Origin: Varibaculum prostatecancerukia
GTDB taxonomy: Bacteria; Actinomycetota; Actinomycetes; Actinomycetales; Actinomycetaceae
Assembly: GCF_943169825.2 (NCBI RefSeq)
Contig: NZ_OW968402.1
Location: forward strand, 992,001 to 1,056,000
Reading direction: 5' to 3'
Length of the DNA stretch: 64,000 bases
The notes beneath the pieces are model-generated. The model was given only the letters and a program-made list of their open reading frames with translations, searched no databases and was not told the DNA's origin. The position numbers and the translations under genes are program-made. Position 1 is the stretch's first letter; each line of letters opens with the position of its first letter. Positions 1-64,000 of the stretch are shown one piece after another.

Positions 1-1392
1 AAGCTGGCGGAGCTGCGGCGTAAAGCCCAACGCTCCCTTAGTGAAGCGATGCCCGCCGATCATCCCGGAGTTTGCGGAGCCGGAGCTCACTTCTTTAGTG
101 GCGATTTAGTCAAACGCGACCCCGTCTGGAAACGGAAACTGCGCGCCCTAGAGATTATTTACCAGGTTCCACGCTCGCAGGAACGAGAAGCCGACTATCA
201 GCAGTTCCTCACCGAACAGGGCGCGGCTCTGGAACAGTTTGCAACCTGGTGTGCTTTGACCGAAAAATATGGTTTAGAGCTGCCTGAGAAGTGGCAACGT
301 CCAGATGCTTCCCAATTTGAAAAATGTGGGGAGAAGTTACGAAAGCGAGCCGAATTCTTTAAATGGTTGCAATGGCTTTGCTACCGGCAGCTACGGCAGG
401 CGCACCAAGTGGCCGTCGATTCCGGAATGAAGATCGGGGTCATGCACGACTTGGCGGTAGGGGTTCACCATTTGGGTGCTGACCATTGGACCGACCCGGC
501 GGTCTACGCGCAGGGCATCTCGGTGGGTGCTCCTGCCGATATGTATAACCAGTTGGGGCAGAACTGGTCGCAGCCACCTTGGCGCCCAGACCGCCTAGAA
601 CAGCAGGCCTATGAACCTTTACGACGCACGGTCGAGGCGGCCGCCAAAATGGGGGGCGCGCTGCGTATCGACCATATTATGGGGCTGTTGCGCCTGTGGT
701 GGATTCCCGAAGGGATGCTCCCGAAAGATGGCACCTACGTGCGCTATAACCATCAAGCGATGGTGGGGGTACTGCTGCTTGAGGCTTACCGAAATAATCT
801 GGTGGTAGTCGGCGAAGATTTGGGTACCGTAGAGCCTTGGGTGCGCGACTACCTGCGCTACCGGGGGATTTTAGGTACCGGGGTGCTGTTCTTTGAGTTC
901 GATGCTCCGGACCATTTGGTACCGCCCGCGGATTATCGGCGAGAGCAATTGGCGGCGGTCAATACCCACGATATGCCGCCAGTGGCGGGCTACCTTACCG
1001 GCGAAGACTTGCGGGTTAGGGAATCTTTGGATCTTTTGGATTCTTCGCGCGCAGAGGCTGAAGCCAACCAGGAGCGAGTTTTTGGGGCGGTACGCCGCGC
1101 GCTGATTGAACACGCGGGTCTGGCGGAAGATGAGACCGATATGGGCGAGATGATTCGCGCCCTCTACCGTTATATCGCCGCTACCCCCGCGCAGCTGGTG
1201 GTCTTGACCTTGGCGGATGCAGTGCAAGAACAGCTAACCGAAAATCAGCCCGGTACCGAGTATGAATACCCGAACTGGTGCGTACCGTTGCGTGACCAAG
1301 AGGGGAAAACTAGGTTCTTAGAGGACGTTACCGCTGATCAGTTCGCTAATCAGCTTTTGGAGATGCTAGAGAGCGCAGTGCATCCTAACTAG
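1..1392 (+). CDS. malQ: 4-alpha-glucanotransferase (MalQ), 3' portion
   Basis: Transfers alpha-1,4-glucan segments between maltodextrins in cytoplasmic glycogen/maltose metabolism (GH77). The frame is open from base 1, so the 5' end lies outside the window; the ATG at 49 is internal. 463 codons are visible. GH77 motifs are clear: MHDLAVGVHHLGADHW near codon 150, VGAPAD, then the catalytic set with Asp in LRIDH (about codon 224), Glu in VVGEDLGT (about 272) and Asp in NTHDMP (about 324). The usual C-terminus is present. It is followed by a convergent HAD gene, so transcription should end in the 29-bp gap. Identification is firm; only the N-terminus is missing. Confidence 0.95.
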   Translation, partial: KLAELRRKAQRSLSEAMPADHPGVCGAGAHFFSGDLVKRDPVWKRKLRALEIIYQVPRSQEREADYQQFLTEQGAALEQFATWCALTEKYGLELPEKWQRPDASQFEKCGEKLRKRAEFFKWLQWLCYRQLRQAHQVAVDSGMKIGVMHDLAVGVHHLGADHWTDPAVYAQGISVGAPADMYNQLGQNWSQPPWRPDRLEQQAYEPLRRTVEAAAKMGGALRIDHIMGLLRLWWIPEGMLPKDGTYVRYNHQAMVGVLLLEAYRNNLVVVGEDLGTVEPWVRDYLRYRGILGTGVLFFEFDAPDHLVPPADYRREQLAAVNTHDMPPVAGYLTGEDLRVRESLDLLDSSRAEAEANQERVFGAVRRALIEHAGLAEDETDMGEMIRALYRYIAATPAQLVVLTLADAVQEQLTENQPGTEYEYPNWCVPLRDQEGKTRFLEDVTADQFANQLLEMLESAVHPN

Positions 1393-1421
1393 GGCTGCGT
1401 CTGCACGCTCGCAAGCCGCTG

Positions 1422-2117
1422 TTAGGACGAGGTTTCGCCGCCGAGGTAGGGCAGTAGCCCCTCTAGACTATCGCTTACTAGGTCGGCTCCCGCGCTTTGC
1501 AGTACTTCGCGGCTTTGACTGGTGGTAACCGCATAGATTCTGCCGGCTCCGGCCTCGCGCGCCGAGATAACTCCGCTGGTAGTGTCTTCGATGACGATGC
1601 AGGAGGACGCGGGCAGCTTCAGGGTTTTCGCTCCCACTAGGTAGGGTTCCGGGTCGGGTTTGCCGGCACTAATATCTTCTTGGCTAATCACTTTCAGGCT
1701 GGCCGGGGCTTTGAGTAGCTGGGCGGCTAACTGCGCCCACTGCCTCCAGGCGGAAGTAACTAAACATTTTGGCATCTCAAGTTGCATGATTTCGCGGGCG
1801 CCAGTAAAAATCCGTGGGGGATCGCGCCGGGTATCAACGTAGGAGCGAGCCTCCAGGCCGAGAGCTTCCGGGTCGAGGCCGTTCCAAGGGCCGGGTTCGC
1901 TTTGGAACACTTCCGGGCCAGGGCGCCCCTTGAAAATCTCCATTTCTTCCTCTGCTATTCGCCATCCTTTCGCCGCAAACATGCGCCGATAGGCGGCCAG
2001 GTGAGTGTGTTCAGAGTCGATCAGGGTGCCGTCCAGGTCGAGTAGTAACCCTTTCAAAGAGCCGTAAGTTTTCCGCTCATCAATGTTTACGCTGTTGGTG
2101 TTGATATCTGCGCTCAT
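1422..2117 (-). CDS. HAD-superfamily sugar-phosphate phosphatase / beta-phosphoglucomutase-like
   Basis: Predicted cytoplasmic HAD hydrolase of 231 residues, subfamily IA. All four HAD motifs are visible: nucleophile motif LLLDLDGTLIDSE (Asp27 and Asp29), motif II LVTSAW, motif III Lys in SAGKPDPEPY, and motif IV IEDTTSG. The helical cap between motifs I and II fits the beta-phosphoglucomutase/sugar phosphatase group. The substrate cannot be read from sequence. Location beside malQ and a PTS EIIB suggests a sugar phosphate, which is inference. The first 20 residues precede the HAD fold, so a slightly later start is possible. No strong ribosome site is seen upstream of 2117. Confidence 0.85.
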   Translation of the reverse strand: MSADINTNSVNIDERKTYGSLKGLLLDLDGTLIDSEHTHLAAYRRMFAAKGWRIAEEEMEIFKGRPGPEVFQSEPGPWNGLDPEALGLEARSYVDTRRDPPRIFTGAREIMQLEMPKCLVTSAWRQWAQLAAQLLKAPASLKVISQEDISAGKPDPEPYLVGAKTLKLPASSCIVIEDTTSGVISAREAGAGRIYAVTTSQSREVLQSAGADLVSDSLEGLLPYLGGETSS

Positions 2118-2250
2118 ATTGGGATTTATGGTGTGCCTGCTTTCTAATGTGCGCCCTCGGCGTCGGCGAGCGCGTCCTAGTGTCCGGTCGCGCTATTCAT
2201 CTGGGCATTAAAAACTTAAAGGAGCGCCCTCGAAAAGGAAGCCCGGCGTT

Positions 2251-2481
2251 TTAGCGCAGTTTTTCAATTTCGGCAGCCAGTTCATCTGCCACGGGACCTA
2301 CCACCACTTGAATACAGCGACCGGTTTTCACCACGCCTAGGGCTCCACCAGCAGCTAATACTTCCTCATCTATCTGCTGTGGGTCTTTTACATCTACCCG
2401 CAGGCGGGTGATGCACGGTTCAATCTCGGTAATGTTTTCGGTGCCACCTAGCCCTGCCAGCAGCTGTTTTGCCTTTTCCAT
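2251..2481 (-). CDS. Orphan PTS EIIB domain, glucose/sucrose family
   Basis: A 76-residue free-standing phosphotransferase EIIB domain. The phosphorylated cysteine is Cys23 in EPCITRLRVDV, the hallmark of the glucose-family EIIB (PF00367), and GALGVVKTGRCIQVVVGP closes the fold. In this family EIIB passes phosphate from EIIA to the incoming sugar at EIIC. Here no EIIC or EIIA of the glucose family is adjacent, so it must work with a distant permease, act as an accessory EIIB or be regulatory. Length is complete for the domain. An AGGGAGAAA-type ribosome site precedes the start at 2481. Confidence 0.9.
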   Translation of the reverse strand: MEKAKQLLAGLGGTENITEIEPCITRLRVDVKDPQQIDEEVLAAGGALGVVKTGRCIQVVVGPVADELAAEIEKLR

Positions 2482-2685
2482 GAGTTTCTCCCTGCATCTA
2501 AACCTTTAAGAATGTGCCTGTTCAATAGTGAGATTACCATCAATCTACAAGTAGCTTAGAGGGAATCTAGATGAGCATTGCTCTGACCTGTACTAACGAT
2601 AAATATGTGTCTAGTGGATTTTCGGTAACAATGATACGATTGTTAAGTAAAAGTCATGAGTAACAGCAAGTTATGGGAAGGTCCT

Positions 2686-5600
2686 ATGCTTAACTTCAAT
2701 AATCAACCTGGCACCTTGTCAGCAGAGAAATCAGGTGGCGCGATTCAGCAGTCTGCCAGTTTCCTTAAGAGGCTGCTGATCGTCACCCTATTTTGTGCCT
2801 TGAGCTTCATGCTCTCAGCGCCTTCCTTGGTGCAGGCCGAGGATTTGCAGGAGGGGACGCCGGCGGAGCAACCAAGCACTAATGTGCAGCCAGTAAACAC
2901 CGCAGACCCTGCCAAGCTTATAACCAGTGCAGCACCGGAAAACAAGGCGCCTGCCAAAGCGAATACCCAGGCGGACGATGGCCTGGAGATCGGACCGGAG
3001 AATATTGGGCAACCCGTGGGTGCTGCCGCAAAACCGAAGGTCAATCCTGTATTTGCTGGAAATAAAACTGTTTCTGGATCATTAACTATCGGAGCCGGAC
3101 AACGGAAGTCAAAAAAGCTAGATGTGACTATTCACGTGACCGTGAGTCGTCAAGCAGGTGGAACCGAAGAAAAAACGGTCACTATTCCATACACGGACAA
3201 AAGTCAGGACTGGACGGTTAATTTAGGTAGTGAGCTTGCGGAGGGCGATAAAGTCACTGTAAAGCAAGAGTATAATAACGAAATTTCTGAAGCTGTCGTT
3301 CTGGAAGTTAAGAAATCTTTAGCGGATCAGCATAAAGATGAGTTAAAAATGCCATCCGGAGAAATCTGGATTGAACACACGAACTCCAACCAGATAAATA
3401 ACGATGAGCAAGCAGAAGCTGTTCAAATGTTAAAAGATGCAAACACTGCAATAGCTGGTGATATTAAATCAGTTAAGTTTTCTATTGATGGCACGGAACA
3501 TGCATACTATGAAGTGACCTATACCGATGGATCAACCTCCGGAAAAATTGAAGCTCCGGACCTAAAAATCAAAACGGTAACGGAAACATCTGCTGCTCCG
3601 ACAATAGAAAAAGTACAGGTAACAGACGGACAGATTATCGTTACATTTGCTAACGCGGTTGCCGCAGGTACGAAATTTCAATTTGTCAAAGAATTTAGGG
3701 ATGGAGAGGACAGGAATTTTTCCCCAAAGGGAAGCTGTATAGTGGACAAATCTGACTCAAAAGAGATGTCTCAAGCAGTAATCGTTAACGGCACAACAGT
3801 TACTTTCCCAATTACGGATAAGGTTAACGATTTAAAACTCGGAACAGAGTTCGGTATCATTGTCAAAGAGCCACATAAATTCCGTTCTTGCGCGAAGTCT
3901 GAGCCGGTAATAACAACCCCCGACAAAGTCGCCGTGAGAGATCCTCACAAATTAACGGATGCGGATAAAAAAGCCATCGATAAAGCTATTCGAGATGCCA
4001 ATACGGTAAATGGCGTATCTAAACTCCCCGATGGAACTGGATATTTAACCGATCCTGCGTTTATCGAGTTTGATAAAGATGGAAACGTTACAATAATCAG
4101 TCCTAATGATGTGGAAGTTGATTGGGATAATGCCGGCAATCCGATATATCAAAAAAATGCCGATGGAACCTATAAAGTAAACAATGGAGCCAAAGTCACT
4201 AAATTCCCGGCGAAAGATCTAGTGAAAAATATTGCCCCTGAATCTCCGGCGATTGCGGTAGATACGGATAAGGGTGAAGTAACCATTACCCCACCGGCTT
4301 ATAAAGATCCCGGTGATGATACCGACTTGGCGTCTTACACCGTCAGTTATAAGGATGCTGATGGTAAGGATAAAACCATAACCGCAACGCGAGATTTGAA
4401 AACCAATAAATGGAGCGGATCGGGTGTTGATGAGAACACCGGTGTGATTACTCTGAAAGTTGGAGACATCGAAGTTGGTGGAACCATCACGGCAAAAGCG
4501 AAAGACAAAGGCGGTCTTGAGGGTGATACTGAAGAGCTTGAATCAGCTCCGGCCAGTGAGACGCTTGAAACGGTTGAGGTAACCTACGATGCGGGCGGCG
4601 GTAGGGGAACCATGACCGATGGGAAACTCAAGGACGGTAAGAAGCTGAATAAGGGCTCAAAGTACACGATTTTGGATAATGCTTTCACTGCTCCTGATGA
4701 CACCCAAGAGTTTAAAGCCTGGGAAGTTGACGGCAAAGAGGTACCTGCGGGTACCGAGATCACCGTTAAAGCCAACACGGTCGTAAAGGCCGTTTGGAAG
4801 AAAATCCAGGTGAAAGTGACCTATGACGGTAACGGCGGCGAAGGAAACATGGAAGGTAAGACCCTAGACAAGGGCAGCAAGTATACCTTGGCCGCTAACG
4901 GCTTCACCGCCCCGGAGAACCAAGAGTTTAAGACTTGGGAGATTGATGGGAAAGAGGTAGCCCCTGATACCGAAATCACGGTCAACAAAAACACCACGGT
5001 GAAAGCCGTCTGGAAAGACATCATGGTTGATATCAACTTTGAACCAGGTGAAGGCGGCTCCGGCACCATGGACAAGGAGACCGTCAAGAAAGGTAGCACT
5101 TTTAAGTTGCCTCCTAGCAAGTTCAAGGCGCCTAAGAATATGGAGTTCAAAGGCTGGAAGATAGGTGATGAGGAAAAGGCTGTCGGTGACGAGATCACCG
5201 TCAACGATAACACCACTGTCACCGCCATCTGGAAGAAGATCCCGGTTACCGTTACTTACGACGGAAACGGTGGCAAAGGAACTATGAAAGAAAGTAAGAC
5301 CCTATACAAGGGGGATACCTACAAGGTGCTTGCTTCTACGTTCACTGCCCCGGAGAACCAAGAGTTCGATACCTGGGAAATTGACGGCGAAAAAGTTGCA
5401 GCGGATACCGAGATCACTCTCACCAAAGACACCGTGGTGAAAGCTATCTGGAAAGACATCATGGTTGACGTCAACTTTGAACCAGGTGAAGGCTCCGGCA
5501 ATATGGACAAGAAGTCTGTAAAGAAAGGTAGCACTTTCAAACTGCCTGCTAGCACGTTCAAGGCCCCTAAGGATAAGGAGTTGAAAGGCTGGAAGATAGG

Positions 5601-5871
5601 TGATAAGGAATACCAGGTCGGTGACGAAATCACCGTCGAAGGTAACACTACTATCACCGCCATCTGGAAGGACAAGCCAGCTTCTTCCTCGACTACTCCG
5701 GGTAATCAAAAGCCTGGTAACCAGGCGAAGCCACAGAAACAGCACCCGAGTGCAGCTGGGGAGCTGTCAAGGACGGGGGCTAATGGGATGTATTCCGTGT
5801 ATTCCGCAATGATTATGCTGGCAGCCGGCAGTCTGTTCGTGATTAGCCGCCGGCGGCGCGCTCAGCGCTAA
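2686..5871 (+). CDS. Sortase-anchored surface protein with five InlB-type repeats
   Basis: Large secreted wall protein of about 1,061 residues, probably an adhesin. I prefer the ATG at 2686, which has GGGAAGG four bases upstream; an in-frame ATG at 2656 lacks such a site. A signal peptide with hydrophobic core LLIVTLFCALSFML is followed by a likely cleavage after VQA. The middle holds repeated beta-rich modules (helical piece LTDADKKAIDKAI, then an Ig-like part near 4255-4560). Five InlB B-like repeats follow (4573-5676), then a Gly/Pro/Lys linker. The C-terminus has the sorting signal LSRTG (5764-5778), a hydrophobic span and an RRRRAQR tail. LSRTG departs from canonical LPXTG. Bases about 3040-4300 are visibly more A+T rich than the repeats. 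Confidence 0.85.
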   Translation: MLNFNNQPGTLSAEKSGGAIQQSASFLKRLLIVTLFCALSFMLSAPSLVQAEDLQEGTPAEQPSTNVQPVNTADPAKLITSAAPENKAPAKANTQADDGLEIGPENIGQPVGAAAKPKVNPVFAGNKTVSGSLTIGAGQRKSKKLDVTIHVTVSRQAGGTEEKTVTIPYTDKSQDWTVNLGSELAEGDKVTVKQEYNNEISEAVVLEVKKSLADQHKDELKMPSGEIWIEHTNSNQINNDEQAEAVQMLKDANTAIAGDIKSVKFSIDGTEHAYYEVTYTDGSTSGKIEAPDLKIKTVTETSAAPTIEKVQVTDGQIIVTFANAVAAGTKFQFVKEFRDGEDRNFSPKGSCIVDKSDSKEMSQAVIVNGTTVTFPITDKVNDLKLGTEFGIIVKEPHKFRSCAKSEPVITTPDKVAVRDPHKLTDADKKAIDKAIRDANTVNGVSKLPDGTGYLTDPAFIEFDKDGNVTIISPNDVEVDWDNAGNPIYQKNADGTYKVNNGAKVTKFPAKDLVKNIAPESPAIAVDTDKGEVTITPPAYKDPGDDTDLASYTVSYKDADGKDKTITATRDLKTNKWSGSGVDENTGVITLKVGDIEVGGTITAKAKDKGGLEGDTEELESAPASETLETVEVTYDAGGGRGTMTDGKLKDGKKLNKGSKYTILDNAFTAPDDTQEFKAWEVDGKEVPAGTEITVKANTVVKAVWKKIQVKVTYDGNGGEGNMEGKTLDKGSKYTLAANGFTAPENQEFKTWEIDGKEVAPDTEITVNKNTTVKAVWKDIMVDINFEPGEGGSGTMDKETVKKGSTFKLPPSKFKAPKNMEFKGWKIGDEEKAVGDEITVNDNTTVTAIWKKIPVTVTYDGNGGKGTMKESKTLYKGDTYKVLASTFTAPENQEFDTWEIDGEKVAADTEITLTKDTVVKAIWKDIMVDVNFEPGEGSGNMDKKSVKKGSTFKLPASTFKAPKDKELKGWKIGDKEYQVGDEITVEGNTTITAIWKDKPASSSTTPGNQKPGNQAKPQKQHPSAAGELSRTGANGMYSVYSAMIMLAAGSLFVISRRRRAQR
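4573..5676 (+). repeat. Five tandem InlB B-like coding repeats
   Basis: Five repeats begin at 4573, 4810, 5026, 5245 and 5464, each of about 71-79 codons. Two subtypes are visible. Type A (repeats 1, 2, 4) starts VTYDGNGG-like and carries FTAPENQEF and WEIDGKEV. Type B (repeats 3, 5) starts NFEPGEG and carries KGSTFKLP and GWKIGD. The order A-A-B-A-B suggests that an A-B pair was duplicated. Each ends VKAVWK or TAIWK. Related InlB B repeats (Listeria-Bacteroides repeat) are known in surface proteins of many phyla. Confidence 0.88.
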
Positions 5872-5900
5872 TCTCAGCGAAACACCATAACTAAATAACT

Positions 5901-5940
5901 AAAAGCCGCTCATAAGCAAACCGCTTATGAGCGGTTTTTA
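5901..5940 (+). terminator. Rho-independent terminator after the surface protein gene
   Basis: Perfect 12-bp stem CCGCTCATAAGC (5906-5917) and GCTTATGAGCGG (5923-5934) with a 5-nt loop, followed by TTTTTA. AAAA precedes the left arm, so it could also work on the other strand. Confidence 0.9.
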
Positions 5941-6390
5941 GTTTCCCTAACCTGCAGACGCGAACCCACCCCAAAATGCGCACTTTCAAACTTTCGCCTT
6001 CTGCTGCGCCCTCGCCCTCGATCCTGCGACTTTCCTACGTCAACAGCTCTACCTCAGGGGTTGGGGGATATGCAGGGCTGCGGTTAGAACCTTTCATATT
6101 TTACGTTCTACCCGCGGTATCGACACGCTGAAAAAAGTATTTATTATTTTATTATCGCTGGTCAAACCCTAAACTTGCTACAAATTTTCGGGAATTTTTA
6201 AAAAACGCTCGCTTAAAAAGTATTCATAGTGTATAGTGATTCCTGAATCCAGATGGATGACCACGCTTTGAGCGTAATGTCCTTCGACAGGTCTCCAGGC
6301 AACCGGATCAATCGTAAGTCGGTGCCCTCGAAGGAAGATTCGCCCTCTCGGGAATGCCGGGTTGGGAACAACGATTTTTAGGAGGCCATC
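5941..6390. other. 450-bp intergenic region upstream of the Cys-rich orphan gene
   Basis: No convincing gene on either strand. The segment 6120-6240 is strikingly A+T rich. One promoter candidate is TTGCTA followed 17 bp later by TTAAAA near 6174-6202; a TATAGT lies near 6233. Either would give the gene at 6391 a leader of roughly 150-180 nt. AGGAGG lies at 6381-6386 just before the ATG. I see no recognised riboswitch fold. Confidence 0.4.
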
Positions 6391-6894
6391 ATGGCTCTTG
6401 ATACTAATAACACTGTAACTGAGGTTCTCGCGCGCGCTGCTGCCTTTCGCGATCCGCTTCCTGCCGAGGCTCCCACTCAGGCGCCTACTCCGGTAGAAGC
6501 CCCAGCGGAGGAATCTCCGCTTGCTGATCCCTGGGAAATGGAACGCACCGGTATCCAGTGGTGCGACTGCGGGGAAGACCACGAGCTAGATCGCATCGAT
6601 GCGGAAATCGACCTGGAAGAACTAGGATTCTTCGAAGGTGACCTGGTACCGCATCTGGCAGTCTGTGCAGAATGCCAGAAGATGTGGAACTACGTGGAGG
6701 TTTGTGAATTCTTCTACGACCACGTTGCCTGTAGCGCGAAAAAGGTAAACGGCGAAGTCGCCGAAGCCTACCCCTACCCGGTGGCAGTCGATATTGTCGG
6801 CTACTTTTACAAAACCTGGCAGGGTTGTCCCCGCGAGGTTTGCGAGGGCGGCTACGATCCGCTCAGCGACCTAGCAGAAGGCCTAGATTCCTGA
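6391..6894 (+). CDS. Acidic cysteine-rich hypothetical protein
   Basis: I do not recognise this 167-residue protein. Translation is well supported by AGGAGG immediately before the ATG. The first 45 residues are rich in Ala, Pro and Glu and look disordered. The rest is acidic and has eight cysteines, arranged as WCDCGEDH, CAECQKMW, two in VCEFFYDHVAC, and GCPREVC. The Cys/His spacing suggests metal binding or disulfides, which is inference. No signal peptide or membrane segment is seen, so it is probably cytoplasmic. It stands alone between a terminator and a convergent PTS operon, with a long A+T-rich leader. Confidence 0.65.
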   Translation: MALDTNNTVTEVLARAAAFRDPLPAEAPTQAPTPVEAPAEESPLADPWEMERTGIQWCDCGEDHELDRIDAEIDLEELGFFEGDLVPHLAVCAECQKMWNYVEVCEFFYDHVACSAKKVNGEVAEAYPYPVAVDIVGYFYKTWQGCPREVCEGGYDPLSDLAEGLDS

Positions 6895-7009
6895 CTCTCG
6901 CCTCCTGCTTACTGCAAGCGAGCAGGAGATCCGAGGAAAAGCTTTCCGGCAGCGGCCCGTCCTTCCGCGCTGGAAGCCTGGGTGCTCTGGCTTGGCACCC
7001 GCCCTTGCA

Positions 7010-7047
7010 GCTCCCGCCACCACGCCCTTACAGACGGTGGCGGGAGC
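7010..7047. terminator. Stem-loop between convergent genes
   Basis: Perfect 12-bp stem GCTCCCGCCACC (7010-7021) / GGTGGCGGGAGC (7036-7047) with a 14-nt loop. It lies between the convergent orphan gene and the PTS EIIC gene. The following T-run is weak (ATTCCTTTG). A smaller hairpin, CTCCTGCT/AGCAGGAG, sits at 6902-6928. Confidence 0.6.
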
Positions 7048-7170
7048 ATTCCTTTGTCACAGCACCCGTTTTTTAGAACTGAGCTGTCAGCGCTAAGTAT
7101 TATTTCCGATAAACGCGATTTTCAGAAGTCTGCGCTAGCGCAATGGCAGGTAAGAGCCCGAGCGGTGTAC

Positions 7171-8733
7171 CTAGGAGAGCGGGGCAGGGGGTAGTGGAGC
7201 TCCCGCGGGTGGAAGCACTTTGGGATACTTAGTTTTTGTCCCCACTACCGGTTGGGATTTGTCTGCGGAAACGGCGGAATTACTAACCGGAACTGGGCGA
7301 TGAGGAGTGGGATCCCAATGGGTGTTTACCAACTTCTTTTGACTAAATAGTCCCGCTCCGAAAATTGCCAGTCCCACCAGGGAAAGTAATATTAGTCCGA
7401 GTATTCCTCCAGCCTTGGTAGACCAACCCAACAGTAAACCTATCCAACCGAAATCGGCGTCACCAAAGGTGGTATTAGCTTTTCCGAAGGAACCGAGAAC
7501 ATCCAAAAGAAATGCTGGGAGGAAGGTAATTACCAGACCATTAGCGAAGGCGCCCAGAATAGCTCCGCGCCGTCCTCCAGTGGCATTACCATAGACTCCT
7601 GCGGCACCGCCAGTAAAGAAATGAGGAACCAGACCCGGCATGATTAATGCCACGCCGAACATTGGGTTTAGCCAGATGGAAAGGACTGCTAGGCTCACTA
7701 AACCTCCCACGAAAGAGGAAAGGAAACCTATTAGCACTGCGTTTTGGGCATAGGGGAAAACAATAGGCGCGTCCAGCGCAGGTATAGCGCCGGGAACAAC
7801 TTTGGCGGCAATCCCCTGGAAGGCGGGTACCAGTTCACCTAAGATGGTGCGAACCCCGAACAGTATGACTGCTACTGCCACCCCGAACTCGAGCCCCTGG
7901 GTGACCGCCTGCATTAGGTAGTTGCCCACGTTGGCGGCACCATTCGGGAACGCTTTAAAGGCTTCTTGGGAACCTGCACGGGCGATGAAAAGTACCGCCA
8001 GAATTACGTACATTAATGCCATAGAAAGCGCGGTGGCCACCATCGAATCTCGTAGGAATCGCAGCCCTTCGGGAAGTTTCAGTTCTTCGGAGGAAGCCGA
8101 CATCTTCTTTCCCTTGCCACCTACGAGTTTGCCAACGCATCCAGAAACTACATACCCCGCAGTACCGAAGTGACCAATGGCGATAGAGTCATCGCCGGTG
8201 ATACGACGTGTCCAGGGATGAGCAATTGCTGGCAGAGAAACCATTGCTATTCCCAACAATGCCGCTCCAAAAACAATTACGACCCAGGTGGGGTAGCCAG
8301 ATGGTGCTAACACCATGGTTAACAAGGTTGCCATGAATAGCACGTGATGACCGGTGAGAAATACGTAACTGAGCGGGGTAAATCTGGCCAACACTAGCGA
8401 AACCACGAATCCCAGGATCATGATCCAGGCTACTTGTCCACCGAATTCATTTTGCGCGATACCTACGATTGCTTCATTGGTGGGTACCACTCCTTTGGCT
8501 CCGGTGGCGCCAGTTATCATTGCGCCTAGAGGCTCCAATGAGCTAGAAACTAACCCAGCACCGGCACCAATCAGCAGGAAACCCAAAGTCGCTTTAATTG
8601 CGCCACCAACAACTTTTCCAGCACCACGTTTCATCGCCGCCAAACCGACTGCGGTGATAATCCCGATTAAGAATGCCGGTACAGACAGAATCTCATTTAC
8701 CAGGAAGTTTGCGATTGTAAGAACGGTATTCAT
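7171..8733 (-). CDS. ulaA: PTS ascorbate-type EIIC permease (UlaA family)
   Basis: Integral membrane transport component of an ascorbate-type (SgaT/UlaA) phosphotransferase system. The 520-residue protein has roughly ten to twelve hydrophobic spans, including LSVPAFLIGIITAVGLAAM at the N-terminus and a GHFGTAGYVVSGCVG region typical of the family. It is longer than most UlaA proteins (about 465) because of a Pro-rich cytoplasmic tail after QKKLVNTHWDP. GAGGAG precedes the ATG. It follows the EIIAB gene by 25 bp, so the two form an operon. Family assignment is firm; the true sugar could be L-ascorbate or another acid or pentitol. Confidence 0.9.
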   Translation of the reverse strand: MNTVLTIANFLVNEILSVPAFLIGIITAVGLAAMKRGAGKVVGGAIKATLGFLLIGAGAGLVSSSLEPLGAMITGATGAKGVVPTNEAIVGIAQNEFGGQVAWIMILGFVVSLVLARFTPLSYVFLTGHHVLFMATLLTMVLAPSGYPTWVVIVFGAALLGIAMVSLPAIAHPWTRRITGDDSIAIGHFGTAGYVVSGCVGKLVGGKGKKMSASSEELKLPEGLRFLRDSMVATALSMALMYVILAVLFIARAGSQEAFKAFPNGAANVGNYLMQAVTQGLEFGVAVAVILFGVRTILGELVPAFQGIAAKVVPGAIPALDAPIVFPYAQNAVLIGFLSSFVGGLVSLAVLSIWLNPMFGVALIMPGLVPHFFTGGAAGVYGNATGGRRGAILGAFANGLVITFLPAFLLDVLGSFGKANTTFGDADFGWIGLLLGWSTKAGGILGLILLSLVGLAIFGAGLFSQKKLVNTHWDPTPHRPVPVSNSAVSADKSQPVVGTKTKYPKVLPPAGAPLPPAPLS

Positions 8734-8758
8734 AAGGAATCTCCTCGGTGGTCAAAGG

Positions 8759-9580
8759 TTAAATATCGTAAAGCTCGCGTAGGGCTTTATCGATTTCCGG
8801 CATGGAAGTAAAGTCTTGGATTACATGTACCGGCACCCCAACATCACCCAGAGTGGCGGCTATTTCCCCCGAGGTGAGCAGGAAGTCTGCTTCTTTGGCT
8901 CGTCCCTTTGCAGAGATAGTGTCGGTGGCCTCAACATTCAGATAGGGACTCCATCCCCATTCATCTAATACTTGATCCAGGGTGTTTTTCAGGAATAAAG
9001 AGGTTCCTAGGCCATTGCCGCACACGGTGAGTATTTTCCCTTTAGACGGAACTGAGTCGCTAGCTGTTTTCCTTGCGCTAGCTGCTCGATCAGGTTTCTT
9101 GGCGCTGGGAGTCTTATCTTGACCTTTCGGCTTTGCAGTCTGCGAGTCGAAGATTTCGCGTAGTTCTTCCTCACTGTTTGCTGCACTAAGCGAGTCTCTT
9201 TTAGAAGCCAACAGTTTGGCTAGCTCTTTCATCGCCTCTAGATGGGAAGAGGTGTCGGTAGCAGCGAAAGCCACTAACAGGTCAACCGGATCATTAGATT
9301 TATGGTTAAACGCTACTGGGGGATCCAGTCGCACCCAGGAAAAGGAAGTTTCTTTTACTGCCGCCGATGGCCGTGCATGAGCGAATGCAAACCCCGGTGC
9401 TATTACGATGTAGGGGCCTTTTTCCTCAACTGATTCGATCATAGCCTCTGTATATTCGGGAGTGATTTTTCCGGCCGATTCCAAAAGCTGCCCAGCATGG
9501 CGAATCGCTGAGCGCCAATCGCTCTCTGAGCTGTGTAAATCAACTGCCCCAGTTGCCAGTAATCTATTTAGAGTTGACAT
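8759..9580 (-). CDS. PTS EIIA-EIIB fusion, ascorbate/lactose-type
   Basis: Cytoplasmic phosphocarrier for the adjacent UlaA-type permease, 273 residues. Residues 1-145 are a mannitol/fructose-type EIIA domain with active His68 in FAFAHARP. Residues about 146-180 are a charged Ala/Lys linker. Residues 181-273 are an EIIB domain with the P-loop cysteine Cys187 in VCGNGLGTS. Phosphate would pass from HPr to His68, then to Cys187, then to sugar at EIIC. In E. coli these are separate proteins (UlaC, UlaB). AAGGGGG precedes the ATG. No UlaG-type lactonase or regulator lies beside it, so downstream catabolism must be elsewhere. Confidence 0.9.
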   Translation of the reverse strand: MSTLNRLLATGAVDLHSSESDWRSAIRHAGQLLESAGKITPEYTEAMIESVEEKGPYIVIAPGFAFAHARPSAAVKETSFSWVRLDPPVAFNHKSNDPVDLLVAFAATDTSSHLEAMKELAKLLASKRDSLSAANSEEELREIFDSQTAKPKGQDKTPSAKKPDRAASARKTASDSVPSKGKILTVCGNGLGTSLFLKNTLDQVLDEWGWSPYLNVEATDTISAKGRAKEADFLLTSGEIAATLGDVGVPVHVIQDFTSMPEIDKALRELYDI

Positions 9581-9746
9581 GCATCCCCCTTGAAAGACAC
9601 TAGAAATTGTTGCTGAATCGGGTCAGCGCTATTTTTTATCCTACGGTAAGAAGAGCTATTATCGTGTCCTTTTAAAAGTTTCTGCTCGGCATCCTAGATT
9701 AGGCACCACACCGCCTTGGCGCTAAAAACACATGAGGCACACTGAG

Positions 9747-9778
9747 GTATTGCGAACGTATTGCGTCTGTAATATATT
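9747..9778 (+). promoter_or_regulatory. Promoter with tandem GTATTGCG repeats; leaderless start predicted
   Basis: A -35 TTGCGA (9750-9755), 17-bp spacer and -10 TATATT (9773-9778) would start RNA at about 9785, the first base of the GTG codon. Two direct copies of GTATTGCG (9747-9754 and 9758-9765) are 11 bp apart, one helical turn. That is a plausible operator for autoregulation. Confidence 0.5.
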
Positions 9779-9784
9779 TTCTTT

Positions 9785-10045
9785 GTGCGAGTTTTTATTT
9801 TGGATCGCGTATCGCAACGACATCCAGAGTTACTGAAAGAAGACGTCCTGCACGCTTTCGAAAATCATTTCTTGCATGCTCAAAGAGATAACGGCTCCTG
9901 GCTGGGGGTAGGTGCAGATTCAAATGGTAGAAATATAGAAATGCTTTATCGGATGAGTGGTAATGAGGTGCTTATCTACCATGCAATGACTCCGCCTACC
10001 AGGAAATTTACTCGAGAAATTCGAAATCTACAAAGGAGGAAATAA
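9785..10045 (+). CDS. Putative toxin of a type II toxin-antitoxin pair
   Basis: Small basic protein of 86 residues starting at GTG, with no ribosome site upstream. An in-frame stop at 9770 excludes much longer versions. The pattern of an N-terminal helix (SQRHPELLKEDVLHAFENH) followed by strands (GRNIEMLYRMSGNEVLIYHAM) and a basic end resembles the RelE/BrnT toxin fold by eye, but no family signature is decisive. The call rests mainly on context: its stop overlaps by one base with a ribbon-helix-helix protein, giving TAATG, and that gene's AAAGGAGG lies inside this one. Toxin activity would be RNA cleavage if BrnT-like, which is inference. Confidence 0.55.
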   Translation: MRVFILDRVSQRHPELLKEDVLHAFENHFLHAQRDNGSWLGVGADSNGRNIEMLYRMSGNEVLIYHAMTPPTRKFTREIRNLQRRK

Positions 10046-10344
10046 TGGCTAAACCTGACGAGCTGTTTACCGGTACCCGCAGCGATGAAGAAGTTGTTTC
10101 CCGATTTGGAATGACTCTTGATGAGGTTGAATCAGAGGCAAAACAAGTTGAGGACGAAAATGCTGACGACGGTCTTACCGGAGTTTTCTACTATGGTTCT
10201 CCGTTAGACCGGATTAAAGATGATGAGCCCATGCGTAATATCAGCGTGCGTTTTAGCGTCAGTGAAATAAATGCAATCGGGGAACTCGCCAAGAAGTTTC
10301 ACGTCACCAGAAGTGAATATATTCGTCGTAAGGTTCTCGGCTGA
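10045..10344 (+). CDS. Putative ribbon-helix-helix antitoxin
   Basis: A 99-residue protein whose C-terminal 35 residues (NISVRFSVSEINAIGELAKK followed by FHVTRSEYIRRKV) have the strand-helix-helix pattern of a CopG/RHH DNA-binding domain. The N-terminal 60 residues are acidic, fitting a toxin-binding arm, which inverts the more common order of N-terminal RHH. Translation uses AAAGGAGG (10033-10039) inside the upstream gene, so the antitoxin has a strong site while the toxin has none. That fits the need for excess antitoxin. It is likely to repress its own promoter at the GTATTGCG repeats. Other explanation: a lone RHH regulator with an unrelated small neighbour. Confidence 0.65.
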   Translation: MAKPDELFTGTRSDEEVVSRFGMTLDEVESEAKQVEDENADDGLTGVFYYGSPLDRIKDDEPMRNISVRFSVSEINAIGELAKKFHVTRSEYIRRKVLG

Positions 10345-10375
10345 ACGTATTTCAAAACTAGCAAAGTCAAGTTAC

Positions 10376-10443
10376 GTCCTGATTTTAGCCAGAAAGTGCG
10401 AAAGTAAGGACATACTTTCGCATAATTGTGTCAAAATCAGGAC
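10376..10443. repeat. Nested inverted repeat (two perfect palindromes)
   Basis: Outer arms GTCCTGATTTT (10376-10386) and AAAATCAGGAC (10433-10443) are perfectly complementary over 11 bp. They enclose a second perfect 10-bp pair, TGCGAAAGTA (10397-10406) and TACTTTCGCA (10413-10422). It has no T-run like a simple terminator. Confidence 0.85.
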
Positions 10444-10548
10444 ATAACCGCTAAGCGCGCACTTTTCGCGCCTCTGTGGTTTTGAAAAAAGATTTTTTAG
10501 ACCGGTATGAAGCACTTTTCGGGCAGTTAAAGCGAGTGCGTTAGGGGG

Positions 10549-11163
10549 TTGAGGCAAACGGCTACGGACACCTTCATCCAGTTCTATGATTCCCCGCTGG
10601 GCGAGCTTGCCATGCGCAGCGATGGCAGCGCACTGATCGGGTTAGGGCTAGCATCACAGCAGGCCGCGGTGGCAACTGCTGCCGGTACCCGCCCTCAGGA
10701 AAAATCTTTGCCCATATTCCAAGAAACCGCCCGCTGGTTAGATAGCTATTTTCGAGGACGCGCCCCCTCCTTTACCCCAAAGCTAAAACTGAGCGGCTCA
10801 GACTTTCAGAAACGGGTTTGCGAAATCATGCTTACCATCCCCTTCGGGGAAACCGTCACCTATGGGGAAATCGCTGCCCGGATCGCGCGGGAGCGAGGTA
10901 TCCCGCGAATGTCAGCGCAGGCAGTTGGGGGAGCGGTAGGGGCAAATCCGATTTTGATAATTGTTCCTTGTCACCGGGTAATTGGTGCGGGCGGTAACCT
11001 CACCGGCTATGGCGCCGGGATGGAGCGAAAAATCCAGCTGCTGAAACTAGAAAACGTTGATATGACGAGTCTGTTTGTGCCAAAGAAAAACTCGGTAGCA
11101 AAGAAACATCCGCTACCAAATAAGCTGCGCCCTCGCCCCCTAAATAAAATAGGTGTTTCGTAG
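10549..11163 (+). CDS. ogt: Methylated-DNA--protein-cysteine methyltransferase
   Basis: Repairs O6-methylguanine by transferring the alkyl group to its own cysteine in a single-turnover reaction. Cys141 lies in the invariant PCHRVIG, after FGETVTYGEIA and AVGGAVGANPI, the DNA-binding helix-turn-helix. The N-terminal ribonuclease-like domain (FYDSPLGELAM) is complete only if translation starts at TTG 10549. The in-frame stop at 10528 allows nothing longer, and the next ATG (10612) would cut the domain. AGGGGG abuts the TTG with no spacing, so the start is odd. Residues after 185 form a basic tail not usual in the family. Confidence 0.88.
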   Translation: MRQTATDTFIQFYDSPLGELAMRSDGSALIGLGLASQQAAVATAAGTRPQEKSLPIFQETARWLDSYFRGRAPSFTPKLKLSGSDFQKRVCEIMLTIPFGETVTYGEIAARIARERGIPRMSAQAVGGAVGANPILIIVPCHRVIGAGGNLTGYGAGMERKIQLLKLENVDMTSLFVPKKNSVAKKHPLPNKLRPRPLNKIGVS

Positions 11164-11214
11164 GCAGCCCTATATCGCTACCTCGAAGCTGGTGGCGCTA
11201 TCTTTATGTAGCCT

Positions 11215-11976
11215 TTAGCGGGGCTGGAGGGCGAGGTCGAAGCCCTGGGCGCGCACCGTGTTCAACATTCCGCGGCGCAGGGGCGCCTCCCGCAGCATGA
11301 TCCGAGTGAGGCTATCGGTGAAAGTATCCGAGCGTTTGCCATGTGCCCGAGTGTCATAGTAGGTAGTCATTTCCTGGTCATAATCCGCAAACGCTTCCAG
11401 ATAGGATCCGTCAAAGCAGTTATAGGAGTCCTCAAACATACGCAGCTCCATGGGCATCCGTGGCTTGAGCTGCGGCTGTTGCCCCGGGTAGCCAAACATT
11501 ACCCCCAGGGCAGGGAAAGTCAGTTTCGGCAGTTGCAAAATCTCAATCATCCGCGCTGGGTCGTTCAAGATTGACCCTAAGAAACAGGTGCCTAACCCCA
11601 GGGATTCGGCGGCATTCACCAAATTTTGCGCCATCAGTACCGCATCGGTAAAGCCCTGAAAAAAACCGTCCATACCGCGCACGCAGCTATTATCCTCACC
11701 TTTTTCCTCCACAATCCGGTAGGAACGGTACAGGTCAGTGAGGAAAATCCACAGCTGCGGAGCATCGGCAATATAGTCCTGATTAGAAACCAGAGAAATC
11801 TGCCGCTTCTTTTCCGGATCGTTCACCTGAATAATCGAAGCCATTTGCACCCCGCAGGAGGTGGCGGTGCGTCGGGTAGCCTCTTTTAGCTGCGCTAATA
11901 CCTCTGGCGAGATTGGCTGAGAATCAAAACGACGCACCGAGCGGTGTGCTAACTGGTGTTCGATAGTTTCAGACAT
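11215..11976 (-). CDS. NADPH-dependent flavin nitroreductase (NfsA-like)
   Basis: Cytoplasmic FMN enzyme of 253 residues that reduces nitroaromatics, quinones or related electrophiles in two-electron steps. Family features are the N-terminal HRSVRRFDSQPI, the TSCGVQMASII strand, LMAQNLVNAAESLGLGTCFLGSI, and the late VMFGYPG. Arrangement and length match the NfsA/FRP subgroup. A good gap separates it from the convergent MGMT gene. It is probably a stand-alone stress gene. The exact substrate is not readable from sequence. Confidence 0.88.
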   Translation of the reverse strand: MSETIEHQLAHRSVRRFDSQPISPEVLAQLKEATRRTATSCGVQMASIIQVNDPEKKRQISLVSNQDYIADAPQLWIFLTDLYRSYRIVEEKGEDNSCVRGMDGFFQGFTDAVLMAQNLVNAAESLGLGTCFLGSILNDPARMIEILQLPKLTFPALGVMFGYPGQQPQLKPRMPMELRMFEDSYNCFDGSYLEAFADYDQEMTTYYDTRAHGKRSDTFTDSLTRIMLREAPLRRGMLNTVRAQGFDLALQPR

Positions 11977-12115
11977 GAGCTCTCCTTAAATCTTCGCCGA
12001 TATTGCGTGCGGTTTAGCCGGTTTCTTGTCGTTAAGTTTAACCTACCTGCTGGTTAACTTGCAGCGGTGACCAGATGGGTAATATAGGCGAGGACGCTAA
12101 CGGGCAGGGGGATTC

Positions 12116-13678
12116 ATGATTAGACCAATAAGAAACTTTCAAAGAGCCGCGATTGACCATCCTCATGCGCAAAGCCTAGCCGGTCCCCTGGGAGATTTTT
12201 CTTTGTCCGACACCTGGTCGCTATCGCAACATTTAGTGCTTTACCTGCAAGAACAGGGAATAGTTAGCGGGGATCGGGTGGCAATCTGCAGTGCCAACAG
12301 CGAATACCATCTATTGCTGTGGATCGCTTGTGACCAGATAGGGGCGGTATTCGTTCCGCTGGCTAAAGCTGCCGCGCCTGCTGATTTACGAGCGATGGTG
12401 AGTGACTGTGCCCCGCGTCTGCTATTTAGCGATCAAGAAGGGGAGATACAGATAGATAGCGCCGCCCGTTCTGCCGCGGAAACTGCGCCCTCACAGGGGA
12501 GCGCCCTCGATAAGCCGTTAGTTATAAACCTGGCTCACCTGCATGAACGTATCTTGAATGCCCATAGGGAGCATCCGTTTTCGCCTGGGGAACTAGCCAG
12601 TGAGATTGCCCCGGTAGCCGAGGGCGAGCTGGCCGCAATTATCTATACCTCCGGGACTTCCGGGCGGCCGCTGGGGGTGGAGCATTCCCGCGAAACCATG
12701 TATTGGGCGTGGGCGAACTATCGTGACGCCTTCGATTACCGCAACTCTGATACCGGGTTGGCACTCGCACCCTTGTCCCATATCGGCGGGTTTAACGGCA
12801 CCACCAACGATATTTTTTGTCACGGCGGAAAAGTGGTAGTGATTGCGGGGTTTTCTCCGCTTGCCGCTGCCCGGATTATTCGCGACGAGCAAGTCACTAT
12901 CGGGTTCGCGGTTCCCACCATGTTCACCGGGATGCTAGATGCCCTCGAAAAAGAAAAAGGCGAGTCGCTCACGGAAAATCCGTTTCCGCATTGGCGCCGT
13001 CCCCTGATTGGAGGCGCACCCCTACCTGCAGCTTTAGCGCGGCGGATGGAAAAACTACAGCTGCGTCCGATCCAAGTGTGGGGGATGACCGAAACCGGAG
13101 GGGCTGGTTGCTACCTGGGAATAAACGAATCCTTAGCGCACCCGGAGGCCGCTGGTCGTCCCTTCACCTATTCTCAGGTGGCGGTGCGCGATGCGGATGG
13201 CAAGGTGCTACCCGCAGGTAGCCAAGGGCAAGTAACCATCGGCGGCCCGCAGGTATGTAAAACCAACTACCCGGGCAAAGCCATCAGTGCTATCGAGGGG
13301 CAAATTGAAACCGGAGATATTGGCTTTATCGGCGAGGACGGATTGCTGCGCCTGAGCGGACGGGCAAGCGATGTAATCATCAGCGGTGGGGAACACGTTT
13401 TCCCCGCGCAGGTTGAGGACGCGCTCTCAACTTTTCCCGGTATCGGGCAGGTCGCCGTAATTGGCCTGGAGGACGAATATTGGGGACAGCGAGTCTGTGC
13501 AGTAATCACCGGAACCGCCGCCCTCGAGGATATTAAACCGTTCCTAGCCGGCAAATTAGCCGCCTACAAGATTCCCAAGCAAATAATCAAAGTAGAAAAC
13601 TTACCCCTAAACAGTGCCGGAAAACTATCCCGCCAAACCCTCCGAGAATCATTTGGCAACGAGGGTCGCGGGAAGTAA
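12116..13678 (+). CDS. Class I adenylate-forming enzyme (acyl-CoA synthetase-like)
   Basis: Predicted ATP-dependent acid:CoA ligase of 520 residues. The AMP-binding P-loop is AIIYTSGTSGRPLGVEHS (about residue 178). WGMTETGGAG is the A5 motif, GDIGFIGEDGLLRLSGR the A7-A8 region with the catalytic Asp, and PLNSAGKLSR carries the A10 catalytic lysine. The usual PKG of the P-loop is replaced by RPLG. GGCAGGGGG lies just before ATG 12116. The substrate is unknown; the fold also fits o-succinylbenzoate or fatty acid ligases, but no menaquinone or lipid gene is adjacent. It faces lipA across the duplicated palindromic element. Confidence 0.85.
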   Translation: MIRPIRNFQRAAIDHPHAQSLAGPLGDFSLSDTWSLSQHLVLYLQEQGIVSGDRVAICSANSEYHLLLWIACDQIGAVFVPLAKAAAPADLRAMVSDCAPRLLFSDQEGEIQIDSAARSAAETAPSQGSALDKPLVINLAHLHERILNAHREHPFSPGELASEIAPVAEGELAAIIYTSGTSGRPLGVEHSRETMYWAWANYRDAFDYRNSDTGLALAPLSHIGGFNGTTNDIFCHGGKVVVIAGFSPLAAARIIRDEQVTIGFAVPTMFTGMLDALEKEKGESLTENPFPHWRRPLIGGAPLPAALARRMEKLQLRPIQVWGMTETGGAGCYLGINESLAHPEAAGRPFTYSQVAVRDADGKVLPAGSQGQVTIGGPQVCKTNYPGKAISAIEGQIETGDIGFIGEDGLLRLSGRASDVIISGGEHVFPAQVEDALSTFPGIGQVAVIGLEDEYWGQRVCAVITGTAALEDIKPFLAGKLAAYKIPKQIIKVENLPLNSAGKLSRQTLRESFGNEGRGK

Positions 13679-13691
13679 GTCTTCGTAGGGA

Positions 13692-13797
13692 GCAGGGAGT
13701 AAGTTTTATCCGAGTGGGCGCGGTGGGCATAAGAATTCGGAAAATGCCTGCGGTCTTTTTCCGAATTCTTGGGCGGGAGGAAAAACTTACTCCCTGC
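13692..13797. repeat. 106-bp nested palindromic element, copy 1
   Basis: Outer arms GCAGGGAGTAAGTTTT (13692-13707) and its perfect complement (13782-13797) are 16 bp long. Inner arms AAGAATTCGGAAAA (13731-13744) and TTTTCCGAATTCTT (13757-13770) are 14 bp with a 12-nt loop. It could serve as a bidirectional terminator between convergent genes, or be a small repeated element. Confidence 0.9.
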
Positions 13798-13811
13798 GCT
13801 ACACACGCATA

Positions 13812-13856
13812 TTAGGAAGTACGAGACGCTAGCAGGACGGAGGCTTCTCGGCGCGC
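13812..13856 (-). pseudogene. lipA 3'-end remnant
   Basis: Reading the minus strand gives ARREASVLLASRTS then TAA, against [14 protein letters not shown] and TAA at the real lipA end (15473-15517). Two residues differ. Nothing of lipA precedes it. It is a duplicated gene tail, not a gene. Confidence 0.9.
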
Positions 13857-13941
13857 CCTGCACATTCCTAAACGTAACTTAGACCCCAAGAGAGCTGTGG
13901 TGGTTCGGTGCCGCTGCTACAAATTTGATAGCCACTAATGC

Positions 13942-13971
13942 TTGACTAAGGTTTACCTTAGTTATTAGGAT
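13942..13971 (+). promoter_or_regulatory. Promoter overlapped by an 18-bp palindromic operator
   Basis: TTGACT (13942-13947) and TAGGAT (13966-13971), 18 bp apart, form a plausible promoter that would start RNA at about the ATG at 13978. The palindrome ACTAAGGTTTACCTTAGT (13945-13962) fills the spacer, so a bound regulator would block polymerase. The AGG...CCT half-sites are reminiscent of DtxR/IdeR metal boxes, but the spacing differs from the 19-bp consensus. Confidence 0.55.
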
Positions 13972-13977
13972 TTTGGT

Positions 13978-14781
13978 ATGGAAAATGCGTCTTCATTGCC
14001 ACAATCTGATCGTTCAACCAGTACTGCTGCCGGACATTGGGTGCTTGCTCGTGCCGGAAAGCGGGTGCTTCGCCCCGGCGGATTGAAATTGACGAAACGG
14101 ATGTTGAGTGCAGCCAATATGCAGGGAAAAGAAATCGTTGAGTTCGCTCCAGGGCTGGGTCGTACTGCGCAATTAATCATCACCGAAGGTGTAGCCTCCT
14201 ATGTTGGTGTTGATCAGGATCCGGCGGCAGTCGCACGGGTAGAAGCCATCGTTAAACCCTCCGGTGGAACAGTCATTAACGCCAAAGCGCAAGACACCGG
14301 GTTGAGTAGTGAAAGCGCTGAGGTAGTGGTCGGTGAAGCGATGCTAACAATGCAAGGTGAGAAAGCTAAAGCCGAAATCGTTGCTGAGGCATTTCGTCTC
14401 CTGGAACCAGGGGGTCGTTACGCCATCCACGAGCTCGGGCTCACCCCAAATGATATTGACCCAAAGTTGGCTGACGGGTTACGCAAGCAATTAGCCCGGA
14501 CGATTCGAGTTAACGCGCGCCCGCTGACCGAGAATGAATGGCGAGCGGTACTCACGAATGCGGGTTTTGAGGTGGAATGGATAGGTTTTGCGCCGATGGC
14601 GTTACTATCGCCCAGGCGCAACTTGGCAGATGAAGGCCTCTTGGGGGTAGCCCGGATTATCCGTAACCTAATCCGGGATAAAGACCTACGAGCCCGGGTT
14701 CTTCAGATGCGATCCACTTTCAACAAATACCGCGACCACCTGACCGGAATCGCTATAGTAGCTAAGAAGCCATCCAAGTAA
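13978..14781 (+). CDS. Class I SAM-dependent methyltransferase
   Basis: Rossmann-fold methyltransferase of 267 residues. The SAM-binding motif I is IVEFAPGLGRTAQLI (about residues 54-68), followed by the acidic end of strand 2 in YVGVDQDPAAV and by RLLEPGGRYAIHELG, the motif II/III region. The C-terminal third is basic and probably recognises the substrate, which I cannot name. The cupin gene follows 33 bp downstream with its own AAAGG, so the two are an operon. The pair lies between 168-bp repeats and is missing from the inferred ancestral order, pointing to acquisition. Metal- or stress-linked control is suggested only by the palindrome over its promoter. Confidence 0.85.
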   Translation: MENASSLPQSDRSTSTAAGHWVLARAGKRVLRPGGLKLTKRMLSAANMQGKEIVEFAPGLGRTAQLIITEGVASYVGVDQDPAAVARVEAIVKPSGGTVINAKAQDTGLSSESAEVVVGEAMLTMQGEKAKAEIVAEAFRLLEPGGRYAIHELGLTPNDIDPKLADGLRKQLARTIRVNARPLTENEWRAVLTNAGFEVEWIGFAPMALLSPRRNLADEGLLGVARIIRNLIRDKDLRARVLQMRSTFNKYRDHLTGIAIVAKKPSK

Positions 14782-14814
14782 TTTATCTCCTTAATCACCT
14801 GAAAGGTAACCGTT

Positions 14815-15174
14815 ATGAGCGCTGAAACTCCAGCATCCCCAGCCCTAGGTTTTATCAACACTCTAGCTAATGAAATCGAGTACGCGGCAGGCTCAACTGT
14901 CTCAAAAACCTTGCTGCGCGCAGAGGGCGTCAACGTTGTGCTATTTTCCTTCGATGCCGGCGAGGAGCTTTCCGAGCACACGGCTGCGATGCCGGTGCTC
15001 GTCGAAACCCTAGAAGGTGAACTCGAAATTACCGCCGAAGGTAAAACTGTAACCCTATTACCTGGTGGTTTAGTACATTTCACCACCCGATTGCCGCATG
15101 CCGTTAAAGCCATCAAGCCATCAAAAATGGTGCTCTACATGCTGGCAAGACCGCAAACCCAAAGTAACGACTAG
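14815..15174 (+). CDS. Small cupin-domain protein
   Basis: Single-domain cupin of 119 residues. Cupin motif 1 is seen as SFDAGEELSEHTAAMPVLV and motif 2 as LLPGGLVHFTTRLPHAVKA, with His residues (SEHTA, LPHAV) that could bind one metal ion. There is no DNA-binding domain, so it is not a transcription factor. It may be a metal-dependent enzyme or sensor partnering the upstream methyltransferase, which is inference from the two-gene operon. GAAAGG precedes the ATG. It is the last gene before the second direct repeat. Confidence 0.82.
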   Translation: MSAETPASPALGFINTLANEIEYAAGSTVSKTLLRAEGVNVVLFSFDAGEELSEHTAAMPVLVETLEGELEITAEGKTVTLLPGGLVHFTTRLPHAVKAIKPSKMVLYMLARPQTQSND

Positions 15175-15349
15175 TCAAAAAAGCAATCACACAGTTTAGT
15201 TTTATCGTTCTGGCCGGATAGCGCCCGCTAAACTAGCAGCAACTTAAACATGCGAAGAAGTTATCGCTGGGAGAAGTGAGAAGTATCCGCCCAGCAGGAT
15301 AGGGCTCAGTAAGATAAGTCTTCCGGGAGCGTGCGAGGAATTTTTGCAA

Positions 15350-15517
15350 GGAGCAGGGAGTAAGTTTTATCCGAGTGGGCGCGGTGGGCATAAGAATTCG
15401 GAAAATGCCTACGGTCTTTTTCCGAATTCTTGGGCGGGAGGAAAAACTTACTCCCTGCGCTACCCACGCATATTAGGAAGTACGGGACGCTAGCAGGGCG
15501 GAGGCCTCTTGGCGCGC
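15350..15517. repeat. 168-bp direct repeat, copy 2
   Basis: Partner of 13689-13856 with about 96% identity. It includes the second copy of the nested palindrome (15353-15458) and the genuine last 14 codons and stop of lipA. The two copies bracket 1,493 bp carrying the methyltransferase and cupin genes. Confidence 0.95.
15353..15458. repeat. 106-bp nested palindromic element, copy 2
   Basis: Same outer 16-bp and inner 14-bp arms as at 13692-13797, with one loop substitution (CTACGG for CTGCGG). It lies 14 bp beyond the lipA stop, where a terminator is expected. Confidence 0.9.
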
Positions 15518-16489
15518 GGTGCCTTCCTCCGCTAGTTGCGCCAGATTAGCGGGCAACTCCCGGCCTTTCGCCTGCATGGCGCGCGCCCACAGCCGCCCTG
15601 CCCGATAGGAAGAACGCACGAGCGGCCCGGCCATAACCGCCGAAAATCCCAGGTTATAGGCATATTTTGAAAGTTCCACAAACTCGGTTGGTTTTACCCA
15701 GCGATCGATGGGGTGATGCAGAGGGGAAGGACGCAGATACTGGGTGATGGTCATAATATCGACTTTGGCATCTTTCAAGGCGCGCAGGGCGGCCTCGATT
15801 TCCTCGCGGGTTTCTCCCATCCCTAAAATTAGGTTCGATTTGGTAATCAAACCGGCATCTGAGGCGGCTTCTAAAACCTCTAGGGAACGCTCATAGCGGA
15901 AGGCGGGGCGAATCTGCCGGAAAATCCGGGGTACGGTTTCCAGATTGTGTCCGAATACTTCGGGGTTAGACGAGAATACTTCCTCAAGGGCACCTTGGTG
16001 TCCGCGAAAGTCATCTACAAGTAGTTCTACCCCGGTATTGGGGGATTTAGCGTGAATCTGGCGGGCAGTTTCCGCATACAGCCAGGAGGCTCCATCAGGC
16101 AGGTCATCGCGGGAAACTCCAGTGACCGTAGCGTAACGCAGACCTAGTTCGGCAACCGAGTCCGCGACCCTGCTAGGTTCCTCGCGGTCATATTCGCTGG
16201 GGCGCCCGGTAGCAATATCGCAAAAGTCGCAGCGCCGGGTACAGACCGCGCCGCCAATCAGGAAGGTGGCTTCGCGATCCTGCCAACATTCATAGATATT
16301 CGGACAATTGGCTTCCGCACAGACCGTGTTTAGCCCGGAGCGGCGCACCAGGTGCCGCATATCCATATAGTTCTTACCCGAAACTACCTTGGTTTTTATC
16401 CAGTCTGGCTTGTTTTCGATGGGGCTGAGGGCGTTCCGTGCCTCTACCCGCAATAGCTTGCGGTCTCCCACCTCAGGAAGTGTAGACAT
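15473..16489 (-). CDS. lipA: Lipoyl synthase
   Basis: Radical-SAM enzyme that inserts two sulfur atoms into protein-bound octanoyl groups, making lipoate on oxoacid dehydrogenase E2 subunits and GcvH. Both iron-sulfur clusters are evident: the auxiliary set Cys57, Cys62, Cys68 ([12 protein letters not shown]) and the radical-SAM set Cys83, Cys87, Cys90 (CTRRCDFC). The conserved LVRSSYRAG near the C-terminus carries the serine ligand of the auxiliary cluster. At 338 residues it is full length. Its start overlaps the lipB end by 17 bp, so they are translationally coupled. A copy of its tail lies at 13812. Confidence 0.97.
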
Positions 16490-17147
16490 TTTCGTCCTCC
16501 CCGCGTTGTCCTTCCCCTCTAAAGTAAGGGGTATCTAAGATGCGCTGCAAACTAGCTATTACCGGGGCGCGCATGGAGGTCACGGTTTCCTGGCAGCCTT
16601 GTTCGCTCATAGAAGTTACCCAAGCATCGGCGAGACCGCAGGGAATTATCCGGGCAAAATCACTAAAAGTGGGGTTCACGTTGAGGGCGAAACCATGCAT
16701 AGAAGCACCCCGAGCAGTATGAATCCCGATGGCGGCAATCTTCTTATCGATTTCACCCGGCCGCACAATCCAGGCACCTGCCCGACCCTTAATCCGCTGC
16801 GCATGAATCCCATAGGGGTCTAAGGTATCGATAACTACCTGTTCCACGGCGCGAATAAAGCGAATAACATCTAGAGGCTGCGGTAGCTTCACTATCGGGT
16901 AGCAAACTAGTTGCCCGGGGCCATGCCAAGTAACCGATCCCCCGCGGTTAACCTCAATCACCGGTACATCTTTATTGGGCACATCTTCCGGTTTGGTGTT
17001 GCGGCCGACGGTGAAAGTAGGGGAGTACTGCACCAAGAGAGCAGTATTTTCTCGCGTTCCCGCTGCTACCTCGCCGTGTACCTGTTTATGTAGATTATCC
17101 AGAGTGCGGTAGTCCTGCAGCTCGGTGGTTAAATCCAAAATTTGCAC
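16473..17147 (-). CDS. lipB: Lipoyl(octanoyl) transferase
   Basis: Moves the octanoyl group from acyl carrier protein to target lysines, the first step of endogenous lipoate synthesis. The 224-residue protein shows [19 protein letters not shown], the catalytic Lys136 in DKKIAAIG and the acyl-carrying Cys170 in [11 protein letters not shown]. Start is GTG at 17147, with AAGG very close upstream. It forms an operon with lipA, transcribed lipB-lipA. A free-lipoate ligase is not seen nearby, so this pair probably supplies lipoate on its own. Confidence 0.96.
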
Positions 17148-17207
17148 GCCTTACAGCCTACCTGCTTTAGGTAGATCCGGTCGTCTCAAATAGGGTTTTC
17201 GGAGGTG

Positions 17208-18395
17208 CTATAAGCCAGCAACGAAATCGCCCAAGATTTCTTCCACTTGTCGGGTTTCCACTAAGAAACCGTCGTGACCGGAAGAAGAAGTGACTTGCCG
17301 ATACTGGGCACCCGGAATCTGACGCGCCAGTTCCGCACATTCTTCCACCGGAAATAGGCGGTCGGAATCTACTCCGATAACTAGGGTGAGCGCGGAGATT
17401 GAGCCGGCGGCGCGGCGGGTACCGCCACGTCCGCGCCCAATATCGTGAGTTATCATCGCGCGAGTTAACGCCCGATAAGAACCAGGATCAAAACGCCGCG
17501 TCAGTTTCTTACCGTGATAATCCAGGTACGATTCCACCGCATAACGTCCACCTGCCAGAGGATTTTCACCGCATTGGGGATTATGCCCAAAACGGGTGTT
17601 TAACTCGGTGCTGGTGCGGTAGGTGGCGTGTGCGATTTGTCGAGCCAGCGCCATTCCGGGGTTACCCGCTTCTTTATCGGCCGCTAAATAGTAGTCGCCA
17701 CCATCAAAGGTGGGATCTAGCTCTTGGGCACGAACCTGCATATGCGCCCAACCGGTCTGGTCAGCGCTGGTCGCTTCGGCGGTAGCGACCAGCGCCAAGG
17801 CCCGTACGCGCTGCGGATATAGGCACGCCCACTCCAGGGCACGGAATCCTCCTGCCGAAGGCCCGACTATCAATGCCCACGACAACACCCCCAGATGTAC
17901 CCGCAACTTGTTTTCCGCGCGCACCTGGTCACGAGTAGTGATTTCTGGAAACCGTGAACCCCAGGGTAGACCATCGGGGGCGGGCCAGGCCGGGCCAGTA
18001 GATCCTTGGCATCCCCCTAGACAATTGGGAGCCACCACAAAGTAGCGATCCGTATCGATTGGTTTGCCTGGGCCTACTACCCGCTCCCACCAGCCAGCAG
18101 TGGGATGCGCCGTGGTTTGCGACCCAATCACATGGGAGTCACCAGTTAGCGCATGCTCAATCAAAATTGCATTAGAGGCATCCGCGTTCAGCGTACCCCA
18201 GGTTTCATACGCCAGGTAGCCTCCCGGCAGGCTGCCCCCATTTTCTAGAGGCAGTTCTCCCAGGGCAACAAACTGGCGGTTACCGGGGTCATCTCCGGGT
18301 AGCCAGGCGGGATTATTTGCCCAGTTAGTGCCGGGATACTGTTGGCGGGGATTAATCCCAGCCCTTTGAACGTTATCCTTAGTTACCGTTTGCAT
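17208..18395 (-). CDS. metX: Homoserine O-acetyltransferase
   Basis: Acetylates L-homoserine from acetyl-CoA to commit carbon to methionine. It is an alpha/beta-hydrolase of 395 residues with nucleophile Ser180 in VGPSAGGFRALEW, acid Asp in GVDSDRLFP and His in SSGHDGFLVE. HALTGDSHV and NCLGGCQGSTGP are family signatures. The elbow reads GPSAGG instead of the usual GGSMGG. The gene follows metY by 42 bp and has GAAGGAAG before its ATG, so the two are co-transcribed and together make homocysteine from homoserine and sulfide. Confidence 0.95.
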   Translation of the reverse strand: MQTVTKDNVQRAGINPRQQYPGTNWANNPAWLPGDDPGNRQFVALGELPLENGGSLPGGYLAYETWGTLNADASNAILIEHALTGDSHVIGSQTTAHPTAGWWERVVGPGKPIDTDRYFVVAPNCLGGCQGSTGPAWPAPDGLPWGSRFPEITTRDQVRAENKLRVHLGVLSWALIVGPSAGGFRALEWACLYPQRVRALALVATAEATSADQTGWAHMQVRAQELDPTFDGGDYYLAADKEAGNPGMALARQIAHATYRTSTELNTRFGHNPQCGENPLAGGRYAVESYLDYHGKKLTRRFDPGSYRALTRAMITHDIGRGRGGTRRAAGSISALTLVIGVDSDRLFPVEECAELARQIPGAQYRQVTSSSGHDGFLVETRQVEEILGDFVAGL

Positions 18396-18437
18396 TTTTT
18401 TCTTCCTTCAACTGCTATTAGCTGCAGCTACCGAGGG

Positions 18438-19730
18438 TCACTTCTTAATTGCCGCGAATCCCGCTTCAAGATCAGCGATTATGTCATCTACGTCCTCTAG
18501 ACCAACCGAAACCCGGATAGTGGATTGGCTGATTCCCGCCGCCGCCAACTCTTGCTCATTAGCTTGCGAATGGGTAGTAGAAGCCGGGTGAATAACTTGG
18601 GAACGCAAATCTCCCAGGTTCGCCACATTAGTTAGCAACCCCAAAGCGTCCACGAACGCCTCCCCATCTGCGCGGTCGCCCTCTAAATCGAAAGCCAAAA
18701 CCGCGCCGGCACCGCCGGGAGCATATTTTTGCTGCAAATCATGGGTGGGAGAAGATGCTAGCCCCGAATAGTTAACCGATGCTACCTGCGGGTGCGCCTC
18801 CAAGAACTCCGCCACTTTCTGGGCGTTCTCTACATGGCGTTGCACCCGCAGCGAAAGGGTTTCAATCCCGATATTTACTAGGAAAGAGTTAAAGGGGCTA
18901 GCCGCAAACCCAAAGTCGCGTAGTCCCTGCACTCGGGCTTTCAGGATGAATGCGCTTTCCCCTAGGTCTTTATAGACCAGGCCGTGATAGGAGGGATCCG
19001 GCTGGTTGAACTGGGGAAAACGCTCCGGGTCGGCGCCCCAATCGAAGGAGCCACCATCAACAATCACCCCTTGGATAGAGTTTCCGTGTCCGCACAGATA
19101 TTTCGAGGCCGAATGCACCACAATATCGGCTCCCCACTCTAGGGGGCGGGTCAAATAGGGGGTAGCTACCGTGTTATCCACGATAAAAGGAACCCCGACG
19201 CGGTGAGCGGTCTGTGCCACGGCCTCAATATCCAGAAAATCATTCTTCGGGTTGGGAATAGTTTCCCCAAAGAAAGCAATCGTGCGGTCATCGGCGGCTG
19301 CCTCCCATTGCGCGGCGTCGGTAGGGTCGGCAACGAAAGTGGTGGTGATGCCATAACGCGGCAGGTTGTTGGCCAGGAACGCGATGGTGCCTCCGTATAG
19401 CGAAGGGGAGGCGACAATATTGTCGCCAGCTTCGGCAATCGTCAAAATAGTTAGGGCAATCGCGGCGGCTCCCGAAGAAGTCGAAAGCGCCCCCACTCCG
19501 CCCTCTAAGGAGTTCACCCGCTCCTCGAAAACCTCATTAGTGGGGTTATTGAGGCGAGTGTAGATGGGGCCGGGTTCTTTTAGGGCGAAGCGATCGGCGC
19601 CCTGTTTCGCGTCCTTAAAAACATAGCCGTTGGTTTGATAAAGGGGTGGTACCGGGGATCCCACTTCTTTATCGGGGCGGTATCCGGCGTGAATCTGGCG
19701 GGTATTGAAACCCCAGTTTTGCTTAGTCAT
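18438..19730 (-). CDS. metY: O-acetylhomoserine sulfhydrylase
   Basis: PLP enzyme of 430 residues that replaces the acetyl group of O-acetylhomoserine with sulfide to give homocysteine. PLP binds Lys210 in HSASKYLCGHGNSIQG. Other family landmarks are YTRLNNPTNEVFEERV, SSGAAAI and the C-terminal IRVSVGLEDVDDIIADL. Length matches the long Cys/Met-metabolism subfamily (MetY). It is first in the metY-metX operon and preceded by a leader with a strong terminator hairpin, so transcription is probably attenuated. AAAAGGA precedes the ATG. Confidence 0.95.
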   Translation of the reverse strand: MTKQNWGFNTRQIHAGYRPDKEVGSPVPPLYQTNGYVFKDAKQGADRFALKEPGPIYTRLNNPTNEVFEERVNSLEGGVGALSTSSGAAAIALTILTIAEAGDNIVASPSLYGGTIAFLANNLPRYGITTTFVADPTDAAQWEAAADDRTIAFFGETIPNPKNDFLDIEAVAQTAHRVGVPFIVDNTVATPYLTRPLEWGADIVVHSASKYLCGHGNSIQGVIVDGGSFDWGADPERFPQFNQPDPSYHGLVYKDLGESAFILKARVQGLRDFGFAASPFNSFLVNIGIETLSLRVQRHVENAQKVAEFLEAHPQVASVNYSGLASSPTHDLQQKYAPGGAGAVLAFDLEGDRADGEAFVDALGLLTNVANLGDLRSQVIHPASTTHSQANEQELAAAGISQSTIRVSVGLEDVDDIIADLEAGFAAIKK

Positions 19731-19801
19731 TTTCTTTTATCCTTTTAAAAAGTAGATTTGGGTTTTATAAAACGTTTGCCAATAGTCCACTTCGGATAAA
19801 G

Positions 19802-19846
19802 AAAAAGCCCGGCAAGGCAGTCCAAAGGGACTTTCTTTGCACGGGC
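19802..19846 (-). promoter_or_regulatory. Transcription attenuator (terminator) upstream of metY
   Basis: On the minus strand GCCCG (19846-19842) and CGGGC (19811-19807) close a hairpin with inner pairs GCAA/TTGC and AGTCC/GGACT, then TTTTT (19806-19802). It sits 72 bp before metY with no gene ending upstream, so it acts inside the leader. Alternative pairing partners exist: GGACTG at 19869-19874 (plus strand) complements CAGTCC at 19818-19823, and an 8-bp pair links 19844-19851 with 19773-19780. Confidence 0.65.
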
Positions 19847-19856
19847 AAACGCGTCG

Positions 19857-19900
19857 CCGCCTAGGGGCGGACTGAGAAGAGCTGACCGTGCGGGTCAGCT
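19857..19900 (-). other. Two small stem-loops in the metY leader
   Basis: AGCTGACC/GGTCAGCT (19880-19900, 5-nt loop) and CCGCC/GGCGG (19857-19870, 4-nt loop) lie upstream of the terminator. I do not recognise a SAM riboswitch consensus here. Confidence 0.6.
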
Positions 19901-20088
19901 GAACATTCGACGTGTCATGCACCTAAGATAACCCAGTATTCCCCGAATAATACAAGCTATTTTCAAACTTTGAGAACTAAGTCACTATTTCGGTAAAAGA
20001 AAATTCTTAGCTACAAAGCGCTCTAATGGCTGAAAAAGCGCCTCTCAGCGGTTAATCTGGAGGAAGGAATAACCGTAAAGGAGAAATT

Positions 20089-21318
20089 ATGAGCCAAGAC
20101 AGCTTGCCAAGCGTGGACGCCAATGCTGACCCGGTAGTTTCCTGGAATGTTCAAGAGGGAGCGATGGTAGCTGCCAAACTGGATCCCACTGCGGTTTGTC
20201 AGTTCTTCCAGGAACAAAACATCGTTGCTGAGGCTGACTGGTTCCCGGACACTCCCCACTTGTTGGGGATAAATATGCTGCGCAACCAAGCTGATGGTCT
20301 GGCTTCCCTGGATGAAGCAGACGAACCCCTGAGAGTAGGGGCGGCGCTTCCAGAAGTAGTAGAGAAACTGGCAGAGAAGTTTGAGGCCGATGTGCTAATC
20401 GGCGAATATCATGCCAATAAACTGCCGGCTGATAAACCAATGCCTTCACGCAACGCCGATTCCACCCAGCGGGTGCGGGTAGTGGAGATTTCGCAAATGC
20501 CGGTTTCTTCAGTGCCATTTTGCGCCGCCTCAGAAGGTAAAACCCTAGGCTGTATCACCCTTCCGGAGGGTCGGATTGCGTTATTCTATGAAACTATCCG
20601 GGCTGACCTCGTAGAAGGCTCCCTGATTTCTCGAATCCCGGCTCTGGGACTCTATGTTTCTGACCATGACCAGCGGATAGTGGCAGTGACTTCCGATGAA
20701 AGTGCCGACCCAGAAAAACTGGCGATTCACTCCTGGTTGCTACAAAATCAAGTGGTTCCGGGAGCAGTCGAAAATCCGGATCCAGTCCTACTAGAGGCGG
20801 TTCGCGAATACCTCGGCCATTCTTCTTCCCCGAAGCATATTGCCGAAACCGATGGTTGCGATGCTGAGCAGTTAGCAGAAACATTCAAAATACCAGGTCA
20901 AGATGGTATGGTGCGGGCAATCGAAGTCCTGGGACTACCAGCTGAAGCCGCTGCCTTCCTCTATGGGCGTCTGGAATTAGAAGACGTACCTGGAATCGAA
21001 ATCTTCCATGAACCTGGTTGGGCGGCTGCCATGGGGCACAGCGTGGATATGCGGATTCTGTATTCTGATGAGGACGCGAAAACGCCTTTCGGTATCTTGC
21101 GGAAGATGGAAATAGAGCATCCCACTTTGATGAAGGCTGCGAACATTGCGCAGTTGGTGGTAGGAGTTTGCCTGCTGGGAGCAGGTTTGGTGGGAGTCGC
21201 CGGAAAGAAGCGTTTTTCCAAACTTTCACTGTTGGGTGGGGCGATGCTCTCCCTTGATGGGGGACTGCGCTCATCGATGATTCACCATATGAAGAACCGG
21301 ATTGTAGGAGATTACTAA
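20089..21318 (+). CDS. Hypothetical protein with C-terminal membrane segment
   Basis: I do not recognise this 409-residue protein. AAAGGAG precedes the ATG, and codon use resembles its neighbours. Most of it is acidic and soluble-looking. Near residues 351-372 a hydrophobic stretch (ANIAQLVVGVCLLGAGLVGVA) is followed by a basic patch and a second short hydrophobic run (LLGGAMLSLDG), so the C-terminus probably anchors in the membrane. No catalytic motif or signal peptide is seen. It is monocistronic, divergent from the metY leader and convergent with a BrkB-family gene. Confidence 0.7.
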   Translation: MSQDSLPSVDANADPVVSWNVQEGAMVAAKLDPTAVCQFFQEQNIVAEADWFPDTPHLLGINMLRNQADGLASLDEADEPLRVGAALPEVVEKLAEKFEADVLIGEYHANKLPADKPMPSRNADSTQRVRVVEISQMPVSSVPFCAASEGKTLGCITLPEGRIALFYETIRADLVEGSLISRIPALGLYVSDHDQRIVAVTSDESADPEKLAIHSWLLQNQVVPGAVENPDPVLLEAVREYLGHSSSPKHIAETDGCDAEQLAETFKIPGQDGMVRAIEVLGLPAEAAAFLYGRLELEDVPGIEIFHEPGWAAAMGHSVDMRILYSDEDAKTPFGILRKMEIEHPTLMKAANIAQLVVGVCLLGAGLVGVAGKKRFSKLSLLGGAMLSLDGGLRSSMIHHMKNRIVGDY

Positions 21319-21383
21319 CGCAGGTGTTTCCTCTGGCGTCCGGCTTTTAAATGGTAGTTGGGGTCTAGGGGTATTTGCGTGCG

Positions 21384-22652
21384 CTAGTGAGGATCGCGTC
21401 GCGAGTCTTTAAGAGAGTGCAGGAAAGCTATTCGCTTTTCCTGCCGGGCAATCAGACGGTCGATATAGGCAGAAACTTTTCCTTGCCAGGGTTTCCCAGT
21501 TTCAGTAACCAGGCGCGAACGCCACTTTCTCCCCGTTCTTAGCGTTGACTGCTCGGGCAAAGTAGTGTCAGCGGGCTCATCCAAATCAACCTTTCCGCTC
21601 AATCGGTGGTGCGCCCAATCCAACGTGAGTGGTGAAGATAGGGAAACATAGTTAGGCGTTTCGGTGCCATGCACGTCCTCAGCTTCTGTAACTTTGAGTG
21701 CCTTAGGAGGATTAGCGATAAACGAGCAACAGATCAGCATTACTCGCGAAAGCAAGTTAATCCACAGCAGCAAAGTGGCGATAGCCGCAAAGGAAGCAAG
21801 TAGGGGATTATCAACCGCTCCCACTACCGAGGTTCCCAGGGATCTAATCAGGGTGGATAGCATCCCGAAGATTGCTAAACCGCAGAGAAGATCAATTTTT
21901 GGGACTCTGACTAGAGCCACAAAACGAATCAAAATCCACAGGACTAACCCGTCAATAGCGGCACTAATAAAGAAAGATCCGGATCGAATTAGCAGCGAAG
22001 CAAACGCAGATTCCACCCCGATTGCCAGCAATATTTCCTTCCCAACAATCGAATTCATCAAGGTTAAAATCCCGGTGGCGCCCACTCCCAAAGCAATAAC
22101 CACAAACCCCAGCAGGTCTCGCAGTTTCTCCATTGCCGCCCCGGCAGGTACCTGATCTATTCCGAACATGGCGCGGATAGAAGATTTCATAGCCCGCATT
22201 ACCCCGGTAGCGGAAAATAGCAGCACTACTATCGCCACTATTCCGGTGATTGAAAAAGAGGTGGAAAGTACCAGATCTGAGGGACTCAAGATTCCAGAAG
22301 AACCGTTCCATTCCAGCACTCCCGGTAGGGAAGTAGCAATCGAGGAAAATACGGCATCCTGCAGGCGAGGACTACGCCCGAGGGCTCCTAGCAAGACCGT
22401 GACCCCAATTGTGAGGGCGGCAGCGAGCGAAAAAATCGCGGAATAAGCAATTCCGCCAGCCAGCAGCGCTCCCCGTCCATTGCTGTAACGCATGAGCGAA
22501 CGCACGATCCGGGTGCGCTGAATCCAGAGGGCAAATGTTTTAGCTTTTTCTGCTATCCCTGCTTGTGCTCTCACCTCGGAAAAAGTAGGTGAAAATTGTT
22601 CAGGGTGGCGAGCGCGCACCGATAGCTGCGGCGAGCTGTTGATTTCTTGCAT
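21384..22652 (-). CDS. YihY/BrkB-family inner membrane protein
   Basis: Polytopic membrane protein of 422 residues with about six hydrophobic spans. The family signature is visible in GRGALLAGGIAYSAIFSLAAA near residue 60 and in ALLLWINLLSRVMLICCSF near residue 300. The family was first labelled ribonuclease BN in error; its function is still unclear, with suggested roles in transport or envelope stress. The 80-residue cytoplasmic tail is basic. It is transcribed divergently from the DeoR-type regulator. Confidence 0.88.
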   Translation of the reverse strand: MQEINSSPQLSVRARHPEQFSPTFSEVRAQAGIAEKAKTFALWIQRTRIVRSLMRYSNGRGALLAGGIAYSAIFSLAAALTIGVTVLLGALGRSPRLQDAVFSSIATSLPGVLEWNGSSGILSPSDLVLSTSFSITGIVAIVVLLFSATGVMRAMKSSIRAMFGIDQVPAGAAMEKLRDLLGFVVIALGVGATGILTLMNSIVGKEILLAIGVESAFASLLIRSGSFFISAAIDGLVLWILIRFVALVRVPKIDLLCGLAIFGMLSTLIRSLGTSVVGAVDNPLLASFAAIATLLLWINLLSRVMLICCSFIANPPKALKVTEAEDVHGTETPNYVSLSSPLTLDWAHHRLSGKVDLDEPADTTLPEQSTLRTGRKWRSRLVTETGKPWQGKVSAYIDRLIARQEKRIAFLHSLKDSRRDPH

Positions 22653-22779
22653 AGTTTCAATCTAGCGGTTTCAGATTGCGAAAGCATTCTTGAAACGAAC
22701 AAAAACGCTCGGAAAAAAAGACAATTAGGAACATTTGGGGTAGTCTAGGGGAAAGATTTTCCCAGACATGGAGTAGCTC

Positions 22780-23571
22780 ATGCTAGCGCACCAGCGGCAC
22801 GATGAAATTTTACGGCAAGTAAATCAAAACGGATCAGTGCGGGTAACTGACCTGGTAACGCTGTTGGACGTATCAGAAATGACGGTGCGGCGTGATATCC
22901 GGGTATTGGCGGAAAAAGGGCTACTCGAGCGGGTTCATGGCGGTGCGGTTAGGCTCGAGGTAGAACCGGGGCGCGCAAACCTGCCTGCTAGCGCTCCTAG
23001 CGGGGAAGAAAAACTACTCGCACAAGCCGCACTAGAAACTATCCGGCCAGGCTCTAGTGTGTTTATCGGAGGCGGAGGCTGCGGCTCCATTCTGGCTAAA
23101 CTAATAACCGAGAGCGAATTTTTTTCCTCGCTTACAGTAGCAACTAACTTTTTGCCAGTCGCAAAGATTCTCGACGATGCCCAACAAAAGCAGCGCGACA
23201 ACGGCACTGTCCCTGCCCAAATAATTATTTTTGGAGGACAACCGGAAAACTATGAAAATCTAGGCTCGCTCACCTTGGCAAATGCCGCTAATTTTTATTT
23301 CCATTCGGTATTCATAGAGGCAGAAGGAATAGATAAAGAAACCGGCTTGAGCTGTGAAAATCTTGATAAAGCAGCTTTGGAACGAGTATTGGTTCGCAAT
23401 TGTGAATTTGCTACCGTAATGGTGCCTACCCGCAGTTGGGGGCGCACGGCGTTAAACGTAGTTTGCCCCCTGAAGCAACTCTCGCGGGTGGTATCGGCCA
23501 CGGAGCCGCCTACAGAAATAGCGGAGGCTTTGACCCAGGCGCAAATAATGCTGGACCTGCGCGAGCCCTAA
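22780..23571 (+). CDS. DeoR/GlpR-family transcriptional regulator
   Basis: Sugar-responsive repressor type of 263 residues. The N-terminal winged helix-turn-helix reads RHDEILRQVNQNGSVRVTDL then LLDVSEMTVRRDIRVLAEKG, the family hallmark, with HGGAVR after the wing. The rest is the DeoRC effector domain (GSSVFIGGGGCGSILA) expected to bind a phosphorylated sugar. The usual sensor signatures are weaker than in typical family members, and the strand order after residue 150 is divergent. GGAG precedes the ATG. It sits 26 bp before the mannose-1-phosphate guanylyltransferase gene, which it may control. Confidence 0.88.
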   Translation: MLAHQRHDEILRQVNQNGSVRVTDLVTLLDVSEMTVRRDIRVLAEKGLLERVHGGAVRLEVEPGRANLPASAPSGEEKLLAQAALETIRPGSSVFIGGGGCGSILAKLITESEFFSSLTVATNFLPVAKILDDAQQKQRDNGTVPAQIIIFGGQPENYENLGSLTLANAANFYFHSVFIEAEGIDKETGLSCENLDKAALERVLVRNCEFATVMVPTRSWGRTALNVVCPLKQLSRVVSATEPPTEIAEALTQAQIMLDLREP

Positions 23572-23597
23572 TCGGATCAGTAAAGATAGGTAAAGTC

Positions 23598-24695
23598 ATG
23601 AGCCTGCACCTAATAATTCCCGCTGGAGGCCCCGGAAGCCGGCTCTGGCCGCTCTCGCGGGCAGGGCAACCCAAATTTCTACTTGACTTGCTGGGTCAGG
23701 GGTCTAGCCTTCTGCAAGCGACTGTGGATCGACTTCGCCCTCTAGCTGCGTCCTTAACGGTGGTAACCGGTGCCGATCACGCCGCAGCTGTAGCCTCCCA
23801 AAACCTAGCCGAACGTTTAAACCCCGAGGTGAGCAGTAACTATGTGGCGCTACTTGAGCCCAGCCGGAAAAACTCTCTCGGAGCAATTGCCTGGGCAGCG
23901 GCGCGGCTGCAAGCAAAATATGGCTCCGTGATAGCCGGATCTTTTGCGGCTGACCATGCGATCAAAGACGTAGCTGCATTTCGCAGCGCAGTAGCTGCGG
24001 CAGTTAAAGCCGCCGAGGGCGGAAAAATCGTAACTATTGGGATAGCCCCTACCCACCCTTCCACTGCCTACGGCTATATCTGTGCTTCCGATACAGTTTT
24101 GAGTTCGGAAAGTGAGCAGCCAGCAGTTCTGGTAGCGAAAAGTTTTCAAGAAAAACCCTCTGAGCGTCAGGCCAGAAGCTACCTAGAAGCCGGGGGCTAC
24201 TTTTGGAATGCAGGAATGTTCGTTTTCAACACCGAGATCCTGCTCTCTCACCTGCAAAAACTGCTCCCTGATTACTTTGAAACCATCCAAGAGATGCTCA
24301 ACTATGAGGAAGGAAGTCCCCAGTTCAAAGAGCTGTGGAACTCCCTACCTTCCTATCCCATCGATACCGCAATAGCGGAACCGGTAGCCGCAGCCGGTGG
24401 GGTAGCCGTAGTCGCTGCTGCGGATTTTGGTTGGTCAGATGTGGGAGATTTTGATTCCCTACATGCTGCGCTAGCGGGTGACAATCTGCAAACCCCGATA
24501 GTGAGAGGAGACGGACGAACTCAGGTTCTTGCTAGTCCCGGTGCCTTTATTGATCACCAGGGCGAAGAAAAACTGGTAGTTCTAGGAGTTCCTAACGCGG
24601 TAGTGATCCGCCGCGGGGACGTAACTTTGGTGACCACCGCAGACAATGCCCAAAAAATAGGGGACATGGCCAGTGAACAAGGGGAACTAGCTTGA
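23598..24695 (+). CDS. manC: Mannose-1-phosphate guanylyltransferase
   Basis: Makes GDP-mannose from GTP and mannose-1-phosphate for cell-envelope glycans. The N-terminal nucleotide-binding loop is PAGGPGSRLWPLSR; most relatives read GGSGTRLWP, so Pro and Ser here are substitutions. Later landmarks are FQEKPSERQARSYLEAGGYFWNAGMF, YPIDTAIAEP and DFGWSDVGDFDSL. The ATG at 23598 gives 365 residues starting MSLHLIIPAGG, as expected; the longer in-frame reading from 23436 would overlap the regulator and is not credible. The next gene's start overlaps its stop. Confidence 0.9.
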   Translation: MSLHLIIPAGGPGSRLWPLSRAGQPKFLLDLLGQGSSLLQATVDRLRPLAASLTVVTGADHAAAVASQNLAERLNPEVSSNYVALLEPSRKNSLGAIAWAAARLQAKYGSVIAGSFAADHAIKDVAAFRSAVAAAVKAAEGGKIVTIGIAPTHPSTAYGYICASDTVLSSESEQPAVLVAKSFQEKPSERQARSYLEAGGYFWNAGMFVFNTEILLSHLQKLLPDYFETIQEMLNYEEGSPQFKELWNSLPSYPIDTAIAEPVAAAGGVAVVAAADFGWSDVGDFDSLHAALAGDNLQTPIVRGDGRTQVLASPGAFIDHQGEEKLVVLGVPNAVVIRRGDVTLVTTADNAQKIGDMASEQGELA

Positions 24696-25915
24696 GGTTC
24701 TTAAGACAGGCGATAGCGCTGTTTGTAGCGACTTTGACTCTCGCGGGTTGTGCAGGCACCAATGTGGCACCCACGGGTTATATAAATGCCGCAGATTTTC
24801 GCACCTGCCTGCTGACCTTGGGGAAAGACAAGGTGGGCTCGATTAACTCCAGTGCCATCAGCGCTTTAAATGACGGCAAGAAACGGCTGGGGGTGGCCGC
24901 CCATCGCAGCATGGTTGATTCCCCGGAAAAGATAGAGAAGGCTATCGCTCGCGATATTTCTATCAACTGCTCCTTGATCATTGGGGTGGGGGAGGCCTTT
25001 GTGGAACCCCTGATGAATCAGGCAAAATATCATCGAGCGCGTCATTTTGCTCTGCTGCTGCCACCGGGAGCTACTGCTCAAGCCACCCGAGATAACGTCG
25101 CAATAGTTACCTATGACCTGAGTCAGCCCGCCTATGTAGCTGGGTTTATTGCGGCGGGTACTTCTGCAAGTGGGCAGGTAGCGGCAATTGCGGGGGCGAA
25201 AAACCGGACTAATCAAACTTTGCTGGCAGCTTTTGCTAAAGGGGTTGCCCGCTACAACACCGAACAAGCCGAAAAAAATTCCCAAGCGGTGAAAGTTAAT
25301 GCGAAAGCCAATGGAAATGGCTTATATCTGGGGGAGAAGACTACTGCTCCCCAGGTAAAAGGCGAAGTAGAAACCCTAATAAAGCAGGGTGCGGATGTGA
25401 TTTTCTTTGCTGAAGGAGCGCAGAGCCCAGCAGGGTTATCAGCGATTAGTAAGGAAAATCAGGATCGGGGAAAAGCCGCTAAAGCTGCTGCTGAAGCCCG
25501 CGAAAGTGCGCAGCCAGATGGCGAGCCCGCCAGCAATAGCCCCTCTGAAAGCACCGGAGAATCTAATCCTTCCTCAGAGCCGACCGCGGTTGTGCCGGAA
25601 AATGATGCTGTAGGTTCGGTTACTGCGATTTGGTATTTAACTGATGGTCACCAAACCCAGTCAAGCCCGGCGGGAAAGACCCCTCCCGTTTTAACGTCGA
25701 TTGTTCCAGATCTTTCGCAGGCGATGATTTCTTTGATTGAACAGGCACGCAAAGACCGATATGCCGCTAACTCGACTCAGATTTTGGGAACCTATAAGAA
25801 CGGCTGGGTGGGACTTACCCCATTCTATGAATATGACTCTACGGTGCCTAATGGGGTTAAGAAAAAGTCGCAAACCATTGAGGAGGAGTTCCGGCAAGGA
25901 ACTTTAAAACTGTAG
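24692..25915 (+). CDS. BMP/PnrA-family substrate-binding lipoprotein
   Basis: Exported lipoprotein of 407 residues. The signal peptide ends in lipobox LAGC, placing Cys20 as the lipidated residue. The body has the periplasmic-binding-protein pattern of the BMP family (PAYVAGFIAAGTSASGQVAAIAG, GADVIFFAEG), whose known members bind nucleosides. A Ser/Glu/Pro-rich insert at about 265-310 interrupts the second lobe. No permease or ATPase is adjacent, so transport is uncertain. Translation starts at TTG, overlapping the previous stop in TTGA with AAGGGGA upstream, which indicates coupling to the guanylyltransferase gene. Confidence 0.8.
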   Translation: MRFLRQAIALFVATLTLAGCAGTNVAPTGYINAADFRTCLLTLGKDKVGSINSSAISALNDGKKRLGVAAHRSMVDSPEKIEKAIARDISINCSLIIGVGEAFVEPLMNQAKYHRARHFALLLPPGATAQATRDNVAIVTYDLSQPAYVAGFIAAGTSASGQVAAIAGAKNRTNQTLLAAFAKGVARYNTEQAEKNSQAVKVNAKANGNGLYLGEKTTAPQVKGEVETLIKQGADVIFFAEGAQSPAGLSAISKENQDRGKAAKAAAEARESAQPDGEPASNSPSESTGESNPSSEPTAVVPENDAVGSVTAIWYLTDGHQTQSSPAGKTPPVLTSIVPDLSQAMISLIEQARKDRYAANSTQILGTYKNGWVGLTPFYEYDSTVPNGVKKKSQTIEEEFRQGTLKL

Positions 25916-25997
25916 CGTTATTCTTCCTGCTAGTTAGGGTTTTGAAAGAGAAAATCGGCGATGTTCCTGTTATCAGTGGGTAGATTAGCCCCTGAGA

Positions 25998-26192
25998 TTA
26001 GGCTTCGTCGGGATAGAGCTGATGAATAGCTGCTGCTAAATCGATGACTTCTTTTTTACTCATCTCGATTACTAGGCGCCCGCCGCCTAAAGCCGGTAGG
26101 CGCAATACCACTTCCCGACCTTCTTCCGTGCGAGCTCCGTCCTCGGCTACTTCTAACGGACCATCTCCGGTTCGCGGTTTCATTGCTGCCAT
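25998..26192 (-). CDS. DUF3117 protein
   Basis: A 64-residue soluble protein starting MAAMKPRTGDGPLEVAEDGA and ending in a helix (MSKKEVIDLAAAIHQLY). This matches the actinobacterial DUF3117 family: the MAAMKPRTGDGPLEV start and GGGRLVIE strand are diagnostic. Function is unknown. It is usually a lone, well-conserved gene, as here. The family is limited to actinobacteria, which helps place the organism. Confidence 0.9.
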   Translation of the reverse strand: MAAMKPRTGDGPLEVAEDGARTEEGREVVLRLPALGGGRLVIEMSKKEVIDLAAAIHQLYPDEA

Positions 26193-26310
26193 GCTGACCC
26201 CCAGAGAGCTAGATAAATACCAGTAAAATTAGTGCTAACTCAGCCAATTATAGCAGATGAAAGCCCTAGTGCCGGGGAGGTGTTTGTCACTTACCTGCTA
26301 TTTGTTGCTA

Positions 26311-26339
26311 TTGATATTATTCCTGTCCAACTTTAGATA
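26311..26339 (+). promoter_or_regulatory. Promoter candidate for the small membrane gene pair
   Basis: TTGATA (26311-26316), 17-bp spacer, TAGATA (26334-26339). RNA would start near 26346, about 40 nt before the GTG at 26386. Confidence 0.4.
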
Positions 26340-26385
26340 CTTGAAACTGATAGTTTCTAAATAGCGTGGGTGTTAGTGTAAAAAA

Positions 26386-26532
26386 GTGACTGTGAAACTT
26401 TTCCCCAGTTTTGTTGGATTTTTCCCCACTCTCTTCTGGGGTACCGGGCACCCAGCTTCTCCGGTCACTTTGATTGTTTTGACGATTGTTATCGCGGTGC
26501 TGCTGCTCGCTGAGGGACAACTTAAAGAATAG
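26386..26532 (+). CDS. Small single-span membrane protein (48 residues), putative
   Basis: Open frame from GTG 26386 (or GTG 26392) to TAG 26530-26532. The first half is hydrophobic and aromatic (KLFPSFVGFFPTLFWGTG). The second half holds one clean membrane helix, PVTLIVLTIVIAVLLLAEG, and a charged end QLKE. It stops five bases before the next membrane gene, and a promoter-like sequence lies about 40 nt upstream. The ribosome site is weak. Evidence is the membrane-helix pattern plus the tight operon spacing; I have no family name. Confidence 0.45.
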   Translation: MTVKLFPSFVGFFPTLFWGTGHPASPVTLIVLTIVIAVLLLAEGQLKE

Positions 26533-26537
26533 GGCGT

Positions 26538-26885
26538 ATGTACTACTTCTTATCGGTACTAGCGCTCTCCCTGGTGATGAACCTCCTGATCACCTGGTTT
26601 TTTGAGCTGGTGGTAGCGCTCACCTGGGGGTTGCGCACCTGGCGTGCCCTGTTCATAGTAGCTTTGGTAAACGCAGCTACTAATCCGCCGGTATCTGCGT
26701 TGATGGTTTTCCTTAGTTTCACCACTCTAGGGCGCAGTAGTCTGTGGTTATTACTAATCCTTGAGCCCCTGATTGTGCTGATAGAAGGCTGGATTTATCA
26801 ACGTGCCCTGCCGCAGTTAGCTCGTCCCTATTTATTCTCATTGGTTGCAAATCTGGCCTCAGCAGTCCTAGGGATGTTGATATGA
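26538..26885 (+). CDS. Small polytopic membrane protein
   Basis: A 115-residue protein, hydrophobic for nearly its whole length, with about four membrane spans (starting FLSVLALSLVMNLLITWFF and ending LFSLVANLASAVLGML). A conserved-looking NAATNPPVSAL lies between spans 2 and 3. I do not recognise a family. AAAGAATAGGG precedes the ATG. It follows the 48-residue reading frame by 5 bp and precedes the SH3 protein by 30 bp, so the three may be one transcript concerned with the envelope. Confidence 0.7.
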   Translation: MYYFLSVLALSLVMNLLITWFFELVVALTWGLRTWRALFIVALVNAATNPPVSALMVFLSFTTLGRSSLWLLLILEPLIVLIEGWIYQRALPQLARPYLFSLVANLASAVLGMLI

Positions 26886-26915
26886 TTAGAGGGCATAATC
26901 CCCTAGGAGCCAAAT

Positions 26916-27524
26916 ATGTCTGATTCCCCTGCAGTTTTGAAAAAGTTCCGAATTTTTATTGTCACTTTATTCCTGGCGGCGCTATCCTTAATAGTTGCCC
27001 CCAGTTCCGCCAGGGGAGATGATGCTAAGCCGTGGAGTGCTATGACGTCCGAAGATTATTACGTTATTGTGTCTGCCTGGGACGGGGTAAATATCCGAGA
27101 ATATCCTGGTGTCAACTACGATAAATTGGCGTTTGCCTCTCAGGGAACCCGCCTACACGTAATCGGATCCGTAACTAATGAGAATGGCAAGCCTTGGCTG
27201 AGAATAGACTATCCTTCCGGATGGGCGGCTGCCAGTGAGGTAACAAACGAACGGTATTATACGCCGCCAGCTCCGGCTATCACTGAATCTGCTCCGGTGG
27301 CTCCGAAAACTACGCCCACGCAAACCGCCACTAAGACTGTAACCGCCACCGCGAAGGCCCCGGATGCGGAGCAATCTTCGCAAAAGTCAGGTATCAGTAA
27401 GGGATTGGTTATCGCCCTGGTGGCGATAGTGGCGGTTATCTGCATAATCTCGATTCTGTTGCTTTACATGCTATTTATTAGAGGCAAGAAGAACTTGCCC
27501 GGCTCCCCGGCCACGCCTTGGTAG
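26916..27524 (+). CDS. Membrane-anchored SH3-domain protein
   Basis: Probable exported protein of 202 residues with a bacterial SH3 domain. An N-terminal signal or anchor (FIVTLFLAALSLIVAP) is followed by the SH3 fold, YVIVSAWDGVNIREYPGVNYD to WLRIDYPSGWAAASEV (about residues 48-108). The linker is Thr/Pro-rich. A C-terminal span (LVIALVAIVAVICIISILLL) precedes RGKK. The SH3 would face outward and could bind peptidoglycan peptide stems; this is inferred from related domains. No catalytic domain is attached. GGAG precedes the ATG. Confidence 0.8.
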   Translation: MSDSPAVLKKFRIFIVTLFLAALSLIVAPSSARGDDAKPWSAMTSEDYYVIVSAWDGVNIREYPGVNYDKLAFASQGTRLHVIGSVTNENGKPWLRIDYPSGWAAASEVTNERYYTPPAPAITESAPVAPKTTPTQTATKTVTATAKAPDAEQSSQKSGISKGLVIALVAIVAVICIISILLLYMLFIRGKKNLPGSPATPW

Positions 27525-27530
27525 TTCCGC

Positions 27531-28274
27531 TTAAGAAGCTTCGGGAGCCTGACCGATAATTTCTAGGGCCTGGGCAGGGGTATCAACCAGTTGCACCGCC
27601 GCTAGCTCCGTCTCAGTAATAGTTCCCGCGCTTAATAGTTGATCTTTTAGCCAGGAAATCAGCCCGCTCCAATAGTCGCGTCCTACCAATACGACAGGGA
27701 AGGACTTAATCTTTCCGGTTTCCGCCAAGGTTACGGCCTCAAAAAGCTCATCTAAAGTACCAAATCCTCCCGGAAGGACTACGAAGCCCTGGGCGTATTT
27801 AACAAACATGGTTTTGCGAGCAAAGAAATACCGGAAATAGATCCCCAGCGAAACCCAATCATTGAACATTTGCTCATGGGGTAGCTCGATTCCTAGTCCC
27901 ACCGAAATCCCTCCGGCTTCGGTACAGCCTTTGCAGGTGGCCTCCATTTGCCCGGGGCCTCCACCGGTAATCACCGACCAGCCGGATTCAGCCAGCAATT
28001 TCCCGGTTTCTTCCCCCAGGGCGTACTCGGGGCTATCTTGGGGAGTGCGAGCTGAGCCAAAAACCGAAATCGCCGGCCCTAGTTCGGCCAGGGCTCCAAA
28101 ACCCTCAATAAACTCACTTTGAATCCGCAGCACCCGCCAAGTGTCTTCATGTAACCAATCAGTATCCTTTTGCGGACCCAACAAACGCTGTTCGGAAGTC
28201 TCCGTGGGTCTTAAGGGGCTCCGCATCTGAATAGGGCCACTACGGTAAACACCTTTATTCGTAAAACTTCTCAC
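27531..28274 (-). CDS. LOG-family Rossmann-fold protein (TIGR00730)
   Basis: Related to cytokinin riboside 5'-monophosphate phosphoribohydrolases, which release a base from nucleoside monophosphates. The 247-residue protein shows the nucleotide-binding SVFGSARTP, ITGGGPGQMEA and the diagnostic PGGFGTLDELFE. The first 60 residues are a non-conserved extension, so a later start is possible. Bacterial relatives outside plant pathogens probably act on damaged or excess nucleotides. It is monocistronic; a palindrome lies about 25 bp upstream (28297-28315). Confidence 0.9.
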   Translation of the reverse strand: MRSFTNKGVYRSGPIQMRSPLRPTETSEQRLLGPQKDTDWLHEDTWRVLRIQSEFIEGFGALAELGPAISVFGSARTPQDSPEYALGEETGKLLAESGWSVITGGGPGQMEATCKGCTEAGGISVGLGIELPHEQMFNDWVSLGIYFRYFFARKTMFVKYAQGFVVLPGGFGTLDELFEAVTLAETGKIKSFPVVLVGRDYWSGLISWLKDQLLSAGTITETELAAVQLVDTPAQALEIIGQAPEAS

Positions 28275-28296
28275 TCGCGCAGCATATCAGGACGCA

Positions 28297-28315
28297 GGTT
28301 AAGCCTTAGTTAACC
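28297..28315. promoter_or_regulatory. 19-bp interrupted palindrome upstream of the LOG gene
   Basis: GGTTAA (28297-28302) and TTAACC (28310-28315), 7 bp apart. On the minus strand it contains ACTAAGG followed by TTA, similar to half of the palindrome at 13945. It is a possible operator; the regulator is unknown. Confidence 0.3.
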
Positions 28316-28422
28316 CCGCCGAAACATTAGGTAGCGAGGTGTTAGAGCCGAAACGAAAGTGCAGGCAGGGCTGGGATAAAAACCAATAAATACCCGTAAA
28401 AAGTGAGAAAAATATTTGTGTT

Positions 28423-29064
28423 TTATTCTTGCGGGCAGTAAACCCCGACTGCTAGTCCATCTCCACAGGTCAGCACATTGGCAATGAAACGCTCATCTTC
28501 AAGCAGGGAAGTGACCGCCTGCCGCATATGGGTAGTTTCCATTTCTCGACGGGCGGGATCGCCAACTTGATCCATCCAGAGGGCGTGCACGATTGCTACC
28601 ATGCCACCCGGGCGTAATATCCGGGTAGCCTGTTCGATATAGCTAGCAATTTCCCGCACATCACCGTCAATCACCACCAGATCGTAGGCGGCGCCTGCCA
28701 TCCGGGGCAATACTTCCAGGGCATGACCGTTAATCAAGCGGGTACGGTTCGATTTTTGGGCAGCAGCTCGAAAAGCGCTGCGAGCGGCCGCCTGGAACTC
28801 TGACTCCGAGTCAATAGTGGTCAGCACTCCGTTTTCGGACATTCCTGCTAGCAGGTAGAGGCCAGAAACTCCCGCTCCAGTCCCAATCTCAAAAATGGCT
28901 TTAGCTCCGCAAGCAGCCGAAAGCATCCGGAGAGCTGCTCCAGTGGCGGGCGAAACCGGAGCCGCTCCCATTTCTACAGCTGCGGCGCGCGCTGCCACGG
29001 TGACTTCGTCCTCTACCACCTGAGACTCGGTCCAGTCCCAACTTAAAGCCTTGTTGTTATTCAT
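28423..29064 (-). CDS. O-methyltransferase (class I, SAM-dependent)
   Basis: Small methyltransferase of 213 residues similar to the bacterial COMT-like O-methyltransferases (Methyltransf_3). SAM motif I is IFEIGTGAGVSGLYL (about residue 58), then TTIDSE ends strand 2. YDLVVIDGD carries the metal-binding or catalytic acidic residues, and ILRPGGMVAI closes the fold. The substrate is unknown. It lies downstream of mrp on the same strand with a 60-bp gap; co-transcription is possible. Confidence 0.88.
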   Translation of the reverse strand: MNNNKALSWDWTESQVVEDEVTVAARAAAVEMGAAPVSPATGAALRMLSAACGAKAIFEIGTGAGVSGLYLLAGMSENGVLTTIDSESEFQAAARSAFRAAAQKSNRTRLINGHALEVLPRMAGAAYDLVVIDGDVREIASYIEQATRILRPGGMVAIVHALWMDQVGDPARREMETTHMRQAVTSLLEDERFIANVLTCGDGLAVGVYCPQE

Positions 29065-29124
29065 GAAGATTTCCTTGCTAGCGGATTTGCGCTTTTTACC
29101 AGTTTATGAAACCTGCGAGGCCGC

Positions 29125-30246
29125 TTACAGTGGTTTGACACCCAGATTGCGTCCTGCCAGGGAACGGGTGCGTTTAGTAAGCGCCTTAGCCACCTGGTTA
29201 ATAGCTTGCGAGGCCGGAGAATCTGGGTGCATGGCTACCACCGGAGTTCCCTGGTCAGAGCCTTCCCGCAAGGTGATATCCAGCGGTACCTGCGCCAAAA
29301 CCGGAACCTGATAACCCAGTTGCGCGCTAAGGCGTCCGGCTACCATTTCTCCGCCACCGGTACCAAACAGGTTCAACTTGCTGCCGTCCGGCTGGGACAG
29401 GTAAGACATATTTTCTATTACCCCGATTACTCGCTGATCAGTTTGCGCTCCGATAACTCCGGCGCGTTCAGCAACTTCTGCTGCCGCTACCTGCGGAGTA
29501 GTCACCACCAAAATCTCTGATCGGGGTAGCAGCTGGGAAATCGAGATTGCCACGTCACCGGTTCCCGGCGGTAGATCCAGTAGTAAAACATCCAGGTCGC
29601 CCCAGTACACATCGGCTAAAAATTGCTGCAGTGCACGGTGCAACATAGGACCGCGCCAAATCACCGGCTGCCCTTCCGGGACGAACATTCCGATAGAGAT
29701 GACTTTGACCCCGCCGGCAACCGGGGGAACGATCATGCCGTCGATAACCGTAGGTTCTTCCGCTACCCCTAGCATCCGGGGAATGGAAAAACCATAAATA
29801 TCGGCGTCTAACACTCCAACTTTGAGTCCTTGTGCCGCTAAAGCCAGTGCCAGGTTAGCGGTCATCGAAGATTTTCCTACCCCGCCTTTACCGGAGGTAA
29901 TCGCGTAGACGCGGGTGAGCGAATCTGGCTGGGCGAAAGGAATAACATTTTGCGGTCCCGAAAGTTTTTCCTTTAAGGCTGCCCGCTGGGCTTCATCCAT
30001 CACGCCCATCTGCACCGTGACTTCCTTAACGCCGGGAACTTTAGCCGCTTCTTCACGGACATCTTTTTCGATGGTGGCCTGTAACGGACAACCGGCGATG
30101 GTTAAATCAACCCCGACACTAACCGCACCGTCCTCGCCGATAGAAACTTCCCGCACCATATCCAGGTCGGTGATAGCCCGCCCCAGTTCGGGATCGATTA
30201 CCCGGGATAGTGCCTGCCTTACTGCCTCTTCATTTAACTGACTCAT
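29125..30246 (-). CDS. mrp: Mrp/NBP35-family iron-sulfur carrier ATPase
   Basis: Cytoplasmic P-loop ATPase that carries and delivers iron-sulfur clusters. Residues 1-90 are a MIP18/DUF59 domain (SRVIDPELGRAITDLDMV). Then comes the deviant Walker A SGKGGVGKSS, Walker B DLPPGTGD, and the Mrp signature. The CxxC found in many relatives is absent from the C-terminal part, as in several actinobacterial copies. I start at 30246 because AGAGGG precedes that ATG and the family begins there; a longer reading begins at 30282. 373 residues. It is downstream of the DUF1003 gene. Confidence 0.92.
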   Translation of the reverse strand: MSQLNEEAVRQALSRVIDPELGRAITDLDMVREVSIGEDGAVSVGVDLTIAGCPLQATIEKDVREEAAKVPGVKEVTVQMGVMDEAQRAALKEKLSGPQNVIPFAQPDSLTRVYAITSGKGGVGKSSMTANLALALAAQGLKVGVLDADIYGFSIPRMLGVAEEPTVIDGMIVPPVAGGVKVISIGMFVPEGQPVIWRGPMLHRALQQFLADVYWGDLDVLLLDLPPGTGDVAISISQLLPRSEILVVTTPQVAAAEVAERAGVIGAQTDQRVIGVIENMSYLSQPDGSKLNLFGTGGGEMVAGRLSAQLGYQVPVLAQVPLDITLREGSDQGTPVVAMHPDSPASQAINQVAKALTKRTRSLAGRNLGVKPL

Positions 30247-30337
30247 GCCCTCTATCCTATATGGCGCGTGCCGCGTCCTCACTTTTGGCTGCGCTGCCCT
30301 TCCGAAAGCAAAATCAGGAGTTTAACTATTTTTTACT

Positions 30338-30916
30338 TTATTCACGAGGTGACGGCGGGGGATTATCCTCTCCGCGCGCATGTTTTCCCCGCTCAGGATG
30401 ATTTATGTCTTCCTCTATCTCGCGGCGTGCCTTTTGGTACTCCTCTTCGCGGAGCTCATCTAGAAGGTCGCGGAGTTCGCCACGAACGAAGTCTCGGGTG
30501 GCCACCTCTGACATTGACAGCCGCAAAGAAGCAATCTCGCGGGTGAGATACTCAATCTCGGCATGATTCTTTTCCGCGCGCCGTCGGTCTTGTTCCGCGG
30601 AAACTCGGTCACGGTCGTCTTGCCGGTTTTGTGCCAACAAAATCAGGGGAGAAGCATAGGAAGCCTGCAAAGATAGCATCAAAGTGAGGGCGGTAAAGCC
30701 GATAGCTGAGCTGTCAAAACGCCAGGCATCGGGAGCCCAAGAGTTCCAACCTAACCACAAAACTACGAATACCGTCAGGTAGACCAAGAATTGCGGGGTT
30801 CCCTGGAAACGCGCAAAAGATTCTGAAACTCGTCCCACGCCCTCGGACTGTAAATTTATGCGCGGAAGTCGAAAACGACGCCTTCTTTCGCGGGGAGTAT
30901 CAAGCCTGTCCGCCAT
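30338..30916 (-). CDS. DUF1003 membrane protein
   Basis: A 192-residue protein with two adjacent membrane spans (LVYLTVFVVLWLGWN; SAIGFTALTLMLSLQASYASPLILLAQNRQ). The second plus the following QDDRDR is the DUF1003 signature. A long charged coiled-coil tail follows (RRRAEKNHAEIEYL to LDELREEE). Its start overlaps the end of the MgtE-like gene by 17 bp, so both are made from one mRNA. Conserved pairing with MgtE-like proteins suggests divalent-cation or pH physiology, which is inference. Confidence 0.9.
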   Translation of the reverse strand: MADRLDTPRERRRRFRLPRINLQSEGVGRVSESFARFQGTPQFLVYLTVFVVLWLGWNSWAPDAWRFDSSAIGFTALTLMLSLQASYASPLILLAQNRQDDRDRVSAEQDRRRAEKNHAEIEYLTREIASLRLSMSEVATRDFVRGELRDLLDELREEEYQKARREIEEDINHPERGKHARGEDNPPPSPRE

Positions 30917-32213
30917 CTTCGCTCCTTTCCCTGTCCATCGCTAGGTCGGTTACATCCTCGTCAGCGTCGCGCCAATCTGCAGGTAAGAGGTGATCAAGGA
31001 CGTCATCAACCGAGACCGCACCCAGCAGGTGACGATTCTTATCAACAACCGGTACTGCGGTTAGATTATAGGTAGCCAGCAGCCTGGTTACCGTCCCAAT
31101 TCCGGCAGTGGGATCCACCCCCTTAAGATCATCATCAAGGATTTGACCCAGCAAGGTTTGAGGCGGCTCCCGCAGAGCTTTCTGGATATGGACAGCCCCT
31201 AAGAATCGACCGGTGGGAGTTTCGGTGGGCGGGCGGCAAACACACACCATCGCGGCCAGGGCGGGAGGTATATCTTGCCGGCGCACATGAGCCAGCAAAG
31301 TGGCCACGTCGGCATCGGGGGGTAAAACCACCGGGGTGGTGGTCATCAAACCACCAGCGGTGCGTTCCCCGTACACCATCAGGCGGCGAACGTCGGCGGC
31401 CTCCTCCGGTTCCATCTCAGCCAGCAGGATTTGCGCTTGTTTTTCTGGCAGTTCTTTCACCAAGTCGGTAGCATCATCTGGCTGCATCACATCTAAAACA
31501 TCGGCGGCGCGGGCAATATCTAAGGAAGTGAGGATGGAAACGCGATCTTCTTGTCCTAGTTCTTCCAATACGTCCGCTAGCCGTTCATCACCCAGCTGAG
31601 CAGCCACTTCTAGGCGGCGTTTTTCCGGCAAATCGGCCAGTACATCTGCCACGTCTGCCGCTTTCGCATCTTCTAACTTAGCCAACAGGGTAGTGGCTTC
31701 CTGCGGGAGCACCGATTTGCGCAGATGAGTTACCTCTGAAGGATCAACCAGCATAGTTTCTCCGCGGCTAAGTGCCAGCGCGGAAGTTACCCGCTGTACA
31801 TAGAGCTTGGTGATATACCAGTCGCGACGGTCATCTTGCTCCATGCACATGTCTTGGATTTTCACGTCCCCGGAACCATCGCGCATAGATAGGACGCGAT
31901 CCATCAGTTCGCCCATCACCATGGTTTCCGCTACCCGCTGCTGGAACTGACGGATATTAACCAATCCGGTAGTGATTACTTGTCCCGGTTGAATGGCCAC
32001 AATCCGAGTTACCGGCACAAACACCCGGCGGTGTCCGGCAACCTCAACTACCAAGCCCACCACCGTGGGCAGCCCGGTAAAACGCAAAACGATAATCACA
32101 TCGGTTACCCGGCCGATTTCGTCTCCTACCGGGTCAAATACCCGAGTGCCCGCCAGTTTTCCAATAAAAACACGGGAACCGATGGGTTTGATTGAGTGCT
32201 TGGCATGCTCCAT
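30900..32213 (-). CDS. MgtE-like cytoplasmic magnesium-sensor protein
   Basis: A 437-residue protein that has the regulatory parts of the MgtE magnesium channel but no membrane domain. An N-terminal PRC-barrel-like segment (residues about 10-75) is followed by an MgtE N domain of helical repeats (VADVLADLPEKRRLEVAAQL, ATDLVKELPEKQAQILLAEM), then two CBS motifs (LMTTTPVVLPPDADVATLL; LTAVPVVDKNRHLLGAVSVDD). No hydrophobic spans are present. It would therefore sense magnesium or nucleotides and regulate a partner, possibly the coupled DUF1003 protein. This channel-less form is common in actinobacteria. Confidence 0.88.
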   Translation of the reverse strand: MEHAKHSIKPIGSRVFIGKLAGTRVFDPVGDEIGRVTDVIIVLRFTGLPTVVGLVVEVAGHRRVFVPVTRIVAIQPGQVITTGLVNIRQFQQRVAETMVMGELMDRVLSMRDGSGDVKIQDMCMEQDDRRDWYITKLYVQRVTSALALSRGETMLVDPSEVTHLRKSVLPQEATTLLAKLEDAKAADVADVLADLPEKRRLEVAAQLGDERLADVLEELGQEDRVSILTSLDIARAADVLDVMQPDDATDLVKELPEKQAQILLAEMEPEEAADVRRLMVYGERTAGGLMTTTPVVLPPDADVATLLAHVRRQDIPPALAAMVCVCRPPTETPTGRFLGAVHIQKALREPPQTLLGQILDDDLKGVDPTAGIGTVTRLLATYNLTAVPVVDKNRHLLGAVSVDDVLDHLLPADWRDADEDVTDLAMDRERSEDGGQA

Positions 32214-32399
32214 AAATCTAACTTTACGTGAAGATTGGCATTATTTTGCCGCAGCTTCTCTTGGAGACGCTCATTCATATAGGTTTCGTAGGTTTAGGAC
32301 GAGGCAAAAGGGTGGAAAACAGATTCGCCGAAGGCTAAATCAGCAGGGGCAAGCGCAGATGATTTTGCATTGCCAGCAGGTAACGTACACACTGAAGCT

Positions 32400-33173
32400 A
32401 TGGCTTTATTCCAAAATCACCCGGAGACCGCCGCCCCCAGCGGGCAGGATCTAGCGACTTTTCCTTCCAGAGAAAGCGCGGAAGAAGCCATTAATTACTT
32501 GCAGTCCAAAGACTTTCCGGTGCGTCAACTACTGGTACAAGAGCGGGGGCTGACCCGCTCCAATCAAGTAGTCGGGGTGGTCACCTGGCCAAAAGCCCTG
32601 CTTTCTGGTTTTACCCGTGGCTTGATGATGGGACTTTTCTTAGCTTTACTCTTTGTGCTTTGGAAACCGGCATGGGCGGTTTTTGCGCCCCTAATAATCG
32701 GAGCCTTCGCTATTTTTCGAGCTATTGAACGCCTAGTTGCCTGGGCGATTCGGTCTTCCTCCGCCGGTTATCCCATCGCTTTTTCATCTTCCCTGACCGC
32801 CGAGAAACACGTCCTAATGACCAGCGAGGATTACTACACTGCCCGGCGTCTCCTCTTAGATGATTCCCGTTTCCAATCGGCAGTAGTTGAGCAAGACGCT
32901 CCGAGTAATGTCACAAGCGGCCCCACCGAGTTTGGTTCGGGTTCAGATGAACAGCCGCGCTACGGGGTACGCCTTACTCCGGATGCGCGTCGCCAATTGC
33001 GTGCTCAACAGGAACAGCTAAAAGGGCAAGCTCCTGCGGCATCGGCGCCCAACCTGCCTCCTGCAGTTTCGCAAACTCCAGAAAAGAAGCAGGAAAACTC
33101 TCCTGGACGGGAAGAAAACGGAGAAGTTTCGGAGGAAACGTCTCCAAACAGTGACCTAAATGACGCCCGTTAG
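32400..33173 (+). CDS. General stress protein 17M-like membrane protein
   Basis: A 257-residue protein with an N-terminal domain typical of GSP17M/YflT proteins (LATFPSRESAEEAINYLQ, residues about 17-34). A glycine-rich hydrophobic region follows with two spans (LLSGFTRGLMMGLFLALLFVLW and AVFAPLIIGAFAIFRAI). The C-terminal 90 residues are Gln/Pro/Ser-rich and disordered. I start at ATG 32400 because family members begin just before this domain; TTG 32370 would add ten residues. It is divergent from the MgtE-like gene, a neighbourhood common in actinobacteria. Confidence 0.8.
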   Translation: MALFQNHPETAAPSGQDLATFPSRESAEEAINYLQSKDFPVRQLLVQERGLTRSNQVVGVVTWPKALLSGFTRGLMMGLFLALLFVLWKPAWAVFAPLIIGAFAIFRAIERLVAWAIRSSSAGYPIAFSSSLTAEKHVLMTSEDYYTARRLLLDDSRFQSAVVEQDAPSNVTSGPTEFGSGSDEQPRYGVRLTPDARRQLRAQQEQLKGQAPAASAPNLPPAVSQTPEKKQENSPGREENGEVSEETSPNSDLNDAR

Positions 33174-33285
33174 CACTGGTCGTGACGTCAGGGGTATATT
33201 TAAGGAAGTTCCGGCGCAGCGACCCTAATCCCGCCGGTTTTTTCATGCTCGAGCTAATACTCAGAACGGCTGTAAGGAGGCGCGG

Positions 33286-35211
33286 ATGAAGGTTCGCCAG
33301 GATTTGCGAAATGTGGCAATCGTTGCCCACGTAGACCACGGAAAAACTACCCTAGTGGATAAAATGCTTTGGGAATCGGGAGCCTTCGGCGATCATGCCA
33401 GCGTAGAAAAAACCGGTGAACGGGTGATGGATTCTGGCGATTTGGAACGCGAAAAGGGGATTACTATCCTCGCGAAAAATACTGCCGTCCATTATGCGGG
33501 GAAAGCTGCCCAAAACGTAGGGGTTAGCGAAGGGATCACCATTAACGTGGTGGACACCCCTGGACACGCCGATTTTGGAGGAGAAGTTGAGCGCGCCCTC
33601 TCTATGGTGGATGGGGTAGTGCTGCTGGTAGATGCCGCCGAAGGACCGCTGCCACAGACCCGGTTTGTGTTGCGCAAAGCGCTTGCTGCCCGGCTGCCGG
33701 TAATCGTGGTGATTAATAAAGTCGATCGCCCAGATTCGCGGATTGAAGAAGTAGAAGCCGAGACCGTTGACCTGCTGCTAGCTTTGGCGCAAGACCTGGT
33801 AGACGAGGGCGAAGAAGTAGATTTAGATTCTTTGCTCGATGTTCCGGTGCTTTATTGTTCGGCAAAAGCTGGCTGCTGCTCCTGGGAAAAACCTGCCCGA
33901 GGCGAGCTGCCTGGCAGCGACCTCCACGACCTCTTTGATGCGATTATCAACCGGATTCCCGGGCCTGAATATGACCCGGATGCTCCCTTGGGCGCCCACG
34001 TAACCAACCTGGATTCTTCTCCTTTCCTAGGGCGCCTGGCCTTGCTCCGTATCCACAACGGCACTTTGCGGCAGGGTGAACACGTAGGTTGGGCGCGTCA
34101 TGACGGCTCAATTACTGACGTGAAGCTCACCGAGCTGCTGGCCACTTTCGGTTTGGAACGAAAAAGCGTAGAGGAAGCCCACGCCGGAGATATCGTGGCG
34201 GTAGCCGGAATCCCGGAAATCACTATCGGGGAATCCCTGGTGGATTTAGAGGATCCCCGTCCTCTGCCACTGATTAAAGTAGATGATCCCGCTATTTCTA
34301 TGACCATCGGTACCAACACTTCTCCGCTGGCCGGCAGGGTTAAAGGGCATAAACTCACGGCTCGCCAAGTTAAAGACCGCCTAGATCGCGAACTGATCGG
34401 GAACGTGTCCTTAAAAGTGTTGCCTACTGAGCGCCCAGATGCCTGGGAGGTGCAAGGACGCGGGGAATTAGCCTTGGCGATCCTAATTGAACAGATGCGC
34501 CGGGAAGGGTTCGAGTTAACCGCCGGGAAACCCCAGGTAGTAACCAAAGAGATTGACGGGAAAACCTGTGAGCCGATGGAGCTAATGACTATCGATGTTC
34601 CCGAAGATTATCTGGGTAAAGTCACCGAACTAATGGCGGCTCGCAAAGGTAAGCTCCAAACCATGTCTAATCATGGCACCGGCTGGGTGCGCCTGATTTT
34701 CCGGGTACCGGCGCGTGGCCTGATTTCTTTCCGTTCCAAGTTCCTGACCGATACTCGCGGTTCGGGGATCGCTTCTTCCATTGCTGACGGCTATGCACCC
34801 TGGCAAGGAACCATTACCCGCCGGCAAAGCGGCTCGTTGGTTTCGGATCGCGCCGGGAAATCCACCCCCTACGCCCTGATTCAGCTGCAAGAACGGGGCA
34901 GTTTTATTATTCAACCCGGTAGTGAAGTCTACGAGGGGCAAGTGGTAGCCGAAAACCCCCGCGGGGAAGATATGGATGTCAACATCACCCGGGAGAAGAA
35001 ACAAACGAATATGCGTTCTTCCACTGCCGATGCCTTCGAGGGGCTAGTTCCTCCCCGGGTGCTGACTCTGGAAGAATCCCTAGAGTTTGCAGCCGAGGAC
35101 GAATGCGTCGAGGTTACCCCGGAAGAAATCCGGATCCGCAAAGTGGTATTAAGTGCGCAAGACCGTTTCAAAATTGCTTCGCGTCGGCGCCGTCAAGAAC
35201 GCGGAGAATAA
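33286..35211 (+). CDS. typA: Translational GTPase TypA/BipA
   Basis: Ribosome-binding GTPase that assists 50S assembly and translation under stress and cold. G-domain motifs are [15 protein letters not shown] (G1), the switch I RGITI-like segment [32 protein letters not shown] (G3) and [11 protein letters not shown] (G4). Domain II, the EF-G-like domains III and V and the TypA-specific C-terminal domain are all present in 641 residues, normal length. AAGGAGG precedes the ATG. It is monocistronic. Confidence 0.97.
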
Positions 35212-35236
35212 GAGATTTCTGAAGAGCCCGCGGCAG

Positions 35237-35470
35237 TCAGATTTTTGGTGGGGGAGGAACTCGTTTCCCGGTAACCATCTTTTCTGCCGGTACTGTGACC
35301 GGGCCTTTGCGGGTCATAATAGTGACGCTAGCAGGGCTTACCGCTAATACTTCCCCCAGGGCGTCATAGAGACCATCGGCTTCCCGGCGACGTAACACTA
35401 CCCGTTCGCCTACTTTCCATGACAGCCACGGAAGACGCGGCGGCGGTTTCGGATTGCCTACAGACTTCAT
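35237..35470 (-). CDS. Small SH3-like protein beside fdxA
   Basis: A 77-residue basic protein, VGERVVLRRREADGLYDALGEVLAV then VTIMTRKGPVTVPAEKMVTG, predicted to be a small beta-barrel. By eye it matches the N-terminal SH3-like domain of actinobacterial GNAT acetyltransferases (Rv0428c type), which often sit next to fdxA. Here the acetyltransferase domain is absent and the gene ends right after KRVPPPPKI. It may be a natural stand-alone form or a remnant. It is divergent from fdxA with 37 bp between starts, so their promoters overlap. Confidence 0.6.
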   Translation of the reverse strand: MKSVGNPKPPPRLPWLSWKVGERVVLRRREADGLYDALGEVLAVSPASVTIMTRKGPVTVPAEKMVTGKRVPPPPKI

Positions 35471-35507
35471 AGTGAGATACTAGCAATATCAAGATCAAGG
35501 AGAATCT

Positions 35508-35834
35508 ATGACTTACGTAATCGCTGAACCCTGCGTAGATGTTAAGGATCGTGCCTGCGTCGATGAATGCCCTGTAGATTGCATCTACGAGGGTAAACGC
35601 ACGCTCTATATTCATCCTGAAGAATGCGTAGACTGTGGGGCTTGCGAACCGGTGTGCCCGGTTGAAGCTATCTTCTATGAAGATGACCTGCCCGAAGAAT
35701 GGGCGGACTACTATCGCGCCAACGTGGACTTCTTTGAACTTAAGGGTTTGGGATCTCCGGGGGGAGCCTCCAGCGTGGGGGCCACCGGCTATGATGATCC
35801 CATGATTGAAAAACTACCTCCCCGCGAAGAATAA
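35508..35834 (+). CDS. fdxA: Seven-iron ferredoxin FdxA
   Basis: Small electron carrier of 108 residues with one 3Fe-4S and one 4Fe-4S cluster. The first cluster motif is CVDVKDRACVDECPVDC and the second is CVDCGACEPVCPVEAI. The acidic C-terminal extension ending IEKLPPREE is typical of actinobacterial FdxA. AAGGAGAA precedes the ATG. It is followed after 76 bp by dapC, a gene order conserved across many actinobacteria. Its redox partner is not apparent in the window. Confidence 0.95.
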   Translation: MTYVIAEPCVDVKDRACVDECPVDCIYEGKRTLYIHPEECVDCGACEPVCPVEAIFYEDDLPEEWADYYRANVDFFELKGLGSPGGASSVGATGYDDPMIEKLPPREE

Positions 35835-35910
35835 TTTTCACCAAGTCCATTTCCGCTTAACTGGACGGAAACAACGGTAGCAGATGGTGTCGGTGCCTTA
35901 GGCTGAGAAC

Positions 35911-37071
35911 ATGAAAAACACCGATCTTCCGCGCCCGCTGAATTTACCAGTTTTCCCTTGGGACTTACTTGACCCTTATCGGGAAAAAGCGGCAGCAGTT
36001 TCGGGTGGAGCTGTAGATTTATCTATCGGCACTCCCGTCGATAGTTGCCCCCAAAGTGCGCAAAGCGCACTGGCAGCCGCCGCAAATAGTCCAGGCTATC
36101 CTACAGTTATCGGCAGCCCCCAGCTGCGCCGCGCGATTGTCAGCTGGGCGCGTAAGAGGGGAATTACCTGCCTGACCGAAGACTCTTGCCTGCCAACTGT
36201 GGGGTCTAAGGAACTGGTCGCTAACCTGGGGTGGCAGCTGGGGATAGGGGCTGGTGACAAAATTCTGTTCCCCGAAATTGCCTACCCTACCTACGATATT
36301 TGTGCCCGGCTTGCCGGTGCTCAAGGGATTCCGGTTTCCAATGACATTTCAACTTGGCCCCGCGATGCCGCGTTGGTGTGGATCAATACCCCTGCTAATC
36401 CCACCGGCTGGGTGGCGAGTAAGCATTGGTTGCGAGAAGTGGTTTCTTGGGCGCGGGAAGTAGGTGCCGTGGTAGCTAGCGACGAATGCTACGCCGAGCT
36501 CACCTATGGGGGATCTGATCCGGCGCCCTCATTACTGCAAGAGGACGTGTGTGGGGATAGCCCGGAAAATCTACTGTTGGTGTATTCAGTTTCTAAAGAA
36601 TCGAATTTGGCAGGTTACCGTGCCGCTTTTATAGCCGGCGATCCGCAGCTTATTCCAGCGCTGGTAGCAGTGCGCAAGCATAGCGGACAAATGATGCCCG
36701 CTCCAGTACAGTCCGCATTAACCCAAGTGCTTTCAGAACGCTCCCACGTGGGTGAACAAGTGGAGCGGTATGCTCGGCGGCGAAAAATTCTTGCGGCAGC
36801 GCTAGAAAATGCGGGTCTTAAGATTGCTAAAGAATGCCAAGCCGGTCTTTACCTTTGGGTTTTTGATCCTAAAGACCCTGCTGATGAGCAGAAAGTAAGC
36901 TTTGATAGCGGAGCCGATTGGCGTTTACTAGATAGATTTGCGCAGGTAGGACTGGTGGTAGCGCCGGAAAGCTTCTACAATTCTTCTCCCGGTTCGCACG
37001 TGCGAGTAGCGTTATGTGTCAGCGATCAGGAAATAAATAAAGCTGCCAATTATTTAGCGACATTTGCCTAA
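35911..37071 (+). CDS. dapC: Succinyldiaminopimelate transaminase
   Basis: PLP aminotransferase (class I/II) of 386 residues, predicted to form N-succinyl-LL-2,6-diaminopimelate precursor in lysine and peptidoglycan synthesis. Visible motifs are GTPVDSCPQSAQ, the substrate-binding INTPANPTGWV, SDECYAELTY and the PLP-lysine segment YSVSKESNLAGYR. The start LPVFPWDLLDPYREKA is characteristic of actinobacterial DapC, as is position right after fdxA. Other class I transaminase roles are possible on sequence alone, but context makes DapC the best call. Confidence 0.9.
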   Translation: MKNTDLPRPLNLPVFPWDLLDPYREKAAAVSGGAVDLSIGTPVDSCPQSAQSALAAAANSPGYPTVIGSPQLRRAIVSWARKRGITCLTEDSCLPTVGSKELVANLGWQLGIGAGDKILFPEIAYPTYDICARLAGAQGIPVSNDISTWPRDAALVWINTPANPTGWVASKHWLREVVSWAREVGAVVASDECYAELTYGGSDPAPSLLQEDVCGDSPENLLLVYSVSKESNLAGYRAAFIAGDPQLIPALVAVRKHSGQMMPAPVQSALTQVLSERSHVGEQVERYARRRKILAAALENAGLKIAKECQAGLYLWVFDPKDPADEQKVSFDSGADWRLLDRFAQVGLVVAPESFYNSSPGSHVRVALCVSDQEINKAANYLATFA

Positions 37072-37176
37072 GAATGGTGAAGTCTTTAAGAAACTGTTAT
37101 AGTCTTGAGGGTAATAAGTCCTACATATCAAAAACGGGATGGCTTCAAGTCACCCCCTTTCGGGAAGGTCGTCGAA

Positions 37177-38517
37177 ATGGCTGAGAATCTCCAAAACACC
37201 CAAGCACCAGATAGTTTCGGCCGCCAACCGGGTGTGCTGCAAGTTGACGGTAAAACTATTGAATTTCCGCCCGTGCAGGCAACCTGCGGTGACCAAGGTA
37301 TTGATGTTTCTAAACTCCGTAATCAAACCGGATTGGTGGCGCTAGATCCTGGTTTTTCCACCACTGCCTCTTGTACTTCTAAAGTAACCTTCATTGATGG
37401 CGGCAAAGGGATTTTGCGCTATCGCGGTTACCCGATTGATCAGCTGGCTAACCACTCCAGTTTCCTGGAAGTTGCTTATTTGCTGATCAGGGGAGAATTG
37501 CCTACGCCTTCGCAATTGGACGAGTTCGTGCGGCGAGTAAAGCGGCAACGCCTGTTGCACGAAGACTTCCGAGCATTCTTTACTGCCTTCCCCTCCGATG
37601 GTCACCCCATGGCTATTTTGCAGGGTGGCATCGCTGGGATGGCTACCTATTACGAGGATACTTTCGCCGATGTACATGACCCCGAGTTGCAAGATATTCA
37701 GGCGGTGCAGCTGCTGGCGAAAGTACCAACCATGATTTCCTATATCGCTAAACGGGCTGCCGGCCTGCCGCTGCTGTACCCGGATAACGAGCGCTCCTAT
37801 GTAGAGGACTTTATTCGCTTGACCTTCGGTTTACCCTACCAGTCCTACGATATTGATCCCGCAATTGTGCGCGCCCTGGAAGTGTTGTTCATCTTGCATG
37901 CTGACCACGAACAAAACTGTTCTACCTCCACAGTTCGCTTAGTGGGATCCTCTAACGCCAATATGTATGCTTCGATTGCCTCTGGCGTAGGAGCGCTATC
38001 GGGGCCGCTGCACGGGGGCGCTAACGAGGCAGTGCTGCGGATGCTGATCAATATTCGCGACACCAATATGTCGATTAAGGATTTCGTGAATAAGGTCAAG
38101 AATAAGGAAAAAGGCGTTAAGCTGATGGGCTTCGGCCACCGCGTCTACAAGAACTATGACCCCCGTGCTGCGATTGTGCGGGAACAAGCTCACAACGTCC
38201 TTGATCGCATGGGCAAGAACAACGATTTGTTTGATCTAGCCATGGAGCTAGAGCAGGTGGCGCTGTCTGATGATTACTTCATTGAACGCAAGCTTTATCC
38301 GAACGTTGACTTCTACACCGGTCTGATCTATTCGGCGATGGGTTTCCCCACCAAGATGTTCACCCCGCTATTCGCGCTCGGGCGCCTGCCCGGCTGGATT
38401 TCTCAATACATCGAAATGCTTCATGACCCCATGACCCGTATCGGTCGTCCCCGTCAGGTTTACCAAGGTGCTCCCCAGCGTGACTATGTCCCGCTGCGGA
38501 TGCGGGAAGCAAAATAG
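37177..38517 (+). CDS. gltA: Citrate synthase
   Basis: Condenses oxaloacetate and acetyl-CoA in the first TCA-cycle step. The 446-residue protein has the catalytic His regions LHGGANEAVLRML and MGFGHRVYKNYDPRA and the catalytic Asp in YPNVDFYTG. The N-terminal beta domain (FSTTASCTSKVTFIDGG, RYRGYPIDQLA) fits the type II, hexameric, NADH-regulated class. GGGAAGG at 37162-37168 sits eight bases before ATG 37177; the reading can be extended to 37105 but without such a site. TATAGT near 37099 may be its -10 box. Confidence 0.96.
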   Translation: MAENLQNTQAPDSFGRQPGVLQVDGKTIEFPPVQATCGDQGIDVSKLRNQTGLVALDPGFSTTASCTSKVTFIDGGKGILRYRGYPIDQLANHSSFLEVAYLLIRGELPTPSQLDEFVRRVKRQRLLHEDFRAFFTAFPSDGHPMAILQGGIAGMATYYEDTFADVHDPELQDIQAVQLLAKVPTMISYIAKRAAGLPLLYPDNERSYVEDFIRLTFGLPYQSYDIDPAIVRALEVLFILHADHEQNCSTSTVRLVGSSNANMYASIASGVGALSGPLHGGANEAVLRMLINIRDTNMSIKDFVNKVKNKEKGVKLMGFGHRVYKNYDPRAAIVREQAHNVLDRMGKNNDLFDLAMELEQVALSDDYFIERKLYPNVDFYTGLIYSAMGFPTKMFTPLFALGRLPGWISQYIEMLHDPMTRIGRPRQVYQGAPQRDYVPLRMREAK

Positions 38518-38538
38518 TTATCCCCACTAGCTAGGATG

Positions 38539-38573
38539 CGGGTGAGGTCGCTCGGCGGCCTCACCCGTTCTAT
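38539..38573 (+). terminator. Terminator after gltA
   Basis: CGGGTGAGG (38539-38547) pairs with CCTCACCCG (38559-38567), loop 11 nt, followed by TTCTATTT. Confidence 0.75.
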
Positions 38574-38628
38574 TTGCACGCACTATGCTAGGTTATGGAC
38601 AGATGTTTTCCAGCAAGAAGGGGGAAGG

Positions 38629-39297
38629 ATGCAGGACGTTCAGGAAAGTTTATCTGCAGGTGAACTAACCTTTAACACCGATCCGCTTTCTCCGCCTCCA
38701 GCTATGCGCTCCGGGCGTATACCTCGCCTTTCTAGCCTGTGGATTATTTTATTTTCGCTGTTGGGATTGCTAGCTTCTCTAGAACTTTGGCGCACCGAAA
38801 TGCTTCACCGCGCCCAGCCGGGACGCGGCTTAGGTTGTTCGCTAAACAACGTGGTCGATTGTCGCGGAGCTATGGAATCTGCAGCCGGTCACCTGCTTTT
38901 CGGGATTCCCAATTCGATTTTTGGCATGCTGGCGTTTGCGGCTCTCTTAGCGGCAGGTATCTATCTAATAGCTGGGGGGCGGGTGCCGAAATGGGGACTG
39001 TTTCTCTTTATCATCGGAACCAGCGCCGGGCTAGTAGCAGTGATTTTCTTCTTGGCAACCTCGGTATTCCAACTACATTCTCTATGTCCCTACTGTTTCT
39101 TGACCTGGGTGGCCACGATTTTCTTAGCCTGGCTATCCTATGCGCTTTGGGTGCGAGCAGCGGCTACGCCCCTTCGCCCGCTAGGCGGGGCGCGGCGCGT
39201 TCTGGTGGGCTATTGGTGGCTGGGCGCCATCTTGAGCGTTGCAGTTATCGTAGCGGTGCTATTTACAGTTTTCGGGTTAGAGATTTTCCGCCTGTAA
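38629..39297 (+). CDS. Vitamin K epoxide reductase family protein (VKOR)
   Basis: Membrane quinone-linked thiol oxidase, 222 residues, expected to re-oxidise a DsbA-like protein in the envelope. Four or five spans are visible. The outer cysteine pair lies in GCSLNNVVDCRGAM, and the active CxxC next to quinone is SLCPYCFLTW. The conserved Ser/Asn site appears as FGIPNSIFGM. AAGGGGGAAGG precedes the ATG at 38629; a longer frame from 38536 runs through the gltA terminator and is rejected. No DsbA partner is in the window. It is followed closely by the dtxR-like locus. Confidence 0.92.
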   Translation: MQDVQESLSAGELTFNTDPLSPPPAMRSGRIPRLSSLWIILFSLLGLLASLELWRTEMLHRAQPGRGLGCSLNNVVDCRGAMESAAGHLLFGIPNSIFGMLAFAALLAAGIYLIAGGRVPKWGLFLFIIGTSAGLVAVIFFLATSVFQLHSLCPYCFLTWVATIFLAWLSYALWVRAAATPLRPLGGARRVLVGYWWLGAILSVAVIVAVLFTVFGLEIFRL

Positions 39298-39313
39298 CTT
39301 TAGAGGTAACGCG

Positions 39314-40009
39314 ATGAACAGGAAAACCATGGGCGAACCAGCAGACCCTGAAGGAGCCACCTCTCGGGTAGTACAAGACTATTTAAAGCACCTTCTGGGA
39401 GCTACCGAATGGGGAGGAAGTACCCTTTCAGTATCGGGACTGGCGCAAAGAATGGGGGTAGCGGTCTCCACCGCCTCTGAGAATGTGCGGCGTCTGGACA
39501 AGTTAGGGCTGATTACCCACGTTCCTTACCGGGGGATCACTCTGACTGCAGAGGGTAAAAAGTTAGCTTTGAAGATGGTGCGCAAGCATCGCATCCTCGA
39601 GACCTATCTGCATCAATAATTGGGGTATCCGTGGGATCAGGTTCATGTCGAGGCCGATGTTTTAGAGCACGCGGCCTCCGATAAGTTGATTGCGGCTATG
39701 GACCAGGCGCTGGGGACTCCGAAGGTTGATCCTCATGGAGACCCGATTCCCACCGCGGATGGCCATCTTCCGAAAGTTTCCACCTTGCCCCTAGCTGAAG
39801 CTCCGATAAATACTCTCGCCACCGTGGCACGAATAAAAGACTCCAATGCCCAGCTGTTGCGCTTCTTAGAATCGGTAGGAATTGTACCTGGCTGCTCCCT
39901 ATCGCCTTTAGAAAAAATCCCTGAAGCCGGAATTATGCGGATAGAGGTAGACGGGCGAGAAATTACCCTGGGTAAACCGGCAGTCGCCGCGATCTGGGTA
40001 ACTGCCTAA
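39314..40009 (+). pseudogene. DtxR/MntR-family metalloregulator interrupted by an in-frame TAA
   Basis: The frame encodes a full DtxR-family protein of about 231 residues but contains TAA at 39617-39619. Before it is the winged helix (VSGLAQRMGVAVSTASENVRRL, then RKHRILETYLHQ). After it the dimerization and metal region continues in the same frame (LGYPWDQVHVEADVLEHAASD, DPHGDPIPTADG) and the FeoA/SH3-like domain to 40009. EADVLEH lacks the cysteine found in iron-type DtxR/IdeR, so the metal would be manganese-like. The stop is followed at once by TTG, so reinitiation could make a separate C-terminal piece. A point nonsense mutation in a once-working gene is the simplest reading; sequencing error and readthrough are alternatives. 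Confidence 0.85.
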
Positions 40010-40052
40010 CGCGGGCAAGGTAATAACTGCTGATTACGGTAGGTACCGGCTC

Positions 40053-43000
40053 CTAGTTGCCAGTAATTTTGAGGGTAGAGCCCTGTCCCTTAGTGGCAAT
40101 CACCTCAATCTGGTCAGAAATTTCGCCACGCAGTGAAGCCACGTGGCTAATTAACCCTACGGTTCTGCCCGAGGCTGAGGTTTTCTTCAAAGCCTGCATA
40201 ACCTCCGCCCGTTTAGTGTCATCAAGAGTGCCAAAGCCCTCATCAATAAACATAGAAGAGATCTCGACCCCGCCCGCCTCGGCGGTTACCACTTCTGATA
40301 ATCCCAAGGCTAAAGACAAGGAACAATAAAATAGTTCCCCGCCAGAAAGCGCAGAAATCTCCCGAGTTTTGTCGGAAAATTTATCGGTGACGGCTAAAGA
40401 TAAAGCCTGATTACGACGACGGGAAGACTCGGTATCGGTGCGAGAAAGCTGGTAGCGCCCTCCGGAAATACCCGTTAGATAAGGATTTGCAGCATTTAGC
40501 ACTTCTTCGAAGCGATCGAGCAATACCCAGGTAGCCAGAGGCGCTCTTAGCGCGGACCCTTCTTCGCCTTTCGCCAAATTAGCGAATGTAATCAGCATGG
40601 AGGTGTCCCGGATGGACTCCAAATACCGGGCGGTCTCTGCCTGCAGGTCACTTACGGTCATCTCCACTGTTTTTAGCTGCTCTTTAACCTTGGCTAGCTT
40701 CTCTTGCTTCTTTTGGAAAATCTCTGCTTCCTCGTTCGCCTTGGTCTCTAAAGCTTCTAAATCCGGCAGTACAAAGTCCGCTTGTTTTACCTTCTGAATC
40801 CGGTCGGACTGCAGCTTTACCTGGTTGGCTTTAAACGCATCCTCCCAGGTTTGTACCTCGCGCTTTAGTTCTTGGTATTTCTCATCTTCCAAGAGGGCGC
40901 TCTGTACTGCCGAGGCATCGGGAAACTGTTGTTCCCGTAAGGACTGCTCTAAACGGGTTTGCGCTTGTGCCAAGTTGCTCAAGGCATCTTTGGTCTCTCG
41001 CAGCGCTTTTATCAAAGAAGAAAGTTTTTCTTGCTCCCGTTTGAGGGTTTGTTGGCGAGCCACCAGGTCGTTAGATTCTCCCGAAGCAGCAATCGCCGCT
41101 TTTATCTCCCGGATCTGCTCCAGCGCAGTGGTGACCTTATTTTTTTCAAGTTTCGCAGCATTAGCCGACTTTTGGATCGCGTCCCGATACTTTTGAGCCT
41201 GCTTTTCTAACTCTGCTAGCCGCTTTCGTAGTTTCTTTAGTTTTTCAGCCTGTTCCTGCAAGTAGGCAACCCGGCGATCAATGCTGTGCGCATTTCCCGG
41301 ATACTTTTCCCGTAGCTGCTTGATTTCGCCCCGTAGCCGATTCCGCTCATTTGTTACCTGCTCCTGTTTTTCCTTCAAAGTGGTCTTTGCGCTGGTGAGC
41401 TGGTTTCTGAGTTTGGTCAGCTGACTGAGAGAATGCTTGCCACTAGCGGTGCCGTGAGCCGGATGGGGATGGGTGGGTGATCCACAAACCGGGCAGGGTT
41501 CCTCCGCTTGCAGGCGGTCAGCTAAAAGAATCGAAGAGTCCACGAAAAACTCGCGCTCGTATTCGGCGGCTGCTGCCTGTGCCTTCGTCACCTTTTTCTC
41601 TAAGGCCGGAAGTTTACTTGTCTCGTCCTGAAAACGCTGGAAATCCTGCAAGAAATGTTGGCGTTCCCCCTCATATTTACGCAACTCCAGTTGTTTTTGT
41701 CGCGCCTGCTCTAAATGGAGTTGTTCCTTTTCTAGGCATGCCTGCTGCCTTAGCAGCGCCCTAAGATTCGGCAGTAACTGTGTAAACTCTTTTGCGGCTT
41801 GGGCAGCAGCTTTGGAATGTTCGACATACCCCTGGCGGGCTTTTTTGGCCTCATTTTCCAGGCTCTCGAGTTTTTTCTGCCGCTCGATTAGAGGAGCCAG
41901 TGCCCCCAGGTCATTATCGTTTTTCCGCTGTTGCCCGGTTATCTTTTCTTCTAGGTCAGCTAACCCGCTGGTATCGGCTGGCGGCTGGCAAGTGGTAAAA
42001 GGTGCGGGAGCAGCTTGTAAATTTTTTGACAGCCGCTCCTGGGTTTTAACCAATTTCTCTTGGTACTGCTGTTTTGCTTTTATTTCCGTATGCACTCGGG
42101 TAGCGCGTTCATGAAGCGCTATTTTTTCGCGATGGCTTTTTACCTGATCCTGGCGTTCTCGAAGCTGTTTTTCTGCGGCTAACAGGCGAGTTAGTTCCTG
42201 GAAGTCTTGGGTTAAAGTCTTTGCCTTTTCCTTTTTTTCCAAGGCGGCCTGATATTTTTCTCGAGCCGCGTCTACTTGCTGAGTATGTTCTGCTATCCAC
42301 TCGCTAGAGTGCGCGGAAGGCAACAGATAGTAAGGTTCCCAAGATTTGATCAAATCTTCATCTAAAACTTCTGGTAAAGAGGCTTGGGTATCGCGTAAAG
42401 TTTCTAACTCGCTGCGGGAACTAGCAACCGACTTCGCCAAGTTACTCCAGTTCTCGGTAAACAGCTTAAGCTGGCTGATAATTGTCCGTGACTCTGTTTT
42501 GGCGCTAGTTTGTGCCTGGTGGGCGCGGTCGATGAATTCTTTTTGCATCCGCTCGAAAATCTGGGTGCCAAAAATCTGTTGCAAAATCTCTTGCCGTTCA
42601 TCCGAGGACGCCCGCAAAAAGCGGGAGAATGCTCCTTGCGGCAAAATCACGGTTTGCAAGAACTGCGACTTCGTCAACGGGAGGATTCTGGAAACTAGCT
42701 CCTCATTGACAGTTCTAGGTTGGGAGGCAATCGCGTCCCCGGGATCTACATCTTCACTGCTGAGACGCCAGAGACTTGCCTGCGCCGGTTGGGAGGTAGT
42801 ACCTGAACCGCGCCGTTTGGGGCGATCATATGTCGGGGTGCGCCAAACTCGATAAAGTTGTCCGCGTGCCTCGAAATCTAGTTGCACCCAGCTAACTTGA
42901 TTATCTCCGGCATAGTCGGAGCGTAGACGGCTTTTCGAAGAGTTAGATTCCAGGGCTACGTCGTTATAGAGGGCGAAAACAATCGCATCCAGAATCGTAG

Positions 43001-43127
43001 ATTTCCCGGAACCAGTGGGGCCATGAATCAAAAACACCCCGGAGCCGGTACCGAGTTTGGTGAAATCAATAGTTTCTTTGCCCCCAAAAGACCCCACGGC
43101 CTCAAAGCTGAGTTTTAAAATCCGCAT
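40053..43127 (-). CDS. sbcC: SbcC nuclease subunit (SMC-like ATPase)
   Basis: ATPase and tether subunit of the SbcCD (Mre11-Rad50-like) nuclease that opens hairpins and processes double-strand ends. The 1,024-residue protein starts with Walker A HGPTGSGKSTILDAIVFAL. Two long coiled coils flank the zinc hook CPVCGSPTHPHPA near residue 545. The C-terminus holds the signature LSGGELFYCSLSLALGLS and Walker B MFIDEGFGTLD. Its ATG directly abuts the sbcD TAG, so they are coupled. It is relevant that long palindromes, a substrate of this enzyme, occur in this window. Confidence 0.95.
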   Translation of the reverse strand: MRILKLSFEAVGSFGGKETIDFTKLGTGSGVFLIHGPTGSGKSTILDAIVFALYNDVALESNSSKSRLRSDYAGDNQVSWVQLDFEARGQLYRVWRTPTYDRPKRRGSGTTSQPAQASLWRLSSEDVDPGDAIASQPRTVNEELVSRILPLTKSQFLQTVILPQGAFSRFLRASSDERQEILQQIFGTQIFERMQKEFIDRAHQAQTSAKTESRTIISQLKLFTENWSNLAKSVASSRSELETLRDTQASLPEVLDEDLIKSWEPYYLLPSAHSSEWIAEHTQQVDAAREKYQAALEKKEKAKTLTQDFQELTRLLAAEKQLRERQDQVKSHREKIALHERATRVHTEIKAKQQYQEKLVKTQERLSKNLQAAPAPFTTCQPPADTSGLADLEEKITGQQRKNDNDLGALAPLIERQKKLESLENEAKKARQGYVEHSKAAAQAAKEFTQLLPNLRALLRQQACLEKEQLHLEQARQKQLELRKYEGERQHFLQDFQRFQDETSKLPALEKKVTKAQAAAAEYEREFFVDSSILLADRLQAEEPCPVCGSPTHPHPAHGTASGKHSLSQLTKLRNQLTSAKTTLKEKQEQVTNERNRLRGEIKQLREKYPGNAHSIDRRVAYLQEQAEKLKKLRKRLAELEKQAQKYRDAIQKSANAAKLEKNKVTTALEQIREIKAAIAASGESNDLVARQQTLKREQEKLSSLIKALRETKDALSNLAQAQTRLEQSLREQQFPDASAVQSALLEDEKYQELKREVQTWEDAFKANQVKLQSDRIQKVKQADFVLPDLEALETKANEEAEIFQKKQEKLAKVKEQLKTVEMTVSDLQAETARYLESIRDTSMLITFANLAKGEEGSALRAPLATWVLLDRFEEVLNAANPYLTGISGGRYQLSRTDTESSRRRNQALSLAVTDKFSDKTREISALSGGELFYCSLSLALGLSEVVTAEAGGVEISSMFIDEGFGTLDDTKRAEVMQALKKTSASGRTVGLISHVASLRGEISDQIEVIATKGQGSTLKITGN

Positions 43128-44378
43128 CTAACTCTCCTCGCGAACCTGTTCGTAAACCTGCTCTACCAGCTGGTTTTCCTCTTCATCTAGCTCCTTGCCT
43201 AGGCGGGCTTGGCAAAAGAAATCTTTGGCAAGTGCGTCGGGGCGAAAACGATTGATTCGCAGCGCCTGGCGTTGATCCTCCATGCTGGTGGTGGTGACCT
43301 CATGCAAGAACGATAAGGCTTTCGGGAAACGCTGCTTTAACTTGGAGACCATAAAATTGGGGCGCTCTAGGTCGGTTACCGTTATTTCCAGCCAATATCG
43401 GGCGTATTCCTGGTAGGAGGGACTAGACATTAAGTTTTCAAAAGAATCCTTAATGCGTCCTACAGGCCGGTAAACCGGGGTGGGTATTAGCTGGAGATCC
43501 ATATCCGGGGCGGCAGTATCTAAAAGCACCAAAGATTTGGGAGTATGGCATTCCGAAAATGAGAAAGTTATTGGGGATCCACTATAGCGTCCTGAAGACT
43601 GCTTAGTATGTAGTTTTTGCGGCACGTGTAAATGACCCAGCGCCAAATAATCTGGAGCCGGCAAATCGGGGGAAGCTGCAGGTTCGGTTTCCCCATATTT
43701 TTCAAAAACTTGGAGGGGAACAGATTGCACCGTACCGACGGTGATATCCCGTTCGCTATCACTGGCAGCACCCCCGACTGCGAAAGCGTGGGCCATTACT
43801 ATAGTGCGGTTGACTGCAGGTAACAGGCGCTGGGCTTTGCCGACCCGGCGCATAGCCGCCGCTACCACTGCTTCATGAGAACGGGGTAGGCAAGGAAGTG
43901 AATCTTCATCCGAATCGTCCACTGCCGATTCTTGGTTTTCGTCAGGTAGCGGTCCGTCATAAAGACTGGTGCGCACCATATCGGGGTTGAGATAGGGCAG
44001 CCCCCAAACCCGCACGGTTTCGCCGGCTGCCGAGATCTCTACTGGAGAGGAAATGTCGGTTAGAGAAGTGCGTAAATGCAGGTTGCCGCGCACATAGGGG
44101 GCTAAAAATCCCAGTCTTTCTGCGGAATCATGATTGCCGGGGGTTAAAATCACTGCGGTTAGCTCAGTTAGTTCCGCGAGCGCCTGGGAAACGATTTCTA
44201 AAGATTCCAGCGAGGGAATTGCGCGATCGAAAACATCCCCAGAAACCATTACTGCTTGGATGTTTTCCTCACGAACCAGCTGGGTGAGAAAGGCGAAAAA
44301 TTGGCGATGAGCCGCAGATAAATCTTCCCCATAGAGAGTGCGTCCCACATGCCAGTCGGAGGTGTGGATTAACTTCAT
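43128..44378 (-). CDS. sbcD: SbcD nuclease subunit (Mre11-like)
   Basis: Metallophosphoesterase nuclease of 416 residues. Metal-binding motifs are all visible: HTSDWHVGRTLYG, VSGDVFDRA, LTPGNHDS, and the later MAHAF and ALGHLHVPQ. The C-terminal capping region is normal. It is the first gene of the sbcDC operon, with zero spacing to sbcC, and is divergent from aroD. It acts with SbcC on hairpin or blocked DNA ends. Confidence 0.95.
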   Translation of the reverse strand: MKLIHTSDWHVGRTLYGEDLSAAHRQFFAFLTQLVREENIQAVMVSGDVFDRAIPSLESLEIVSQALAELTELTAVILTPGNHDSAERLGFLAPYVRGNLHLRTSLTDISSPVEISAAGETVRVWGLPYLNPDMVRTSLYDGPLPDENQESAVDDSDEDSLPCLPRSHEAVVAAAMRRVGKAQRLLPAVNRTIVMAHAFAVGGAASDSERDITVGTVQSVPLQVFEKYGETEPAASPDLPAPDYLALGHLHVPQKLHTKQSSGRYSGSPITFSFSECHTPKSLVLLDTAAPDMDLQLIPTPVYRPVGRIKDSFENLMSSPSYQEYARYWLEITVTDLERPNFMVSKLKQRFPKALSFLHEVTTTSMEDQRQALRINRFRPDALAKDFFCQARLGKELDEEENQLVEQVYEQVREES

Positions 44379-44467
44379 ACAATCTATTTTACTTATTTAC
44401 CGGCTGGGCACCGGAGCTTTAAGGTGCGATATGTTTAAAGATAGCAATACTTCCAGGAGGCGAAGGG

Positions 44468-45226
44468 ATGGAACAGGAGTCACTGTTTTCGCCCGGTAGA
44501 CCGGCGTTGATTGTTCCGCTGACCGGCACGAATCAGACTGAACTACGGGGGCAAATTTCTCGGATTCCGCGGGTAGCTGACCTAGTGGAGTGGCGTCTTG
44601 ACCAGCTTCGTGACTACCATAACCCCGCCTACTTGCGCGAAATTGTGGGTCAGGTGGCTCCGGCTATCAAACTTCCTTGGCTAGCAACCTGTCGCAGCAC
44701 CCGGCAGGGAGGAGGCTCGCGGATGGTACCCACCCACCAGCTGGAAACCTTGAAGATGCTGGTGAAGGCGGGAGCTAGCGCCCTCGACATAGAGGATGAC
44801 TTTACTTTGGCAACTGAGGCTTTAGACTACGCCCGTGCCCACGGGGTAGTGAGTGTGCTTTCTCGTCATTATTTTGGAGCAGAAGAAGCCCAAAAGATGA
44901 ATCAAGAAAGCATCTATAACTGGCTAGATGCTGCCCATGAACGGGGGGCGCAAGTCGCCAAACTGGCCTTGACTATTAACGATGCCTCGCACCTTTTAGA
45001 AGTGTTCTCGGCAATGGAAAAATACTATAAAGAAACCGCTGGTAATCGCCGGTTTATGGTTATCGGTATGGGAACTATTGGCACCGCGACTCGCTTGATG
45101 GGGGGAGTCTTCGGCAATTGCGCCACCTTCGCGGCGCTTCCGGGATCTGATCCCAGCGCTCCTGGGCAAGTTAGTGCTTCTTTACAGGCAGAGGTGTTAT
45201 CCGTCCTCGGAAAGGAAGAATCATAA
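44468..45226 (+). CDS. aroD: Type I 3-dehydroquinate dehydratase
   Basis: Third shikimate-pathway enzyme, 252 residues, forming a Schiff base with 3-dehydroquinate. Catalytic residues are visible: Glu41 in VEWRLDQL, His134 in SRHYFG and Lys165 in AQVAKLALT. The C-terminal MGTIGTATRLMGGVFG and the SAPGQ loop complete the substrate pocket. Most actinobacteria use the unrelated type II enzyme, so the type I form is of some note. AGGAGG precedes the ATG. hisN follows one base after its stop. Confidence 0.93.
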   Translation: MEQESLFSPGRPALIVPLTGTNQTELRGQISRIPRVADLVEWRLDQLRDYHNPAYLREIVGQVAPAIKLPWLATCRSTRQGGGSRMVPTHQLETLKMLVKAGASALDIEDDFTLATEALDYARAHGVVSVLSRHYFGAEEAQKMNQESIYNWLDAAHERGAQVAKLALTINDASHLLEVFSAMEKYYKETAGNRRFMVIGMGTIGTATRLMGGVFGNCATFAALPGSDPSAPGQVSASLQAEVLSVLGKEES

Positions 45227-45227
45227 T

Positions 45228-46019
45228 ATGCGAAATATTGGCGAAGACGTAGGGCTCCTGTTAGAAATCGCCGATCAGGTAGATCGGTATACCTTGCAGC
45301 ATTTTAGCCAGCGCGACTATCAGGTGTATGAAAAAGCAGATATGACCCCGGTATCGGATATTGATCGGGGCGCCGAGCAGATGATTCGCCAGGCGCTGGC
45401 GGCTGCCCGCCCCGATGACTTGATTTATGGGGAAGAATACGGGGGAAAAACCAGAGAAGTTGGCCGTGCTCGTTGGATAATCGACCCAATTGATGGCACT
45501 AAAAATTTTGTGCGGGGAGTGCCGGTTTGGGCAACTCTGATCGGTCTGGAAGTTGCCGGAGAAATGGTGGCTTCGATAGTTAGCGCCCCAGCTTTGGCGC
45601 GGCGCTGGTGGGCAGGACGTGGTCTCGGATCGTGGCGCTCGTTTAATGGCGGGGAGCCGCAACCAAACAAAGTATCAAAAATATCAGAACTAAAAGATGC
45701 CTCTTTGAGTTATTCCTCCCTGTCAGGGTGGGAAGAACGGGGCAAGTTACCGGCATTCTTGGAGCTGACCCGAAAAGTTTGGCGCACCCGCGCCTATGGG
45801 GACTTTTATTCCTATATGTTGGTGGCCGAAGGGGTAGTGGACGCCGCGGCAGAACCAGAACTGGAAATCTACGATATGGCGGCGCTAGTACCGATTGTGG
45901 AAGAAGCCGGAGGACGTTTCACCTCTTTGCAGGGTGAACCTGGATGTCAAGGTGGTAACGCCCTAGCAACTAACTCCCATCTACACCAGCGGATTTTGAC
46001 TATGTTGGGAGGCAAGTAA
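45228..46019 (+). CDS. hisN: Histidinol-phosphatase of the inositol monophosphatase family
   Basis: Metal-dependent phosphatase of 263 residues, in actinobacteria typically the histidinol-phosphate phosphatase. The IMPase motifs are GEEYGG, the metal site DPIDGTKNFVRGVPVWATLIG and, late, EIYDMAALVPIVEEAGG. The stretch NFVRGVPVWATLI is the actinobacterial HisN type. The start at 45228 follows AAAGGAAG; an earlier in-frame start at 45174 would overlap aroD. Its last 39 bases overlap the convergent rsgA gene. An inositol or other sugar phosphatase role is possible. Confidence 0.88.
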   Translation: MRNIGEDVGLLLEIADQVDRYTLQHFSQRDYQVYEKADMTPVSDIDRGAEQMIRQALAAARPDDLIYGEEYGGKTREVGRARWIIDPIDGTKNFVRGVPVWATLIGLEVAGEMVASIVSAPALARRWWAGRGLGSWRSFNGGEPQPNKVSKISELKDASLSYSSLSGWEERGKLPAFLELTRKVWRTRAYGDFYSYMLVAEGVVDAAAEPELEIYDMAALVPIVEEAGGRFTSLQGEPGCQGGNALATNSHLHQRILTMLGGK

Positions 46020-46988
46020 GCGCCGGAAAGATTCTACTCGCCGCAGCTGCGCCGGATCGGTTTCTTCTAAGGCGCTCAGCTGACATCCCGGCGAGGATGC
46101 TAAGTGACGGCAAAGTTTCGGGCAGCCGGTGGCTACCTCCGCTAGATCCGGGAAAGCGGCCAGCAGATCTTCTTCGCCAATATGTGCCAGCCCGAAGGAA
46201 CGAATCCCGGGAGTATCAATCATCCATCCGCCCCGGAAGGGGAGTGCCATAACCGAGGTGGAAGTGTGGCGGCCGCGTCCGGTTACCTGATTAACTTGCC
46301 CAATGTTGCGTTCTGCCTGAGGAATAAGCGCATTCATCAGTGAAGATTTACCGACTCCTGAGTGTCCCACCAGCACGCTTACCCGTCCAGATAGCAGATC
46401 AGCTGCCTTATCAACACCTTGCCCGCTCTCTATACTGGTTACCACGCTGGGAACCTCCAATGGTCTGAAAAGTTCTAGTAGCGGCTCTGGAGAGGTGAGA
46501 TCCGATTTAGTAACTAGCAGCAAAGGTTCTATTCCTGCGCAATAGGCAGCTACCAATAGTCGATCTATCATTCCCGGGCGAGGCGGAGGATCAGCGCAGG
46601 CGGTAACAATCGCCATTTGATCAGCGTTTGCCACCATGGGTTTTTCTTTAGCTCCCGGGCTATCTTCCGCGGAGCGAGTCAGCTCTGTTTTGCGTGGTAA
46701 AACCTCCACGATTCGCGCCAGGGAACCACTTTTACCGCTCAAATCACCGGTGACGCGCACTTGGTCACCGACTATGATTCCGTGACGTCCTAAAGCCCGA
46801 GCCTTTACCCCCACTAGCTTGGTTTGCCCCATTTGTACGTGAATGCGACCGCGATCTACTGCATAAACAAAAGCTGTGGGACTAGCAGAATAGTCGACTT
46901 GTTTTTTTGAGCGGCGCGGTTTGGAACGAGCAGGACGAACCCTTACTCGAGGATCGTCAGTTCCGATATCACGCCAAGCCATTAGCAC
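45981..46988 (-). CDS. rsgA: Ribosome small-subunit GTPase RsgA
   Basis: Circularly permuted GTPase that checks late 30S maturation. Order is an OB-fold (GRIHVQMGQTKLVGVKARAL), then the permuted G domain with G4 LVTKSD, G1 GHSGVGKSSLMNAL and G3 DTPGIRSFGL, then the zinc knuckle CRHLASSPGCQLSALEE with His and Cys ligands. 335 residues with an RPARSKPRRSKK basic N-terminus typical of actinobacteria. The start could be the ATG six bases later. It overlaps the aroA stop by 20 bp, so it is coupled to aroA. Confidence 0.94.
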   Translation of the reverse strand: MLMAWRDIGTDDPRVRVRPARSKPRRSKKQVDYSASPTAFVYAVDRGRIHVQMGQTKLVGVKARALGRHGIIVGDQVRVTGDLSGKSGSLARIVEVLPRKTELTRSAEDSPGAKEKPMVANADQMAIVTACADPPPRPGMIDRLLVAAYCAGIEPLLLVTKSDLTSPEPLLELFRPLEVPSVVTSIESGQGVDKAADLLSGRVSVLVGHSGVGKSSLMNALIPQAERNIGQVNQVTGRGRHTSTSVMALPFRGGWMIDTPGIRSFGLAHIGEEDLLAAFPDLAEVATGCPKLCRHLASSPGCQLSALEETDPAQLRRVESFRRLLASQHSQNPLV

Positions 46989-48297
46989 CGGCCAGCATGG
47001 CTTCCCAAGTTGCAGTGAAATCCGGGAAAGTCTTACTTACACACTCAATATCTGCAATCTGTACCCCGGGAACTTGCAGTCCGATTAAGGCAGCAAACAT
47101 CGCCATTCGGTGATCGCCGTAGGTTTTTACCAAATCGCCGTGCAAAGGCGTGGGAGAAATCGTCAGAGAGTTTTCACCGGCATGAGCCTTTCCACCCAAG
47201 CGGTTAATTTCGGTTTCGAGGGCGTGTAAGCGGTCAGTTTCGTGTCCGCGTAAATGCCCGATACCAGTTAGTTTGGAGGGAGAAACCGCCAAGGCACAAA
47301 GCGCCGCCAAGGTGGGAGTGAGCTCCCCGAGAGCTTCCAGGTCGCTGCGGGTTCCCCCTATTACGCCCTGCCCCTGACATACCAAGGTTCCTTCCGGGGT
47401 GCGGTAGATACGAGCCCCCATAGGGGATAGTAGTTGCCGCCAAGCATCGCCGGGTTGGAAAGTTTTTTCTGGCCAGTTCGGGATACTAACCTGCCCCCCG
47501 CACACCAAAGCGGCTCCCAGGAAAGGCCCCGCATTAGTCAGATCGGGCTCTATGGTCTGCTCTCCACCGCTGAGTTGCGCTGGTTTACAGCGCCAAAGGT
47601 GCCGAAGCTGGCGAGTGTTCCAGTCCCCGGATTCACCCCCAATATTTTCAATCGCCCCGCCCCGGGCATTTACTTCCGCAACCGTCATTTCTACGTGACG
47701 AATAGAGGGTAAAACCGAGTCCACCTCGACTTGCATTTCAAAGGGAAGCGCCGCGGAGACAAGTAGGAGAGCCGATACAAACTGGGAAGAGGCAGCGGCA
47801 TCTATCTTCACCTGCTGCAGCTGATCACTGGGAGTTACCTGCCCGCTTATAGTAAACGGTAAATGTCCCGGCACGGGCATATCAGTAATTTCGGCTCCTA
47901 GCTGGGTAAGCGCATCTAAGAGACCTTTCATGGGGCGTGCGCTGGCAGCCGCGTCCCCTTGAAAACGTACCGCTTGGCCACTAAGGAGCGCTACCGGCGC
48001 CAAAAAACGCATCACCGTGCCTGCCAGACCGCATTCGATTACCCCAGTTTGGGGGCAGAGCTTAGCAGGCGGAGTGATTAATATTCCGCCGGATTGGTCT
48101 TCAACCTGCGCGCCAAACTCCTTGATACCCGCAATCATTAGCTCGGTGTCGCGGCAGTGCAAGGGATTAGTTAAGAAAGTTGGTTCTTTAGCCAACAGCG
48201 CTAAAACCAGGGCACGGGCAGTTAGGGATTTAGAGGGAGGAAGAGAAATTACCGCATCTAGGGGTTTGTTTTGAGCAGGGGCGTTCCAAATAGTCAC
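46969..48297 (-). CDS. aroA: 3-phosphoshikimate 1-carboxyvinyltransferase (EPSP synthase)
   Basis: Joins phosphoenolpyruvate to shikimate-3-phosphate, the sixth shikimate step. The 442-residue protein has LPPSKSLTARALVLALLA at the N-terminus, the substrate-binding GLAGTVMRFL and DAAASSQFVSALLL, and the catalytic VKTYGDHRMAM near the end. The familiar NAGTA box reads GLAGT, and RP in SARPMKGLLDAL is normal. It heads the aroA-rsgA operon and follows a DoxX-like gene by 3 bp. Together with aroD it shows the pathway is intact here. Confidence 0.95.
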   Translation of the reverse strand: MTIWNAPAQNKPLDAVISLPPSKSLTARALVLALLAKEPTFLTNPLHCRDTELMIAGIKEFGAQVEDQSGGILITPPAKLCPQTGVIECGLAGTVMRFLAPVALLSGQAVRFQGDAAASARPMKGLLDALTQLGAEITDMPVPGHLPFTISGQVTPSDQLQQVKIDAAASSQFVSALLLVSAALPFEMQVEVDSVLPSIRHVEMTVAEVNARGGAIENIGGESGDWNTRQLRHLWRCKPAQLSGGEQTIEPDLTNAGPFLGAALVCGGQVSIPNWPEKTFQPGDAWRQLLSPMGARIYRTPEGTLVCQGQGVIGGTRSDLEALGELTPTLAALCALAVSPSKLTGIGHLRGHETDRLHALETEINRLGGKAHAGENSLTISPTPLHGDLVKTYGDHRMAMFAALIGLQVPGVQIADIECVSKTFPDFTATWEAMLAGANGLA

Positions 48298-48300
48298 AAG

Positions 48301-48705
48301 TTACTCCTGCCTGCGGGGAAAAATCTCGGAAGTTAGACCGGCGTGGAGGGCGAGCCCTTGGGCGATCCTAAAGACATCAACTTTGTCTCGCTGCCAGCCG
48401 TTTACAATGGTGGCTGCACCATTAGCCAACACTAGAGCGGCAGTAGTTAGAGGAGAGCGACGGGTGGTTGCCATCCGCAGTGCCAACAGAGTCACTGCCA
48501 CTCCACACACTTTCGCCATGGTTTTAACATCGCTCATGGTTAAGGGAGGAAATCCGTTTTTCTCTATAAGTTCCAGGTGATATTGGGCAAGCTGCGCATG
48601 TTTATCGCTGTTACGCACCGCATCGATTCCCTCAATAATTAAAGGCGCGGCAATCAGCGCGCGCGAAAATGCATACCCATTAGCCATATTTCTATTCTTA
48701 CTCAT
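48301..48705 (-). CDS. DoxX-like membrane protein
   Basis: A 134-residue protein with three or four weakly hydrophobic spans. The start YAFSRALIAAPLIIEGIDAVRNSD fits the DoxX family, whose members often associate with redox or thiol-stress enzymes. SPLTTAALVLANGAATIVNGW and AQGLALHAGLTSEIF are further spans. Function is not established. It ends 3 bp before aroA on the same strand, so it heads that transcript, and it is divergent from the SigH-type gene, in keeping with a thiol-stress link. Confidence 0.75.
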   Translation of the reverse strand: MSKNRNMANGYAFSRALIAAPLIIEGIDAVRNSDKHAQLAQYHLELIEKNGFPPLTMSDVKTMAKVCGVAVTLLALRMATTRRSPLTTAALVLANGAATIVNGWQRDKVDVFRIAQGLALHAGLTSEIFPRRQE

Positions 48706-48783
48706 TACCGGGGCTTATTTCTAGCTTCCTAGGTTTTCTTATCCGAAACTAGCAGGGCGGAAACTGGACTAGACTGGAAGGTA

Positions 48784-49485
48784 ATGGAAACCGATACCTT
48801 AGCTGAGAAGTTGGCGGATGCCTCTTTGCCTGCTGATATAGGTGATTTTACCCGGCAAGCGGCACCGGAAAATGAAGGCATTACAGCTAGCGCAGGGGAT
48901 GAGCGGACGCACGAAGAGGAAAAATCTGCTTTAGCTGAACGTTTTTCTGCTGAAGCCTTACCGCTGCTAGATCAGCTCTATGCGGGGGCGCTTAGGCTTA
49001 CTCGCAAACCGGCTGATGCCGAAGATCTGGTACAAGAAACTTATATGCAGGCTTTCCGCAAGTTCAACCAGTACCAGCCAGGTACTAATCTCAAAGCCTG
49101 GATGTACCGGATTATGACGAATACTTTGCTCAACCAGTACCGTTCGAAGAGCCGCAGGCCACAAGAGGACGGAACCGGTGAGATCTCTGATCAGGCACAG
49201 GTAGCTCAGTCGTTGCATCATCAGGTGGGAATGCCTTCGGCGGAAACCATTGCTTTGGAGCGCTTGCCTAATGAAACCATCCAAGAGGCCTTTGAGAAGC
49301 TTTCAGATGAGAACCGTACTGCGGTGTATTTAGCGGATGTGGAACAGTTCAGCTACAAGGAAATATCCGAGATCCTGGGGATTCCTCTGGGTACAGTGAT
49401 GTCTAGACTGCATCGCGGGCGTAGTCAGTTGCGAGAAGAACTAGCCGAATATGCCCGGGAATATGGAATCGGGGTGAAACGATGA
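48784..49485 (+). CDS. sigH: ECF sigma factor of the SigH/SigR redox group
   Basis: Alternative sigma factor of 233 residues. Region 2 reads [20 protein letters not shown] and [21 protein letters not shown]. Region 4 reads [20 protein letters not shown] then [32 protein letters not shown]. The 57-residue acidic N-terminal extension is longer than in many relatives. Its stop overlaps the anti-sigma start in ATGA, and the anti-sigma has the zinc-thiol motif, so it should be released by disulfide stress to activate thioredoxin and mycothiol genes. That assignment follows known SigR-RsrA and SigH-RshA pairs. Confidence 0.9.
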
Positions 49486-49766
49486 GCGAGCAACCATGTC
49501 AGCGTGATCCTTTCCGGCGTGCTGCCGAAGAGTGCCGCGAACTAAGCGAGGAAGAGGCTCGTCACATTTCCCGCTGCCCTTGTTGTCAAAAACTGCTCGA
49601 GGGCGAAGCCGCCGGTATTTCCTTATCTTTACGGCGTTGCCTGTGTCATGGAACCGTGGCGCCTGCTACTTTGCGCACTCGGATTGTGCAGAGTCTAGCG
49701 GTATATATGCAATCAGACGGGATGCAAGTGTCTTATAGGGAAGAACGTTTTCGCGAAGACCTGTAA
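49482..49766 (+). CDS. rsrA: Zinc-containing redox anti-sigma factor (RsrA-like)
   Basis: A 94-residue ZAS-family anti-sigma factor. The signature H28-x3-C32-x2-C35 (HISRCPCC) binds zinc, with further thiols in AAEEC and RRCLC. In the known RsrA, oxidation forms a disulfide, expels zinc and frees the sigma factor. The overlap with the sigma gene (ATGA) keeps the two in balance. The C-terminal half is longer and less conserved than in RsrA of Streptomyces. Assignment is by motif and operon context. Confidence 0.9.
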
Positions 49767-49899
49767 ATATTGCATTAGCTGTTTTTAGAGAGGGTGAAAA
49801 GCGCCTGCTTGATCCTTAGTTTTAGGGCGTCAGTTTCCAAAACCATGGGATGGTGTGTAAAACTAGGGACGTTGATTTTTATTTGGGAAGGTGTTTGAG

Positions 49900-49974
49900 A
49901 TGTCTAAACGTGGACGTAAACGTAAGAGTCGCCGTACCAGTGCCGCCAATCACGGCAAACGGCCCAATTGCTAA
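49900..49974 (+). CDS. 50S ribosomal protein bL37 (24 residues)
   Basis: ATG 49900 to TAA 49974 encodes a very basic 24-residue peptide that begins MSKRGRKRKSRR and ends ANHGKRPNC. It matches the actinobacterial ribosomal protein bL37 first seen in mycobacterial ribosomes, whose end reads ANHGKRPNA. GGGAAGG at 49885-49891 lies eight bases before the ATG, and two hairpins follow the stop. The C-terminal Cys in place of Ala is a small difference. Too short for routine gene calling, but the motif is clear. Confidence 0.9.
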   Translation: MSKRGRKRKSRRTSAANHGKRPNC

Positions 49975-49988
49975 GCAAAAGCATTTAA

Positions 49989-50011
49989 CTACCGCTAAAT
50001 CCTAGCGGTAG
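49989..50011. terminator. Hairpin after bL37
   Basis: CTACCGCTA (49989-49997) and TAGCGGTAG (50003-50011), 9 bp perfect with a 5-nt loop, followed by AAACTTTT. It probably works with the larger stem that follows. Confidence 0.6.
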
Positions 50012-50017
50012 AAACTT

Positions 50018-50066
50018 TTGGGGGGTTGGATGACTTTTAGTCATCCAACCCCCCAAGGAGTTTTTT
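50018..50066. terminator. 18-bp perfect terminator between bL37 and kgd
   Basis: TTGGGGGGTTGGATGACT (50018-50035) pairs completely with 50039-50056 across a 3-nt loop. TTTTTT follows at 50061-50066. It lies between convergent genes and can serve both, though the plus strand has the better T-run. Confidence 0.93.
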
Positions 50067-50075
50067 GGTACTGAA

Positions 50076-53000
50076 CTAGGCGAAAGCCTTCTCCATTAGT
50101 TCGGCGTTCTCGGCTTTATGCAACTTGGCATTGCCTGCAGCGGGAGAGGCGGCTTCGCCGCGCGACACCACCTGCAGACTCTTGCCGATTGCTGCCGGAA
50201 GATGCAGAGCCATGAACGGCCAGGCACCCTGATTTTCCGGTTCATCTTGTACCCAGGTGAGCGGTAAATCACCCCAGGCGCCCAGAACTTCCTGGAGCTC
50301 GGCTACCGGCAGCGGATAAAGCTGCTCGAGACGGACAATCGCGGTATCAAAACGATCTCGCTTTGCCCGCTCTTTCACCAGGTCATAGTAAACGCGACCG
50401 GTGCACAAGATCACTCGCGAAGGCTGGCTGACCCGCTCATCGACTTCGCCAATAACCGGTTGGAATTGTCCGGAAATGAAGTCCTCGACCGGGGAAGCCG
50501 CTGCCGCTAGTCGCAACAGTTGTTTCGGTTCAAAGGCAATCAACGGTTTGCGCGGGCGCCGGTAAGCGTGAGTACGCAGCATATGGAAGTTGTTCGCAGG
50601 ATTCGAAGGCTGGCATACCCACATATTGTCTTGGGCGCATAGTTGCAGGTAGCGCTCAATACGTGCCGAGGAATGGTCAGGGCCTTGACCCTCGTAACCG
50701 TGTGGCAGCAGCATCACTACTCCGGAACGCTCATTCCACTTTTGGAAAGAAGAAGAAACGAACTCGTCAGTGACTGCTTGTGCACAGTTCGCAAAGTCCC
50801 CGAACTGTGCCTCCCAAAGTACGAGGGTTTCCGGAGACTCTACCGAGTAGCCGTACTCGAAAGCCAGGGGAGCATATTCGGACAGTGGAGAGTTATAGAC
50901 CCGGAACGTGGCCTGATCTTCGGTTAGGAAGTTCAACGGCGTCCATTCGCGACCATTCTGGTAATCATGAATTACGGCGTGGCGGTGGGAGAAGGTGCCG
51001 CGGCGGGAATCTTGCCCGCCCAGGCGCACATTGGTGCCCTCCATTAACAAGGAACCGTAGGCGAGCATCTCGCCCATACCCCAGTCAATCTTGCCCTCCC
51101 GAGACATGGTTTCCCGCTTTTGCAGTACCTTCATAATCTTGGGGTGGGGAGTGAATTTCTCGGGTATCCGCACCTGCGAATCTCCGATTCTTTCGACTTC
51201 TTCACGGCTAATCGCGGAGGTCCAGCCAATCATCATCCCCTGTCCGGGCTGTTGCGAGGAGGGCATTACCCAGCGGGTATCTCCACCAGGGTTGGCAGTA
51301 TCGTCATGTTCTTCGGCGTCGAACTCTTTCTTTTCCCGGGTTTCCTGGAAAATCTTGTTCAAATCATCATGGTATTCCTGCAGTGCTTCCTCTGCCTTTT
51401 CTTCACTCAATTCCCCGCGCCCAATCAGGTTGCGAGTATAAACCTCGCGCGTGGTCGGTAGCCGATCAATCAAGGAATACAACACCGGCTGGGTCATCGA
51501 GGGATCATCGCCTTCGTTGTGTCCACGCCGCCGGTAGCAGACCATATCGATGATTACATCTTTATGGAACTCTTGCCTAAACTCGAAGGCCAGCTTCGCC
51601 ACCTTCACCACGTCCTGCGGGAAATCCCCGTTAACGTGGAAAATCGGAACCTGAAGCCCCTTAGCCAAGTCGGTGCAGTAGCGGGTAGAACGTCCCGAGG
51701 TAGGCCCGGTAGTGAACCCGATCTGGTTGTTGACAATAATGTGTACGGTTCCCCCGGTGCGGTAGCCGCGCAATTGGGACATGTTCAGGGTTTCTTGGAC
51801 TACGCCCTCACCGATAAAGGCGGCATCGCCGTGAATCAGAATCGGCATTACCTGGTCTTCTGCCTCTTTACCTCCACCCATGCGATCCTGTTTGGCGCGG
51901 GTGATTCCTTCGGTCACTCCATTAGCGGCCTCCAGGTGGGAGGGGTTAGCAGTGAGGGATATTAGTACGCCCTCGCCCTCCTCAGCGGAATAAATACCCT
52001 CGGTACCCAGGTGATATTTGACGTCTCCAGAACCCTGGGTAGAGTTCGGATCCAGGTAGCCTTCAAATTCGGAGAAAATTTGTCCATAGGATTTACCCGC
52101 AATATTTGAGAGGACATTTAAGCGTCCGCGGTGAGCCATCCCGATGGTGATATCTTTCAACCCTGCGTGGGAAGCGTTAAACAGAATATTGTCCAGCAGC
52201 GGAATCAGAGATTCTGCTCCCTCTAGCGAGAAACGCTTTTGTCCCACATATTTGGTTTGCAGGAAAGTTTCGAAGGCTTCTGCATGGTTCAACATACTGA
52301 GAACATGCATCTGCTCATTCTTCGAAAACTTCTTAGCCGGCTTCTCAATCCGGTTTTGCACCCAGCGGCGTTGCACCGGATCTTGAATATGCATATATTC
52401 GATGCCGACCGCCTGAGTATAGGTGGCGCGCAGGTGTTCTAGCAGGTCACGCAAGTTCATAGTGTCGCGACCGGCAAATCCACCCGTGGGGAAGACACGA
52501 TCTAGATCCCATACGCTCAGTCCGTAAGAACCAATAGACAGGTCGGGGTGACGGCGCAGAATCTGCTGCAGCGGATCCGTGTTGGCGGCCAAGTGACCCC
52601 GGGAACGATAGGCGTGAATTAGTTCAGCAATCCGGGCGGGCTTACCTTTCTCAGTTACCGCGTCATAGCTGAAATCTCGCTCCCACTGATAGGGCTCGTG
52701 GGCGACTCCCAAAGTTGAAAATACCCGCTCATAGAACCCGTCGTGGCCAGCTAGTTTTTGCTCGACAATCCGCAGAAACTCCCCGGACCCTGCGCCTTGA
52801 ATAACCCGGTGATCATAGGTGGAAGTCATAGTCATAATCTGACCGACTCCCGCATTAGCAAGTTGCGAGGGGGAGGCTCCAGCCCATTCGGCGGGGAAGG
52901 AGGTAGCACCCACCCCAATAATTGCGCCCTGACCGGCCATAAGGCGAGGTACCGAATGTTTAGTACCCAAAGTACCCGGGTTGGTTAAAGTGACGGTGCC

Positions 53001-53801
53001 GCCGGCAAAATCAGCAGGTTTGAGGGCGCCCGCGCGTGCCCTCTTAACCAGGTCCTCGTAAGCATCAATGAACTGTTTAAAGTTCAAAGTGTCGGCATCG
53101 TGAACGACTGGAACCATCAGTGAACGGGAACCGTCCTCCTTGGGAAGGTCAATGGCTAGCCCGAAGCCCACGTGTGCGAACTTGCGGATGCAGTCCCGCC
53201 CGTCTTCGTCCTTTTCGAAGCGAACATTCATGGACGGCATTTCTACCAGCGCCTCAATAATGGCGTAGCCAATCAGGTGGGTAAATGAGACCTTGCCACC
53301 GGTGGTGGCTGCCAAATGGGTATTAATTACCTTTCGGTTTTCAATCAGCAACTTGGCGGGAATCTCGCGGGCAGAGGTAGCGGTAGGAATCTTCAGCGAT
53401 TCATCCATATTCTTGACCACTGCTTTGGCTACTCCGCGTAACCGTTCGACCTGGTCTTCCTCCCCGCCAGGACCGCCGGGTCCTAAGTCGAGGGCAGTTT
53501 CCCGCGCTACGTAGGGAGAAGTTGGCTCCGAGGCTGCCACTGGGGGAGCCGGAGGCAAGTCTGAGCGGGTAACATCTCGCCCGCTAACTGCGGAACCCGT
53601 AGGGGTTACCTGGTGAGGTTCAGCTGTTTTGGATTCCGGATCCTTGATTTGTGCATTGCGAGCCTCTAGAGCGGCGAAATATTCTCGCCAATCCTCTGGA
53701 ACCGACAGGGGGTCGGCGCAGTATTTGTCATAGAGTTCATCAATGATCTCCTGGTTGATCGGGCTTACCGACTGATCCATTTGATCTTCCGAATTGGGCA
53801 T
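50076..53801 (-). CDS. kgd: Multifunctional 2-oxoglutarate metabolism enzyme (Kgd)
   Basis: Fusion characteristic of actinobacteria combining 2-oxoglutarate dehydrogenase E1 with an E2-type acyltransferase domain. The 1,241-residue protein has a short N-terminal helix (INQEIIDELYDKYCADP), an acyltransferase domain at about 125-360 with the HxxxDG-like DHRVIQGAGSG, and the ThDP E1 part (IGMAHRGRLNVL; GDAAFIGEGVVQETLNMSQLRGY). In mycobacterial Kgd it yields succinyl-CoA in complex with Lpd and AceF, succinic semialdehyde or 2-hydroxy-3-oxoadipate. No lipoyl domain is present. ATG 53801 has AAAGGAAG upstream; a longer frame begins at 53837. Confidence 0.97.
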   Translation of the reverse strand: MPNSEDQMDQSVSPINQEIIDELYDKYCADPLSVPEDWREYFAALEARNAQIKDPESKTAEPHQVTPTGSAVSGRDVTRSDLPPAPPVAASEPTSPYVARETALDLGPGGPGGEEDQVERLRGVAKAVVKNMDESLKIPTATSAREIPAKLLIENRKVINTHLAATTGGKVSFTHLIGYAIIEALVEMPSMNVRFEKDEDGRDCIRKFAHVGFGLAIDLPKEDGSRSLMVPVVHDADTLNFKQFIDAYEDLVKRARAGALKPADFAGGTVTLTNPGTLGTKHSVPRLMAGQGAIIGVGATSFPAEWAGASPSQLANAGVGQIMTMTSTYDHRVIQGAGSGEFLRIVEQKLAGHDGFYERVFSTLGVAHEPYQWERDFSYDAVTEKGKPARIAELIHAYRSRGHLAANTDPLQQILRRHPDLSIGSYGLSVWDLDRVFPTGGFAGRDTMNLRDLLEHLRATYTQAVGIEYMHIQDPVQRRWVQNRIEKPAKKFSKNEQMHVLSMLNHAEAFETFLQTKYVGQKRFSLEGAESLIPLLDNILFNASHAGLKDITIGMAHRGRLNVLSNIAGKSYGQIFSEFEGYLDPNSTQGSGDVKYHLGTEGIYSAEEGEGVLISLTANPSHLEAANGVTEGITRAKQDRMGGGKEAEDQVMPILIHGDAAFIGEGVVQETLNMSQLRGYRTGGTVHIIVNNQIGFTTGPTSGRSTRYCTDLAKGLQVPIFHVNGDFPQDVVKVAKLAFEFRQEFHKDVIIDMVCYRRRGHNEGDDPSMTQPVLYSLIDRLPTTREVYTRNLIGRGELSEEKAEEALQEYHDDLNKIFQETREKKEFDAEEHDDTANPGGDTRWVMPSSQQPGQGMMIGWTSAISREEVERIGDSQVRIPEKFTPHPKIMKVLQKRETMSREGKIDWGMGEMLAYGSLLMEGTNVRLGGQDSRRGTFSHRHAVIHDYQNGREWTPLNFLTEDQATFRVYNSPLSEYAPLAFEYGYSVESPETLVLWEAQFGDFANCAQAVTDEFVSSSFQKWNERSGVVMLLPHGYEGQGPDHSSARIERYLQLCAQDNMWVCQPSNPANNFHMLRTHAYRRPRKPLIAFEPKQLLRLAAAASPVEDFISGQFQPVIGEVDERVSQPSRVILCTGRVYYDLVKERAKRDRFDTAIVRLEQLYPLPVAELQEVLGAWGDLPLTWVQDEPENQGAWPFMALHLPAAIGKSLQVVSRGEAASPAAGNAKLHKAENAELMEKAFA

Positions 53802-53846
53802 GGCGCTTCCTTTTCTGGATGGTGACAAAGTGTCCACTAAGATACT

Positions 53847-53908
53847 AAGCCTAAATAGTTCTAAAGTCCTAGCGTTTCTCTTGATATTGAGAGAGTTTAT
53901 TTAGGCTT
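53847..53908. promoter_or_regulatory. Inverted repeat in the kgd-corC divergent region
   Basis: AAGCCTAAATA (53847-53857) and TATTTAGGCTT (53898-53908) are perfectly complementary over 11 bp, 40 bp apart. A smaller CTCT/AGAG pair lies between them. It lies 46-107 bp upstream of kgd and could be an operator or a leader structure. Confidence 0.45.
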
Positions 53909-53972
53909 TACTAATATTGGTGGATTGCTATTAAAATAGCTTACGGATTGCCTACTTGAAGAGGTGTTTGTT

Positions 53973-54011
53973 GTGCGCCCTAACCCCAACTATCGGGTAA
54001 TGGTGGTGTAG
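53973..54011 (+). other. 12-codon in-frame uORF before the first CorC gene
   Basis: GTG 53973 encodes MRPNPNYRVMVV and stops at TAG 54009-54011, immediately before TTG 54012 in the same frame. GAAGAGG lies seven bases upstream of the GTG, a better site than any in front of the TTG. Translation of the main gene may depend on reinitiation. Confidence 0.4.
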
Positions 54012-55397
54012 TTGCCTGCGAGCATTTACTACCTGCTAATGGTGCTTTTGGGCGTGTTGCTCACCATCGGAACCGCCCTATTTGTGGCGGCTGAATTCTC
54101 GATGGTGGCTTTAGATCCTGCCCAGGTGGAAGGGCGAGCCAAACGTAAAGAAAAAGGCGCTGCGGGAGTGTTGAAATCTCTTCGTCACTTGTCCACCCAG
54201 CTTTCCGGGGCACAGGTCGGAATCACTCTCACCACTATTCTTTTGGGATATACCACCCAAAATGCGCTCACTGCGTTATTTGCTGAGCTATTGCAGGACG
54301 TTAAAATGGCGGCTTCCCTGGCCACAGCGATTGCAGTGGTGGTGGCGTTGGTACTGGTCAATGCCTTTTCTATGGTGTTCGGGGAGCTGTTCCCCAAGAA
54401 TCTGGCGCTAGCGAAACCTTTCGAAGTGGCGCGGAGGGTTACTCCGCTGCAACGAGGGTTTACCTTTTTATTTAAACCAATAATCACGGTGTTGAACGGG
54501 CTTTCCAACCACGTCGTGCGCGCCCTGGGGGTAGAGCCAATGGAGCAGCTGTCTTCGGCACGGTCGGCCTCGGAATTGGCGGCGATGGTGCGTCACAGCG
54601 CAGAAGAAGGTACCCTCGATCTTTCAACTGCCACGATTTTTACCCGCTCGGTGGGCTTGGGCAAACTTTGCGCCCGGGATGTGATGACCGATCGGCGCCG
54701 GATGGATTCTTTAGAAGCCGGACAAAGCGCCGAGGACGTGGTGGAACTTTCGCGGAGCACGGGACATTCTCGTTTCCCGGTACTGGGGGAGGATGCGGAC
54801 GATATCCTCGGCCTGGTGCATTTACGTCGGGCAGTAGCGGTGCCTTTTGCTAAGCGGAAAAATGTGCCGGTCACTGCCCAACCCCTGCTGGTAGAAGCAC
54901 TTCGAGTTCCGGAAACCGTACGCTTGGCGCCGCTTTTAGTGCAGCTGCGAGCCGCTAATTTGCAAATGGCGATTGTTGTCGACGAGTACGGCGGTACCTG
55001 CGGAATCGTTTCCCTAGAGGACGTAGTTGAAGAAATCGTAGGCGAAGTGGCGGACGAACATGATCTGCGGCGGCGCGGAATCCGGCTGGAAGGAAAGAAT
55101 AAGTGGCTGGTCGATGGGGATCTGCGCCCCGATGAAATCGCTGACCAAATCGATGTATTGTTACCTGATGATGGCCCTTATGAAACCGTAGCCGGGTTAA
55201 TGCTAGTTATTTTGGGGAAGATTCCCCAGGTGGGGGAGAGCGTTAAAGTGCGTTCGCACACTTTGACAGTGGCGCGGATGGAAGGACGTCGTATAGAAAA
55301 AGTTTTAATAACTGCGGCAGCCCAGCCAACTACTTCTGAAAATGCGCAAATTCCGAGAAATCTTCGCCGGATTAAAGGCGGCGAACAGGATGTCTGA
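54012..55397 (+). CDS. CNNM/CorC-type membrane protein with CBS domains (1)
   Basis: A 461-residue member of the CorC/HlyC (CNNM) family, implicated in magnesium and metal handling. Order: CNNM membrane domain with about four spans (LLMVLLGVLLTIGTALFVAAEFS; AVVVALVLVNAFSMVFGELFPKNLALAKP), two CBS motifs (about 215-340, including IVVDEYGGTCGIVSLEDVVEEIVGEVADEHD), and a CorC C-terminal domain. Start is TTG right after an in-frame TAG. The membrane domain is complete from there, so function is probably not lost. It overlaps the second copy by 8 bp. Confidence 0.9.
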   Translation: MPASIYYLLMVLLGVLLTIGTALFVAAEFSMVALDPAQVEGRAKRKEKGAAGVLKSLRHLSTQLSGAQVGITLTTILLGYTTQNALTALFAELLQDVKMAASLATAIAVVVALVLVNAFSMVFGELFPKNLALAKPFEVARRVTPLQRGFTFLFKPIITVLNGLSNHVVRALGVEPMEQLSSARSASELAAMVRHSAEEGTLDLSTATIFTRSVGLGKLCARDVMTDRRRMDSLEAGQSAEDVVELSRSTGHSRFPVLGEDADDILGLVHLRRAVAVPFAKRKNVPVTAQPLLVEALRVPETVRLAPLLVQLRAANLQMAIVVDEYGGTCGIVSLEDVVEEIVGEVADEHDLRRRGIRLEGKNKWLVDGDLRPDEIADQIDVLLPDDGPYETVAGLMLVILGKIPQVGESVKVRSHTLTVARMEGRRIEKVLITAAAQPTTSENAQIPRNLRRIKGGEQDV

Positions 55398-56433
55398 TTG
55401 GCTGGCTTTATTAGTGGCTTTGATCTTGCTGGCAGCTAACGCATTCTTTGTTGCCGGAGAATTTGCAGTCACCTCAACCCGGCGCTCACAAATCGAGCCC
55501 CTTGCCGCGCAAGGGAAACGAGGAGCCAAGGCAGCTCTATGGGCGGTAGAACACGTTTCGCTAGTATTAGCGGTAACCCAATTGGGGATCACTTTGGCTT
55601 CCACCGGCTTGGGAGCGGTTGCGGAACCTGCCCTTGCCCATTTGATTGTACGATCTCTGAAATTCTTCGGGGTGCCTTCTTCGCTCACCCACCCGATTGC
55701 CTTTGTGTTTGCGCTAGTGCTAGTGGTCTTTCTCCATATTTTATTAGGGGAAATGATTCCGAAGAATCTCACAGTGGCAGCTGCGGTGCGGGTTTGCTTG
55801 GTAATCTCCCCGCATATGGTGCGGATTGCCCGCGCGGTGCGTCCGATTGTGCATGCGTTGGATTCCACCGCTAACTGGTTCGTGAAACTGGTGGGGGTTA
55901 CTCCCCGCTCCGAGGTTGCTCAATCTTTCACGGTTGAAGAGGTAGCCGCGATTGTCGAGAAATCCACGGCGGCAGGGACTTTGCGGGATGACTTAGGGCT
56001 GCTATCTGGCACTTTGGAGTTTTCTAAAGAGGACGTACGTTCGGCAATGATTCCCCGCAACCGCTTGGTTACTTTGACCTGGCCACTTTCGGCGGCTGAT
56101 TTTGAGGCCGAGGTGGCGAAAACCGGGTTTTCTCGTTTCCCAATCAGCGATGAATCCGGGACTCTGCTGGGGTATTTGCATATTAAAGACGTGATTTTTG
56201 CTGATTCTGTTGCCGCGCGCGAGGCTCCCCTAGAATCCTGGCGGATTCGCGTCCTACCTGAAGTTGCCCCGGATGAAGAGGTGGAGGACGCCCTGAGAGT
56301 AATGCAGAAAACCGGGGTTCACTTGGCGAAGGTAATGGAAAACGGTGAAACCTTGGGGGCTATTTTCCTTGAAGACATCCTGGAAGAGCTGGTGGGGGAA
56401 GTCCGCGACATTATGCAGCGTAACGATAACTAG
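55390..56433 (+). CDS. CNNM/CorC-type membrane protein with CBS domains (2)
   Basis: A second CorC-like protein, 347 residues, starting MSDWLALLVALILLAANAFFVAGEFAV. The CNNM membrane domain includes LLGEMIPKNLTVA. The CBS pair (MIPRNRLVTLTW; KVMENGETLGAIFLEDILEELVGEVRD) ends the protein; the CorC C-terminal domain of the first copy is absent. AAGG precedes ATG 55390; an earlier in-frame start at 55342 lies deep in gene 1 and is rejected. Such tandem, unequal CorC pairs are common in actinobacteria, and the two probably form a heteromer. Confidence 0.9.
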   Translation: MSDWLALLVALILLAANAFFVAGEFAVTSTRRSQIEPLAAQGKRGAKAALWAVEHVSLVLAVTQLGITLASTGLGAVAEPALAHLIVRSLKFFGVPSSLTHPIAFVFALVLVVFLHILLGEMIPKNLTVAAAVRVCLVISPHMVRIARAVRPIVHALDSTANWFVKLVGVTPRSEVAQSFTVEEVAAIVEKSTAAGTLRDDLGLLSGTLEFSKEDVRSAMIPRNRLVTLTWPLSAADFEAEVAKTGFSRFPISDESGTLLGYLHIKDVIFADSVAAREAPLESWRIRVLPEVAPDEEVEDALRVMQKTGVHLAKVMENGETLGAIFLEDILEELVGEVRDIMQRNDN

Positions 56434-56529
56434 CTAAAAGACCTTAGCATTTAGTTAAAAATCGTAATGCAGATATCTGTCCCTCGTTATACTGGGTAAT
56501 CATATTGTTTTCCCATCAATAGAAAGTCT

Positions 56530-58374
56530 GTGGCTATGGATAGGTGTCCCCGTTGTCAGAGTGTGTTTTCAGCCGAAAGTGGTTATTGCCAAAACTGCGG
56601 ATATCGTCCAGATAGCCAGTTTTCGCCAGGAAATGATCAGACGAGAATGGTGGGGCAAAACAGTGCAGGAGCCTCTGCCTCACCTGTGGGGAGTGGTCAG
56701 CCTGTGGGCTCTCCGGTACCGCCGGTAGCTCCCGTACCGCCGGTGGCTCCTCCAGCAAGTTCTGCCCCGGGCTATGAATCACAGTCGTGGCAGCAGCCGG
56801 TTTACCCGGGGGCAAATCCCGGGAAAAGCGGGGGCGCTCCAAGTTATTATCCGCCTTCTCCCAATGGGGGTAACGCCGGTGGGGATGGGAACTTGCCGGA
56901 AAAGTGGTATCGCAATAAAAAGACTTTATTGACGGTGATTATTGGGGCGGTAGCGGCTATTGCTTTGGTTTCCGGGATTGCCTGGGCGGTTAGTGGTTCC
57001 CCTAAACCGAAACCCACCGTCGCCAGCAGCCCCAGCAGCGAAACCACCAGCGAAACCCCTACTCCCGAGATTACGCGAGTGGAGCTGCCTGCGGAATTCA
57101 CGGGTGGAGAGAATAAATATGATTCCAATTGGCGATGGCAGGGGGGAGCCATGGTTACAAAGATTGAGCACCAAGGGGAGGTAAAGAGTCGCAAGTTTTA
57201 TTTTCAAGTGTGGACTCCACAGTTGAAAGAGGGAGCAGCGGCATGCGAATTTTCGCCCGCTCAAGGTGGAGAAAAGACAACCGACAACGATATTACGGTA
57301 ACTGCCACCTACGGGGATAAACCGACGGTTTTTGTGGTTTATACGATCCTTACCAAGGCGGTGGGAACTTCTCCGGAAACTGTTCACCTCTATGCCCAAG
57401 AACTAGAGTTGCCGTCGTGTACGGCTAAGCCCCGCATAGACCTGCAAACCGAGGCCGATAACGTGGTAAATGATCGACAAGATTATGACTACGAAGTGTT
57501 AGGTAGGTCAGAAAAAAGTATTGCGGTAGCCAAGAGATGGATTACTCAGCAACCATCTGATACCGATGAGACAAATCTATATCATATACAAGTTATGGCG
57601 ATAACTGAGGGGCAGGCTAAAGCTACCGCGCTACAGGAAGCCTCTGGCAGTATATATACGCTCGTTGTTCGTACCAGCAATACCAATGATATCTATGCCA
57701 TTGCTACGGATAAACGTCGTTTTTATTCAATTGATAATAATAAAGTTATATTCGAACTTCCCTTAGATTTTGAAAATGGGATGACGAGTTGCAATTTTGA
57801 GACATCACCCCCTGATGGTGACCTCGCTTTATTTAGGCTCAGCTCTGAACTGTATTTATATAGCTGTGAGGGCGAACTAGATGGTGATAATTACGTTGGG
57901 GGTACGTATATCGTTAACTCCACTAACGCGAAAATGACTCCTCTTACTAGTTTGACTAAGTTTTCTTCCGATGTGGACTACCAGAAGGCGCGTTTTCGGC
58001 AGTTTAAAGATGGATCCGTACTAGTTACCAGTTCTGATTTTATCCAAGCATTTTTAGTGGGTACCGACGGGAAGGTAAGTGAGATATTAGACCACGCCCA
58101 GTGGGAACGGCTTTTGCATAACCAAGACAGTCACTTCGGAGATGTTAACTACCTAAACAACCAGTTCTATGTACAAACTACCGATGAAATTTTAGCGATG
58201 GATTTGACCGGCAAAAGCTTGAAAACCCTAACGATGGAGCCAAATATAGCTTCTCTAAAGATCGATGCAACTAAGGTTAAATGGATTGCCTGGCAAAGCC
58301 CGGATGATAAATATAAAAACTCTGTGACCCTAACCACCGGCGCTTTGCCTGATGAATCGGAGGATACAGACTAG
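56530..58374 (+). CDS. Zinc-ribbon, single-span protein with large exported domain
   Basis: A 614-residue protein of unknown function. An N-terminal zinc ribbon CPRCQSVFSAESGYCQNCG is followed by a Pro/Gly/Ser-rich cytoplasmic linker (about 40-125). One membrane span (TLLTVIIGAVAAIALVSGIAWAV, about 137-159) and a Ser/Thr-rich stalk follow. The 430-residue C-terminal part is beta-rich and acidic and would be outside the cell. The architecture recalls actinobacterial sensor or envelope proteins; the outer domain may be a beta-propeller, which is inference. Start is GTG 56530 or ATG 56536. The 3' half (about 57450-58000) is visibly more A+T rich. Confidence 0.75.
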   Translation: MAMDRCPRCQSVFSAESGYCQNCGYRPDSQFSPGNDQTRMVGQNSAGASASPVGSGQPVGSPVPPVAPVPPVAPPASSAPGYESQSWQQPVYPGANPGKSGGAPSYYPPSPNGGNAGGDGNLPEKWYRNKKTLLTVIIGAVAAIALVSGIAWAVSGSPKPKPTVASSPSSETTSETPTPEITRVELPAEFTGGENKYDSNWRWQGGAMVTKIEHQGEVKSRKFYFQVWTPQLKEGAAACEFSPAQGGEKTTDNDITVTATYGDKPTVFVVYTILTKAVGTSPETVHLYAQELELPSCTAKPRIDLQTEADNVVNDRQDYDYEVLGRSEKSIAVAKRWITQQPSDTDETNLYHIQVMAITEGQAKATALQEASGSIYTLVVRTSNTNDIYAIATDKRRFYSIDNNKVIFELPLDFENGMTSCNFETSPPDGDLALFRLSSELYLYSCEGELDGDNYVGGTYIVNSTNAKMTPLTSLTKFSSDVDYQKARFRQFKDGSVLVTSSDFIQAFLVGTDGKVSEILDHAQWERLLHNQDSHFGDVNYLNNQFYVQTTDEILAMDLTGKSLKTLTMEPNIASLKIDATKVKWIAWQSPDDKYKNSVTLTTGALPDESEDTD

Positions 58375-58600
58375 CTGGGCTATGTCCTAGGGATAGGTGA
58401 TGCCCTCCCAATCAAACTTTCTGTTTTCTAGAAAGCTCTCTTCTGTGCAGCGTGCCTTAACGCCATTGTTGGGGGCGGTAAAACGGTTAGAGCATGCTTT
58501 CGGTTTTGAATATGGCGCAATAGTAATTGCCCGTTCTGGATAAAATGTTACAAATTCGTTATCATTTCAGGGTTGGTTAATTTTCCCGGAGGAAGTACGT

Positions 58601-59422
58601 ATGGTGCAATCGGCTACGCCTAGAGGTTCTCGCCGTGCAGAACGCGTACGCCGGCGGCGGCTGCAGCGCTTTGCAGCCATTCCCCGCGCCCTGGTGATTT
58701 TAGGGTTAGCCACCGTTACTATCGTTGCTCCGCTCACCGGATTTGTGCAGGCTCAAAAACCCGGACTGATGACCGCGCATGTGCTCTCCGTTGGAGACGG
58801 CTCTAAGAGCTGGGCAGAGAGCCCGAATAAGTTGGCCAGTGGAGACCTAGAGACCGGGTTGATACCTGATCCCGCGGCCAATACTCGCGCGCGTATTTTG
58901 AGCGCGGATCCTCAGTGCCAATTCTCTAACGTAGGTTCTGGTAATAAAGGCTCCGAACTAATGGCGAACGAGGGCGCAATCCTATTTCCCCTGGAGCGCG
59001 GAACCTTCCAGCAAACCTCTCCCTTTGGGGAGCGTATCCATCCGATTTCTGGAATCCGCAAGCTGCATACCGGAACCGATTTTGCCGCGCCCGCCGGCAC
59101 CACTATCCACGCTATGACCGATGGGGAAGTAGTCTTTGTCGGTCCTTTAGGTGGAGGCGGAAACGCAGTCCGAGTTAAACATTCAATTAATGGCAAGATT
59201 GTTTATTCACAGTACAAACATATGTTGAATGGATCGTTTAGGGTCGCGGTAGGGCAAAAAGTAAAAGCTGGCGACCCTCTCGGTTCAGTAGGGTCAACTG
59301 GAAATTCCACCGGTAACCATCTGCACTTTGAAATAATGCCAGATCAGGAAGAAAACTACATAGATGCCGTTCCCTGGCTAGAATCCCACAACTTCCGGTA
59401 TATAGGGCAAAAATGCAATTAA
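58601..59422 (+). CDS. M23-family (LytM-type) peptidoglycan endopeptidase
   Basis: Probable secreted zinc metallopeptidase of 273 residues acting on peptidoglycan cross-links. A basic N-terminus precedes one membrane segment (ALVILGLATVTIVAPLTGFV). The catalytic M23 domain is residues about 135-255. Its zinc ligands are His and Asp in LHTGTDFAAPAG and His in HLHFEI, with GNSTGNHLHFE the usual signature. All ligands are present, so it should be active. GGAGGAAG precedes the ATG. Its last ten bases overlap the GDPD gene. Confidence 0.92.
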   Translation: MVQSATPRGSRRAERVRRRRLQRFAAIPRALVILGLATVTIVAPLTGFVQAQKPGLMTAHVLSVGDGSKSWAESPNKLASGDLETGLIPDPAANTRARILSADPQCQFSNVGSGNKGSELMANEGAILFPLERGTFQQTSPFGERIHPISGIRKLHTGTDFAAPAGTTIHAMTDGEVVFVGPLGGGGNAVRVKHSINGKIVYSQYKHMLNGSFRVAVGQKVKAGDPLGSVGSTGNSTGNHLHFEIMPDQEENYIDAVPWLESHNFRYIGQKCN

Positions 59423-60138
59423 AACCGCAGGTGATTGCCCATCGAGGCGGCGGTGGGGAAACCGTTGAGAACACCCGGGAATCTATTCTTTATGCGGCCT
59501 CTTTGAAAGTTAGCCGTTTTGAAACGGATGTGCGCGCCCTCAAAGACGGAACCGTAGTCCTGCAACATGACGTGCAGCTGAAAAATCCCTGGGGGGATTC
59601 GCGTGAAGTTGGGGAACTTACCTCCCGCGAATACTTTGATCTTCGCGGCCCACAAGGTCAGCGTCCGATTTCGCTAAAAAGCGCTCTGGAAGATTTCCCA
59701 ACCCTCGCCTATAACGTCGATATTAAAGAGCCTCGCGCCCTACCGGGGGCTTTGCAAGCAGTTAATGATGCGGACGCTTGGGAGCGGGTAGTTTTTTCTT
59801 CATTTTCTACTAAGACCCTGCGCGAAGTACGAAAACGGCATCCCTATGCACAAACTTCCCTGTCGCCGTGTGAAGTCTTAAAAGCAGTTATCGCTGCCCG
59901 CACTGCTGATACCCAGTTACTTCAAATTTCGGGAGCCTTTGCTCAGGTACCCCTGAAGTGGCGGGGAATCACTATTGTTGACCGGGCATTTGTTGCCTGG
60001 AACCATAAGCGAGGAATTCGGGTAGAGCCCTGGACTGTTAACGATGAGCAAGAAATGCGGAAGCTGGCGCGCCTGGGTGTAGACGCGATTATGACTGACT
60101 ATCCGACGCGTCTAAAAGCGGTGCTTTCCACGATGTAG
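59413..60138 (+). CDS. Glycerophosphodiester phosphodiesterase
   Basis: Hydrolyses glycerophosphodiesters to glycerol-3-phosphate and an alcohol. The 241-residue TIM-barrel protein carries IAHRGGGGETVENT with the first catalytic His, ETDVRALKDG with metal-binding Glu and Asp, and LQHDVQL with the second His. WTVNDEQEMRKLARLGVDAIMTDYP is the typical final part. No signal peptide, so cytoplasmic. It overlaps the M23 gene by ten bases and is 27 bp before rpiB, so co-transcription is likely. Confidence 0.93.
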   Translation: MQLKPQVIAHRGGGGETVENTRESILYAASLKVSRFETDVRALKDGTVVLQHDVQLKNPWGDSREVGELTSREYFDLRGPQGQRPISLKSALEDFPTLAYNVDIKEPRALPGALQAVNDADAWERVVFSSFSTKTLREVRKRHPYAQTSLSPCEVLKAVIAARTADTQLLQISGAFAQVPLKWRGITIVDRAFVAWNHKRGIRVEPWTVNDEQEMRKLARLGVDAIMTDYPTRLKAVLSTM

Positions 60139-60165
60139 TTAGCCGCGCCCTGGTAGAGTTGAGGC

Positions 60166-60615
60166 ATGAGAATTCATGTAGCCTGCGATCACGCAGCATT
60201 TGACCTAAAAGAAGCATTGGTTACTCATCTTCAAGATCAAGGTCTTGAGGTAATCGACCACGGGGCTAAAGAATATGATGCCCAAGATGACTACCCCAAC
60301 ACCTGTATTCCCTGTGCCGAAGCCGTCCTCGCAGATGAGGGCTCCCTGGGAGTGGTACTCGGGGGATCAGGCAACGGAGAACAGATAGCAGCAAACTGCG
60401 TTAAGGGAATCCGGGCAGCTCTGGCTTGGAGTCTGGAAACCGCTAAGCTAGCCCGCCAACACAATAACGCTCAGATTGTGGCTGTGGGAGCGCGAATGCA
60501 TGAAACCTCCCAGGCGCTGGCCATAATTGATGCTTTCATTGCGGAACCATTCTCCGGGGATGAGCGTCATCAGCGGCGCATTGATTTAATGACCCAATAT
60601 GAACAGGAAAAATAG
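60166..60615 (+). CDS. rpiB: Ribose-5-phosphate isomerase B
   Basis: Interconverts ribose-5-phosphate and ribulose-5-phosphate in the pentose phosphate pathway. The 149-residue RpiB/LacA/LacB-family protein shows ACDHAAFDLKEAL at the N-terminus and the phosphate-binding LGGSGNGEQIAANCVKGIRAAL. The position normally Cys or Ser for catalysis is Ser in GGSGNG, as in mycobacterial RpiB. HNNAQIVAVGARM and RRIDLM end the family pattern. The degenerate ABC gene starts inside its last codons. Confidence 0.94.
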   Translation: MRIHVACDHAAFDLKEALVTHLQDQGLEVIDHGAKEYDAQDDYPNTCIPCAEAVLADEGSLGVVLGGSGNGEQIAANCVKGIRAALAWSLETAKLARQHNNAQIVAVGARMHETSQALAIIDAFIAEPFSGDERHQRRIDLMTQYEQEK

Positions 60616-61315
60616 TTCCCCAGTCAAGCATCTAGAAATCCCCAGGGCGTGTCTGAACGAGGTTTATTACCCTGGGGATAAAAGCAGGGAACCGCTGCTG
60701 GCGGGGGTAACATTCACGGTTAGGCCGGGTGAGATGCTGGCAGTTATTGCCTCAGCTCCCGTCAATACCGCCTTAGTAAACTTGATTTCCGGTCTGGATA
60801 ATCTCCAATCGGGCAGTATTGAAATCGAGGGACAAGATCTAGGGGAAATGAGTCCCCAGCAGCGAGCTTGGTTGCGGCGAGAAAAGGTCGGCATAGTAAT
60901 GCCCTCGGGAAACCTAGTGGGTGGGTTAACTGTCGCCGAAAATATAGCGCTGGTTTATGAACTTTCTGGGATTCATCACCAACAGGCGCTTTCACGCGCT
61001 GGGGTAGCTTTAGCAAATGTTCGCGCCTCTGAAATTGGGGATCACTATCCCCATCAACTAGGGGTTTTCAACCAGCAAAAAGTGGCGATAGCCAGAGCCG
61101 GACTCGGGGGAGCGAAACTGATATTAGCTTTCGACCCAGATTTAGAACTAGAACCTGAAAAGGGAGAGCAGATTTTGGATCTGCTGCGCAAGCAAGTGGA
61201 AAAGGGCGGTTCTTGCTTGCTGCTTACCGAACGAGAATCACTAGCAAGTTTCGCTGATCGCTCCTTGAAAATTCAGTCCGCAACGGTAGCTGTAGGGGAG
61301 CAGGATAATGACTAG
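60599..61315 (+). CDS. Degenerate ABC ATPase-like protein lacking catalytic motifs
   Basis: A 238-residue protein with the overall fold of LolD/MacB-type ABC ATPases but no usable active site. Walker A, normally GxSGSGKST, reads ASAPVNTAL with no lysine. The Q-loop glutamine is lost (VMPSGNL). The signature LSGGQ is LGVFNQQ. Walker B reads LILAFDPD instead of LLADEP. The switch His is Glu in LLTERES. Flanking framework stays recognisable (VTFTVRPGEMLAV; NLISGLDNLQSGSIEIEGQDL; RREKVGIV), and the frame is intact. It overlaps rpiB by 17 bp and the permease gene by 8 bp. It is probably a non-hydrolysing partner, not random decay. Confidence 0.85.
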   Translation: MNRKNSSPVKHLEIPRACLNEVYYPGDKSREPLLAGVTFTVRPGEMLAVIASAPVNTALVNLISGLDNLQSGSIEIEGQDLGEMSPQQRAWLRREKVGIVMPSGNLVGGLTVAENIALVYELSGIHHQQALSRAGVALANVRASEIGDHYPHQLGVFNQQKVAIARAGLGGAKLILAFDPDLELEPEKGEQILDLLRKQVEKGGSCLLLTERESLASFADRSLKIQSATVAVGEQDND

Positions 61316-62594
61316 AGCCGGTTTGACTTGGAGATTGGCTTACAAAGGTCTCAGCCGTAATGCTCGCTATACCTGGTTAGTATTTACTCTGGTTGCAATA
61401 GCTTCTTGTCTCATGACTGTGGTCACGATCTCGCAGGTCACCCGGGATCCGATGGTGGCTTCTCCTCAAGAGGCTGTTTTTCCGGCGGCCAGCGCCGCGG
61501 TGGTGTACCGTCCGAAGCTCACTTGGCAACAAGTGGACGGTCTCGAGTTTTCAACTGTAGACGGACAGCGGCAATGGGAAATCGGGGAAGGGGCAAATCC
61601 TTTTATTCCCGACAATCAAGATCTCGTAAATGTTCTAGGCAAAACTCGGCTGGAACCTCTGATTTTCGCCTCGGGAAAGTTTATGCCTGCCAGCTCTCAG
61701 GCAGATCGCGCAGATCTTGCGGGGCTGGCTGGAAACTGGCAACTTTTAGATCCGCTTGCAGATACGGTGGTAAAAGGGAAAAATCCGGTTAAAATTGACG
61801 AAATTTCCTTAAGTCGCAAAACCGCGAAACAGTTGTCCTTAAAAGTGGGGGAGGAAACTTTCGGCAGTAAAATCTGCTCTGCTAACACTTGCCTAAAGGA
61901 TAGAAAATATCGGGTGGTGGGGATTTTTTCGGCACCGCACAGCCATTGGCAACAGTTTCGATTGGCGACAAACGCAAAAAATAGTTTCCTTAAATCCTCC
62001 GCTGGCTCAGAAAATCAGGAAGTTAGACCTAGCTGGCCATTCGCTAAACTTAACGACCAGGAAAAGAAATACCCTTACTTTATTTACTCCTTCCAGGTAT
62101 TAGCGGATACTGATATATCTCCAGAACAAAGAAGCAGGTTGAATACTGCGCATTTGCGGGTTATCAACATTTACGATCAGCCATATTGGGATTTTGAAGC
62201 GATTAGTTTCGCCCAGCGCACCTTGCTTTTCTTACCCGCGGTGGCAGTCTACCTACTGGGACTATTCTTCCTTAACCTGCCGGCCATGAACCGTCTGGTG
62301 TTTAGACAACGCGAGAGTTTTCAAGTGCTACGACGTGTTGGCGCTTACCCTCATCTAATTCCCCAAGTTTTAGCAGCTCAAGCTATATTACTGGGGATAG
62401 GTGGAAGTGCCGCGGGCGTTATAGTTGGCTACGCTCTGCAACAAATCATCATTAGTCCCGATACTGGTGCGCCTCATATCGTATTATTCTTCCTAGCTTT
62501 AGCGGCTGCCCTCGGGGTTTTGTGCTGCGTATTAGCAATGCTCCGGGCGTTGAAAAATACCCGGAAAAGTCAGCGGCCGATAATAGGTAGATAG
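61308..62594 (+). CDS. FtsX/MacB-type permease
   Basis: Membrane protein of 428 residues with MacB-like topology: one N-terminal span (YTWLVFTLVAIASCLMTVV), an outer domain of about 250 residues, then three spans (LLFLPAVAVYLLGLFFLNLP; VLAAQAILLGIGGSAAGVIVGYAL; IVLFFLALAAALGVLCCVLAM). The motif RRVGAYPHLIPQVLAAQAILLG fits the FtsX family. MacB-like systems do mechanical work for lipoproteins, peptides or hydrolases rather than pumping through the membrane. Here the co-encoded ATPase lacks catalytic residues, so energy coupling is uncertain. Confidence 0.85.
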   Translation: MTRAGLTWRLAYKGLSRNARYTWLVFTLVAIASCLMTVVTISQVTRDPMVASPQEAVFPAASAAVVYRPKLTWQQVDGLEFSTVDGQRQWEIGEGANPFIPDNQDLVNVLGKTRLEPLIFASGKFMPASSQADRADLAGLAGNWQLLDPLADTVVKGKNPVKIDEISLSRKTAKQLSLKVGEETFGSKICSANTCLKDRKYRVVGIFSAPHSHWQQFRLATNAKNSFLKSSAGSENQEVRPSWPFAKLNDQEKKYPYFIYSFQVLADTDISPEQRSRLNTAHLRVINIYDQPYWDFEAISFAQRTLLFLPAVAVYLLGLFFLNLPAMNRLVFRQRESFQVLRRVGAYPHLIPQVLAAQAILLGIGGSAAGVIVGYALQQIIISPDTGAPHIVLFFLALAAALGVLCCVLAMLRALKNTRKSQRPIIGR

Positions 62595-62637
62595 AGAATA
62601 AACCCGGGATTAAAACCTTTATACCTGGCGCTATAAG

Positions 62638-62695
62638 AGAGGGCGGGGATAGCAAACGCCCCATCCCCGCCCTCTAGAACAGCTAGAGTTTTTTT
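62638..62695. terminator. Double-hairpin terminator between the permease and ackA
   Basis: AGAGGGCGGGGAT (62638-62650) pairs with 62663-62675 (13 bp). CTCTAG (62672-62677) pairs with CTAGAG (62683-62688) and is followed by seven T. The stems overlap slightly, so they may alternate. It lies between convergent genes and can act on both strands. Confidence 0.88.
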
Positions 62696-62697
62696 GG

Positions 62698-63888
62698 TTA
62701 TAACTTAACTAGCGAGTACACCTGTTGTGCAATCGCAAGCTCCTCATTAGTGGGAACTACCAGTACCTTTACCGTTGAATCGGGGGTAGAGATGATTGCT
62801 TCGCGGGAGAAATGTTCTTTATTGACTTCCGGGTCAATTTTCACTCCCATAAAGGCGAGGCTATCGCACAGTCCGGCGCGAACCCCGGGATCGTTTTCGC
62901 CAACTCCGGCAGTAAAAGTGAGAGCATCTAGCCCGCCCATGACTGCCCAATAGGCACCTACGTACTTGACCAGACGATGCAGATAGATTTCCATCGCCAT
63001 TGAGGCCTGCTCATCTCCCTCTTTGATTAGCTTCCAGATCTCACGCATATCGTTATGGCCGGTGAGGCCTTTCATACCGGAGCGCCGGTTGAAGAGTTCA
63101 TCGATTTCATCGATACTCATCTTGCCTTCCCGGTACAGGTGGAACACTGCTGCCGGGTCGATATCGCCGGTGCGTCCTCCCATGACTAGTCCCTCTAACG
63201 GGGTTAGTCCCATGGATGTTTCCACCGGGTGATGACCGATAATCGCCGATGCTGACGCCCCGTTTCCAAGGTGTAAAACAATCTGTTTTAGATCGGAGGT
63301 GCCCAAGATAGAACGCACTCGGTGGGCAACGTATTGGTGGGAAGTACCGTGCGCACCGTACCGACGAATCCGGTATTTTTCGGCAACCGATCGTTTCAGG
63401 GCGTAGGTGTAGGCCTTTTCTGGGAGGTGATTAAAGAAGGCGGTATCGAATACCGCCACGTGCGGAACTTTGGGCAGGATTCGTTTAGCAGCATCAATCC
63501 CTTTCAAATGCGCGGGATTATGCAAGGGGCCAAGGGGGCAGAGTTCCTCAATCAGGGAGTACACGGTCTTATCGATGACGGCTGGTCCAGAAAAATAGGG
63601 GCCGCCTTGCACGATGCGGTGACCTACCCCGACTACCTGGGAATCTTCAAGGGAGGGACCGATTTTTTCAAAAAGGTCTTCGACAACCGCCATTCCCTCT
63701 AGGTGGTCACGGACTGGCTGGCGCATTTTCTTTTCTTTATCCTGATAGACGTGCTTGATGCGACTGCGATCCTCGCCAATTTGTTCGACGACTCCGTAAG
63801 CTATTTCTTCCCCGCTTTCCGGGTTAATCAGCTTGTATTTAATTGATGACGAACCCGAGTTAATCACCAGGATGGTATCGTTTTCCAT
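62698..63888 (-). CDS. ackA: Acetate kinase
   Basis: Makes ATP and acetate from acetyl phosphate. 396 residues with the ASKHA-fold ATP-binding INSGSSSIKYKL at the N-terminus, VGHRIVQGG, VFDTAFFNHLP, HLGNGASASAI, and TAGVGEND near the end. GGAGGAAA precedes the ATG at 63888; a longer frame from 63987 overlaps pta and is rejected. It follows the pta stop by 22 bp in the usual pta-ackA operon, giving fermentative acetate formation or acetate uptake. Confidence 0.97.
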   Translation of the reverse strand: MENDTILVINSGSSSIKYKLINPESGEEIAYGVVEQIGEDRSRIKHVYQDKEKKMRQPVRDHLEGMAVVEDLFEKIGPSLEDSQVVGVGHRIVQGGPYFSGPAVIDKTVYSLIEELCPLGPLHNPAHLKGIDAAKRILPKVPHVAVFDTAFFNHLPEKAYTYALKRSVAEKYRIRRYGAHGTSHQYVAHRVRSILGTSDLKQIVLHLGNGASASAIIGHHPVETSMGLTPLEGLVMGGRTGDIDPAAVFHLYREGKMSIDEIDELFNRRSGMKGLTGHNDMREIWKLIKEGDEQASMAMEIYLHRLVKYVGAYWAVMGGLDALTFTAGVGENDPGVRAGLCDSLAFMGVKIDPEVNKEHFSREAIISTPDSTVKVLVVPTNEELAIAQQVYSLVKL

Positions 63889-63910
63889 ACTTTCCTCCTC
63901 CTTTAGGGGA

Positions 63911-64000
63911 TTATTCCTGCGCCTGGATGGCAGTAATAATGATGGTATTAACAATATCGGCAACCAATGCTCCGCGCGAGAGGTCATTGACCGGTTTATT
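63911..64000 (-). CDS. pta: Phosphate acetyltransferase, C-terminal end
   Basis: Minus-strand reading from the window edge gives NKPVNDLSRGALVADIVNTI followed by IITAIQAQE and TAA (63911-63913). This is the conserved C-terminus of Pta, which converts acetyl-CoA to acetyl phosphate. Only 29 residues are inside the window. The ackA gene follows, as expected for this operon. Confidence 0.93.
   Translation of the reverse strand, partial: NKPVNDLSRGALVADIVNTIIITAIQAQE

Follow-up and report, generated by a model that had tools for sequence, protein, structure and literature searches.

An ABC-type pseudo-ATPase with no recognisable ATP site, kept beside its own MacB-like permease in the genus Varibaculum

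Type VII ABC systems are defined by the use of ATP in the cytoplasm to produce movement outside the membrane. In a Varibaculum genome (one contig of 2.21 Mb, G000 below), a gene of this ABC lineage in which every motif of the nucleotide site has been replaced lies in frame beside a permease gene, and the question that the locus raises is whether the two form an old module that does without ATP or a pair of genes in decay. The window referred to throughout is the whole stretch of 64,000 nucleotides that was analysed, and the features on which the argument turns are the following, in window coordinates.

60166..60615, + strand: rpiB/LacAB-type isomerase (open reading frame, Pfam).
60599..61315, + strand: ABC-fold pseudo-ATPase, 238 aa, MacB/LolD/FtsE branch, nucleotide-site motifs all lost (open reading frame, Pfam ABC_tran, motif alignment, predicted fold).
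60734..60790, + strand: former P-loop region, residues 46-64, MLAVIASAPVNTALVNLIS; no Gly-Lys-Ser, one residue shorter than canonical (motif alignment).
60929..61051, + strand: helical subdomain, residues 111-151; conservation peaks here, 31 of 41 columns being invariant across the four species (ortholog alignment).
61109..61153, + strand: former Walker B/D-loop, residues 171-185, GAKLILAFDPDLELE; Phe for Asp, VLEP in G005 (motif alignment).
61308..62594, + strand: permease, 428 aa, MacB-like layout of TM1, outer domain of ~255 residues and FtsX-type C-terminal TM region (open reading frame, Pfam FtsX, hydropathy).
62412..62489, + strand: most conserved permease stretch, residues 369-394, TM3 end and next loop, AGVIVGYALQQIIISPDTGAPHIVLF (ortholog alignment).

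The open reading frames bear out an earlier, sequence-only reading of this DNA in which an intact ABC frame overlaps its permease by 8 bp and an M23 peptidase gene lies three genes upstream in the same direction; the start of the pseudo-ATPase frame likewise overlaps the end of rpiB, by 17 bp. The window also encodes, at 56530-58374, a protein of 614 aa whose N-terminal part resembles a zinc ribbon and which has one likely transmembrane segment and a weak beta-propeller match; it is present in G005, but the space ahead of the M23 gene in G001, G003 and G004 is too short for it (G000 to G005 being the six Varibaculum genomes compared).

The pseudo-ATPase matches Pfam ABC_tran at 45.8 bits (cut-off 25), and its alignment to other ABC proteins of the same genome agrees with the earlier claim that Walker A, Q-loop, signature, Walker B and switch histidine are all replaced while the framework residues are retained. 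The canonical P-loop VVGxSGSGKST has become VIA-SAPVNTA, one residue shorter, the Q-loop FQ has become MP, the signature LSGGQQQR reads LGVFNQQK, the Walker B ADEP reads AFDP, and the TH of the switch is TE. Membership of the MacB/LolD/FtsE branch is indicated by the top PDB matches, which are MacB and LolD; the score against the FtsE model is 97 bits, for a cut-off of 265. In a tree the protein groups with intact MacB-type ABC proteins of the Actinomycetaceae, several of which adjoin large permeases with about ten hydrophobic segments, a placement that is unsure because these rows were picked as best matches and the branch is long. The predicted structure is a full ABC domain (mean pLDDT 89.8, from 24 aligned sequences) whose best PDB match is the ABC domain of E. 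coli MacB (TM-score 0.84 by query length), and since the alignment included intact paralogues, which bias the model toward the canonical fold, it shows a sequence compatible with the ABC fold rather than the native course of the loops.

The permease has a Pfam FtsX match (PF02687, 31.3 bits, cut-off 25.5) at residues 316-421, and its hydropathy, with segments at 24-42 and 299-317 and three further windows of which the last two adjoin, fits four transmembrane segments without proving them. Only the C-terminal part aligns in profile comparison, and the FtsX-type region there matches LolF (E 8e-6) and, weakly, YtrF and LolE. Within the outer part, between TM1 and TM2, residues 139-184 give a weak YbbP match, the rest has no detectable match, and the Pfam search returned no match to the MacB_PCD outer fold (PF12704). 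The predicted structure of the permease, built on three sequences, is unusable (pLDDT 34.9). The outer domain, which the sequence-only reading suggested as the functional part, does not clearly stand out as the most constrained region of the permease: 44-45% of its columns are invariant compared with 62-82% around the TM3 end and following loop.

Whether the window copy is an oddity of one genome can be answered from its orthologues. The pair occurs in four of the six Varibaculum genomes (G000, G002, G004 and G005), each time in the order rpiB-ABC-permease-ackA and with the rpiB-ABC overlap; identity to the window copy is 80% in G004, 72% in G002 and 59% in G005 for the ABC protein, and 82%, about 71% and 48%, respectively, for the permease. 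No nucleotide-site motif survives in any of the four ABC orthologues, partly by different replacement residues, and a one-residue P-loop deletion is common to them all. Intact Walker motifs in close relatives had been named beforehand as the mark of a decaying copy; all four Varibaculum copies are without them and form one clade (stem of 2.05 changes per column, support 100/100), the branching order of which matches a species tree from kgd and so fits vertical inheritance. The motif loss is older than the split of all four species. Because the elements by which a working ABC ATPase is recognised (Walker A, Walker B, Q-loop, signature, switch His) are missing from all four orthologues, the protein is a descendant of the ABC ATPase branch and not a working member of it.

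Beyond the genus, 213 Actinomycetaceae genomes yielded no ABC intermediates (the next best score was 148 bits, against at least 435 for the four, and those next-best loci whose motifs were inspected have intact P-loops), and for the permease neither these genomes nor 297 genomes of the order nor plasmids gave any relative that matched outside the common C-terminal domain. No close relative of the pair outside Varibaculum turned up in the genomes searched. A literature search, of incomplete coverage so that absence from it is weak evidence, found no P-loop-less ABC partner of an FtsX-type permease.

A second point on which the sequence-only reading had hung its case, that shared motif loss should go with low dN/dS, came out in its favour. 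By the Nei-Gojobori method, with values at dS above about 2 near saturation and therefore rough, dN/dS is 0.14-0.23 for the pseudo-ATPase gene and 0.16 for the permease (the one unsaturated pair); the neighbours are mostly lower (rpiB 0.03-0.05, gdpD 0.07-0.16, M23 0.05-0.10). In a simple neutral simulation at the G000-G004 synonymous distances, 7.9 stops were expected in the ABC gene and 16.6 in the permease, and none of 2000 runs stayed open. Across the four pseudo-ATPases 76% of columns are invariant in the helical subdomain, 40% in the P-loop region and 37% in the Walker B region, and in an intact ABC control from the same genus the figures are 98% for the P-loop, 100% for the signature, 93% for Walker B and 88% for the helical subdomain; the control set comes from partly different, closer species, and the ranking alone is compared. 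That ranking is reversed in the pseudo-ATPase, where the helical subdomain stands at the top and the former ATP site is poorly conserved. Shared motif loss, purifying selection and reversed conservation together argue for an old pseudo-ATPase/permease module rather than a fresh pseudogene. The ABC protein is thus, by comparative evidence, a pseudo-ATPase without a recognisable ATP site, old in the genus, in frame beside its own permease and under purifying selection, and the earlier view of it as the intact partner of a permease, not a decaying single copy, is upheld by the motif loss that all four copies share and by the selection on them.

Partial loss of an ATP site is seen elsewhere in the same genome. 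At G000:C1 about 124400-128050 (L103:9416-13047) lies a gene for a semi-degenerate MacB-type ABC protein in which Walker A is intact, the catalytic Glu is replaced by Gln (ADQP), the signature is altered and the switch His is lost. Of these changes, the Gln in Walker B and the missing switch His are conserved in G002, G003 and G004. Its membrane protein has 526 aa and no Pfam match, and next to it are an intact ABC gene, an 874-aa FtsX permease and a histidine kinase/response regulator pair. As read from its motifs, this locus shows that partial ATP-site loss occurs in a second context.

The reversed ranking and the open frames bear directly on the idea of slow decay, in which the function of the pair was lost or weakened in the genus and the genes are vanishing. 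In G001 and G003 ackA follows directly after rpiB and the pair is absent; in a search for ABC gene remnants 3' of rpiB in these two, one of eight pairs was marginal (18 of 2000 shuffles). The kgd tree, which includes outgroups, places G005 as the earliest branch of the genus (support 100/100 for Varibaculum as a whole and 85/98 for the other five), and as G005 has the pair, loss in an ancestor of G001 and G003 is the simplest reading. In V. vaginae (G002) a 1-bp frameshift near L061:8290 (L061:8280-8310), beside a G/A homopolymer run, breaks the permease frame in two; it may be genuine or may come from an error in sequencing. Absence from two of six species, together with this frameshift, makes the pair dispensable, and a dN/dS several times that of rpiB would also suit decay. 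Against this, both frames are open in three species despite near-saturated synonymous sites between G005 and the others, where drift would have brought many stops, constraint falls on particular parts (the helical subdomain and the TM3-TM4 region) instead of evenly, and the four species parted after the motifs were lost; slow decay is an unlikely account. We likewise find it rather doubtful that the pair assembles with an intact MacB-type ATPase and permease from another locus into a mixed complex, on the pattern of heterodimeric ABC transporters with one degenerate site, of which other ABC types offer well-known examples (PMC12038006, PMC4046567). The genome holds about ten other MacB-type ABC proteins, and the semi-degenerate one at about 124-128 kb, with its own membrane protein, does adjoin an intact pair. 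No intact partner is encoded at the locus in any of the four species, however, and each of the other MacB-type ATPases examined adjoins a membrane protein gene, which leaves no obvious orphan ATPase to lend. The degenerate site of known heterodimeric ABC proteins is usually only partly degraded, unlike that of the pseudo-ATPase, which has lost all the motifs and one P-loop residue besides.

A last alternative, suggested by the sequence-only reading, is that the pair regulates wall hydrolysis in the manner of FtsEX, with the upstream M23 peptidase as its target. The run of genes from M23 to the permease on one strand, closely spaced or overlapping, speaks for it, but G001 and G003, which lack the pair, have kept M23, gdpD and rpiB together, so that the expected co-occurrence with the M23 gene is contradicted by the want of any co-loss. 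A canonical operon of ftsE (with intact motifs), ftsX (304 aa) and an M23 gene, within an ftsE-ftsX-M23-smpB cluster, is found elsewhere, at G000:C1 about 779-782 kb, and the likeness of the permease to FtsX is confined to its C-terminal domain. The wall-hydrolase idea is largely refuted for the pair, and we regard it as highly improbable.

We give about even odds to the reading that the pair is a genus-specific type VII (MacB-like) ABC complex turned ATP-independent scaffold or receptor. The pseudo-ATPase would fold as a normal ABC domain and use its helical subdomain to dock on the permease, most likely with two copies of each protein in the complex. The groove that receives the permease coupling helix is shaped, in FtsE and MacB, by the stretch that follows the Q-loop (PMC7468199, PMC5985334), and with the helical subdomain so conserved we infer that selection keeps docking rather than ATP use; the TM2-TM3 loop, the major coupling helix site in MacB, is only 30% invariant, which weakens the docking argument. 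The pseudo-ATPase might then stabilise the permease or hold it in position as a fixed scaffold on the cytoplasmic side, or offer a binding platform, and the permease, through its outer domain and TM3-TM4 region, might act as a passive envelope receptor, sensor or tether in place of an ATP-driven mechanotransmitter. The more specific form of this reading, in which a MacB-like permease serves as a passive envelope receptor and its ATPase has been converted to a pure scaffold or ligand-binding cap, is tentative. Against an ATP-independent module stand the dispensability of the pair, seen in its absence from two species and in the V. vaginae frameshift, and selection weaker than on the neighbours, rpiB above all.

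Among known systems MacB, the type VII exporter of MacAB, is like the pair in that profile and fold comparison both pick out its ABC domain as the best PDB match (5lj9) and its permease has one TM, a large outer domain and an FtsX C-terminal region; here, by difference, the two parts are separate genes, there is no nucleotide site, and neither a MacB_PCD match nor an adaptor gene next door is present. LolCDE/LolF, B. subtilis YtrEF and E. coli YbbAP share the FtsX C-terminal matches, and a short outer stretch is weakly YbbP-like, but their ATPases are active. FtsEX is likewise a type VII ABC partner of an FtsX-domain permease with a wall peptidase nearby, whereas the ATPase of the Varibaculum pair appears to be dead and the outer domain runs to about 255 residues. 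The heterodimers BmrCD, PatAB and Rv1273c/72c resemble the pair in having an ABC domain that selection has kept although its catalytic residues are lost. They differ in that one complex joins a degenerate site to an active one, whereas the Varibaculum locus encodes no active partner.

Varibaculum is a human-associated genus, and as the evidence is comparative and from one genus, we consider the importance of the finding moderate. A conserved type VII member without an ATP site would separate what the ABC domain contributes as structure from what it contributes as energy, and the pair would be a natural test of permease action without power.
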